NCBI GenBank assembly: GCA_945787635.1
Contig: CALZIK010000129.1
Coordinates: forward strand, 1-39,962
From: Thermoanaerobaculia bacterium
Lineage (GTDB): Bacteria; Acidobacteriota; Thermoanaerobaculia; Multivoradales; JAHEKO01
Length of the DNA: 39,962 nt
Direction of reading: 5' to 3'
Shown: positions 1 to 39,962 of the stretch, in pieces
Layout: each line of letters opens with the position of its first letter
Position numbering within the stretch: position 1 is the first letter of the stretch
The notes under the pieces: generated by a model
Seen by the model: only the letters and a program-made list of their open reading frames with translations
What the model was told of the DNA's origin: nothing
Database searches by the model: none
Made by a program: the position numbers and the translations under genes

Positions 1-437
1 CCGGCGAGGTCGGCCGGCCCGGCCGGCTCGCCCGCACCCCTCCGGCCTACCAGGATGCCGTCGCGCTCGGCGCTACGCACGACCTGGAGACGGGCCTCAG
101 CCCCGTACCGCCCGTGGGCGATCACGTAGGCGAACGCAGGCATCCAGGCGACGTCCGCCTGTTCGGCTCCGAGAGCCTGAATCACAGCCGCGTAGCTCGT
201 CGGCACTTCGGTCTGCAGCACCAATCCCGAGTCCTGGCGAATGAACCGGGCGAGCTCGTCGGCTCGTTCGACCAGAGTCCCCTGCTCGACCGACGGCACG
301 AACAGCATCCGAAGCACCTCGTCGCCCTTGGCCTCGAGATCGCTGCGCCGATCGAGCCCCCAGACGAAGACCGCGAACGCAAGCGCGGCGATCGTCCAAC
401 CGAGTCGCGGAAGCCAGGTGGGACCGGATGTGATCAT
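1..437 (-). CDS. PhnD-like phosphate/phosphonate ABC transporter substrate-binding protein, 3'-truncated by window edge
   Basis: The reading frame is open from an ATG at 437 to the window edge, giving about 145 residues with no stop. An N-terminal hydrophobic stretch (LGWTIAALAFAVFVWGL) serves as signal or anchor. The following text has the PhnD layout: a first strand LRMLFVPSVEQG, a helix with RADELARFI, then VPTSYAAVIQALG and ADVAWMPAFAYVIAH. PhnD proteins bind phosphonate, phosphite or related oxyanions in the periplasm and hand them to an ABC permease. The ligand cannot be told from half a protein. The C-terminal lobe and any permease genes would lie to the left of the window. The next gene upstream on this strand is a nucleoside phosphorylase, separated by an inverted-repeat element. 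Confidence 0.8.
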   Translation of the reverse strand, partial: MITSGPTWLPRLGWTIAALAFAVFVWGLDRRSDLEAKGDEVLRMLFVPSVEQGTLVERADELARFIRQDSGLVLQTEVPTSYAAVIQALGAEQADVAWMPAFAYVIAHGRYGAEARLQVVRSAERDGILVGRRGAGEPAGPADLA

Positions 438-515
438 GATCGTATCGCCGGGCTACTCTACCCTGCCCCGGTCACCGCGCCGCATCCGCCACGCAATCGT
501 CACACCGGGGCTGCT

Positions 516-694
516 CTAGGAGCTTGCTGAAGAACCCTGGCGGGTCGCGCGCCAAGGGCTTGTGGTGCAGATGCGAGGCGCGAGGAGGAGTCGATGCGGT
601 GCCATCGCCGACGACGAGCAACACTGCAGATGCGCCGCAACCCCTTGGCGCCCTTCGGGTTGCGGCCTGCCAGCGTTTTTCAGCAAGCTCCTAG
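516..694. repeat. MITE-like inverted-repeat element with CTAG ends
   Basis: A perfect 15-bp terminal inverted repeat (516-530 and 680-694, CTAGGAGCTTGCTGA) encloses about 150 bp that code for nothing recognisable. CTAG at both ends may be a 4-bp target duplication, leaving an 11-bp terminal repeat. Internal inverted repeats add to the fold: 550-558 with 642-650 (CGCCAAGGG), and 635-643 with 657-665 (CCGCAACCC). The size, ends and lack of an ORF fit a non-autonomous transposable element or a REP-type foldback. The transposon family cannot be named from one copy. Confidence 0.7.
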
Positions 695-1428
695 GCGCCC
701 AGTGCGGCGACCGCGGCGCCGAGACCCGCCTCGAAACCGGCACGCACGCGTGGGTCTCCCAGACCCCGGTAGCGCCTATCGTTGCGATCCGAGAGGGTGA
801 CATTGTCGGTCACAAAAAGGATCGTCCCCAGCGCCAGATCGAGCTCACCAGCCACGATCGCCGCCGCCGAACACTCGCACTCGACGCCCAGGACCCGCCC
901 GTGGCGGCCGTCGTATATCTCGGCGCCCTGGCGGTAGCCGGCATCGGTCGTATACACCAGACCCCGGTGCACCGACTCGTGGCCGCTCGCTCGCGCCGCG
1001 GTCCACAGCGCCTCGGACAGGTCCGGATCGCACACCGCCGGTACGTCCTCCGCCGCGTAGTAGCGCGACGTACCTTCGCCCCGCACCGCGTCGGCCGCGA
1101 CGATCAGGTCGCCAACCCCAACTTTTGGGATCACGCCTCCGCAGGCGCCGAACAGAACCACGAGGCGCCCGCCGTTGGCGGCGATCATCTCGAGACCGTT
1201 GGCGGTCGCGGGACCGCCCATCCCCGTATAGACCAGCGTCACCGGCCGCTCACCCGCCTCGAGCCGATAGACAATCCGATCGGTAGTCTCGTCCATCGAC
1301 ACGGCCCGACCGCTCAAACGCTCGACGATCGCCGGCAGGTACGACTCCCGGCCGAAGGGCAGAACCAGCACGCGCTCGGCGCAGGAGAAACCCGGGTTGT
1401 TGCTGTGCGCGAAGTTCCTTGTCGGCAT
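691..1428 (-). CDS. nucleoside phosphorylase / nucleosidase (PNP_UDP_1 family)
   Basis: A 245-residue protein with the purine/uridine phosphorylase fold: YTGMGGPATANGLE near residue 70, LVVLFGACGGVIPKVGVGD around 90-108, and the base/ribose-binding strand GVECECSAAAIVAGE near 190, where a Glu normally contacts the ribose 2'-OH. VTDNVTLSDRND near 210 matches the segment that holds the catalytic Asp. Members cleave nucleosides to base plus sugar phosphate in cytosolic salvage. Substrate class (uridine, purine or a modified nucleoside) is open. The stop codon TAG is made by the end of the inverted-repeat element at 516-694, so the C-terminus may have been trimmed or changed by that insertion. 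Confidence 0.75.
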   Translation of the reverse strand: MPTRNFAHSNNPGFSCAERVLVLPFGRESYLPAIVERLSGRAVSMDETTDRIVYRLEAGERPVTLVYTGMGGPATANGLEMIAANGGRLVVLFGACGGVIPKVGVGDLIVAADAVRGEGTSRYYAAEDVPAVCDPDLSEALWTAARASGHESVHRGLVYTTDAGYRQGAEIYDGRHGRVLGVECECSAAAIVAGELDLALGTILFVTDNVTLSDRNDRRYRGLGDPRVRAGFEAGLGAAVAALGA

Positions 1429-1530
1429 AGCGGAATCGGCGTGACTCGAAGAGACTCTACCAACAGGCGCACGACTCCCCTAACCTCGCCGGACCGAGCA
1501 CTTCCATCTGCCCGGCTGCTCCGGCTGCTC

Positions 1531-2400
1531 ATGCCACCTCGCCATCCCCTACTCCTGATCGCGCTCTCGGCGGTCTTCTTCGCGCTGATGGCTTGCTCGA
1601 CAAAAGTCGTCTCGGCACGACTACCGGGAGGAGAGATCGCCACGATTCGCTTTGCCATCATGCTCCTGCCGTTTCTGTTCATACCTCGGCTCGGCGTGCG
1701 AGCTCTCGACTTTCAACGCGCCGATCTCTTGTTCTATCGGGGCTTTTGCGGCGGGGCGGCGGTGCTGCTCTACTTCATGGCCATCGCTCACATCCCGGTG
1801 GGCCTCGCGACCCTTCTCAATTTTTCTTCGCCGGTCTTCAGCGTTTTCTTCGCAGCCCTGTTCCTCGATGAGCCCGTGGACCGCCGCCTCGTGCCGCCCA
1901 CGGCGCTGGCACTCGTCGGCATGGTGCTCGCCGCCGGTGGTGACGCCGCATCCGGAGAGCTCCTCAGCATCGGCCCCTGGGAAGGCGCCGCCCTCGCGTC
2001 GGCCGTCCTTTCCGGCGCAGCCGTGACCGCGATCCGAGCCGCCCGTCGATCCGAGGGCTCCTGGTCGATCTATGGCAGCTTCAGCCTGTTCGGCCTGCTC
2101 TGCGCCGCACCCTTCGGTCTTGCCGACATGGCGGTACCGACGGTTTCGGAGTGGCTGCTTCTCGCAGTCGTAGGCGGCGCCTCCGTCGCCGCCCAGCTGC
2201 TCATGACCTACGCCTATCGCTGGGTCACCAACCTCCAGGCCGGAGCGATTCTTCAACTCACGGTTGTTCTGACGTTGGTGATGGGCACCGTGTTTCTGGG
2301 TGACCGCCTGACCCCGCTGCAACTCGCCGGCGGCGCGCTGACCCTTGCCGGCGTGATCTGGGTGATCTGGCTCTATTCGCCGCCCCGGGCGGTCACCTGA
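1531..2400 (+). CDS. EamA/DMT-superfamily transporter
   Basis: A 289-residue membrane protein with ten predicted hydrophobic segments in two EamA repeats; the second starts near GPWEGAALASAVLSGAAV. The pattern FSSPVFSVFFAALFLDEP in the first half, and QLTVVLTLVMGTVFLGDRLTP in the second, are the end-of-repeat signatures of RhaT/EamA carriers. Such proteins export or import small metabolites such as amino acids or nucleotide-derived compounds; the substrate cannot be read here. I place the start at the ATG at 1531, because the frame upstream of it is the antisense shadow of the nucleoside phosphorylase gene and reads as low-complexity Arg/His-rich text. Confidence 0.85.
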   Translation: MPPRHPLLLIALSAVFFALMACSTKVVSARLPGGEIATIRFAIMLLPFLFIPRLGVRALDFQRADLLFYRGFCGGAAVLLYFMAIAHIPVGLATLLNFSSPVFSVFFAALFLDEPVDRRLVPPTALALVGMVLAAGGDAASGELLSIGPWEGAALASAVLSGAAVTAIRAARRSEGSWSIYGSFSLFGLLCAAPFGLADMAVPTVSEWLLLAVVGGASVAAQLLMTYAYRWVTNLQAGAILQLTVVLTLVMGTVFLGDRLTPLQLAGGALTLAGVIWVIWLYSPPRAVT

Positions 2401-2414
2401 CCTGAACGGGCTGC

Positions 2415-2420
2415 TAGACT
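2415..2420 (+). promoter_or_regulatory. candidate -10 element (TAGACT) upstream of the dGTPase gene
   Basis: GCTAGACT lies 34 bp before the TTG start of the dGTPase-like gene. It resembles the GCTAGAAT boxes seen before several other genes in this window. No clear -35 hexamer is visible. Confidence 0.35.
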
Positions 2421-2453
2421 CGCCAACTTCGTAGGCACCGGCAGGGAGCAGTC

Positions 2454-3476
2454 TTGGCAGTCAGCGACGCGACAACAACCGGATTCCTGAAACTCACGCG
2501 CGACATCCGGGAACAGCGCGAGCGCGAGTGCCTGTCTCCCATCGCGGTCTGCTCCGCGGACAGTCGCGGGCGAGAGCGCGCCGAGAGTCCCGACACCTAT
2601 CGCACCTGCTTCGAGCGGGACCGCGACCGGATCCTCTACTCAAAGCCCTTCCGGCGGCTCAAGCACAAGGCTCAGGTGTTCATCAATCCCGAGGGCGACC
2701 ACGTGGTCACCCGGCTCACCCATACCCTTCAGGTCACGCAGATCGCGCGCTCGCTGGCCGCGGCTCTCGGCCTCAACGAAACGCTCACCGAGGCGATCTG
2801 CCTGGGCCACGAGGTCGGGCACGCTCCCTTCGGGCACATCGGCGAGGAGGCCCTCTCGCCCTACGTCGAAGGCGAGTGGCTCCATTCAGAGCAGGGCGTG
2901 CGGGTCTTCAGCCGGCTCGAGCCGATCAATCTGAGCTGGGAGGTGCTCGACGGCATCCGGGCGCACACTTGGAAGATCCAACCCGGCCCGGCGACTCAGG
3001 AGGGCATGCTGATCCGTTACGCCGATCGCATCGCCTACCTGGTTCACGACATGGAAGACGCGGTGCGCGCCGGCATCCTGAGCCGGAACCAGCTTCCGGC
3101 CGAGAGTCGTCGCGCGTTTGGCGAGCCGGGGCGGCAGTGGGTCTCGACCATGATCCACGCCGTGATCGAAGAATCGCTGCGCCTAGGCGAGGTCTCGATG
3201 GATCCAGCCATCCTCGACGCCATGAACGGCTTTCGGAAGTTCATGTTCGAGAACGTCTACCTGAGACCCGAGTCCAAGAGCCAGGCGGCCAAGGCGGTTA
3301 GGATCTTGCGTGACCTGGTGGACTACTACCTCGAGCACCCCGACGAGATGCCCGAGAGCTACCGGTTGCGCGAAGAGCCCCTGGTGACTCAGGTTCTCGA
3401 TGTGGTTGCGGGCATGACCGATCGCTACGCGCTCAGAGTCCACGATCGGATCTTCCGGCCCGCCCGCACCGTCTAG
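2454..3476 (+). CDS. dgt: deoxyguanosinetriphosphate triphosphohydrolase-like HD hydrolase
   Basis: A 340-residue protein of the short (type 2) dGTPase family, which removes triphosphate from dGTP and related dNTPs in the cytosol. Family blocks are clear: TYRTCFERDRDRILYSKPFRRLKHKAQVF split over 49-76, THTLQV at 89-94 with the first HD-domain His, and ADRIAYLVHDMEDA near 195-208 with the distal Asp. The central motif reads GHEVGHAPFGH at 118-128, where the family normally has HD, so the metal-binding Asp is a Glu here. Start is TTG at 2454, preceded by AGGGAG at a normal distance. It is followed within 14 bp by an MFS gene and may be cotranscribed with it. Confidence 0.85.
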   Translation: MAVSDATTTGFLKLTRDIREQRERECLSPIAVCSADSRGRERAESPDTYRTCFERDRDRILYSKPFRRLKHKAQVFINPEGDHVVTRLTHTLQVTQIARSLAAALGLNETLTEAICLGHEVGHAPFGHIGEEALSPYVEGEWLHSEQGVRVFSRLEPINLSWEVLDGIRAHTWKIQPGPATQEGMLIRYADRIAYLVHDMEDAVRAGILSRNQLPAESRRAFGEPGRQWVSTMIHAVIEESLRLGEVSMDPAILDAMNGFRKFMFENVYLRPESKSQAAKAVRILRDLVDYYLEHPDEMPESYRLREEPLVTQVLDVVAGMTDRYALRVHDRIFRPARTV

Positions 3477-3489
3477 CCCGTTTCTCCCC

Positions 3490-5064
3490 ATGCGGCCGAC
3501 GTCTCGCTACCCGCACTACGCGCTCGCCGTCCTGGTCCTGGTCTACGTCTTCAACTTCATCGATCGCCAGATCCTGTCGATCCTGGCCGAAGACATCAAG
3601 GCCGACCTGGGACTTTCGGACGCCAGCCTGGGGTTTCTTTTCGGCACCGCGTTCGCGGTCTTCTACGCCATTTTCGGCATCCCCCTGGGCCGGCTGGCCG
3701 ATATCTGGAGCCGCAAGAAGGTCATCGCGCTGGGGCTCTTCGCGTGGAGCGCCATGACCGCGCTGTCGGGCACGGCCCGCGGCTTCGGCGCACTGGCCGC
3801 GTACCGGATCGGCGTCGGCATCGGCGAGTCCAGCGCGAGCCCGGCGGCGTTCTCGATGCTCGGCGACTACTTTCCGCCGCGCCGCCGCGCCACCGCGGTC
3901 GCGATCTACTCGAGCGGCGTCTTTCTCGGTTCCGGAATCGGCATGTTCCTCGGCGGCTGGATCGTCGACACCTGGAACCAGGCGTACCCCGCGGGTGGAC
4001 CCTTCGGCCTGGTGGGTTGGCAGGCGGCCTTCTTCGGCGTCGGCCTCCCCGGTATCGCCATGGCGCTCTGGGTGGCGACATTGCGCGAACCGATCCGCGG
4101 CGCCTCGGAAGGCCTCGCCACCCCCGCGGACCATCCGCACCCGTTTCGCGAGCTGGCCCGTGAGCTCGCGAGCATCGTGCCTCCGTTTACCGTCCTTTCG
4201 ATCGCCCGAAGCGCTCTCGGGCTCGGCGGCGTTCTGCGCAACCTCGCGATCGCCGCCGGCTGCGGCCTGGGCGCCTGGGGCCTGGTCGCCCTGACCGGGG
4301 ACACCACCCAGTGGGTCGCGCTCGCGATCGGCCTGTACGCCTTCTTCTCGTGGCTCCAGGGGCTGGCTCACCGCGACCCGCCGGCGTTCGCCCTGATCTA
4401 CAAGAGCAAGACCATGATCTTCGGCATGATCGGCTTCGGCTTCATGTCGTTCGTCGGCTATGGCATCGGTTTCTGGTTCGCTCCTTATTTCATCCGGACC
4501 TTCGGCACCAGCGTTAGTCAGGTGGGGCTCGTCCTGGGGCTGATCACCGCGGTCGCGGGCTGGCTCAGCGTCACGGTGGGCGGAGTGTTCTCGGACTGGT
4601 TGAAAGAGCGCAACCCCAAGGCGCGACTTCTGGTCGGCATGGGCACCGCCGCCGTCGCCTCGGTCGCGGCCCTGTTCTTCCTGAACGCTAGAGAGCTTCG
4701 TACCGCCTACGTTCTTGTGTTCCTGTTTCAGCTCGCAACACCGTTCTGGATCGGCTCGGCGATCGCGCTCGCCAACGAAATCGTCCTGCCGCGAATGCGC
4801 GGGACGGCCTCGGCCTTCTACCTGCTGTCGATGACCTTCGTCGGCCTCGCCCTCGGGCCGTACACGATCGGCAAGCTGAGCGACCATTTCGCCGAAGGCG
4901 GGCTGAGCGCCGCGGACGGTCTGCAGCGCGCGCTCCTGTTTGCCATGCTCGCCTATGGCGCGGCCTTTGTGTGCTTCTGGATCTCGGGCCGCTACGTCGC
5001 CAAGGAGGAAGGCTCGAGGATCGCTCGCGCTCGCGACGCCGGTGAGCGTTTGGAAGCCTCCTGA
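3490..5064 (+). CDS. spinster-type MFS transporter
   Basis: A 524-residue polytopic inner-membrane protein. The N-terminal segment FNFIDRQILSILAEDIKADLGLSD is split over helix 1 and the first loop and is typical of spinster-like MFS carriers. The helix 2-3 loop carries GRLADIWSRKKV, the major facilitator signature. A soluble stretch around residues 205-250 separates the two six-helix halves. Bacterial members are annotated as sugar, organic acid or lipid-precursor transporters without firm substrates, and nothing here narrows that. It sits 14 bp after the dGTPase-like gene on the same strand. Confidence 0.85.
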   Translation: MRPTSRYPHYALAVLVLVYVFNFIDRQILSILAEDIKADLGLSDASLGFLFGTAFAVFYAIFGIPLGRLADIWSRKKVIALGLFAWSAMTALSGTARGFGALAAYRIGVGIGESSASPAAFSMLGDYFPPRRRATAVAIYSSGVFLGSGIGMFLGGWIVDTWNQAYPAGGPFGLVGWQAAFFGVGLPGIAMALWVATLREPIRGASEGLATPADHPHPFRELARELASIVPPFTVLSIARSALGLGGVLRNLAIAAGCGLGAWGLVALTGDTTQWVALAIGLYAFFSWLQGLAHRDPPAFALIYKSKTMIFGMIGFGFMSFVGYGIGFWFAPYFIRTFGTSVSQVGLVLGLITAVAGWLSVTVGGVFSDWLKERNPKARLLVGMGTAAVASVAALFFLNARELRTAYVLVFLFQLATPFWIGSAIALANEIVLPRMRGTASAFYLLSMTFVGLALGPYTIGKLSDHFAEGGLSAADGLQRALLFAMLAYGAAFVCFWISGRYVAKEEGSRIARARDAGERLEAS

Positions 5065-5121
5065 AACTCCGAGCGACCCGCAGCCGTACCAGAAGCGCAC
5101 GAACCGGAAAGGACCGCGGAA

Positions 5122-6555
5122 ATGAAGCCACGAGTCGCTTTGAGTTGCTGGATCGTCGTCGCCTTCATCGCTCTGCGTCTCGACGCCGAGAGCTCAGGGG
5201 CACTCTTCCCGTGCGAAGACGAGGAGCTCGGTCCTCGCGCCTTCTGCGGCCACCTCGAGGTTGCGGAAAACGCCGACCTCCCCCAGGGCCGCAAGATCTC
5301 TCTCGAGATCGTCGTCCTGCGCGCCGCCGAGTCCAGCGGGCTCGAACCGGTGTTCATGCTCGCCGGCGGTCCGGGCCAATCCGCGACCGACCTCACCCGG
5401 CTCGCCGAGAAGCCCTTTGCGGAAGTCAGCAAGGTCAGGGACTTCGTCTTTGTCGACCATCGAGGCAGCGGCGGCTCGAACCCGATTCTCTGCCAGACCG
5501 ACACCGAAGCTCATCCCGAGCTCGCCTTCGGACAGCTGTTCGACCCGGACCACGTCGCCGAGTGTCTCGAGGCCGCGGAACAGCACGCCGACGTCACCCT
5601 ATACACCAGCCGCCATGCGGTGCGAGACCTCGAAGCGGTCAGGAAGTGGCTTGGCTACGGAAAGGTCCTGCTGTGGGGCGGCTCGGGAGGCACCCGAACC
5701 GGGTTCGTCTACCTGCGCGAGTATCCGGCAAGCATCGCGGGCGCGCTTTTCGACGGTGTCGTGCCCACCGATTTCGCCGCGCCGTCGGGCTTCGCTCCGG
5801 CCGCCCAGCGCGCCCTCGGGCGGGTCTTCGAAGACTGCGGCAACCAGACCTCCTGCGCCGCCGCGTATCCCGAGCTCCGCAAGGAATTCGAGAAGGTACT
5901 CGGGCTCTTTGCGCGCGGTCCGGTCGCGACTAGCTTCGAAGCCGAGAGCGGCACGACGACAGTCCGCATGCACCGCAACGACTTCGCCTACACGATCCGC
6001 GGAATCCTCTACAACGCGGGCCGCACCGCCAGTCTCCCGGCGATGATCCATCGCGCCGCCCAGACCGGAGACCTGAGCGCCTTTGCCGAGGTCCATTGGC
6101 GCCGCGACGCAGCGGTGCGGCCATCGATCGCGTTCGGCGTTCATTTCGCGGTCTACTGCGCCGAGGACATCCCGTTCATCGACTGGGAACGGATCGCCGG
6201 GCCAACCCGCAAATCGTTCCTCGGCCGCTATCTTCTCGATCAGTACGGCGATGCCTGCAAAGCCTGGCGCTCGAACCCGGAACCTGCCGAGTTCACCCGA
6301 CCGGTCACCTCAGACGCGCCCGTCCTGATGGTCTCGGGCTACTACGATCCTTCGACACCCGACGGCGTCGCCGACCGCGCGGCCGAGCATCTCTCGAACA
6401 CTCGCCACGTCGTCGCCCGCAACGAAGGGCACAACGCCTCGTTCGGTTGCGCCCGGCCGCTGGCGATCGAGTTTCTCAAACGCGGCACCCTCGAAGGGCT
6501 GGGCCCGGCGTGCGAAGGCGTCGGTCCGATCGAGTTCGAGGTTCCGTCCAGCTAG
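5122..6555 (+). CDS. secreted alpha/beta hydrolase, proline iminopeptidase / tripeptidyl aminopeptidase type
   Basis: A 477-residue protein with a signal peptide (residues 1-22) ending near LRLDAES. The alpha/beta hydrolase core is intact: the oxyanion region LAGGPGQSA near 80, DHRGSGGSNP near 114, the nucleophile elbow WGGSGG with Ser188, an Asp in SGYYDPSTPDG near 400, and a His in NEGHNASFG near 437. The order and the C-terminal TAP-like end match exported aminopeptidases that clip N-terminal residues from peptides. The elbow is GGSGG in place of the more usual GGSYG. AAAGGA precedes the ATG. Location is probably periplasmic or extracellular, with a role in peptide scavenging inferred from the family. 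Confidence 0.82.
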   Translation: MKPRVALSCWIVVAFIALRLDAESSGALFPCEDEELGPRAFCGHLEVAENADLPQGRKISLEIVVLRAAESSGLEPVFMLAGGPGQSATDLTRLAEKPFAEVSKVRDFVFVDHRGSGGSNPILCQTDTEAHPELAFGQLFDPDHVAECLEAAEQHADVTLYTSRHAVRDLEAVRKWLGYGKVLLWGGSGGTRTGFVYLREYPASIAGALFDGVVPTDFAAPSGFAPAAQRALGRVFEDCGNQTSCAAAYPELRKEFEKVLGLFARGPVATSFEAESGTTTVRMHRNDFAYTIRGILYNAGRTASLPAMIHRAAQTGDLSAFAEVHWRRDAAVRPSIAFGVHFAVYCAEDIPFIDWERIAGPTRKSFLGRYLLDQYGDACKAWRSNPEPAEFTRPVTSDAPVLMVSGYYDPSTPDGVADRAAEHLSNTRHVVARNEGHNASFGCARPLAIEFLKRGTLEGLGPACEGVGPIEFEVPSS

Positions 6556-6836
6556 GCGGTCGATGCGATCCGCGCGGCACGTTTCTTCCAGCGTGCCCGG
6601 GCCTTGGCCCGCTCCTCGTCGCGATCGCGCGGCGGCGAGGTCGTTTCGAGGCCGTCAACCAACCGCCGAGTCGCCGCGGCGACCTCATCCACCGCCCGCT
6701 CGAAAGTCGCCTCGTTGGCCTTCGATGGCGCGCGCATCCCGCTGATCTTGCGCACGTACTGGAGTGCCGCGTCGCGGAGCTCTTCGTCGGTCGCTCGGGG
6801 CTCGAAATTGAACAGGGGACGGATATTTCGGCACAT
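6552..6836 (-). CDS. DUF2277 family protein
   Basis: A 94-residue protein that matches DUF2277 along its whole length: MCRNIRPLFNFEP start, then ATDEELRDAALQYVRKISG and a Lys/Arg-rich tail (ERAKARARWKKRAARI). The family is small, cytosolic and of unknown function. GGGAG lies at a good distance before the ATG. Its stop meets that of the convergent hydrolase gene almost exactly (shared end at 6552-6555). It lies 72 bp after the DHOD-like gene on the same strand and could be a read-through partner of it. Confidence 0.8.
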   Translation of the reverse strand: MCRNIRPLFNFEPRATDEELRDAALQYVRKISGMRAPSKANEATFERAVDEVAAATRRLVDGLETTSPPRDRDEERAKARARWKKRAARIASTA

Positions 6837-6908
6837 GGCTGGCTCCCAAAAGCTCGTCGCGGTGAGAGTTCAGCCGCGAGTCTACCGCTTCGATCGGTCT
6901 ACATCGCC

Positions 6909-7907
6909 TCAGCTCACGCCACGCCAGCTCTGCAGGATCTGCATGTAGTTGGCGCGCTCGAAGGCGGCGGGATCGGGCGAGTGCGCGAGGTTCATGCTGC
7001 CGCGCATCTGGTCGAGCGACTCGTATTCGTGATCGACGAGCCAGTCGCGCAGGCCGTTGCGGACCTCGGTGAGTCGCCCGGGGCCGTGCTGGAGAAGCGC
7101 CGAGACCATCTGGACGCCGTCGGCCCCGCACATGATCGCCTTGATCGCGTCCTCGACGCTGTGCACGCCGCCCGACACGGCGAGTGAGCACTCCCTCTGG
7201 CTCGACAGGATCGCCAGCCAGCGCAGCCTGAGCAGGAGCGAGCTCGAATCCGACAGGTGGAGGCTTCGCACCGCTTCGAGCTCCTCGATGTCGATGTCGG
7301 CCTGGTAGAAGCGATTGAAGAGAATCAGCCCGGCGGCGCCGGCCTGCTCGAGCCGCGCCGCGAAGCTCGGCAGCGCCGAGTAGTAGGGCGAGAGCTTGAC
7401 CGCGAACGGGATGTCGATCCGGCCGGCGAGCTCGGCGATCATCACGACGCTCGAGTCCTCCACCCAGCTCGCGCTCACCTTGGGATCGGTCACCAGCTCG
7501 TAGAGGTTGACCTCGAGCGCCGACGCCCCGGCCTCCTCGATCAGGCTCGCGTACTCGAGCCAGCGGCCACTGTGAGTGCCGTTGAGGGACCCGACGACCG
7601 GCAGCGCGACCGCTTCCCGGATCAGCCGGACTTGATTCAAGTACTCCTCCGGCCCGAGCGCGAAGTCGCCCGGTGACGGCAGGTAGCTCATGGCTTCGGC
7701 GAACGAATGCGCCGGCTCGTCCAGAAACGCCGCGGTCGCCATCTGCTCGTGCTCAATCTGCTCCTCGAACAGCGAGCGCAGGGTGATCGCCGCGGCTCCG
7801 GCGTCTTCCAGCCGCTTGACGGTGTCGAGATCATCGGCCAAAGGCGAAGCTCCGGGCATCAGCGGATGCGCGAGCTCGAGGCCCAGATACGAGGTCTTCA
7901 GCTCCAT
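6909..7907 (-). CDS. dihydroorotate dehydrogenase-like flavoprotein (NifJ-associated type)
   Basis: A 332-residue TIM-barrel protein starting MELKTSYLGLELAHPLMPGA. The FMN phosphate-binding end is SGGVHSVEDAIKAIMCGADG followed by VQMVSALLQHGP. The substrate loop, which in true PyrD enzymes carries NxSCPN, reads LEVNLYELVTD, so the canonical catalytic Cys/Ser is missing. This variant is known as a neighbour of pyruvate:ferredoxin oxidoreductase genes in many bacteria. Here its start is 13 bp after the NifJ stop, so the two are surely one operon. A redox task with ferredoxin or PFOR is more likely than pyrimidine synthesis; that is inference. I chose the ATG at 7907 because the family begins there and the upstream frame overlaps NifJ. 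Confidence 0.85.
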   Translation of the reverse strand: MELKTSYLGLELAHPLMPGASPLADDLDTVKRLEDAGAAAITLRSLFEEQIEHEQMATAAFLDEPAHSFAEAMSYLPSPGDFALGPEEYLNQVRLIREAVALPVVGSLNGTHSGRWLEYASLIEEAGASALEVNLYELVTDPKVSASWVEDSSVVMIAELAGRIDIPFAVKLSPYYSALPSFAARLEQAGAAGLILFNRFYQADIDIEELEAVRSLHLSDSSSLLLRLRWLAILSSQRECSLAVSGGVHSVEDAIKAIMCGADGVQMVSALLQHGPGRLTEVRNGLRDWLVDHEYESLDQMRGSMNLAHSPDPAAFERANYMQILQSWRGVS

Positions 7908-7920
7908 CAACGCACTCCGA

Positions 7921-10900
7921 TCACTTCGATCCCTCGGCCGGCGGCTCGAGACCCTCGCCCGCGGGCACCGTAACGCTGGCGAGCTGCTGGTAAATCGCAT
8001 AGCGGCGCTCGGCGTGCTTCTGGCTCTCCGCCAGGAATCTCTTGTAGCGGGCCGGATCGAGCTTCTCGACCATCCGGAACCGGGTCTCGAGCGGCAGAAC
8101 CTCGCTCACCTTGCGCTTCGGCGTCTTGGAGTCGAACTTGAGCGGCGGCAGCCCTTGCACCGTGCGCCGCGGATCGAACCGGTAGAGCGGCCAGATTCCC
8201 GACTCGACCAGGAGCTTCTGGTGCTCGACACCCTGGGCGAGATCGTAGCCGTGCGCGATACAAGGACTGTAGGCGATCACCAGCGACGGTCCCTGGTACG
8301 ACTCCGCCTCGGCGAGCACCTTGACGGCGTGGTTCATGTCTGCGCCGAAGGCGATCGAGGCCACGTAAACATGACCGTAGCTCATCGCCTCGAGCCCCAG
8401 ATCCTTCTTGCCGATCTCCTTGCCGGCCACCGCGAACTTCGCCGAGGCGCCGAGTGGCGTCGCCTTGGACGCCTGGCCGCCGGTGTTCGAATAGACTTCG
8501 GTGTCCATGACCAGAACGTTGACGTCGCGCTTGAGCGACAGAACGTGATCGAGGCCGCCGTAACCGATGTCATAGGCCCAACCATCGCCGCCCAGGAGCC
8601 AGACGCTCTTGCGGACCAGGTAGTCGGCGATCCCGGCCAGCCGGTCGGCGCGTGGGTCATTCATCGCGACGAGCTTGGTCCGAAGGCGCTCGACCCGGCT
8701 GCGCTGCGCCGAGAGCTCGCCTTCGCCACGCGACTCGGCTTCGAGGATCTCGGCCGCCAGCCCGTTGCCGACCCGGTGCGCCAACTCGGCGAGCTCCGAA
8801 CGAGCCTGCTTCTCCAGGTGATCGACCGCCAATCGAAATCCCAGCCCGAACTCCGCGTTGTCCTCGAACAGCGAGTTCGACCAGGCCGGCCCCCGACCGT
8901 CACGGTTCTTGGTGAACGGAGTTGTCGGGAGGTTGCCGCCGTAGATCGATGAGCAGCCGGTGGCGTTGGCGATCAACAGGCGGTCGCCGAAGAGCTGGGT
9001 CATGAGCTTGACGTACGGCGTCTCGCCGCAGCCCGCGCAGGCTCCCGAGTATTCGAACAGAGGCTCCATGAACTGAGACCCCTTGGCGTCGACGCGCGGG
9101 ATCAGGGCCCGGTCGACGTCGGGAAGATCGAGGAAGTAGCTGTAGTTCTCGCGCTCGCGATCGCGTATCGGCCGCTGCGGCCGCATGTTGATCGCCTTGC
9201 GTCGCGGGTTGGCCTTGTCCTTGGCGGGGCACACCTCGACGCACAGGTGACACCCGGTGCAATCCTCAGGCGCAACCTGGAGCGCGTACTGAAGGCCGCG
9301 GAAGTCCGGAGCCTTGTAGTCGACCGAAAGAAAGCTAGCCGGGGCTGCGCCGTTGCCACCGTTCTCGAGAGCGGGATCGAAAACCTTGGAGCGGATCGCG
9401 GCGTGCGGGCAGACCAGCACGCAGTGGTTGCACTGGATGCAAACGTCGGGCTCCCAGACCGGAATCTCCTGCGCGATGTTGCGCTTCTCCCACCGGCTGG
9501 TGCCTGTCGGCCAGGTGCCGTCGATCGGGAACGCGCTCACCGGCAGCAGGTCGCCCTTGCCCGCCAGCATCACCGAGGTCACCTTCTGCACGAAGTCGGG
9601 CGCTTCGGCGGCCACGATCGGCGGACGGTGTCGAGTCGCGCTCACGTCTTTCGGAATCTCGACTCGGTGAAGGCGCTCGACCGCGGCATCGACCGCGCGA
9701 AAGTTCTTCTCCACCAGCACCGGGCCACGCTTTCCGTAGCTTTTCTCGAGCGCCTTTTTGACCGCCGCCAGCGCCTTGCCACTGGGCAGGAGATCGGTCA
9801 GCGCGAAGAAGGCGGCCTGCATGATGGTGTTGACCCGCCCACCCAGGCCGAGCTCGCGAGCCAAACCGTAAGCGTCGATCACCCAAAAGGCGAGGTCCTT
9901 TTCGAGGATCTCTTTCTGCACCTCGCTCGGCAACCAGTCCCAAACGTCCTCCGCGGCGTGCGGGGAATTGAGCAGAAACGTCGCCCCATGGCCCGCTCGT
10001 TCGAGCACCTCGAAACGATCCAGGAAGTCGAACTGGTGACAGGCCACGAATGCCGCCTGATCCACCAGATAGGCCGAGCGGATCGGCCGGTCCCCAAAGC
10101 GCAGGTGGGAGACCGTCACCGCTCCGGCCTTCTTCGAGTCGTAGACGAAGTATCCCTGAACCTGCTTCTCGGTTTGCCCACCGATGATTTTGATCGAGTT
10201 CTTGTTGGCGCTCACCGTGCCGTCCGAGCCCAAGCCGAAGAAGAGGGCGCCGACGGTTCCGTCGGCCTTCGGCGCGCTCTCTCGCGAAATATCGAGCGAT
10301 CTGTGGGTGACGTCATCGACGATCCCGACGGTGAAGTGGTTGCGCGGCGACGGCTCGGCAAGCTCTGCGAAGACCCTTTCGACGCACGCTGGATCGAACT
10401 CCTTGGACGACAAACCGTAGCGACCCGCGACGACGCCCGGGGTGGCCAACCAGCTCGAGACGCCGAGCGCCTCGGCCTCGCGGATCGCCGTGACCACGTC
10501 CAGATAGAGTGGGTCGCCCACCGCGCCCGGCTCCTTGGTGCGATCGAGCACCGCGATTCCTTTCACGGAGGGCGGCAGCGACCGAGCAAAGGCCTCGACG
10601 TCGAAGGGCCGATAGAGTCGCACCTTGACGACCCCGACTCGCTCCTCGGCGGAGGCCAGACGATCTACCACTTCGTGCACGGTCTCGGCGCCCGAGCCCA
10701 TCAAGACGAGCACCCGCTCGGCATCCGGGTGCCCCGCGTATTCGAACAGGTCGTACGAACGGCCGGTGAGCTCGGCGAAGCGAGCCATCGTGGCGCGTAC
10801 GATTCCCGGACAGGCGTCGTAGAAGCCGTTGGCGGCCTCGCGCGCCTGGAAAAACGCGTCCGGGTTCTGAGCGGTGCCGCGTAGAACCGGTCGATCGGGG

Positions 10901-11529
10901 CTCAAGGCGCGCTCGCGATGCGCTTCGACCCACTCGAACTGGATCAGCTCTCGAAGCTGCTGGTCGGTGATCTCGTCGATCTTTTGAATCTCGTGCGAGG
11001 TCCGAAAGCCGTCAAAGAAATGGAGGAACGGAATCCTCGATTCGAGCGTAGCGGCCTGGGCGATGGCCGCCAGGTCGTGCGCTTCCTGAACCGACCCGGA
11101 GGCGAGCATCGCGAAGCCGGTCTGCCGGGCGGCCATGACATCCGAGTGATCGCAGAAGATCGACAGGGCGTGGGTAGCCAGCGACCTTGCCGCGACGTGC
11201 AGAACGAACGGCGTCAACTCCCCGGCGATCTTGTACATGTTGGGAATCTTGAGCAGCAGCCCTTGCGAGGCGGTGAAGCTCGTTCCCAGCGAGCCCGCCT
11301 GGATGGCGCCGTGAATCGCGCCCGCGGCTCCGCCTTCGGATTGCATCTCGACCACGTCAGGCACCTGACCCCAGACGTTGGAGCGTCCCTCCACGGACCA
11401 GGCATCGGCGAGCTCGCCCATCGGCGAAGCCGGCGTGATCGGGTAGATGGCGATGACCTCGTTCGACCGGTACGCGACCGACGCGGCGGCTTCGTTGCCA
11501 TCGACAGTAATCTTGCCTGCTTTCGCCAT
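7921..11529 (-). CDS. nifJ: pyruvate:ferredoxin (flavodoxin) oxidoreductase, single-chain
   Basis: A 1202-residue fused PFOR, the usual length for the homodimeric enzyme. It turns pyruvate and CoA into acetyl-CoA and CO2 and reduces ferredoxin. Order of domains: N-terminal pyruvate/TPP-binding domain with IYPITPASPMGE near 30; domain II; the gamma/EKR region; a ferredoxin domain with CIQCNHCVLVCP near 695 and CTGCHLCVEVCP near 755; then the TPP domain with CAGCGETPY near 830 (third cluster), NATGCSSIYGG near 850 and GDGWAYDIGYGG near 980. The late Cys in YSPCIAHGYDL completes the proximal-cluster ligands. All cluster Cys are present, so the enzyme should be active. GGAG precedes the ATG at 11529. 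It implies anaerobic or microaerobic carbon metabolism; no nif genes are nearby, so a nitrogenase role is not indicated. Confidence 0.95.
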   Translation of the reverse strand: MAKAGKITVDGNEAAASVAYRSNEVIAIYPITPASPMGELADAWSVEGRSNVWGQVPDVVEMQSEGGAAGAIHGAIQAGSLGTSFTASQGLLLKIPNMYKIAGELTPFVLHVAARSLATHALSIFCDHSDVMAARQTGFAMLASGSVQEAHDLAAIAQAATLESRIPFLHFFDGFRTSHEIQKIDEITDQQLRELIQFEWVEAHRERALSPDRPVLRGTAQNPDAFFQAREAANGFYDACPGIVRATMARFAELTGRSYDLFEYAGHPDAERVLVLMGSGAETVHEVVDRLASAEERVGVVKVRLYRPFDVEAFARSLPPSVKGIAVLDRTKEPGAVGDPLYLDVVTAIREAEALGVSSWLATPGVVAGRYGLSSKEFDPACVERVFAELAEPSPRNHFTVGIVDDVTHRSLDISRESAPKADGTVGALFFGLGSDGTVSANKNSIKIIGGQTEKQVQGYFVYDSKKAGAVTVSHLRFGDRPIRSAYLVDQAAFVACHQFDFLDRFEVLERAGHGATFLLNSPHAAEDVWDWLPSEVQKEILEKDLAFWVIDAYGLARELGLGGRVNTIMQAAFFALTDLLPSGKALAAVKKALEKSYGKRGPVLVEKNFRAVDAAVERLHRVEIPKDVSATRHRPPIVAAEAPDFVQKVTSVMLAGKGDLLPVSAFPIDGTWPTGTSRWEKRNIAQEIPVWEPDVCIQCNHCVLVCPHAAIRSKVFDPALENGGNGAAPASFLSVDYKAPDFRGLQYALQVAPEDCTGCHLCVEVCPAKDKANPRRKAINMRPQRPIRDRERENYSYFLDLPDVDRALIPRVDAKGSQFMEPLFEYSGACAGCGETPYVKLMTQLFGDRLLIANATGCSSIYGGNLPTTPFTKNRDGRGPAWSNSLFEDNAEFGLGFRLAVDHLEKQARSELAELAHRVGNGLAAEILEAESRGEGELSAQRSRVERLRTKLVAMNDPRADRLAGIADYLVRKSVWLLGGDGWAYDIGYGGLDHVLSLKRDVNVLVMDTEVYSNTGGQASKATPLGASAKFAVAGKEIGKKDLGLEAMSYGHVYVASIAFGADMNHAVKVLAEAESYQGPSLVIAYSPCIAHGYDLAQGVEHQKLLVESGIWPLYRFDPRRTVQGLPPLKFDSKTPKRKVSEVLPLETRFRMVEKLDPARYKRFLAESQKHAERRYAIYQQLASVTVPAGEGLEPPAEGSK

Positions 11530-11634
11530 GATGCGCTCCAGTGGACTGGGCTCGCAGGCATCGTAGTGGCAGCCCGCACCCGCCACCACACCTAGCGGAC
11601 CGGTAAAGGCCCCCACCCTAACAGGGGGCGATTC

Positions 11635-12681
11635 CTAGGCGTGCTGCAGGCGGTGGCGCGCCTGCCGAAAACTCACCAACCGGCCTTCGACCTCGTCCCA
11701 GAGATGGAGCCGCGCGCTACGCAGGCTGGTCCAGATGGTCAAGCGGGTCACGTGGTGGAGCTCCTGCACCTGCGTGAAGCATTCCTTCAGCCGGTAGTTG
11801 GGGATCGCCGACGCCAGGTGATGGACGTGGTGAAAGCCGATATTGCCGGTGAACCAGTGCAGAAGCGCCGGGAGATCGTAGAGCGAGCTACCCTCGATGC
11901 CGGCGCGGTAGAAGTCCCACTCCTCGTGCTCACGCCAGTAGGTGTCCTCGAACTGATGCTGGATGTAGAACAGCCAGACGCCAATCGTGCCGCTGAGGAG
12001 GATGATCAATCCTTCGACCACCAGGAAGCGCCCGAGGCCGAAGAGCTGCCAGCCGGCGAGTATCGCTCCGGCAATCGCCACGTTGGTCCACATGACGCTA
12101 GCCCACTCGCGCTTCCATCGGCGCGGGATGTCGAGCGGCAGGCGCTGCTTGAGAACGAACTGATAGAACGGTCCGATCCCCAGAAGCACGATCGGATGGC
12201 GATACACCCGGTACTTGAGTCTGCCCCACCACGATCGCTCGAGGTATTCCTCGACCGTGAGCGTTTCGACGTCGCCCAACCCCCGGCGGTCGAGGTCTCC
12301 CGAGGTGCCATGGTGAATCCCGTGAGTCCGACGCCAGTAGACGAAGGGGGTCAAGGTGAACACGCCGAGCACCGCGCCGACCGCGTGATTCATCTTGCGG
12401 GACCTGAAGAAGGACCCGTGACCGCAATCGTGCAGGAAGATGAACAGCCGGATCTGGAGGCCGGTCGTAGGCAAGGCCAAAAGCAGGGTGAGCCACAGGG
12501 AGACCTCGAGGCTCTTGAGCATCAGCAACCAGCCCGCGGTCCAGAGGCCGAGGGTGGTCAGCAGCTGAAACCACGCCTTGCGGTCGATCGCCCCCATGTG
12601 GGGCTGGAGAAGCCCGTTCCAGTATCGGGCCACTTCGGCCCGTGTCGGCACGTTCAACGCGTTCTTTCGAGGCTCATGCAT
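11635..12681 (-). CDS. membrane fatty acid desaturase
   Basis: A 348-residue membrane protein with the three histidine boxes that hold the di-iron centre: HDCGH at 84-88, HGIHH at 120-124 and HHVHH at 284-288. Four or more hydrophobic segments surround them, around 40-80, 100-115, 165-180 and 205-240. This is the acyl-lipid type of desaturase, which places a double bond in membrane fatty acids using O2 and electrons from ferredoxin or cytochrome b5-like donors. The ATG at 12681 gives [14 protein letters not shown] box lies 14 bp ahead of it on the same strand. Need for O2 contrasts with the oxygen-sensitive PFOR next door, which suggests a facultative or microaerobic lifestyle. Confidence 0.9.
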
Positions 12682-12694
12682 TCCACGCCTGTAG

Positions 12695-12700
12695 ATTCTA
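12695..12700 (-). promoter_or_regulatory. candidate -10 element (TAGAAT) for the desaturase gene
   Basis: GCTAGAAT on the minus strand ends 13 nt before the ATG at 12681. It would start transcription about 6 nt upstream of the start codon, giving a very short leader. No convincing -35 hexamer is visible. Confidence 0.45.
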
Positions 12701-12727
12701 GCAGCCCAGCTCCGAGCCTGCAGTCGA

Positions 12728-13906
12728 TCAACCCGCAGCAACCAATTCGGCGCGGATTTCGCGGTTGTGCTCGCCGAGGCGAGGCGGATACCGGCGGTAG
12801 GTTGGGCCGGCGCTCGACATTCGAACGGGATGGCCGACCGATCTCACCATCCCGATCAGCGGATGCTCGAGCTCGACGATCATGCCGCGAGCCACGATCT
12901 GCTCGTCGGTGAGCGCCTCGTCGACGAAATTGATCGGGCCGGCCGGAATCCCGGCGGCCACCAGATCCTCGACCCAGTCGGCCGCATCGCGCGAGCGCAG
13001 AACCTCCTCGAGCAGCGGAATCAGTTCGCTGCGGTGGGCGTTGCGGTCGGGATTGGTCGTAAAGCGCGGGTCGGTCATCAATGATCCCTCGACGCCGAGC
13101 ACTTCGCAAAACCGCTTCCAGAGCCGCTCGGTACCGACCGCGACGATCAAGTCCTTGTCGCGCGCACGAACCGGCTGATAGGGCGCGATCGAAGGGTGAG
13201 CGTTGCCGAGCTTGGTCGGGCGCTCGCCGGTGGCAAAAAACGAGCCGGCAATGTTGGCAAGCCAGGTGACCTGGGCATCCACGAGCGCCACGTCCAGGAA
13301 CTGCCCCTGCCCGCACCCGCCCACCCGATCTCGAGCGTAGAGCGCGGCCTGAATACCGATCAGCGCGTAGAGGCCGGCGCTGATGTCCGCCATTGCGGTC
13401 GGAAACCGGATCGGTCCCGATCCGGGCTCTCCAGCCAGCGCCATCAAGCCGGCCTCGCCCTGGGCGATGACGTCGTAGCCCCCACGGCCGGCCTTCGGCC
13501 CGGAATGGCCGTAGCCGCTGATCGCCGCCTGAATGAGGCCCGGATTCGCCTTAAGCAGAGCTACCGGATCCAAACCGGCACGCTCGAGCGATTCCATCTT
13601 GGGGTTGTTACAGATGAAAACGTCCGCACTCTCGAGGAGGGCAAGCAACACCCGATGGTCGGCGGCGTCCTTAATGTCGAGCTCGATCGAGCGCTTGTTG
13701 CGGTTGACCGAGAGAAAGTAGGCGCTCTCGCCTTCGAGGAAAGGCGGACCCCACTTGCGAGACTGATCTCCTACCCCCCGGCGCTCGACCTTGATGACGT
13801 CGGCGCCGAGATCCCCGAGTGTCATTCCGCAGTACGGTCCCGCGAGGGCCTCCGCCATCTCGATGACACAAATACCGTCGAGGGGGGCTGGCGGGGAGTC
13901 GGTCAT
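12728..13906 (-). CDS. class III CoA-transferase (CaiB/BaiF family)
   Basis: A 392-residue protein with the family N-terminus [19 protein letters not shown], then [13 protein letters not shown] near 40-52 and [12 protein letters not shown] near 80. The segment [16 protein letters not shown] near 170 holds the Asp expected to form the acyl-aspartyl intermediate in formyl-CoA transferase relatives. Such enzymes move CoA between carboxylic acids, for example oxalate, carnitine, succinate or aromatic acids. The substrate is not readable. The start ATG at 13906 (MTDSPPAP) fits the family length. Orientation matches the desaturase, with 46 bp between them. Confidence 0.9.
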
Positions 13907-14062
13907 ATCTGGCACGAGGGTGATCCTGAAGGATATCCGAACCTCGAGCGCGCGGTGACGGAGGGCGATCGCCACATCCGAAAGGCCCGCCGCTTCGTAC
14001 TCGAAACGGCGGCCTCGGGCAATTGATTCTCCGAAGCCGAGTAAACTCGGGGCTCCGAAACC

Positions 14063-14085
14063 CCGGAAGCGTTCCCGGCTTCCGG
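14063..14085 (+). promoter_or_regulatory. perfect 8-bp-stem hairpin upstream of the metalloprotease gene
   Basis: CCGGAAGC at 14063-14070 pairs with GCTTCCGG at 14078-14085 around a 7-nt loop. It lies 26 bp before the ATG of the protease gene in the divergent intergenic region. There is no T-run, so it is not a standard terminator. It could be a leader hairpin or an operator dyad. Confidence 0.35.
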
Positions 14086-14111
14086 TACGGCACTTGCTTC
14101 ACACACCGACC

Positions 14112-15935
14112 ATGGGACGCAGGCAGCACCTCGAGAAGGACCGCGCGGGATCCGCAGCGACCGGCATGTGCCTCGCGCTGGGACTGACTCTCGCCCTCGC
14201 GAGCGGCACCCGTGCAGCGACCTACGTCGTCGTCAGCGACGGCGATCTACTGGACCAGGCCACGACCGTGGTCGAAGCGACGATTCTCCACAGGCTGCCC
14301 GCCCTTCGGGGAGCCAGACCTGCGACCGAGCATCTCGCGGCTGTCGGGCGCGTGATCAAGGGCAGACTCACATCGAGCACGCTGATCGTACGGACTCCCG
14401 GCGGCTCGACCGAGACCGGAGAGCTCGTCATCCCGGGCTCGCCTAGGTTTGCGGAAGGGGATCGGGTGCTCCTGTTTCTGGCGGCGAATCCGGACGGCAG
14501 CTACTCGCCGCTTCATCTCGCTCTGGGGGTTTTCTTCCGGCGCGACCACGACACCGGCTCGCTGGCGGTCAGAACCCTCGAAAATGCCACCCTGCTCGAC
14601 GCGCGGCTGGATCAGGCCACCGACCTCGCGCGCGACCATGACCTCTTTCTCGAGTGGCTCGAGGACCGCCACCGAGGGTTGCTCAGGCCACCGGACTACC
14701 TGCTCGAACGACCCGTGTCACCGGTTTTTCTGGCCGTCCCATACACCCTGATGGAGTACCGCGGCAATCACGTCCGCTGGTTTGATTTCGACGCCGGCGA
14801 TCCGGTCAGCTGGTTTTTTCGAAGCGCCGACAGCACCGATTCGCAGGCCGAGTTCGAGGCCGCGCTCGGCGCCTGGAAGCCGGAGCCGGCGCGGCTGGTG
14901 CTGGCCGGCGAGACCAACCGCTCGAATGGATTCGAACGGTCCGACGGAGTCAACGCGATCATCTTCGGCGATCCGAACGACTCGGTCACCGGCTCCTACA
15001 GCTGTGACGCCAACGGTGGTGGCACCCTCGCCACAGGCGGTTGGTGGGCCAGCGGCACCGGGGAGTACAAAGGCGAGACCTATGCCCGAATCGTGGAAGC
15101 CGAGATCGTGGTCAACGACGGTGTCGAGTGCCTGATCGAAACCAACCGGGCCGCCGCCGCCGAGCTCTTCACCCATGAGCTGGGCCACACGCTCGGCATC
15201 GGGCACTCCTGCGGAGACGACGTCACCGGACCCTGCGGACTCGAGAAAGACAAAAACGATGCGACCATGAGAGCCAGCCTGCACGACGACGGTCGTGGCG
15301 GGGCGATCCGGCCCGACGACCGGGCCGCCCTGGTGGCGCTCTACGGCGCGAGCCCTTCGCCCCCCTCCGTGGGCCCACAACCGAGTGAGCTGACCGTAAA
15401 AGCCCTCAAACCCTCCGCCGGCCGCCTGCGCTGGATCGACAACTCGTCCACCGAGGCAGGGTTCGAGGTCTGGCGACGGGTCGGCAGCCGGGCCTTCGAG
15501 CTCTGGCGCGAGGCCCCAGCCGACACCACGAGCCTGCGTTTTTCGGACGCCAAACCGGGCAAGACCTACGGCTTCAGAGTGCGAGCCGTGCTCGGCGATC
15601 CGGCCGATGGCCTCACCACCGAGTTTTCGAACACCGCGTCCGTGACCATGCCGAAAACGCTCAAGAGGCCCAAGAAGCTCAAGGCGACCGTCCTCGGTCC
15701 GACCTCTGGCCGGCTCGTCTGGAAGGATCGGTCCGACGGTGAGAAGAAGTTCCGCATCGAGCGAAGAACGGGCTCCGGAGGTTGGGAGAGCTGGCGCTCG
15801 GCGCCGGCCAACGCGACCAGGTTCGAGTTCGACGACGGAGAGCCGGGCACCACCTACAGCTTCAGGGTCCAGGCCCGCAGGGCCGGCAGCCACTCCAGCT
15901 ATTCCAACATCGCTACCGTTACTCTGCCCGAATGA
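14112..15935 (+). CDS. secreted matrixin-like zinc metalloprotease with two fibronectin type III domains
   Basis: A 607-residue exported protein. The signal peptide is residues 1-36 (hydrophobic core LALGLTLALASG, cleavage near TRAAT). HELGHTLGIGH at 355-365 is the extended zinc motif HExxHxxGxxH of metzincins. The later methionine in DATMRAS fits the Met-turn. Two FnIII-like repeats follow at about 428-515 and 517-607, each with the pattern LRWIDNSSTEAGFEVWRR or LVWKDRSDGEKKFRIERR and ending in YSFRV/YGFRV. I use the ATG at 14112; a TTG 18 bp upstream is in frame. The protein probably degrades extracellular protein or binds surfaces through the FnIII pair. Its last bases overlap the next gene by ATGA. 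Confidence 0.85.
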   Translation: MGRRQHLEKDRAGSAATGMCLALGLTLALASGTRAATYVVVSDGDLLDQATTVVEATILHRLPALRGARPATEHLAAVGRVIKGRLTSSTLIVRTPGGSTETGELVIPGSPRFAEGDRVLLFLAANPDGSYSPLHLALGVFFRRDHDTGSLAVRTLENATLLDARLDQATDLARDHDLFLEWLEDRHRGLLRPPDYLLERPVSPVFLAVPYTLMEYRGNHVRWFDFDAGDPVSWFFRSADSTDSQAEFEAALGAWKPEPARLVLAGETNRSNGFERSDGVNAIIFGDPNDSVTGSYSCDANGGGTLATGGWWASGTGEYKGETYARIVEAEIVVNDGVECLIETNRAAAAELFTHELGHTLGIGHSCGDDVTGPCGLEKDKNDATMRASLHDDGRGGAIRPDDRAALVALYGASPSPPSVGPQPSELTVKALKPSAGRLRWIDNSSTEAGFEVWRRVGSRAFELWREAPADTTSLRFSDAKPGKTYGFRVRAVLGDPADGLTTEFSNTASVTMPKTLKRPKKLKATVLGPTSGRLVWKDRSDGEKKFRIERRTGSGGWESWRSAPANATRFEFDDGEPGTTYSFRVQARRAGSHSSYSNIATVTLPE

Positions 15936-16357
15936 GCCACCAGCGAGACGGTCGAGAGCGCTTCCTGGTGCTCCTGCTGCGGGTCGGCGCGGTCCTCACC
16001 GGATCGGCGATCTTCGCCGTCTTCCTGCCCGAGGCCACCATGGCTTCGATCTACGCTCGCCTCGGCATCGGCGAGTTTCCGTCGTCGCCGCTGACCAACT
16101 ACCTGACCCGTTCGCTTTCCGCGATGTACGCCTTCCACGGCGGCTTGTTGTTCGTTCTGTCGACCGACGTGCGCCGGTTCCGGAAGGCGCTCATCTTCGT
16201 CGGTTGGGCGACGGCCGCTCTCGGCGTAGCCTTGACCGCCATCGACCTGCAGGCACCGATGCCCACTTGGTGGGTGCTCGCCGAGGGGCCCTGCGTGGTC
16301 GGCATCGGCCTGGTGGTCGCCCGGCTCGCCCGCGATCTCAGCCCGGACTGCGGCTGA
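15932..16357 (+). CDS. small four-helix membrane protein, function unknown
   Basis: A 141-residue protein that begins in the ATGA overlap with the protease stop, so the two are translationally coupled. Four hydrophobic segments are visible: VLLLRVGAVLTGSAIFAVFL, a segment around SAMYAFHGGLLFVLS, LIFVGWATAALGVALTAI, and CVVGIGLVVARLA. Conserved-looking features are LTRSLSAMYAFHGG and an Arg-rich loop DVRRFRKA. I do not recognise a named family. Its 3' end overlaps the convergent sugar dehydrogenase gene by 20 bp. Confidence 0.7.
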   Translation: MSHQRDGRERFLVLLLRVGAVLTGSAIFAVFLPEATMASIYARLGIGEFPSSPLTNYLTRSLSAMYAFHGGLLFVLSTDVRRFRKALIFVGWATAALGVALTAIDLQAPMPTWWVLAEGPCVVGIGLVVARLARDLSPDCG

Positions 16358-18059
16358 ACGCGAACTCGTCCAGAAGAAGCACGCCCGAGCCGTCGCTGGT
16401 GCCCAGGGGAAAACCCGCCTCAAACGAGTTGATGCGTCGCTCCGCGGTGTCGAGATCGCTCCGGGCACCTCGGACGCGGCCGTTTCTGGCCAGGCTCGCG
16501 AAACCCTCCGGCGATCCGTCGTCCGGCGCCGCCCGCCAAGTGAGGGTGAGACGGGTAGATCGCTTCGCCGAGATCTTGGTTCGGGCAACGCGCCGCGCGC
16601 CTTCCGATCCGTGAACGTAGAGCGCGACTCGGAAGCGCTTCGCGACACGCTCGAGGGTCATCTCCACCTCGACGGTCTTTCCGTCGGTCAAGGCGACGAC
16701 GACCTCCTCGCGACTCAGCCGCTCGAGGCCACTGGGATCGATCGACAGCTCGAGCGCGACCTCGGCTTCGCGACCGGGCACCCTGGCCCGAACGCGAGGC
16801 CGACCCGAATCCGCGCGAACCGCAAGCGCGAAACCGGTGCCCTCGAGACCTGGGCTGGTGAGTCCCGGCTTGCCCCGTTTCTTCCAGCCCGAGAAATCTC
16901 CCGACTCGAAACCGTTGTGAAAGATCTCGGCGGTCGCTATGCGGTAGATCGCGCCGCCGAGGTCGACCGCGTAGATCTCGCCGTCCTCGTCTTCGCCAAA
17001 ACTCGCAATGCCGAGATCGGTGTCGGCGAGCTGCCGGAACGACCATTCTCCGCCGGCGCCCGGAGTCGCGCCCCAGATACGACCCGAGCAAAAATCGCCG
17101 AAGACATAGACGCCTTCGAGACCGGGGGACCTCGAGCCCCGGTAGCGGTACCCTCCGGTCACCGAGCAGCCCTGGTCATGCCGGTACTCGAGGATCGGAG
17201 TCACCAGGTCACCGGTGTCGCAACTATTGGACGGATTGAAGCAGCTCGATCCCTCCATTCGGCGCCAGCCATAGTTCTCCCCGCCAGGGCTTCCGGCGGG
17301 TTGAAGATCGATCTCCTCGACGGCGTTCTGCCCCACGTCTCCAATGAAGAGATCGCCGGTCTCGCGGTCGAAGCCGAAGCGCCAGGGGTTGCGAAGCCCG
17401 AAAGCCCAGATCTCCGCCCGTGCGCTCGAGTCGTTGACGAACGGATTGTCGGGCGGAATCGCGACCGGGCTGCCGTCCACGTCGATGCGCAGGATCTTCC
17501 CGAGCAGATTGTCGAGACTCTGCGCGTTGTTTTGCGGGTCGCCGCCCGAACCGCCGTCGCCCGAGGCGATGTAGAGGTAGCCGTCCGGCCCGAAGGCGAT
17601 GTGACCACCATTGTGATTGGCGAACGGTTGATCGAAGGTCAGAAGAGCGATCTCGGAATCGATGTCCGCCCGGTTCGGATCGGCACTCGAGACCGAGAAG
17701 CGCGAGACCACCGTGTCGCCGGCGCGATCGGTGTAGTTGACGAAGAATAAGCCGTTGCTCTCGTAGTCAGGGTGAAACGCCAGGCCCAGAAGGCCCCGCT
17801 CATCGCAGCATCGAACCGAGCTCGAGAGATCCAGAAACGGGACCTCGCGCACGGCACGGTCTTCGAGGACCAGGACCCTGCCGGCCTGCTCGACAATGAA
17901 AAGGCGCTCCGAGCCGTCTCCGGGCGCGACCAGGCCCAACGGCTGGTCGAGACCGGAGACGACCTCCTCGAGCTCGATGGCTCCCTGCGCGCGGGCGACC
18001 CCAACCGTCGCCAGACAGAGCAGAGCCAGCCAGATACCGTTTCTCACCGCGAGCCTCAC
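16338..18059 (-). CDS. secreted PQQ-type glucose/sorbosone dehydrogenase with C-terminal GFESGD/LamG-like domain
   Basis: About 573 residues. A signal peptide (LALLCLATVGVARA) precedes a six-bladed GSDH propeller that starts GLDQPLGLVAPGDGSERLF. The active-site block NHNGGHIAFGPDG carries the His expected as base, and IASGDGGSGGDPQNNAQ and NPWRFGFDRETGDLFIGDVG are calcium and PQQ-pocket blocks. Family members oxidise aldoses in the periplasm with PQQ. After residue 390 comes NGFESGDFSGWKK and a beta-sandwich tail of about 180 residues. Start is uncertain: GTG at 18059 is used; TTG at 18089 and GTG at 18047 are alternatives. Its 3' end overlaps the convergent membrane-protein gene by 20 bp. 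Confidence 0.85.
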   Translation of the reverse strand: MRLAVRNGIWLALLCLATVGVARAQGAIELEEVVSGLDQPLGLVAPGDGSERLFIVEQAGRVLVLEDRAVREVPFLDLSSSVRCCDERGLLGLAFHPDYESNGLFFVNYTDRAGDTVVSRFSVSSADPNRADIDSEIALLTFDQPFANHNGGHIAFGPDGYLYIASGDGGSGGDPQNNAQSLDNLLGKILRIDVDGSPVAIPPDNPFVNDSSARAEIWAFGLRNPWRFGFDRETGDLFIGDVGQNAVEEIDLQPAGSPGGENYGWRRMEGSSCFNPSNSCDTGDLVTPILEYRHDQGCSVTGGYRYRGSRSPGLEGVYVFGDFCSGRIWGATPGAGGEWSFRQLADTDLGIASFGEDEDGEIYAVDLGGAIYRIATAEIFHNGFESGDFSGWKKRGKPGLTSPGLEGTGFALAVRADSGRPRVRARVPGREAEVALELSIDPSGLERLSREEVVVALTDGKTVEVEMTLERVAKRFRVALYVHGSEGARRVARTKISAKRSTRLTLTWRAAPDDGSPEGFASLARNGRVRGARSDLDTAERRINSFEAGFPLGTSDGSGVLLLDEFAFSRSPG

Positions 18060-18127
18060 GCCGAAAACGCTACCACCGGCGAGCTGCAAACCTCATTTCG
18101 TTCCGGTTCCGGTGAGGCTTGCCGCCC

Positions 18128-18955
18128 TCATCCGGTCTTCGCGCGAGCGATCTGGCGCCACGCCCCGAAGGCGAGCAGGATCACAGCCAGCGCGCAGACG
18201 ATCGCGGGACCGCTGGGCAGGTCCCATCGGTACGACGCGAACAGGCCCAGAACGCTCGCCGTCACGCTGGTTAGAGAGGCGATGCCGATGCGAGCGGGCC
18301 AGCTCGAGCTCGCGGCGAGCGCGATGATCGCCGGAGCCACCAGGTACGAGAACACCATCAGCACTCCGGCCATCTGCACCGAAATGGTGATGACCAGAGC
18401 GAAGGTGGCGTAGAAGAGAAAGTCCCAGAGGCGCACATTCAAGCCTTCGGCAAAAGCCTCCTCGGGATGCTCCGAGATCAGAATGAACTTGTGCCGGAAG
18501 AGGTAGTGGGCAACACCCACGCCGGCGTAGATAAGCAGAGTCGTCGCCACCTTGGGCCAGCTGACCCAGAGGATCGCGCCGGCCATCAGCTCCTTGATCT
18601 GCTCGGCGCCCTCCGGAGCGCGGTCGGCAACCACGATCGCCGCCGCCGAAGCAATCACGAAAGTGATGCCGATGATCGCCTCCTGCGGAACCCTCCCCTC
18701 GCGCATGCGGGTAACCGCGAAGATCGCCGCACCGATGAGCGCGAAACCCAGCGAGAACGTGTAGGAGGCGGGAGTTCCCGGCGGGTGACCGGTAACCGCC
18801 AACGCCACGACCGAGCCCAAAGCCGCGATCTGAGCCAGGGCAAGGTCGACGAAGATCACCTCACGCAGGAGGACGTGCAGACCGAGATAGGCGTGGATGC
18901 CGACCAGCACCAAACAGGCGGCAAACGGAGCGGCCATGAATTCCAGCGCATCCAT
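18128..18955 (-). CDS. ZnuB-like metal ABC transporter permease
   Basis: A 275-residue inner-membrane permease of the ABC-3 family with eight or nine hydrophobic segments. HAYLGLHVLLREVIFVDLALAQIAALGS near the start and FSYLVAPAIIALAASSS near 215 are typical of ZnuB/TroC permeases for Zn or Mn. ATG at 18955 follows GGAAGG and lies 14 bp after the ZnuA-like stop. No ATP-binding subunit gene is found beside it; the next gene downstream is the sugar dehydrogenase. The ATPase must come from elsewhere if this transporter works as a normal ABC importer. Confidence 0.88.
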   Translation of the reverse strand: MDALEFMAAPFAACLVLVGIHAYLGLHVLLREVIFVDLALAQIAALGSVVALAVTGHPPGTPASYTFSLGFALIGAAIFAVTRMREGRVPQEAIIGITFVIASAAAIVVADRAPEGAEQIKELMAGAILWVSWPKVATTLLIYAGVGVAHYLFRHKFILISEHPEEAFAEGLNVRLWDFLFYATFALVITISVQMAGVLMVFSYLVAPAIIALAASSSWPARIGIASLTSVTASVLGLFASYRWDLPSGPAIVCALAVILLAFGAWRQIARAKTG

Positions 18956-18969
18956 CGCGAAACCCTTCC

Positions 18970-19998
18970 TTAGGAGCCGAAGGCCCGTTTGAGATCGTCG
19001 ATCCAGCCGTCGACCAGTTCGAAGTAGCCCTCGGCCGAGACCTCCATCGGGCTCAGGGCCACGATGACCGACGTCGCGCCGGCTCGCTCCGCGATGGTCT
19101 CGATCTGGCTGCGGCTGAAGTAGGTCGCGGCCAGAAGCACCTTGACCTTTTGTGTCTTGATCGTCTCGAGCAGCTCGAAAACGTGTTTGGCTGATGGGGG
19201 GATGCCGGGCTTGCGCTCGACGAAATCGACCACTTCGAGCCCGAAAAGGTCGGTGAAATAGATCCAGTTGCCGTGATAGGCCACGATCTTTTTCCCTCGG
19301 AAAGAAGCGGCCTTGCCAAGCCAACCCCCCAAACGGTCGAGAAGAGGCTTGCCCTCGTACTCCTTGGTCTTCAGAAACTCGAACAGCTTGCCCTGGCGCG
19401 CCAGGTCGTCGAGAGTCTCCGCGCCCAGAAGCTCGACGAGCTCGTTTCCGTACAGCGCCTGGTCAATGCGCCGCGCGAATTCGGCGAGCCCGGCCCGGTA
19501 GGTCACCGCGCCCGCGGGGTCCACACGCTCGAGACCGGCTTCGATATTGGCGGCGATCCTCTTGGCATTGATCGGGCTCGTGTGAATGTGCGGGTTACCG
19601 AAGATGTGCACGTCGCCGGCCTCACGGCTCACCGAATCGGGCACGTCGAGCATGGCGACCCCTGCGCTGGCACTGACGTACCCCGGTTCTCCACTCCGGA
19701 TCCTACGGTTCCCCGACTTGTCGACCAGGGTCGGCGCCCAGAGCTCGAGATCGAGCCCGGTGCTGACGAAGAGATCGGCGCGTTTCAACATCAATGCAAA
19801 CGACGGCTTCGGCTTGACGAAGTGGGCGTCTTCGTCGCCTCGGGAGATCGCCTCGGCAACGACGCGGTCGCCGCCCACGAACTGTGCGATCGCTGCGTAG
19901 GCCGGCAGTGTCGTTACTACTCTGACCTCCGCCGCCACAGAAACGGCCTGAAGCGCGAGCGCCGCTGCCAGAAGAAAAAATGTGATCGGTTTTGGCAT
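18970..19998 (-). CDS. ZnuA/TroA-like metal-binding periplasmic protein
   Basis: A 342-residue protein with signal peptide (residues 1-23, end near SVAAE). It has the cluster A-I layout: VVTTLPAYAAIAQFVGGDRV, then DAHFVKPKPS with the first His, GNPHIHTSP with the second, and VAYHGNWIYFTDLFG with the third. The site that usually supplies the fourth Asp/Glu/His ligand is near TYFSRSQIETIAERAG and is not obvious. The long His-rich loop found in ZnuA is absent. Its ATG overlaps the stop of the upstream beta-barrel gene (TGATG), so the two are tightly coupled. Zn is the favoured metal, with Mn or Fe possible. Confidence 0.88.
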   Translation of the reverse strand: MPKPITFFLLAAALALQAVSVAAEVRVVTTLPAYAAIAQFVGGDRVVAEAISRGDEDAHFVKPKPSFALMLKRADLFVSTGLDLELWAPTLVDKSGNRRIRSGEPGYVSASAGVAMLDVPDSVSREAGDVHIFGNPHIHTSPINAKRIAANIEAGLERVDPAGAVTYRAGLAEFARRIDQALYGNELVELLGAETLDDLARQGKLFEFLKTKEYEGKPLLDRLGGWLGKAASFRGKKIVAYHGNWIYFTDLFGLEVVDFVERKPGIPPSAKHVFELLETIKTQKVKVLLAATYFSRSQIETIAERAGATSVIVALSPMEVSAEGYFELVDGWIDDLKRAFGS

Positions 19999-21332
19999 CA
20001 ATAGCTCTCGTGCTTGTGCGGGCCGGCGGCCCAGGTCAGTTGAATGGTGAAGCGATCATCGCGCTCTCCCGAAGGCTGGAGCTCGAACAAGCTGTACTCG
20101 GCGCGTAGCCGGACGTACTCGCTCTGCCACCAGGAGAGGTACGGGACGATACCGGTCGTGTGGCTGTCGGAATCGAGAGGGTCCTCGGCCCTGTCGAAGC
20201 GAACGCCGCCGTAGAGATTGCGCCGCACCAAACCCTCGACGTCGGTGTAGGCACCGACCGCATCGTGTCGAACGCCAAGGTCGTCTTCGCGCTCCGAGAA
20301 GAGGATCTCGGTGCGCCAGGTCAGGCCCCGGTACTTGGTCCTGCCGGCCGGCTGCCAGCTGTAGGTGAAATCGGTGCCGTAGACCCGGCTCGCGCCGCCG
20401 GTGGCGGTCTTGCCGGCGATACCCGAGACGCCCCACTCGAAGTAGCTCGAGCCCGCCAGCTCCCAAAAGTTCTTGAGCCGGCCCAGAATCGCCAGGTCCT
20501 CGAATTCCTCGCCGCCGAAGGCGGCCTCGTTCTCCCCGTCGGTCACCTCGAGGGTGACCTCGTTGGCCGTTGCCCAGGGCTTCGGGAGAAGCCAACTGAA
20601 GGAGAGACCTGTCTGACCCAGCCCCTCTTCTCCGAAAAGGGTCTGGTAGACCAACGGGTATTCGGTCTGCGGCAGGGCGTGCAGATGCTGGCGGTTGAGC
20701 GGCCCGAACCGCTGCCGGAACTTCCCGGCGAGAAGATCGAGGCCCCCGGGGAGCGAGCTGTAGTTGACGTAGGCCTCCTCGATCTCGAGCCCCTCGTCGC
20801 CCACCGCGAGCGTGACGCGGGTACGCGAAAACGGATCCAATGCGGACTGCAAATCGAGCTCGAACTCCTCGAAAGCGAATTCGTCGCGCTCATCCCCGAG
20901 CGTCGCGCCGAGCAGAATGCCGGTAAACGAGATCTCGGGATTCAGAAGATTGAGGCTGCCCTCTCTGCCGGTCGCCGTCGCCGTGATGGGTACAGGAACG
21001 GCGGATGAGCTCGGTTCGGCCGACTCGTCTGCGGCCGCCTCTCGTGCAGCCGCGCGCAGCGACGCGAGCTCGTCCTGCGCAGCGGCGGGCGGCTCGGTGG
21101 CAGGCGCCGGACTCTCGAGCGCGCCTTCGAGCTCCTCGATCCTTCCTTCGAGCGCAGCAATCCTGCGCTCATACTCCGCCCTCAGCGAGGCGAGCTCGCT
21201 GCGAACGGCCGCGACCGCCTCGGCGGACTCCCTCTGGGCTCGAGCCGGCGCTTCCACCCCGCTCAAAAGCAGCAAGAACGCCGCCGCCATTGCGGGACTC
21301 TTCCATAGTCTCAAACGTTGGATGGGATGCAC
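19998..21332 (-). CDS. outer-membrane beta-barrel protein with N-terminal coiled coil, metal-uptake linked
   Basis: About 444 residues from a GTG at 21332, which is preceded by GGAG at 10 nt. A signal peptide (MAAAFLLLLSGVEAPARA within residues 15-32) leads to a coiled coil at about 35-70 (RSELASLRAEYERRIAALEG), as in porins that anchor to peptidoglycan. The rest is a string of amphipathic strands such as EFAFEEFELDLQSAL, TRVTLAVGDEGLEIEEAYVNY and LRAEYSLFELQPSG, ending in a strand and HKHESY. Proteins with this shape are often labelled zinc-regulated outer membrane receptors, and the tight coupling to the ZnuA-like gene supports metal entry. No plug domain is present, so TonB dependence is doubtful. 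Confidence 0.78.
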   Translation of the reverse strand: MHPIQRLRLWKSPAMAAAFLLLLSGVEAPARAQRESAEAVAAVRSELASLRAEYERRIAALEGRIEELEGALESPAPATEPPAAAQDELASLRAAAREAAADESAEPSSSAVPVPITATATGREGSLNLLNPEISFTGILLGATLGDERDEFAFEEFELDLQSALDPFSRTRVTLAVGDEGLEIEEAYVNYSSLPGGLDLLAGKFRQRFGPLNRQHLHALPQTEYPLVYQTLFGEEGLGQTGLSFSWLLPKPWATANEVTLEVTDGENEAAFGGEEFEDLAILGRLKNFWELAGSSYFEWGVSGIAGKTATGGASRVYGTDFTYSWQPAGRTKYRGLTWRTEILFSEREDDLGVRHDAVGAYTDVEGLVRRNLYGGVRFDRAEDPLDSDSHTTGIVPYLSWWQSEYVRLRAEYSLFELQPSGERDDRFTIQLTWAAGPHKHESY

Positions 21333-21462
21333 GATCTTCGGTCTCCTCTGGTTCCTGGGCTCGATGCGTCGGACGTTCAGCGCCGCCGGCCTCCCCCAGA
21401 AAGGAGCGACCGCCATTCCGTGCCAGAAGGCGCGCACGCAGCCGATTCGGGGGCTTGGGGAC

Positions 21463-21813
21463 CTAGACCCGAGGCGGCGCGCGGGGCGATCTGTAACGGG
21501 GGAGGTCGAGATCACCTCGGTCAAAGCGCGGCATCGGTACCGGACGGTCCGCCGACCCGGCGGCCGCGACCTGCACCCCGACCGTAGCCTCCCTCGCCTG
21601 TCGCTTGTCGAGGACACATTCCGCGCAGTGACGGTCCCGGACCCCGGAAGGACCCTCGATGTGGAGCATCGGGTCGAGCGCCTCGTGGCCCGTGACCACC
21701 ACTTCGCCCTCGTGAAATGAAGCGCGCAGACCGCTTTCGGTGTGGCCCAAAGCGGAGAGTGCCGGCAGGAGCAGGGCTCCGAGGGCCAACCCGATCGTGA
21801 TCGAACGCCTCAT
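21463..21813 (-). CDS. small secreted Cys/His protein heading the metal-uptake operon
   Basis: A 116-residue protein with a clean signal peptide (MRRSITIGLALGALLLPALSALG). The mature part starts HTESGLRASFHEGEVVVTGHE and has DRHCAECVLDKRQ in the middle, a possible metal site with His and a CxxC pair. The tail ends PRYRSPRAPPRV. Small secreted proteins with one Cys pair and an RAPP-type end are common beside copper or zinc receptors, but I cannot assign a family. It is 130 bp ahead of the beta-barrel gene on the same strand and is probably the first gene of that operon. Confidence 0.6.
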   Translation of the reverse strand: MRRSITIGLALGALLLPALSALGHTESGLRASFHEGEVVVTGHEALDPMLHIEGPSGVRDRHCAECVLDKRQAREATVGVQVAAAGSADRPVPMPRFDRGDLDLPRYRSPRAPPRV

Positions 21814-21888
21814 TGCTCACCGATGGTACAAGAACGCTGCCATCGTCGGCCTTGGCGGCCCCCAGTCGGCGAAGCGGGCCAAGATATA

Positions 21889-21907
21889 GTAATCTCAGAA
21901 GTAATCT
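21889..21907. promoter_or_regulatory. direct repeat AGTAATCT x2, candidate operator
   Basis: AGTAATCT occurs at 21889-21896 and 21900-21907, 11 bp apart or about one helical turn, in the AT-rich gap between the divergent metal-uptake operon and the gene at 21944. Two identical half-sites on one face of the DNA suit a regulator dimer. It is not a clear Fur or Zur palindrome. Confidence 0.3.
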
Positions 21908-21943
21908 TTGATCTGTCTGCGCGCTGCGAAAAGGAGGCTTCTC

Positions 21944-22480
21944 ATGAACTCACGTCTACCCCTTGCGTTCCTCGTCGCCTTGGCCCTGCTGACGGGAGTC
22001 ACCTCGGCGCCCGCGCAGGCCGGAAACACCGTTTCTCAGTTCACCTTCGCCAACAACTTCTTTTCCGCCTCGCCCGCGTGCCCCGTCAACCAGTTCCCGA
22101 CTTTCGAATCGATCGTCCCGGTGCCCGCGATCATCGATCCCTTCGAGGAGGATTTCATTCCGTTCTTCTGCCAGATTCAGGTTGACAGGAAGGGGAACCC
22201 GGTCAAGAAAGCCAAAGGCACCTTCGAGACCGACCTCATCGTCATCGACAACGTCACCGGCGAGGCCGAGACGTTCCCGATCCGCTCCGGCAAGTTCAAG
22301 ACCGGCTCCAACGGCATCGATACTTTCGACTTCGATATCCCCGCCGAACTCTTCGCCGACGGCTTCGAGTCCGGAGACGTCTCCGCTTGGTCGTACACTC
22401 GCTCGGACTTCACGAACAAGAAAAGGGCCGACAACGCCTCGGTGAGTTGCGGCACTTCGTCGAGCAAGAGCAACAACTAG
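21944..22480 (+). CDS. secreted protein with GFESGD element, function unknown
   Basis: A 178-residue protein from an ATG with a strong AAGGAGG site 6 nt before it. The signal peptide is MNSRLPLAFLVALALLTGVTSAPAQA. Two Cys pairs are possible (PACPVNQFP and FCQIQV). A strand-rich middle (KGTFETDLIVIDN) precedes ADGFESGDVSAWS near residue 144, then a short Ser/Asn-rich tail with one Cys. The GFESGD block also occurs in the sugar dehydrogenase of this window. The strong ribosome site suggests high expression. I do not recognise a family with a known role. Confidence 0.75.
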   Translation: MNSRLPLAFLVALALLTGVTSAPAQAGNTVSQFTFANNFFSASPACPVNQFPTFESIVPVPAIIDPFEEDFIPFFCQIQVDRKGNPVKKAKGTFETDLIVIDNVTGEAETFPIRSGKFKTGSNGIDTFDFDIPAELFADGFESGDVSAWSYTRSDFTNKKRADNASVSCGTSSSKSNN

Positions 22481-22515
22481 CGCGTCGCATCCGAGCAGAC
22501 CATTACAATCGCCGC

Positions 22516-24090
22516 GTGCGGCGAATCCTGGTTATCTGTGTCGTCGTTCAGGTGCTCCTCGGCTTCCTCGCGGCGAAGATCTATCTCACTCGGCACAACA
22601 CGCTGCACGCCAACGGGCGGTGGTCGTCCACCAAGACCCAGCTCGAGCGCGGCGTGCTGGGGTCGTTCGCGTTTGTGACCGAGAGTCAGAGCCTCGCGGG
22701 CGGCACTCTCAACCTCGGCGCCTGGCACGGCTTTCAGGAGGTCGTCCTGCGAGAGACGCTTGCAGCCCCGGAGTCGATCGCGTTCGATTTGCGGCTCGCC
22801 AAGGGCACCGACTTGACGGCCCTCTTCGACCGCGACAAGGACGGCAATTCGACCGGCATTCGCTTCAGCACCGCCCGCCGGCATCCGAACGCTCTCCTCG
22901 AAATCGCTGCCGACGGAGAGTTCCTGAGCAAGGCGCTGTTCGGCGCTCGGGTCGTGCCGGCCGACACCTGGTACCGAGCTCGAATCGAGCTCGCCGGCGC
23001 ACGCGGGGTGGTCCGGCTCGACGGCCACGAGCTTGGAGACTTTACCCCTGCCAAGCGCCCGGACCGATTCATCGGGTTCCGAGGTGGCGGCTCCAAGCCC
23101 GTCCTGCTCGACAACCTCGAGATCATGCTGGTCGGAGGCGAGCGAATCATCGAAAACTTCAACGCACCCCGAGGCCTCATCGGACCGGCGCTCGCGGTCT
23201 CGGTGGCGCTCGTGGCCCTCACCCTCGGTCTCTACACCCTCCTCAAGCGACTGGCCAACGAAAACGAGAAGAAACTCGCGCTCTCGTTCTTGATGGTCAA
23301 TCTCACGGTTTTGGCGATCGGGCTTGTCCTGTTCGTGTTCGTCCTTCTTCGCGCCGGCTCCTACCCCGGCATCGGCCGGGCTTTGCAGGAAGCCGAGGCG
23401 GCGTTTCGGAAGGGCTCCACCGAGCAGGTACTCGCCGACATCCGCGACCGTCACTCTCCACCTCCCGAGGCTTCCGCCGCCGACGGCAGCGTGCCCCACC
23501 GCATCCTCCTGCTCGGGACGTCCCAGACCTGGGGCGCCGGCGCCCGGCGCGACCAGGAGACTCTAGCTCGAGTCCTGGAAGCCAAGCTCAACGGTCGCTC
23601 CGGTCCCGGCCGGGGCTTCGAGTGCATCAACGCGGGTTTCAGCTCGCTCAGGGCCGCTGATCTGGTGCCGATTCTCGAGCGCGACATCCTCTCCCTCGCG
23701 CCATATGTTGTGGTGATCAACCTCGGCACCAACGATCGCTCGACCGGAACCGGTTTCGCGTCGAGCGTTCGCGAGCTCGCGCTGGCGGCCCGTCGCGCCG
23801 GCGCTCGCACCATTCTGGTCAAGGAAGCCAACGAGACGGGATCGGTCGATCGAGAGCAGCTCGCCCGATTTGCGGATCTCGACCGGGTCGGTGCCGAGCT
23901 CGGCCTGCCGGTAATCGACATGCACGGCCACCTCAGGGAGCGTCGGGACACGGGGTTTCTCTGGTGGGACGTGGTCCATCTCACCAGCTACGGCCAGCGG
24001 CTGGTCGCGGAGAAGCTGATCGAGGAGATCGAGCGCCTCGACCAGGTCACGACCGTGGCGCCGACGCCCTGGCCGCACTCACGCCGGTGA
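22516..24090 (+). CDS. membrane-anchored SGNH/GDSL hydrolase with LamG-like domain
   Basis: About 524 residues from a GTG at 22516. An N-terminal membrane helix (ILVICVVVQVLLGFLAAKIYL) is followed by a beta-sandwich around 30-215 and two more helices (LIGPALAVSVALVALTLGLYT; LTVLAIGLVLFVFVLL). The C-terminal domain from about 325 carries SGNH blocks: LLLGTSQTWGAG (Ser nucleophile, GTS in place of GDS), VVINLGTNDRS (Asn and Asp) and DVVHLTSYGQ (catalytic Asp-x-x-His). Such enzymes remove acyl groups from lipids, polysaccharides or cell-wall sugars. The layout, with sensing sandwich and hydrolase around helices, suggests work on envelope polymers. It starts 35 bp after the secreted GFESGD gene. 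Confidence 0.78.
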   Translation: MRRILVICVVVQVLLGFLAAKIYLTRHNTLHANGRWSSTKTQLERGVLGSFAFVTESQSLAGGTLNLGAWHGFQEVVLRETLAAPESIAFDLRLAKGTDLTALFDRDKDGNSTGIRFSTARRHPNALLEIAADGEFLSKALFGARVVPADTWYRARIELAGARGVVRLDGHELGDFTPAKRPDRFIGFRGGGSKPVLLDNLEIMLVGGERIIENFNAPRGLIGPALAVSVALVALTLGLYTLLKRLANENEKKLALSFLMVNLTVLAIGLVLFVFVLLRAGSYPGIGRALQEAEAAFRKGSTEQVLADIRDRHSPPPEASAADGSVPHRILLLGTSQTWGAGARRDQETLARVLEAKLNGRSGPGRGFECINAGFSSLRAADLVPILERDILSLAPYVVVINLGTNDRSTGTGFASSVRELALAARRAGARTILVKEANETGSVDREQLARFADLDRVGAELGLPVIDMHGHLRERRDTGFLWWDVVHLTSYGQRLVAEKLIEEIERLDQVTTVAPTPWPHSRR

Positions 24091-24115
24091 GTGGCGGCCA
24101 AGCCAACCACGACTC

Positions 24116-24838
24116 CTACTCTGCGTCGAGCACGAGCGCGTCGAGCGCTAGATGCACCATGTCGTCGAACGTCGTCTGGCGCTCGTCCGCCGAGCTTCTA
24201 TCACCGGTGATGAGCTGGTCACTGACGGTCAGGATCGTGAGCGCGCGGGCGCCGCACTCGGCGGCCAGGCCGTAGAGTCCCGCGGCTTCCATCTCGACGG
24301 CAAGGACGCCCATTCGCTGCATGGCGTCGGAAGGACTCGGCCCGGCGCCGTAAAAGAGATCCGAAGTGTGCACCAGGCCGGCCTTGATCTCGAGGCCCAG
24401 AGTCTCGGCAGCGCGCCCGGCCGCACGTAGAAGTCGGAAATCCGCGACCGCCGCGAAGTCTTTGCCGTCGTAGCGACTGCGGTTGACCATGGAATCCGTG
24501 CACGCGCCGACCGCGAGGATGAGATCGCGGATCTCGACGCCCGGCGCGAAGCCCCCGCAGCTTCCGACCCTCACGAGGCGGCGCACCCCGTACTCGACAA
24601 TCAGCTCGGTGGCGTAGATCGAAGCCGAGGGGACCCCCATGCCGGTGCCCATCACCGAAACCGGCATGCCCTTGTAGCTGCCGGTGAAACCGAGCATGTT
24701 GCGCACGGCGGTGACCTCGGTGGCGTCGTCGAGGTGATTCTCGGCGATGTGTTTGGCTCGCAGCGGATCCCCGGGCAACAGCACCGCTTCAGCGAAATCG
24801 CCCGCTGCGGCGCTGATATGCGGTGTGGGTGTCGGCAT
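24116..24838 (-). CDS. deoD: purine nucleoside phosphorylase DeoD
   Basis: A 240-residue hexameric-type PNP. It starts [30 protein letters not shown], split here over the nucleoside and phosphate site (Gly20 and Arg24 equivalents). [17 protein letters not shown] near 64, VRVGSCGG near 88, [14 protein letters not shown] near 180 (ribose-binding Glu) and [10 protein letters not shown] near 204 (catalytic Asp) are all present. It converts purine (deoxy)nucleosides plus phosphate into base and (deoxy)ribose-1-phosphate in the cytosol. AAGGAA precedes the ATG. This is the second nucleoside phosphorylase in the window and is distinct from that at 691-1428. Confidence 0.95.
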
Positions 24839-24912
24839 CGTGACAGGTTCCTTCTTGAAAACCGATCGAGCTCGGTGCGGCGACGGAGTGTGAATCGTGG
24901 CGAACCGCGGCC

Positions 24913-24918
24913 ATTCTA
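24913..24918 (-). promoter_or_regulatory. candidate -10 element (TAGAAT) for deoD
   Basis: GCTAGAAT on the minus strand lies 74 bp ahead of the deoD ATG, in the divergent gap with the gene at 24990. The same octamer appears before the desaturase and kinase genes in this window. Confidence 0.4.
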
Positions 24919-24989
24919 GCTAACCACAAGAGGGTTACGCGGAAGCCGAAGTTCGGCAGGGAATCAGGTACAGTTCCGCTGGCCGGGCC

Positions 24990-26156
24990 ATGAAGATGCG
25001 ACGGACTCACGACCTCACGCGGCTCGGGCTCCTGGCCGCGACGATTGCTCTCGCTCCGTCGCTCATCGGCTCGACCGCGGGCCAGGAAGTACCTGCGGAG
25101 TTAGCGTCGAGCTCGACGGAAGCGGAAACTCCACCCGTCATCCGAACCGGCGTGGTCGGCATCGAGCTCCGGGAGCGCGGCGCCCTGCTGGTGGACGACT
25201 TCGAGGGCGACGAGATCGACACCTCGAAATGGAGAATCTGGAACAGCGATGCGGGCAAGGCGCAACTCGACGTGCAGGACGGCCGTTTCGAGATCCGCGC
25301 CAAAAGCGGCATGGGCCACAACGGACTCTGGTCGCTCGACGCCACGCGTTTCAAGGACGTCACGTTGGTCGCGCGCATGAACATCCAGAGCGAAGGCGAC
25401 AGCCCGCACGACCTGTTGCTGCATCTGTGCGGCGGCGATGCGCCGACGAGCCCGGATCATTGGATCGAGATCTCGATGAGAGACATCGGCGATGGGAAAG
25501 CGAGATTTGCCGTTGACGCGGGCGTCGAAAAGGGCGTCTTCACCGAGCGACACAAAGAGCTCGTCCTCGACAGAGGAACCGACGAGGGTTTCCTGGCGCG
25601 GCTGTCTCTGGACGGCAGCAGCAACCTGTGCACAACCGAGGTGCGTGATCGCGATGGCGAGTGGCACGAAATCGCCGAGCCCATTCCCTTGCGGCTGCGA
25701 ACCACCCACGGCGAGATCAAGATGCGCGGCGGCTGGATGAGAAAGCGAGGGGACCGACGCTCTTCGAGCGTCGGCTGGTTCAAGAGCGTCCGAATGTACC
25801 CGCGCGCAAAGGCACACCCGGTTCTGCTACGGCTGGTGAAGCGCGATGGTTCGGCTATCTACTTTCGCGAGAACGGAGCCTGGCCACCCAGAATCCGCGT
25901 CGGTGACGAGGAACCCAAAGTGCTCGAGGATCTCGCCGTGGAGCTCTGGACGGCCGACGGTGAGACCCTGATCTCGCGAACTCAGTCGTCGTTCTCCCAG
26001 GGCCACTACATGTTGCCGGTAGACCACGACACTTGGGATGTTTTTCCAGTCGGCGCTCTCGTGCGCGTCTCGATCGGCGACCGTTCGCTCGGAGAGGCCC
26101 GGATCCCGCTGGACCGGCTCTACCCGGACGACGTCTACGACGTTTTCATGGAGTGA
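24990..26156 (+). CDS. secreted LamG/concanavalin-like domain protein, function unknown
   Basis: A 388-residue exported protein; the signal peptide covers about residues 1-31 (LGLLAATIALAPSLIGSTAG). The block LLVDDFEGDEIDTSKWRIWN near 66-85 is a classic opening of a concanavalin/LamG-like sandwich, which runs to about residue 270 with strands such as VTLVARMNIQSEGDSP. The C-terminal 110 residues (RLVKRDGSAIYFRENGAWPPR onward) look like a second small beta domain. No catalytic residues can be named. It may bind carbohydrate or cell surface. The next gene begins 3 bp after its stop, so the methyltransferase is cotranscribed. Confidence 0.75.
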   Translation: MKMRRTHDLTRLGLLAATIALAPSLIGSTAGQEVPAELASSSTEAETPPVIRTGVVGIELRERGALLVDDFEGDEIDTSKWRIWNSDAGKAQLDVQDGRFEIRAKSGMGHNGLWSLDATRFKDVTLVARMNIQSEGDSPHDLLLHLCGGDAPTSPDHWIEISMRDIGDGKARFAVDAGVEKGVFTERHKELVLDRGTDEGFLARLSLDGSSNLCTTEVRDRDGEWHEIAEPIPLRLRTTHGEIKMRGGWMRKRGDRRSSSVGWFKSVRMYPRAKAHPVLLRLVKRDGSAIYFRENGAWPPRIRVGDEEPKVLEDLAVELWTADGETLISRTQSSFSQGHYMLPVDHDTWDVFPVGALVRVSIGDRSLGEARIPLDRLYPDDVYDVFME

Positions 26157-26158
26157 AC

Positions 26159-26995
26159 ATGCCCGGTAGCGACATCGTCACGTGGAATGAGTGTCCGATC
26201 TGTCGATCCGACCGCCGGACATCCCTGGTGGAGCATGACTCCCTGGCATTCGTCCGATGCCGGTGCGGGCTCGTCTACAAGAGCCGCGGCGAGTCGCGCT
26301 TCGTCGAAGAGACCGAGCCGACCTGGCATCCGCGCTATGACCGCCGACAGAAACGCCGAGTCACCAAGGCGCGCTGGCAGATTCTCGACGTGCTCAACCA
26401 CGTCGAACCCGGCCCGCTTCTCGATATCGGATGCTCGCTCGGCTACGCGCTCGAGGCCGCTTCCGAGCTGGGCCTCGAAGCCAAGGGCCTGGACCTCAAC
26501 CAGAGCCTCCTCGAACCGTGCCGCAAGCGCGGGTTCGACGTTCAAGTGGGAGACGTCGCGGGACCCTACCCCTTTCCCGATGCCACCTTCAACATCGTGC
26601 TCCTGAAGCACGTCTTCGAGCACACCCCCGATCCGCGGGCCGCGCTGCGCGAGATCCGACGTGTGCTCAAGCCCGGCGGTGGGATGTTCATCGCGGTGCC
26701 CAACGCCGACTATTTCAAGGCGCGGCTCAGGCCCTCGAGCTATTACTTTTTCCAACCCGACTCGGGCGGTCGCTACCACTTCGTCTACTACACGCCGGAA
26801 ACTCTTCAACGCCTGGTGGACGATGAGGGCTTTCGTACCGTGCGCGTTCACCCTCACCTTTGGCACCGCCGGGTCGGTTGGCGGACGCATCTGACCAACC
26901 TGGCGTTGTGCCCCTACCGGGCGCTCGACGGCCGGGTGAGAGGCAGCCTGGGGCTTCTCAAGGAGTTCTGGCTGGTCGCGGTCCGCGAGCCCTGA
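26159..26995 (+). CDS. class I SAM-dependent methyltransferase with N-terminal zinc ribbon
   Basis: A 278-residue protein. N-terminal Cys pairs CPIC (12-15) and RCRCG (near 33-36) form a zinc-ribbon-like knuckle, as in sugar or polyketide C-methyltransferases of the methyltransf_13-type group. Motif I is LLDIGCSLGYALEAA near 89, the acidic residue after strand 2 is in AKGLDLNQS, and motif IV is IVLLKHVFEHTPDP. It then reads RRVLKPGGGMFIAVPN. It transfers methyl from S-adenosylmethionine, with an O-antigen or small-molecule target possible. The ATG at 26159 is 3 bp after the preceding stop. Confidence 0.85.
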   Translation: MPGSDIVTWNECPICRSDRRTSLVEHDSLAFVRCRCGLVYKSRGESRFVEETEPTWHPRYDRRQKRRVTKARWQILDVLNHVEPGPLLDIGCSLGYALEAASELGLEAKGLDLNQSLLEPCRKRGFDVQVGDVAGPYPFPDATFNIVLLKHVFEHTPDPRAALREIRRVLKPGGGMFIAVPNADYFKARLRPSSYYFFQPDSGGRYHFVYYTPETLQRLVDDEGFRTVRVHPHLWHRRVGWRTHLTNLALCPYRALDGRVRGSLGLLKEFWLVAVREP

Positions 26996-27016
26996 TCCAA
27001 CCGACAGAAGCGCCGG

Positions 27017-27361
27017 CTAGCAGTTCCTGCAGCCCTGGCGCAGACTCTCGAGCACCGGCCGCGCTTCCCGGCGCCGCTCTCTGGCAGCCTGCCGCAGGGC
27101 GCGGGCCTGCTCTCTCAGAGCCTCGCGTTCCGGGCTGTCGACGGGCAGAGCGCTGGCCTGGCGCCGTAGGTGCCGCAGCTGGTGGCGGTCCGCCTTGGCC
27201 TGGCTCCGGAACTCTCTGAGCTGCGCCTTCAACGCGTCGCACTCAGTCTGCGGGAGGCATTGCGCCTCCGCCGGGCTACTGGCGGCGAAAAACGTCGCGC
27301 CGCTGAGCAACAGGGCAGCGAGCGCGAGAGGAATGGCGAGTCGATAGCGCGGCTGTTTCAT
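27017..27361 (-). CDS. small secreted coiled-coil protein
   Basis: A 114-residue protein with signal peptide (LALAALLLSGATFFAASSPAEA). The mature part is a single charged helix-rich segment with many Arg, Gln and Ala (LREFRSQAKADRHQLRHLRR), bounded by Cys near both ends (CLPQTEC; CRNC). It may form a disulfide-capped coiled coil in the periplasm. AAAGGAGA precedes the ATG at a good distance. I recognise no named family; superficially it resembles CpxP/Spy-type periplasmic helical proteins but lacks their LTxxQ motif. Confidence 0.65.
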   Translation of the reverse strand: MKQPRYRLAIPLALAALLLSGATFFAASSPAEAQCLPQTECDALKAQLREFRSQAKADRHQLRHLRRQASALPVDSPEREALREQARALRQAARERRREARPVLESLRQGCRNC

Positions 27362-27815
27362 CAGGCTGTCTCCTTTAGTCCGGTTTCCTGTCTCGGAGCC
27401 CCACAGCGGTGCCCTCTACGGGACTAGATGCCAATCGCCTCTTGCCGGTTACAGCTTTGGCCGAGTCCCTCCATCCTACGGATCTCGAGGCTCCGCCATC
27501 GGTCGAGCTCCGGCTCTCCGCTTTGGGTCGAGGTCGTCCCCCGAAACCGAGAAGGATCGCAGTTGGCGCCCGAAACGATCACGGCTCCAGGGCGTCGAGC
27601 GCGGCCTGCGCGGCCGAGCGAACGACCTTCGATCGGTCCTTCCAGCTGCTCTGCCGCGTCTCGCCCGATAGCAGTCTGCTAAGTCCAACCTGGCGGTTCT
27701 TCACCGCTGGACAGACCGGCGACAACCGACAAGGAGCGGCTGTTGCGACCTCTCGAGCGTGGGAATGCGCGATCTGGGAGCGAAGTTCACCAGGTCCATT
27801 CAGGCGGGTCGGCTC
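27362..27815. other. gene-poor stretch with a possible minus-strand gene remnant
   Basis: About 450 bp between the coiled-coil gene and the YdcZ gene hold no convincing gene. On the minus strand, 27579-27704 reads as a 41-codon frame from GTG that ends DRSKVVRSAAQAALDALEP. This resembles the last helices of a HEAT-like or other alpha-helical protein, so it may be the tail of a lost gene. No promoter, tRNA or terminator is evident in the rest. Confidence 0.3.
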
Positions 27816-28253
27816 TTACCGCATCATCAGCCAAGTGCCGGCCACAAGGGTCATCATTCCGAAGCTGCGAGTGACATCGAAAGGGCGCACCTGGGTTCCC
27901 AGAAGGCCGAAGTGATCTACGAGCGCTCCCACCGTGAGTTGAGCGACCACCAGGAGGGTGATGGTCGTACTCACCCCCAGGCGGGGGATCGAGTAGTTGA
28001 TCGAGCTCAATATGGCCACGCCGAGGGTGCCGGCTCCGAGCGCGTACCAGGGCAGCGTTCTCCACTGAGCGATGTTTCCCCCTCCTTGCCCGAGCAGCAA
28101 AGCCGCGGCAAGCAGCGTCCCTCCGACATGAACGATGAACACGCTGGCCATCAGACCAACCCTCTGCCCCATGAAACTCGCGAGAGTCGCCTGCAGGGCG
28201 GCGGCGGCGCCTCCGGAGAACGCGACCAAGAGCTTGAGCGCCATCGAGAACAT
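27816..28253 (-). CDS. YdcZ/DUF606-type DMT transporter
   Basis: A 145-residue membrane protein with five hydrophobic segments, the length of single-repeat YdcZ proteins. It begins MFSMALKLLVAFSGGAAAALQATL and has FIVHVGGTLLAAALLLG and YALGAGTLGVAILSSINYSIPRLG, which are family blocks. These proteins work as paired or dimeric small-solute exporters or importers of unknown substrate. GTG at 28262 is an alternative start; the ATG at 28253 has a purine-rich site ahead. It is transcribed away from the AIR-synthase-like gene, and the shared 185-bp gap suggests joint control. Confidence 0.8.
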   Translation of the reverse strand: MFSMALKLLVAFSGGAAAALQATLASFMGQRVGLMASVFIVHVGGTLLAAALLLGQGGGNIAQWRTLPWYALGAGTLGVAILSSINYSIPRLGVSTTITLLVVAQLTVGALVDHFGLLGTQVRPFDVTRSFGMMTLVAGTWLMMR

Positions 28254-28438
28254 CTGCACCACCTTTCTTGGCTACCACGCGAGATGAACGCGCGTCGGCC
28301 GCCTCTCCTTGGGATCTGGTATCGAAGCCGAAAAGGTAGCACACGAGCCCCAAAACGAAGCCTTAGCCCCCGTTTGTGGTAATCAAGGCACGTACTTCGT
28401 CGGGAAGGCCACTTCTCACAATCAGAGGTCCGCAAATC

Positions 28439-29260
28439 GTGAAGGTGAACTTGGAAGAGGTATTGGCAGGACGCTATTCGCTGGCAAGGCAAAGGCGGGG
28501 TGGGTTTCGATCTCGCCGGGTGAGGGATCTGACTGCACTGGAGCTCGGAAACGGCATCTCCCTCGTCGTCGCCGTCGATTCTGACGGCGGCATCGGTCCG
28601 CGCGAGAACGACGTGGTCAAGGTGAGCGACTATCTACTGGGCCGGTTCGCCATTAGAGTTCCTCTCATGGAGATTCTCTGCTGCGGTGCCCTGCCCCTCG
28701 CCGCGTTCGATATGTTGACGATGTCCATGGAGGACGGAGGGAACGAGATTGTACGCGGCATTCGCGACGAGCTCGCGGAGGCGGGTCTGCCCGAAGACTT
28801 CCCTCTGTCCGGTAGCACCGAAGACAATGTCCCGACGACCATGACCGGAGTGGGAACGACGGTCTTGGGGCTCGTACACGACAACGATTCCCGGCCAGGG
28901 ACATCGCAAGCGGACGACGTGGTGTTGTGCGCCGGGCTCCCGAAATCGGGGCCCGAGGATGAGATCCGACTGGATGACGGAGAGATCGCGCGACAGTCGC
29001 AGGTCAGAACCCTTCTCGGAGTCGACGGTGCCCACGATCTTCTCCCCGTCGGCTCACGCGGGGTCCTGTACGAAGCCGAGGAGATGGGGAAATCGGCGGG
29101 CTTGCGCTTCGTCGAGTCCAGCGAGGCTGCGATCGATCCCACGAAATCGGCCGGCCCCTCCACCTGTGTACTCGTTTCGGCACAAGCGCAGAAGATCGAG
29201 TCGATCGCCGACGCGGTGGCCGTCCCGGTCGCCATCCTGGGTAGGCTTCGGGCGCACTAA
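28439..29260 (+). CDS. AIR synthase-related (PurM/ThiL fold) kinase, alpha-ribazole-kinase-like
   Basis: A 273-residue protein of the PurM/SelD/ThiL ATP-binding fold. The segment DLTALELGNGISLVVAVDSDGGIG, split after the Asp, then NDVVKVSDYLLGRFAIRVPLMEIL and CCGALPLAAFDML follow the pattern of the AIR-synthase-related group that includes the Firmicute alpha-ribazole kinase CblS. GVGTTVLGLVHDND near 160 starts the second half. CblS phosphorylates alpha-ribazole to salvage the lower ligand of cobamides; whether this one does the same is inference. AGAGGT lies 9 nt ahead of the GTG chosen as start; GTG at 28376 and 28445 are alternatives. The ADP-ribosylglycohydrolase gene follows after 30 bp. 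Confidence 0.65.
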   Translation: MKVNLEEVLAGRYSLARQRRGGFRSRRVRDLTALELGNGISLVVAVDSDGGIGPRENDVVKVSDYLLGRFAIRVPLMEILCCGALPLAAFDMLTMSMEDGGNEIVRGIRDELAEAGLPEDFPLSGSTEDNVPTTMTGVGTTVLGLVHDNDSRPGTSQADDVVLCAGLPKSGPEDEIRLDDGEIARQSQVRTLLGVDGAHDLLPVGSRGVLYEAEEMGKSAGLRFVESSEAAIDPTKSAGPSTCVLVSAQAQKIESIADAVAVPVAILGRLRAH

Positions 29261-29290
29261 CGCAAGCGCGAGCCTGCCCGAGTTTCTCGA

Positions 29291-30292
29291 ATGACCAGTT
29301 TGAAAGAGCGCATCCACGGTTGCCTGGCGGGGGTGGCGGCGGGGGACGCAATGGGGATGCCGACCTCTTTGATGAGTCCGGGCTCGATTCGGGAGACGTT
29401 CGGCGGCGACGTGGAAGACTTTCTTCCCGCTCCTGAAGGCCACGTCATTCACGACGGGATGGTGGCGGGCCAGATCACCGACGATACCCAGCAGACACTA
29501 TTGCTTGCCGACTCCATCATCGAGCGGGGAATTGTCGATCCTCGGGACATCGCCGATCGCCTTTTGAAATGGGCAGAGGACATCGGGGCGTTCGACTCCA
29601 TGCTGATGGGCCCCAGCTCCTTGAGGGCTCTTCATTCGATCCGCTCGGGTGCTCCCATAGAGCAATCGGGCGTCGCTGGGGACACGAACGGCGCCACCAT
29701 GCGAATCGCCCCGGTGGGAATCTATGGAAAGGGCGACCTGGAGAAGACCGTGGACGCGGTCGCCGCCGCGTGCATGCCTACCCACTACACGAACATCGCC
29801 ATCGCCGGCGCCAGCGCCGTGGCCATGATCATTGGACGCGGTATTCGAGGTGTGGACGACTTGGATGAGCTGCTCGGGTGCGCCATGCAGGCGGTGGATC
29901 TCGGCATGACAAAGGGAAACACCTGGTTCGGGGCCTCCATCAAGAGCCGCACCGCCTTGGCGCTCGAGATCGCGGGCCGGTCCCGAAACGAGTCCGAGGT
30001 CAGGACGAGCCTATACGAAGCGATCGGCGCCGGAGTGGCGACGACGGAAACGGTGCCGGTCTGTCTGGGAATGCTCAGATTTGCGAATGGACGACCGGTC
30101 GATGCCATTCGCATGGCGGCGAACCTGGGTGGCGACTGCGACACCACCGCGAGCATCGTCGGTGGGATGTGCGGCGCGATCGCCGGTATCGGCGCATTCC
30201 CCAGCCAATGGATAGATACGTTGGAGGAGGTCAACGGCCTTCATTTGGAGAGGTACGCGAGCCAGCTGGCGCAGATGCCCGGGTGGGGTTGA
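29291..30292 (+). CDS. ADP-ribosylglycohydrolase family protein
   Basis: A 333-residue protein of the DraG/ARH family. It begins ERIHGCLAGVAAGDAMGMPTS, then has QITDDTQQTLLLADSI near 59-72 (first metal Asp/Thr set), GDTNGATMRIAPVG near 129 and LGGDCDTTASIVGGMCGAI near 287 (second metal set). All residues that bind the two Mg or Mn ions appear present. Classic members hydrolyse N-glycosidic bonds in ADP-ribosyl groups; other members act on free nucleosides. Pairing with the kinase-like gene and a YdcZ transporter favours a small-molecule ribosyl substrate over protein de-ADP-ribosylation, by inference. Confidence 0.88.
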   Translation: MTSLKERIHGCLAGVAAGDAMGMPTSLMSPGSIRETFGGDVEDFLPAPEGHVIHDGMVAGQITDDTQQTLLLADSIIERGIVDPRDIADRLLKWAEDIGAFDSMLMGPSSLRALHSIRSGAPIEQSGVAGDTNGATMRIAPVGIYGKGDLEKTVDAVAAACMPTHYTNIAIAGASAVAMIIGRGIRGVDDLDELLGCAMQAVDLGMTKGNTWFGASIKSRTALALEIAGRSRNESEVRTSLYEAIGAGVATTETVPVCLGMLRFANGRPVDAIRMAANLGGDCDTTASIVGGMCGAIAGIGAFPSQWIDTLEEVNGLHLERYASQLAQMPGWG

Positions 30293-30486
30293 CAGGGATC
30301 CTGGAGCTAAGCTCGACACCGTAACAGCGCCCAGTACTCAAGTCGCCGTCGAAGCGATCGATCGGCTGGCATCGAACTCCTCTTCTTCCGCAAGGAGACC
30401 ATGGTACGGAGAAAGCAGCACTGCTCGCCTGAATCGGCGCAACACTCAGAACCGCCACCAGCAGAGACTCATGGATAGGAGAACGG

Positions 30487-31035
30487 ATGCTATGCAGAAC
30501 TACCACGATTTACGCGTTGCTGGTCGGCGCACTTCTAGCCGGTTGTCACGACATGGGTGATTTCTCTGCGTTCGATGCGACAACGATCGCGCGTACCGGT
30601 TCGTTCGAACTGGAGATGTCGCCGGAGGAAGCGCTGCCTCTATTTACTGCGCCGGGAGAAAAACTCTGGATTCCTATCTGGGATCCAGTCGTGCTGAACG
30701 GCGACGGGTACGAGAAAGGCTCTGCGTTCGTGACCTCCCATCATGGACACACTACCTATTGGCTCGTCATGGATTACGACACCGACGCCAGACGCGCTCT
30801 CTATGCCCGTGTGACTCCCGACCGTGACATGGGCACCGTTGGGGTATCGATAGAGGCCAACGACGCCGGCGGATCGACGGTCAATGTTGCCTATCAACTA
30901 ACCGCCTTGAGTCCGACTGGCAACGAGAACCTGCAAGAGTCGTTCACCGAGGCGAAATACGCCGAGATGATGGAGGAGTGGCGGAGCATGATCAACGGCA
31001 GTCGAGAGAAGATCGAACACCATTTCGACCGCTGA
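30487..31035 (+). CDS. lipoprotein with SRPBCC (START-like) domain
   Basis: A 182-residue protein. YALLVGALLAGC is a lipobox with Cys at 20, so the product should be lipid-anchored. The rest fits an SRPBCC helix-grip fold: SFELEMSPEEALPLFTAPGEKLWIP is split over the first strand and helix, followed by GSAFVTSHHGHTTYWLVM and a C-terminal long helix (KYAEMMEEWRSMINGSREKI). SRPBCC domains bind hydrophobic ligands. Most are cytosolic, so an exported lipidated one is unusual. It is followed by a broken small gene 22 bp on, likely once its operon partner. Confidence 0.7.
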   Translation: MLCRTTTIYALLVGALLAGCHDMGDFSAFDATTIARTGSFELEMSPEEALPLFTAPGEKLWIPIWDPVVLNGDGYEKGSAFVTSHHGHTTYWLVMDYDTDARRALYARVTPDRDMGTVGVSIEANDAGGSTVNVAYQLTALSPTGNENLQESFTEAKYAEMMEEWRSMINGSREKIEHHFDR

Positions 31036-31057
31036 GCCTGGATCGGAGGTCCCCAGG

Positions 31058-31229
31058 ATGGCAGAGAAGCATAGGATCGAGCGCGTTCAAACCGGGGTGA
31101 AAATCGAGAAGAAACTGCTCAAGGTCCTCAAGGCCTTGGCCGCGTACCTGGACCTTCGACGACCTCAAGCGCGCGTATGGGCTCGATCTCAAGGCCGAGG
31201 ACAGCCACCGACTGATCGAGGACCGGTAG
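31058..31229 (+). pseudogene. small conserved gene broken by internal deletion and frameshift
   Basis: The first frame reads MAEKHRIERVQTGVKIEKK and on to AAYLD (about 32 codons). The text then jumps frame: a second frame from about 31152 reads TFDDLKRAYGLDLKAEDSHR and LIEDR, ending at TAG 31227-31229. As I recall it, the intact family is about 80-90 residues with a middle block between these parts. Here that block is gone and the frame shifted, so the gene is dead. GGAGG precedes the ATG. It follows the SRPBCC lipoprotein gene and ends 72 bp before the first tRNA-Sec fragment. Confidence 0.65.
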
Positions 31230-31300
31230 CCACCCGAGACGTGCTCATGCCGGACTCGAAGCGGCGAGCGGGGGCCAATACTAGCCACGCGCGATTCAAA

Positions 31301-31413
31301 TGGCGGAAGCGCATGGGAATCGAACCCACCCTTGACCGAGCATCCCCGGCCGAACAACGGTTTTGAAGATCGCCGGGATCCAACTGTCGACAACAGTCGG
31401 CAACTCGTAACCA
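31301..31413 (-). repeat. tRNA-Sec 3'-half fragment A joined to conserved 45-nt arm
   Basis: Read on the minus strand, 31301-31368 is the 3' half of a selenocysteine tRNA. It has anticodon loop CTTCAAA (UCA), a long variable arm with stem CCGGG/CTCGG, T-arm GTGGGTTCGATTCCCAT, an 8-nt acceptor strand GCGCTTCC, then GCCA. The 5' half (which should begin GGAAGCGC) is absent. Instead the 45 nt 5' of the loop (31369-31413) match those of the two other copies. Similarity with copy B runs on to about 31510. This looks like an att junction. It leaves 31230-31610 with no intact gene. Confidence 0.75.
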
Positions 31414-31610
31414 TTGATGGAGCCGATGGTTGCGAGCCGCAGCTCGGTTGGGCGCTGTTGGCGAGAGTGGACGGGAGTTGCCGCCTACCGCGGCACCAGT
31501 GCACCACGAGAACCACACCGAGGAGTCCTGAAGGGCTGCGCTACACTTCTGGCCGGTCTCGAGGTACGGCTACATTCCAGCTGGTCTCGTTGGCTTGGAA
31601 TCACCCTGTC

Positions 31611-31901
31611 TCAGCCTCGGCTCGGGTGCAGCTGGCAATGTGGACGAGTCGCGAAGGTCAGGCCGACGGCAAAGAAGTAACCACGGTCGCGGTACTGAGC
31701 TCGACTCTGATCGATGAGCTTCACATAGGCTTCGTTGACGAGCGCCGTGGTGTTTAGCGTCTCTCCAGGCCGGAGCCGTCGAAGCTGGCGGCGAGCAGTA
31801 TTCCGGAGCTCGTCATAGACCTCGGGGAAAACCGCGTTGAGAGCCTCCCCGTGTCCGTGTCGATCGTCCTGTAACCGAGCGGTGACAGCGCTGTCGCCCA
31901 A
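31611..31901 (-). pseudogene. truncated ECF sigma factor (sigma-2 region only)
   Basis: About 96 residues from a TTG with GGGAGAG before it. The text HGEALNAVFPEVYDELRNTARRQ and LRPGETLNTTALVNEAYVKLIDQ matches the N-terminal half of the ECF subfamily found beside Ser/Thr kinases in Acidobacteriota and Planctomycetes. After YRDRGYFFAV the family sequence stops, and the frame runs 17 unrelated codons to a stop. The rest of region 2 and all of region 4 are missing. The product could not bind a -35 element. It is therefore a remnant, cut on the side facing repeat A. Confidence 0.75.
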
Positions 31902-32074
31902 GCTCTCTCCCTTCTGCGCACTCGAAGCCTACCAGCGCGTGATGCTCGACCGCGCCCTCTTGCGTTGTAGAGGGTAACCGTCGGAATCGCCGGAGGTTGC
32001 TGTTCGGGCCGGAAAGAGCCGCGAAAGCTAGTATCGGAGGCCAAGTAGAGGCTCTCGACGGAAGGAGACGGAGA

Positions 32075-33463
32075 ATGAGCTTAGACCCACGCGTCCTCGA
32101 GGCGCTCAAAGGTCGCCATCGCGGGGCCGTGCTGACTCCGGAGGACGCCGGCTACGACGACGCTCGCCAGATCTGGAACGCTCGCTTCGACAAGCGGCCC
32201 GGTGCGATCGCTCGCTGCGACGGGGTCGCCGACGTCATTGCCGCGGTCGATGTCGCTCGCGCGCATGACCTTCTTCTGGCCATCCGCAGCGGCGGCCACG
32301 ACTACGCCGGTAACTCGATGTGCGACGGGGGCCTCGTGATCGATCTCTCAGGGCTCACGGGCATCCGGATCGACCCGGCCCGGCGCCAGGCGCGCGTCGA
32401 GCCCGGCGTGCGGTTGGGAGCGTTCGACCGCGAGGCCCAGGCGTTCGGCCTGGCGATTCCAGGCGGCACGGTCTCGACCGTGGGTGTCGCGGGGCTCGCC
32501 CTCGGCGGCGGCAGCGGCTACCTGTCGCGCAAGTACGGCCTGGCTGCCGACAATCTGATCTCCGCGGACGTCGTCACCGCCGGCGGCGAGTTCCTCGTCG
32601 CCGGTGCCGAAGAGAACTCGGATCTCCTCTGGGGCCTGCGTGGCGGCGGCGGCAACCTCGGCGTCGTGACCTCGTTCGAGTTCAGGCTGCACCCCGTCGG
32701 CCCGGAGATCCTCACCGCACAGATCTTTTACCGCCTCGACGACTCGCCCAGGGTTCTCCGCGCCTACCGGGACTTCATGCTTGGGGCACCCGACGCCCTC
32801 CAGTGCTACGCATTCTTCCTCCGCGTGCCGCCGATCCCCGACTTTCCGGAGGAGCTCCACGGCGAGGTGGTGCTAGATCTCGTGGTGACCTGGGCCGACG
32901 CCCTGGAAGAGGGGGAGCAGGTCATCGCTCCATTGCGTCAGATCGTCGAGCCGGCGCTCGAGATCGTCGCCCCACAGCCCTACGTCACTGCCCAGCAGGC
33001 GTTCGACGCCGGGGTCCCCGCTGGGATGCGCTGGATCTCGCGCGCCAACTCCTTCGAGGCTCTCTCCGACCCAGTGCTCGATACGGCCGTCGACAGGGTC
33101 GCCGACATGCGGGGGCCGTTCACCATGGCGTACTTCTCACCGGAAGGCGGGGGCGCGATCGGACGCGCGGCGCCGGACGCCACGGCCTACGGAGCCCGCG
33201 AGGCCCCCTTCGTCTTTCACGTCCTGGCGGGCTGGGCGGATTCCGGCGAAGACGCCGAGGTCATCGGCTGGGTGGATGACGTCCACGAAGCCATGGCGGC
33301 GCACCGCGTCGACAGTCTCTACGTCAACATCCTGGGCGATGGCGAGGAAGAGCGCGTCCAGTCAGCCTATGGCCGCAACTACCGCCGGCTTGCCGAGCTG
33401 AAGAAAAAGTACGACCCGGGGAACCTGTTCCGCGTCAATCACAATGTCAAACCGGCAGCCTGA
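32075..33463 (+). CDS. FAD-linked oxidase with BBE domain (VAO/PCMH family)
   Basis: A 462-residue flavoprotein. AIRSGGHDYAGNSMCDGG near 70 holds the His that usually carries the 8-alpha-histidyl FAD bond. PGGTVSTVGVAGLALGGGSG near 130 is the FAD loop; the position that is Cys in bicovalent enzymes is Val, so attachment should be through His only. The C-terminal BBE motif is YGRNYRRLAELKKKYDPGNLF followed by RVNHNV. Relatives oxidise sugars, alkaloids or polyketides with O2. A strong GGAAGGAGA site precedes the ATG at 32075. It lies alone on this strand between a sigma remnant and a kinase and is probably cargo of the cassette. Nothing here sets the substrate. Confidence 0.88.
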   Translation: MSLDPRVLEALKGRHRGAVLTPEDAGYDDARQIWNARFDKRPGAIARCDGVADVIAAVDVARAHDLLLAIRSGGHDYAGNSMCDGGLVIDLSGLTGIRIDPARRQARVEPGVRLGAFDREAQAFGLAIPGGTVSTVGVAGLALGGGSGYLSRKYGLAADNLISADVVTAGGEFLVAGAEENSDLLWGLRGGGGNLGVVTSFEFRLHPVGPEILTAQIFYRLDDSPRVLRAYRDFMLGAPDALQCYAFFLRVPPIPDFPEELHGEVVLDLVVTWADALEEGEQVIAPLRQIVEPALEIVAPQPYVTAQQAFDAGVPAGMRWISRANSFEALSDPVLDTAVDRVADMRGPFTMAYFSPEGGGAIGRAAPDATAYGAREAPFVFHVLAGWADSGEDAEVIGWVDDVHEAMAAHRVDSLYVNILGDGEEERVQSAYGRNYRRLAELKKKYDPGNLFRVNHNVKPAA

Positions 33464-33506
33464 CGGGCAGCCGGATTGGCCAGACCTGACGAAATCAGGG
33501 TTCAGG

Positions 33507-35795
33507 TCACAGTCCGACACTGCCATCCACGTTCCGCAGGATCTCTCGGAACTCGGGGCGCTCCCGCAACGGACCGAGGACCTCGGGGTAGAAGAAGCGG
33601 ACTTTGGGGATCGCCGCCATCTCCCACCTCTCGATCGAACCGAGGTAGGTGAGCGCGCGGTCGACTTCGTCAAGCGCTGCGTAGACGAGTCCCGCGGAGA
33701 AGGGGTCCGCGGCAGTATCGATCTGCTCTAGCAACTCGAGGGCAGCGGTTCGATCGCCCGCTTTCGCGTGCCCCAGCGCAATCGCAGCCCGGATCTCCGA
33801 ATGTGAGGGCGTCCCGTCCGGGAGCGCCAGCTCCAGCGATCGCTCCAAAGCCACCCGGGCCCGCTCCCACCGTGCCAGGTGAAGCAACGCCATTCCTTCG
33901 TAGTAGTGCGCCAGAGCGTAGTCCATTCTGAACTCGCGCGCCCGCACCGCCTCGGCGAGAGCGTCCTCGTAAAGGCCGTTCGCGAGGTACGCGTCGGCCA
34001 GGTAGACGCGATTCCCCGGTGCCAGGGGGCTGAGCTCGACCGATCGGCGGGCTGGTTCGAGTGCCCGCTCTCGGCGGCCGAGGAGGTCCTCGACCCAGCC
34101 CAGCCAGGCGTGGCTATAGTCAAAGCTGGGATTGAGGTCGATAGACCTCCGCAGCGATCGACTCGCGGCTTCGCCTTCGCCGCGCAGCGAATGCACGATG
34201 CCGAGAGACGCGTGGCCCTCGGCGATCCCCGGATCTAGCTCCGTCGCCCGCCGAGCGGCGGCTTGAGCCTGCGGCAAGAGCTCCTCGCGAGGGAAATCGC
34301 TGTAGAAGAACTGGGCCGAGAACGTGTCGGCGAGGCCCGCCCAGGCGAGGGCGTAGGTCGAATCCCGCTCGATCGCCTGCCGGAAGTACACGACGGCGCG
34401 CGCCAGCTCCGCTTCCGTGCGCTGTTCCGCCATCACCCGCCCTTGCGTATAGAGACGGAACGCCTCGAGGTCCCCCGTCGGGACGCCCTCTAGTGCCGCC
34501 TCGTCGGCGGGAGTCAGCTGTCCTTCCAACTGGTTGACGATCTCCCTCGTGAGCTCACCCTGGACCTCGAACAAACTCTCAGCGGAGAGCGTGCGGCGGT
34601 AGCTCTCGGCCCAGACCTGACGGTCCTCGGCAGCGTTGACGAGTCGGGCGCTGACCTGCACCTGATCGGCGAGCTCCTGGACCTCTCCTTGGAGAATCCA
34701 GGCCACGCCTAGAACGTCTGCTATCTCCGGCAGCGGGTCCTTCGAGCCTCGGAACTGCAGGACCGACGAGCGCGATGTCACTCTCAGGTCGGCGATCCCG
34801 GACAGCCTCGTGAGGAGGCCTCCGTGGATACCCTCGGTGAACACGGTGGCTTCTTCCTGGCCGAGGCTCTCGAAGGGGAGCACGGCGATCGACTCAGCCC
34901 AAGACCGGGGCTCTGCTTCCGGAGGCACGCTGTCTGAGAGGACGGCCGACGCTTCCTCGTCCCGAATCCCGCGAAGATCGTCGGCCAGCTCGGACGCGGT
35001 CTGGTAGCGATCAGCGGGAGCCTTTTCGAGGCAGCGCTCGATGACGCGGCCCAGGCGCCGCGGCAGCTCGGGCCGGATCTCGGTCACCGCCGGCGCCGTG
35101 TCCTTCAATATCGCCGACAGGAGCTCGATCGAGGTACCGCCCCGAAAGGGCCGCCCCCCGGTCGCCAACTCGTACAGCATCACGCCGAGCGAGAAGATAT
35201 CGGCCCGGTGGTCCGCCGACTCTCCTCGCGCCTGCTCCGGAGACATGTAGCGCGGAGTGCCGGCGATCACGCCCTCCTCCGTCCGGACCATGGTGCTCAT
35301 GAAGCTCGAGCCCGCTTCCAGGTCGGGCGCGGCCAGCTTGGCCAGACCGAAGTCGAGGACTTTCACCCGGCCATCGGTCCACATGACGTTCGACGGCTTG
35401 AGGTCACGATGGATGATGCCGCGCTCGTGGGCGGCGGCGACCGCGTCCAGGAGGGGGATCGCGATGTCGAAAAGACGATCGAGTTCGAGCCCCTCCGGTT
35501 CGATCAGCTCGTCAAGCGTCTTCCCCTCGACGAGTTGCATGGTCAGGAAATGGAGCCCGTCGCTCTCCTCAACCGAGAAGACGGTGACGATCGCGGGGTG
35601 ATCCAAGGTCGCCAGCACCCGAGCCTCGCGCCGAAACCGCTCCAGTCGCTCGGGCTCCCCGATCAGGCTCCGCCGCAGCACCTTGAGCGCCACCTCACGG
35701 CCGAGCTTTGTGTCGGTGGCGCGGTAGACCTCGCCCATTCCGCCGGCTCCAATCGCGGCAGTGATGCGGTAATGGGAGAGGGTCGTGCCAATCAT
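33507..35795 (-). CDS. cytosolic Ser/Thr protein kinase with TolB/FlgO-like and TPR domains
   Basis: A 762-residue protein starting [21 protein letters not shown]. The kinase domain covers about 8-275: glycine loop GAGGMGEVY, Lys in [24 protein letters not shown] and SPEQARGE. The residues needed for activity are there. About 305-430 is a TolB-like N-terminal (FlgO-type) domain ([38 protein letters not shown]). The remainder is a row of TPR units ([31 protein letters not shown]). No membrane helix is visible. This kinase type is frequent in Acidobacteriota, often paired with an ECF sigma gene, and the broken sigma gene of the same cassette may be its former partner. Confidence 0.9.
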
Positions 35796-35897
35796 CGTTC
35801 GGGCGTCGAGTCGCGCGACTCAAGCCGTCGAGTCTGGGGGCCACATTCGCGAAGAGCACCCATTGTACTGGGCGAGGTTTGCTCGGCCGCAGCGAAT

Positions 35898-36010
35898 TGG
35901 CGGAAGCGCATGGGAATCGAACCCACCCTCGACCGAGCATCCTCGGCCGAACAACGGTTTTGAAGATTGGCGGGATCCAACTGACGACAACAGTCGGTAA
36001 CTGGTAACCA
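35898..36010 (-). repeat. tRNA-Sec 3'-half fragment B joined to conserved 45-nt arm
   Basis: Same layout and the same 113-nt length as copy A. Minus strand: anticodon loop CTTCAAA, variable arm with perfect stem CCGAG/CTCGG, T-arm, GCGCTTCCGCCA end at 35898. The 3' half spans 35898-35965; the non-tRNA arm spans 35966-36010 and includes the small dyads CGAC-TGTT-GTCG and TTGG...CCAA. The 5' half of the tRNA is missing. The 345-bp gap between the two kinase genes (35796-36140) is otherwise only flanking arm and the kinase promoter. Confidence 0.75.
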
Positions 36011-36125
36011 CAGACAGAGCAGGTAGTTGCGCGGTGCCGTCCGGTTGAGCGTTGTTGAGCAGAGTGGTCAGCGGTTGCCGTCTACTGCACCAGGAGTGCA
36101 CTTCGTGAGGGGCCACTCGGCGCGC

Positions 36126-36131
36126 TAGAAT
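36126..36131 (+). promoter_or_regulatory. -10 element (TAGAAT) placed for a leaderless kinase mRNA
   Basis: GCTAGAAT ends 9 bp before the TTG start at 36141. Transcription from a -10 box starts about 6-9 bp downstream, so the mRNA should begin at or beside the TTG with no ribosome site. Only a weak -35 candidate (TTCGTG at 36102-36107) is visible. Confidence 0.5.
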
Positions 36132-36140
36132 CGCCCCGTC

Positions 36141-38819
36141 TTGATCGGCAAGAGGCTGGCGCATTTCGAGGTCACCGCCAAGCTCGGCGAGGGCGGTATG
36201 GGTGAGGTCTACCGGGCCGAGGACTCCCGACTCGGCCGCGAGGTCGCGATCAAAGTGCTAGGCGAGAGCTTCGTCGCCGACCGCGAGCGGCTGGCCCGGT
36301 TCGAGCGCGAGGCCCGGGTCCTGGCCTCCCTCAATCACACCAATATCGGACACATATACGGACTCGAGGAGAGCGGCGACATCAAGGCGCTCGTCCTCGA
36401 GCTGGTCGAAGGCCCAACGCTCGCCGATCGGATCGCCCAGGGTCCGATGCCGATAGCCGAGACGCTCGACGTCGCCGTTCAGATCGTCGAGGCGTTGCGC
36501 TTCGCCCACGAGAAGGGAATCGTCCATCGCGACCTCAAACCGGCCAACGTCAAGATCACGCCCGACGGCATCGTCAAGGTCCTCGACTTTGGCCTTGCCA
36601 AGGCGCTCGAACCCGAGCGATCGAGCGATCCGGCCAGCATCGATCTGACCCAGTCGCCGACGCTGACCTCCCCGGCGACCGAGCTGGGCATGATTCTCGG
36701 GACGGCCCCCTACATGGCACCCGAGCAGATCGAGGGCAAGGAAGTCGACACGCGCGCGGATCTCTTCGCCTTCGGCTGCGTCCTGTACGAGATGATCACC
36801 GGGCGGCGCGCGTTCGCGGGCCGATCCGTCGCCGACACGCTGTCGCGGGTGTTGCGCGACGAGCCGGTGCCGGCGCGAGAGCTCGTGCCCGCGCTCCCCG
36901 CCCAGCTCGAGTGGCTGCTGGCGAAGTGCCTTGCCAAGGACCCGGCGGACCGCTACCAGGGGGCGAGCGATTTGGCCGTGGACCTGCGCGCGGCGAAGTC
37001 GGCGCCGGCGGACGAGCTGCGCCCGCAGACGCCTCCGGCGCCGAAGAGGCGATCCGGGTTGGTGACCGCGTTCGCCACAGGAGCCGCCATCCTGCTCCTG
37101 GGCACCGGCCTTTTCCTGGGCCGCGCGCTCGCTCCCGATCGGAGCCCACCGACGCGCCGGTTCGAGGTGCTGACCCTGGACCGGCAGCCTATGGCCGCGG
37201 GCGGCGGTCGGCTGCTGGCGATCTCGCCCGACGGTCGACGGCTCGCATACATCGACCGCGGCCGCCTGTTCGCGAGAGACCTCGAGAGCGGCGAGACCAC
37301 TCCCGTTCCGGGCAGCGAGGACGGCATCACGCCCTTCTTCTCTCCCGACGGCGAGTGGCTGATCTTCTCGAAGAACCGCGCCTTTCGGAAGGTCTGGCTC
37401 GAGGGGGGAGAGTCGTTCCAGGTGTGCGACGTCATGACGAGCGGGTCGGCGAGCGGAGCGTGGGCCGATGACGACACCATCATCCTGAGCGATGGGCAGA
37501 CGCTCTGGAAAACGAGCGCCGGCGGTGGCGAGTGCCACCCGTTCGGCGAGAAACAGCGGGACCTGTCGCACGCCTACCGCGATCCGCGGTTTCTGCCGGG
37601 CGGCAAACACCTGCTGGTCGAGCTCGTCGCGAGCGGCGACGGCGGCGAATCGAAGCGCTCGGTAGCGCTGCTGTCGAGAAGCTCTGGGGAGCTGGTCGAG
37701 ATCCTGGTCTCGGAGGCCGGCAGTCCCCGTTACCTCGACAGCGGACAGCTCGTCTTCGCCCGCGGCCAGGCGCTGTTCGCGCAGCCGTTCGATCCCCGGC
37801 GGGGGCACAGGAGCGGCGAGCCGCGGCCAGTTCTGGAGGGCCTCGCGGTCAACAACTTCGCCGAGATGGATCTCTCGCAAGGGGGGACGCTCGTCTACGT
37901 GCCCAGCCGTTTTACGCCGGAGCTCGAGCTCGTCTGGGTCGATCGCGATGGGCGCGAGCAACCGCTGGGCGCGAAGCCCGCTTCCTACTGGACGCCGCGG
38001 CTGTCCCCCTCGGGCCGCCGCCTGGCCGTGGCCGTGCGTTGGCCAGGAAGAGTCGACATCCATCTCGTCGATGCCGAGCTCGGGACGCTGGAGGAGTTCG
38101 AAAAGAGCGCCATCTGGCCCACCTGGACCGACGGCGGCGAGACACTGGCCTTCGTGAGCGACCGCGAGCCTCCGCCTTCGCTCTGGCGCAAGCGCGTCCG
38201 CGGCGGCGGGCGAGCTGAGCGAATCGCCCCGCCCAACGACTTCGGCCAGTACGTTCTCGCCGCCTCGATGGAGCCGAAGGTCTTCACATTCTACGAGGCG
38301 CGCCCGGGCAGCCTACGGGACATCTCGATCATGCGGCCGGGCGAGCAGCCGATCCTCTTCGTGGCCACGCCCGGCGAGGATCGGGCTCCGAAGCTGTCCG
38401 CCGACGCACGGTACCTCGCCTACGCGACCGACACGTCGGGACGAAGTGAGATCTACGTGCGCACCTGCCCTCCCTGCCGGCCGGATCTGGAGCTCGACGA
38501 CCGCACCTGGCGGATCTCGCGCAACGGAGGCAAGGCCCCGGTCTGGAGCCCCGATCAGCGAGAGATCCTGTTTCTCGCAGGACGGAAGATGATGTCGGCC
38601 CGGGTGTTCACCGACCCCGTCTTCCGCGCCGAGCCGCCCGAGCCGCTCTTCGAGACCGACCACCAGACCGATGCGTTCGGCAACGCGAACTACGACGTCG
38701 CACCCGACGGTCGCCTGATCATGATCCGGGCCGGCGGTGACGACGCCTCTCGCCACCGGATGCACGTGGTTCTCAACTGGGGCGCGGAGCTCGCGGAGCG
38801 CGTCAGCCCGGATCGCTGA
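36141..38819 (+). CDS. transmembrane Ser/Thr protein kinase with TolB-like beta-propeller sensor
   Basis: An 892-residue protein from TTG at 36141, the position where this kinase family starts ([21 protein letters not shown]). The kinase domain covers about 8-277: [31 protein letters not shown] near 129, DFGLAKAL near 150, [12 protein letters not shown] near 190. A basic stretch KRR and one membrane helix ([20 protein letters not shown], about 307-328) follow. The outer part is a six- to eight-bladed TolB/WD40-like propeller with repeats such as [24 protein letters not shown] and [12 protein letters not shown], ending [14 protein letters not shown]. The kinase faces the cytosol and the propeller the periplasm, as in a receptor kinase. 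The ligand is unknown. Confidence 0.92.
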
Positions 38820-38904
38820 GCGACTCCGGAGAGCTCTGCCGGCGGGTAGTCCAGAACTTCGAAGCGGGAGTGGCCTTTCCACTACCCGAAGACCGCGGTC
38901 CGGG

Positions 38905-38921
38905 GCGCTAGAATCGCCCCG
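38905..38921 (+). repeat. orphan copy of the kinase promoter (17 bp identical to 36122-36138)
   Basis: GCGCTAGAATCGCCCCG is identical to the bases just before the kinase start. The next bases (CTGGATCGGCCAG) also resemble the kinase start (TTGATCGGCAAG), but no kinase reading frame follows. It lies 90 bp from tRNA-Sec fragment C, in the otherwise gene-free stretch 38820-39158. Confidence 0.6.
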
Positions 38922-39011
38922 ACTGGATCGGCCAGCCGTTTCCAGGTCGGCTCGCTGTTCCCGCTCGACGAGTTCCCATGCGCTTGCGACAGCCAACGCG
39001 CCGCGAGGAGA

Positions 39012-39124
39012 TGGCGGAAGCGCATGGGAATCGAACCCACCCACCCCGTGGATCCCACGCGGCGCAGACGGTCTTGAAGATTGGCGCGATCCAACAGACG
39101 ACAACTGTCGGCAGCTCGTAACCA
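39012..39124 (-). repeat. tRNA-Sec 3'-half fragment C with a different but still paired variable arm
   Basis: Same 113-nt length. Minus strand: anticodon loop CTTCAAG, variable arm CGTGG/CCACG with new sequence but intact pairing, the same T-arm, and the GCGCTTCCGCCA end. The 3' side of the anticodon stem is ACCGTC (ACCGTT in A and B), so this half came from a different tRNA-Sec allele. The arm at 39080-39124 matches A and B. The 5' half of the tRNA is absent. The TonB receptor stop is 35 bp further right. Confidence 0.75.
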
Positions 39125-39158
39125 CTGTCAAAGCAGGCGGTTACGACATGCCGTTTTC

Positions 39159-39962
39159 CTAGAAGCTATACGCCACACCGAAAGACGGCACTATGGTGAA
39201 CGACTCTTCGGTGATCTCGACGTACTCCACCTCGCCGGACGGCAGCAGTGTGAAGTTTCGGTCGTCAACGAGGAACCCGGCTACGTTCTCGCGGGCATAG
39301 ACATTCTGGACGTCAAGGAAGAACTCCAGGGAGTTGCCGCTGGCAAACTCGACGAATCGGCTCACACGGACGTCGAGCCGATGGTAGTCATCGAGTCGCT
39401 CGGCCCTGAGGTCTCCAAGAACTGGCTCGATTCCGATGGTTCCGTCGGGACCGGCCACCGCTCGGCCCGACACCGCAGTCGTCGGCCATCCGGTGTGGTA
39501 GTTGAACAAGCCAGTGATGGTCCACTTCGGGCTTATGGGATACGTGCTGCTCAACGAGACAGCGTGAGTCTGGTCGAAACTGCGGGGAACGTCTCGACCG
39601 TCGAGTCGGTCGGTCACTTCGGACCATGTGTAGCTACCCCACCAGTTGAACCGCCCGACTCCCCGGCGGCTCACGAAGATCTCGAGGCCGTGAGCATTGG
39701 AGCTCTCCGGCGCGATGAGGATCCGATCGCGAGTCGCTTCGGGGTTGGGGTTGGTGGTTTCGAAAATGTTGTCGTAGTACGGCCGCGGAGAATCGATGTC
39801 GCGATTGTAGGCGTCAATGCGTAAATTGTAGGAATCGAACGGCCTTTCCCATCCGAGCACCAACGTGTCCGCACGCTCGGCCGGGAAGAAAGCGGTTTCA
39901 CCGTCCTCGACCTGCAACTCGTTCGGACGCTGGCTCTGATGATACTGCCCCGCGGACGCCCG
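39159..39962 (-). CDS. TonB-dependent receptor, C-terminal part (5'-truncated by window edge)
   Basis: 268 codons are open from the window edge to the stop at 39159. The text is the end of a TonB-dependent outer-membrane barrel: ASAGQYHQSQRPNELQ, then LVLGWERPFDSYNLRIDAY and the strand pairs ARGLEIFV-like (AHGLEIFVSRRG), FNWWGSYTWSEV and HAVSLSSTYPISPKWTI. The last strand ends FGVAYSF, with the aromatic end that BamA recognises. Acidobacteriota often use such receptors, with a CarboxypepD-like N-terminal domain, to take up large substrates. The N-terminal plug lies to the right of the window, so the ligand cannot be guessed. Confidence 0.85.
   Translation of the reverse strand, partial: RASAGQYHQSQRPNELQVEDGETAFFPAERADTLVLGWERPFDSYNLRIDAYNRDIDSPRPYYDNIFETTNPNPEATRDRILIAPESSNAHGLEIFVSRRGVGRFNWWGSYTWSEVTDRLDGRDVPRSFDQTHAVSLSSTYPISPKWTITGLFNYHTGWPTTAVSGRAVAGPDGTIGIEPVLGDLRAERLDDYHRLDVRVSRFVEFASGNSLEFFLDVQNVYARENVAGFLVDDRNFTLLPSGEVEYVEITEESFTIVPSFGVAYSF

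Follow-up and report, generated by a model that had tools for sequence, protein, structure and literature searches.

A tandem cassette array behind the tRNA-Sec gene of a Thermoanaerobaculia bacterium, very probably built by serial site-specific integration

The window analysed here, a stretch of 39,962 nt that represents a whole contig (C129) of a Thermoanaerobaculia genome (G000), contains three direct repeats, at 31298, 35895 and 39012, which all occupy the minus strand and are located where an earlier note had placed them. These repeats raise the question of how several copies of one half of a tRNA gene came to be lined up in the same orientation, and what moved them. Read in the direction of the tRNA, each repeat consists of a non-tRNA arm, followed by UCUUCAAA with the UCA anticodon loop, the long variable arm, the T arm, the acceptor strand and the CCA of tRNA-Sec; the junction reads TCTTCAA[A/G]ACCG, which corresponds to the anticodon loop and the 3' side of the anticodon stem. 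Since ARAGORN detected no complete tRNA in the window, the 5' half is absent, and the interpretation of the repeats as tRNA-Sec 3' halves holds. The sequence common to repeat and tRNA gene begins exactly at TCTTCAAA. From there to the CCA, half T1, the copy located on the neighboring contig C30, is identical to the gene at 69/69 positions, and the alignment is lost upstream of the loop. This places the crossover of the Sec copies within the anticodon loop, and in copies derived from tRNA-Lys, tRNA-Ser and tRNA-Leu identity to the gene likewise starts at the anticodon loop or its stem.

The repeat unit is larger than the exact 113 nt, with an arm of 45 nt, that had been assigned to it. The copies at 31301 and 35898 share 82% identity across 214 nt, and an arm profile gives an arm length of about 145 nt, the far half of which has been lost in the copy at 39012. 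In a search with the 214-nt unit the two full-length sister copies were recovered with E values of 1e-55 to 1e-62 and the truncated one with 5e-30, which excludes chance. Arms of both types described below contain paired 11-bp direct repeats (GTGGTGCACTG GTGGTGCAGTA and variants), and it is plausible from their sequence that these pairs represent putative binding sites of an integrase or excisionase.

The window covers only a part of the array. Its last 64 bases are identical to the first 64 bases of C30, which renders the array contiguous across the two contigs, and the TonB-receptor gene at the end of the window runs on into C30, as judged by Pfam. Contig C30 harbors a fourth copy of the repeat (C30:1681-1894) and an intact tRNA-Sec gene (C30:4045-4140; Rfam RF01852, 73 bits, the best tRNA-Sec match of the genome), which precedes the array and is oriented as expected. 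Starting from this gene, the order is cassette 1, arm and T1, cassette 2, truncated arm and T2, cassette 3, arm and T3, cassette 4, arm and T4, and finally the old flank (Table 1). Cassettes 1 to 4 measure 2.1, 2.4, 2.9 and 4.4 kb, respectively. All boundaries are formed by an arm joined to a 3' half, and the contents differ between cassettes; the intact target gene at one end and the displaced 3' fragment at the other point in the same direction.

Table 1. Features of the distal part of the array in the window.
Feature	Position	Strand	Remarks
Displaced tRNA-Sec 3' half T4	31301..31369	-	69 nt, anticodon loop to CCA; 97% like the tRNA-Sec gene
Element arm, cassette 4	31370..31517	-	Arm profile positions 2-144, E 2e-37; 11-bp direct repeats at the far end
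Cassette 4 body, ~4.4 kb, no integrase	31518..35897	-	Between arm 4 and half T3
FAD-linked oxidase (FAD_binding_4 + BBE), cassette 4	31997..33463	+	Pfam
Ser/Thr kinase with TPR repeats, cassette 4	33507..35795	-	Pfam; start ~100 nt past the CCA
Displaced tRNA-Sec 3' half T3	35898..35966	-	98.6% like the array-edge half of sister species G003
Element arm, cassette 3	35967..36112	-	Arm profile positions 2-144, E 3e-41
Cassette 3 body, 2.9 kb, no integrase	36113..39011	-	Left end resembles G010 too (CCATCTCCTCG...)
Ser/Thr kinase with WD40-like PD40 repeats, cassette 3	36141..38819	+	Pfam
Displaced tRNA-Sec 3' half T2, of foreign type	39012..39080	-	97-98.6% like four G010 tRNA-Sec halves, its gene included
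Truncated element arm, cassette 2 (far half missing)	39081..39157	-	Arm profile positions 66-144 only
TonB-dependent receptor gene, 3' part, cassette 2 cargo	39159..39962	-	64-nt contig overlap; Pfam of the C30 part

Serial site-specific integration at tRNA-Sec very probably produced this cassette array, of which the window shows the distal part. According to the proposed mechanism, a circular cassette would carry a single attachment site composed of the ~145-nt arm, the anticodon-loop core and a complete tRNA-Sec 3' half. Strand exchange by a tyrosine recombinase would take place in the anticodon loop, whereupon the arriving 3' half would complete the tRNA gene and the old half would be displaced and joined to the arm of the cassette. 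Repeated insertion would stack the cassettes with the newest adjoining the gene and the oldest farthest away, so that T4 is, by the model, the oldest and most distal half. Serial insertion at tRNA-Sec had already been proposed in the earlier note and is backed by the intact gene upstream, the arm-and-half boundaries and the differing cassettes, as well as by a half of foreign type, a distal flank common with a sister species and an integrase clade that occupies the corresponding position beside tRNA genes.

The same design is found in related genomes of the family to which the source belongs. In G010, a member of another genus, all seven arm-and-half units (7/7) belong to a single array that follows tRNA-Sec and has cassettes of 0.9-5.5 kb. 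This location ties the unit to cassette boundaries; further units are present in G012, G003 and G007. Beyond its array-edge half, the T3-like one, the flank of G003 matches that of the window with 91% nucleotide identity over 713 nt. Source and G003 therefore have the distal array flank in common and differ in their cassettes. A strict empty site was not seen among the genomes compared, which are fragmented assemblies with some array ends missing, and the parts in common are the 5' flank (G002, G003) and the distal flank (G003).

When 72 genomes from the order and 396 from the phylum were searched at the DNA level, full-length arms were recovered solely within the family of the source. Outside this family (f1) the 214-nt query matches essentially the tRNA-derived part, with a few matches starting up to ~20-25 nt before the loop. 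A weak match in a different family (G021:C251:3290-3345, plus strand; E 5.6e-4, 81%, query positions 121-172) extends from the core end of the arm into the tRNA half. A pattern scan over 84,980 species returned 11 stretches, almost all of which come from genomes of Thermoanaerobaculia or of unclassed Acidobacteriota, and the arm had no match in viral contigs or in phage and plasmid collections. An arm-like 11-bp double repeat without a tRNA half was observed at L157:440-640 on a contig labelled Alphaproteobacteria (nzgw531), for which misbinning and chance spread are both conceivable.

The arm is not confined to tRNA-Sec. In G012, G007 and G000 (C74) the same arm is joined at the anticodon loop to 3' halves of tRNA-Lys(UUU). 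The arms can be aligned to within ~10-15 nt of the crossover, and only these last 10-15 nt are clearly target-specific. A more diverged arm, referred to as second-type, accompanies halves of tRNA-Ser(UGA) and tRNA-Sec in G002. At two sites in G012 (L054:3326-3442, minus strand, C47; L053:5943-6158, minus strand, C379) a Lys 3' half is followed by a degenerate tRNA-Sec 3' half, which begins at the anticodon loop with no arm separating the two; L053 additionally contains a short copy of the tRNA-Lys T arm and acceptor. Such fusions are possibly the fossil of a target switch.

If the half upstream of a cassette arrived together with that cassette, as the model holds, displaced halves should resemble the genome from which the cassette came. 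T2 shares 97-98.6% identity with the tRNA-Sec gene of G010 and with three displaced halves of that genome. Among the nine best matches of T2, reaching down to 77%, native halves of its own genus are absent; the only own-genus entry (G003:C450, 87%) is itself a G010-like half. Moreover, the sequence following the CCA of T2 (CCATCTCCTCG) matches that of G010 as well, and a match of this left flank is predicted by the model. T2 is thus of a foreign type by sequence and would have come from a different genus, in which case the array records gene exchange between species. Two further regions, both devoid of integrases, appear to have moved recently between genera. The kinase region of G010 cassette 5 and G012 cassette 3 is 94% identical over 825 nt at an rpoB identity of 80%, with the similarity starting at the kinase start codon and not at the cassette boundary. 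The TonB cassettes of G000 and G007 are 90% identical across 257 nt, compared with 79% for rpoB of both genera, a value for which G003 was used in place of G000, whose rpoB was not found. In G000 this match sets in at the CCA; in G007 it starts from the CCA belonging to a short repeat unit located behind the gene. In addition, the first 800 nt of cassette 4, from the boundary on, are homologous to G012 cassette 3 (73% nucleotide identity). Since displaced halves retain the arriving sequence, such arrays may be read as an ordered, donor-labelled record of gene transfer.

Ser/Thr kinases are enriched among the cargo of the window and of the G010 and G012 arrays. Compared with expectations from genome-wide counts against array spans, two kinases were seen in G000 where 0.075 were expected (P 0.003), three in G010 (0.23; P 0.002), two in the Sec array of G012 (0.027; P 0.0004) and three on its Lys contigs (0.076; P 7e-5), with P values that assume independent kinases and were computed post hoc. 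This bias suggests one way in which signalling genes may come to be shared among these Acidobacteriota. Between cassettes that differ otherwise, the DNA for the kinase N terminus reaches up to 95% identity. PADLOC matches of the kinases (PD-T4-6 and others) reflect the generic kinase domain and do not speak for a role in defence. Cassette 1 encodes an amidohydrolase and a DUF4440 protein, and conjugation or mobilisation genes were not identified among the annotated cargo.

Which recombinase acts on these cassettes can be approached through their relatives. Tyrosine-recombinase elements had been named as the source of the displaced halves. In the family, a single clade of tyrosine integrases, with ~40-85% identity among its members, lies downstream of tRNA genes on the same strand, mostly within ~120 nt, its neighbors being tRNA-Sec (G002:C113), tRNA-Ser(UGA), tRNA-Lys(UUU), tRNA-Leu and tRNA-Arg. 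A complete element in G007:C180 comprises tRNA-Lys (609-684), the integrase (723-1787), a body and a displaced Lys half (5072-5116), which starts in the anticodon loop; its arm is too diverged for the profile of the type-1 arm found in the window. An integrase is also enclosed in the second-type Sec element of G002:C113, which in addition encodes a P4-family primase, pointing to a satellite-like helper. The Sec cassettes themselves carry no integrase: PF00589 has no match in any of those of G000 (4/4) and G010 (7/7), nor anywhere else on the G010 contig that holds the array, so that the integrase gene expected inside each island is lacking. A clade integrase was not found beside type-1 Sec arms; adjoining integrases occur only with second-type arms (G002) and with Lys and Leu elements. 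The G012 assembly, 86% complete, contains no PF00589 match at all, not even XerC or XerD.

Cassettes that carry ordinary cargo and no recombinase were most likely mobilised in trans, and with moderate confidence it can be proposed that the Sec cassettes were moved by an integrase supplied by a related element. A more far-reaching reading, which is tentative and to which we give slightly less than even credence, regards the arrays as a convergent, integron-like cassette system based on tRNA genes: a shared arm would be retargeted between Sec and Lys by a swap of core and 3' half, moved between genera by integrases acting in trans, and would preferentially spread Ser/Thr kinases, with the halves recording donor lineages. 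The main competitor, considered doubtful but not negligible, is a decayed array, in which integrase-bearing islands later lost their integrase and persist as immobile CIME remnants. Broken integrases of the clade in G000:C91 and G010:C30, G000 retaining only such fragments, and the truncated arm at 39012 would fit this account, and decay followed by accretion is the usual explanation of CIMEs (PMC5704250). However, decay would have had to remove PF00589 from every Sec cassette of G000 and G010, while the cassettes are compact, with genes often beginning ~100 nt from the CCA; Lys-site and Sec-site cassettes of G012 carry the same cargo, both without an integrase; and the apparently recent transfers between genera involve integrase-free regions.

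In integrons, too, cassettes lacking an integrase are lined up in one orientation behind a single fixed site. The repeats could accordingly be taken for folded, single-stranded attC-like sites with tRNA-Sec in the role of attI, a view to which the orientation of the cassettes and the somewhat better folding of the arm as single-stranded DNA than of shuffled sequences (z = -2.3) lend themselves. Yet 15 repeats contain no compensatory pairs (covariation term -0.03), leaving a conserved attC-like fold without support, the anticodon-loop crossover with its target-specific core resembles that of phage-type integrases, and the associated recombinases score 49 bits against a cut-off of 265 bits for the integron integrase (TIGR02249), which makes this explanation very improbable. 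A reading of the 214-nt unit as a structured RNA gene, or as a dispersed repeat, with no relation to cassette boundaries is scarcely credible despite the multiple copies of the unit per genome and its partial tRNA likeness, given that the Sec copies of G000 and G010 sit in arrays behind tRNA-Sec, that similarity outside the family is essentially that of the tRNA-derived part, and that a stable complete RNA finds no support either in Rfam, with no match in the window, or in compensatory pairing.

The array, taken as the product of serial integration, is not without precedent, contrary to the earlier note: accretion arrays at tRNA and tmRNA genes are already known, and by analogy it may be described as a variant resembling CIME and additive-island arrays. 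An array of this kind at tRNA-Sec in Acidobacteriota is not named in the literature searched, the coverage of which was partial. The ssrA islands of Dehalococcoides, 15 of which have no integration module, are likewise arranged in tandem behind an essential single-copy RNA gene, bounded by repeats of the 3' end of that gene with a conserved motif adjoining the repeat, and biased towards one cargo family, rdhA there and kinases here (PMC3146451). In contrast to their serine recombinase, crossover in the tmRNA T-loop and 20-bp repeat, the present arrays show an association of tyrosine-recombinase type, an anticodon-loop crossover, a 69-nt half, a ~145-nt arm and several tRNA targets. With CIMEs and ICE-IME accretion arrays they share attachment sites retained without an integrase and stacked in tandem on the 3' portion of a tRNA gene, although the arm at 39012 lacks its far half; CIMEs, however, are usually remnants of conjugative or mobilizable elements (PMC5704250), whereas here the annotated cargo yielded no genes of that kind and the form recurs across genera.

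A regenerated tRNA gene with a displaced 3' fragment and an anticodon-loop crossover also characterizes the anticodon-centred (A) sites of Islander, which lists 2083 islands with this crossover and only 4 tandems of three or more (PMC4383910). Because Islander needs an integrase per island, the integrase-less arrays described here would be missed, as they would by any island finder with this demand. As described in the consulted part of PMC10872708, additive islands acquire gene content at a tRNA gene whose 3' end is repeated, and tycheposons are cargo elements bordered by a tRNA gene and equipped with a tyrosine recombinase. They differ in having 20-bp tRNA-Lys repeats or a larger size of 4-200 kb, and a long arm common to several tRNA targets is not described in that part. 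The Sec cassettes measure ~0.9-5.5 kb and contain no recombinase; the G002 element bears both an integrase and the P4-type primase.

Further sequences related to tRNA-Sec were observed in the order. Several tRNA-Sec halves are followed by a palindromic unit of ~100 nt, in which an inverted and then a direct copy of the T arm and acceptor are combined (GCGCATGGGAAC ... GATTCCCATGCGCTTCCGCCA), sometimes in tandem (L047, about 10110-10213, minus strand; L052, 8516-8700; L055, 8650-8849, minus strand; L098; L102). In many of the order's genomes, tRNA-Sec is also followed by short direct copies of these parts. The sequence at L101:3076-3171 (G001:C67) is called tRNA-Sec by ARAGORN, with a 5' half unlike that of tRNA-Sec, and looks like another displaced half joined to a different arm.
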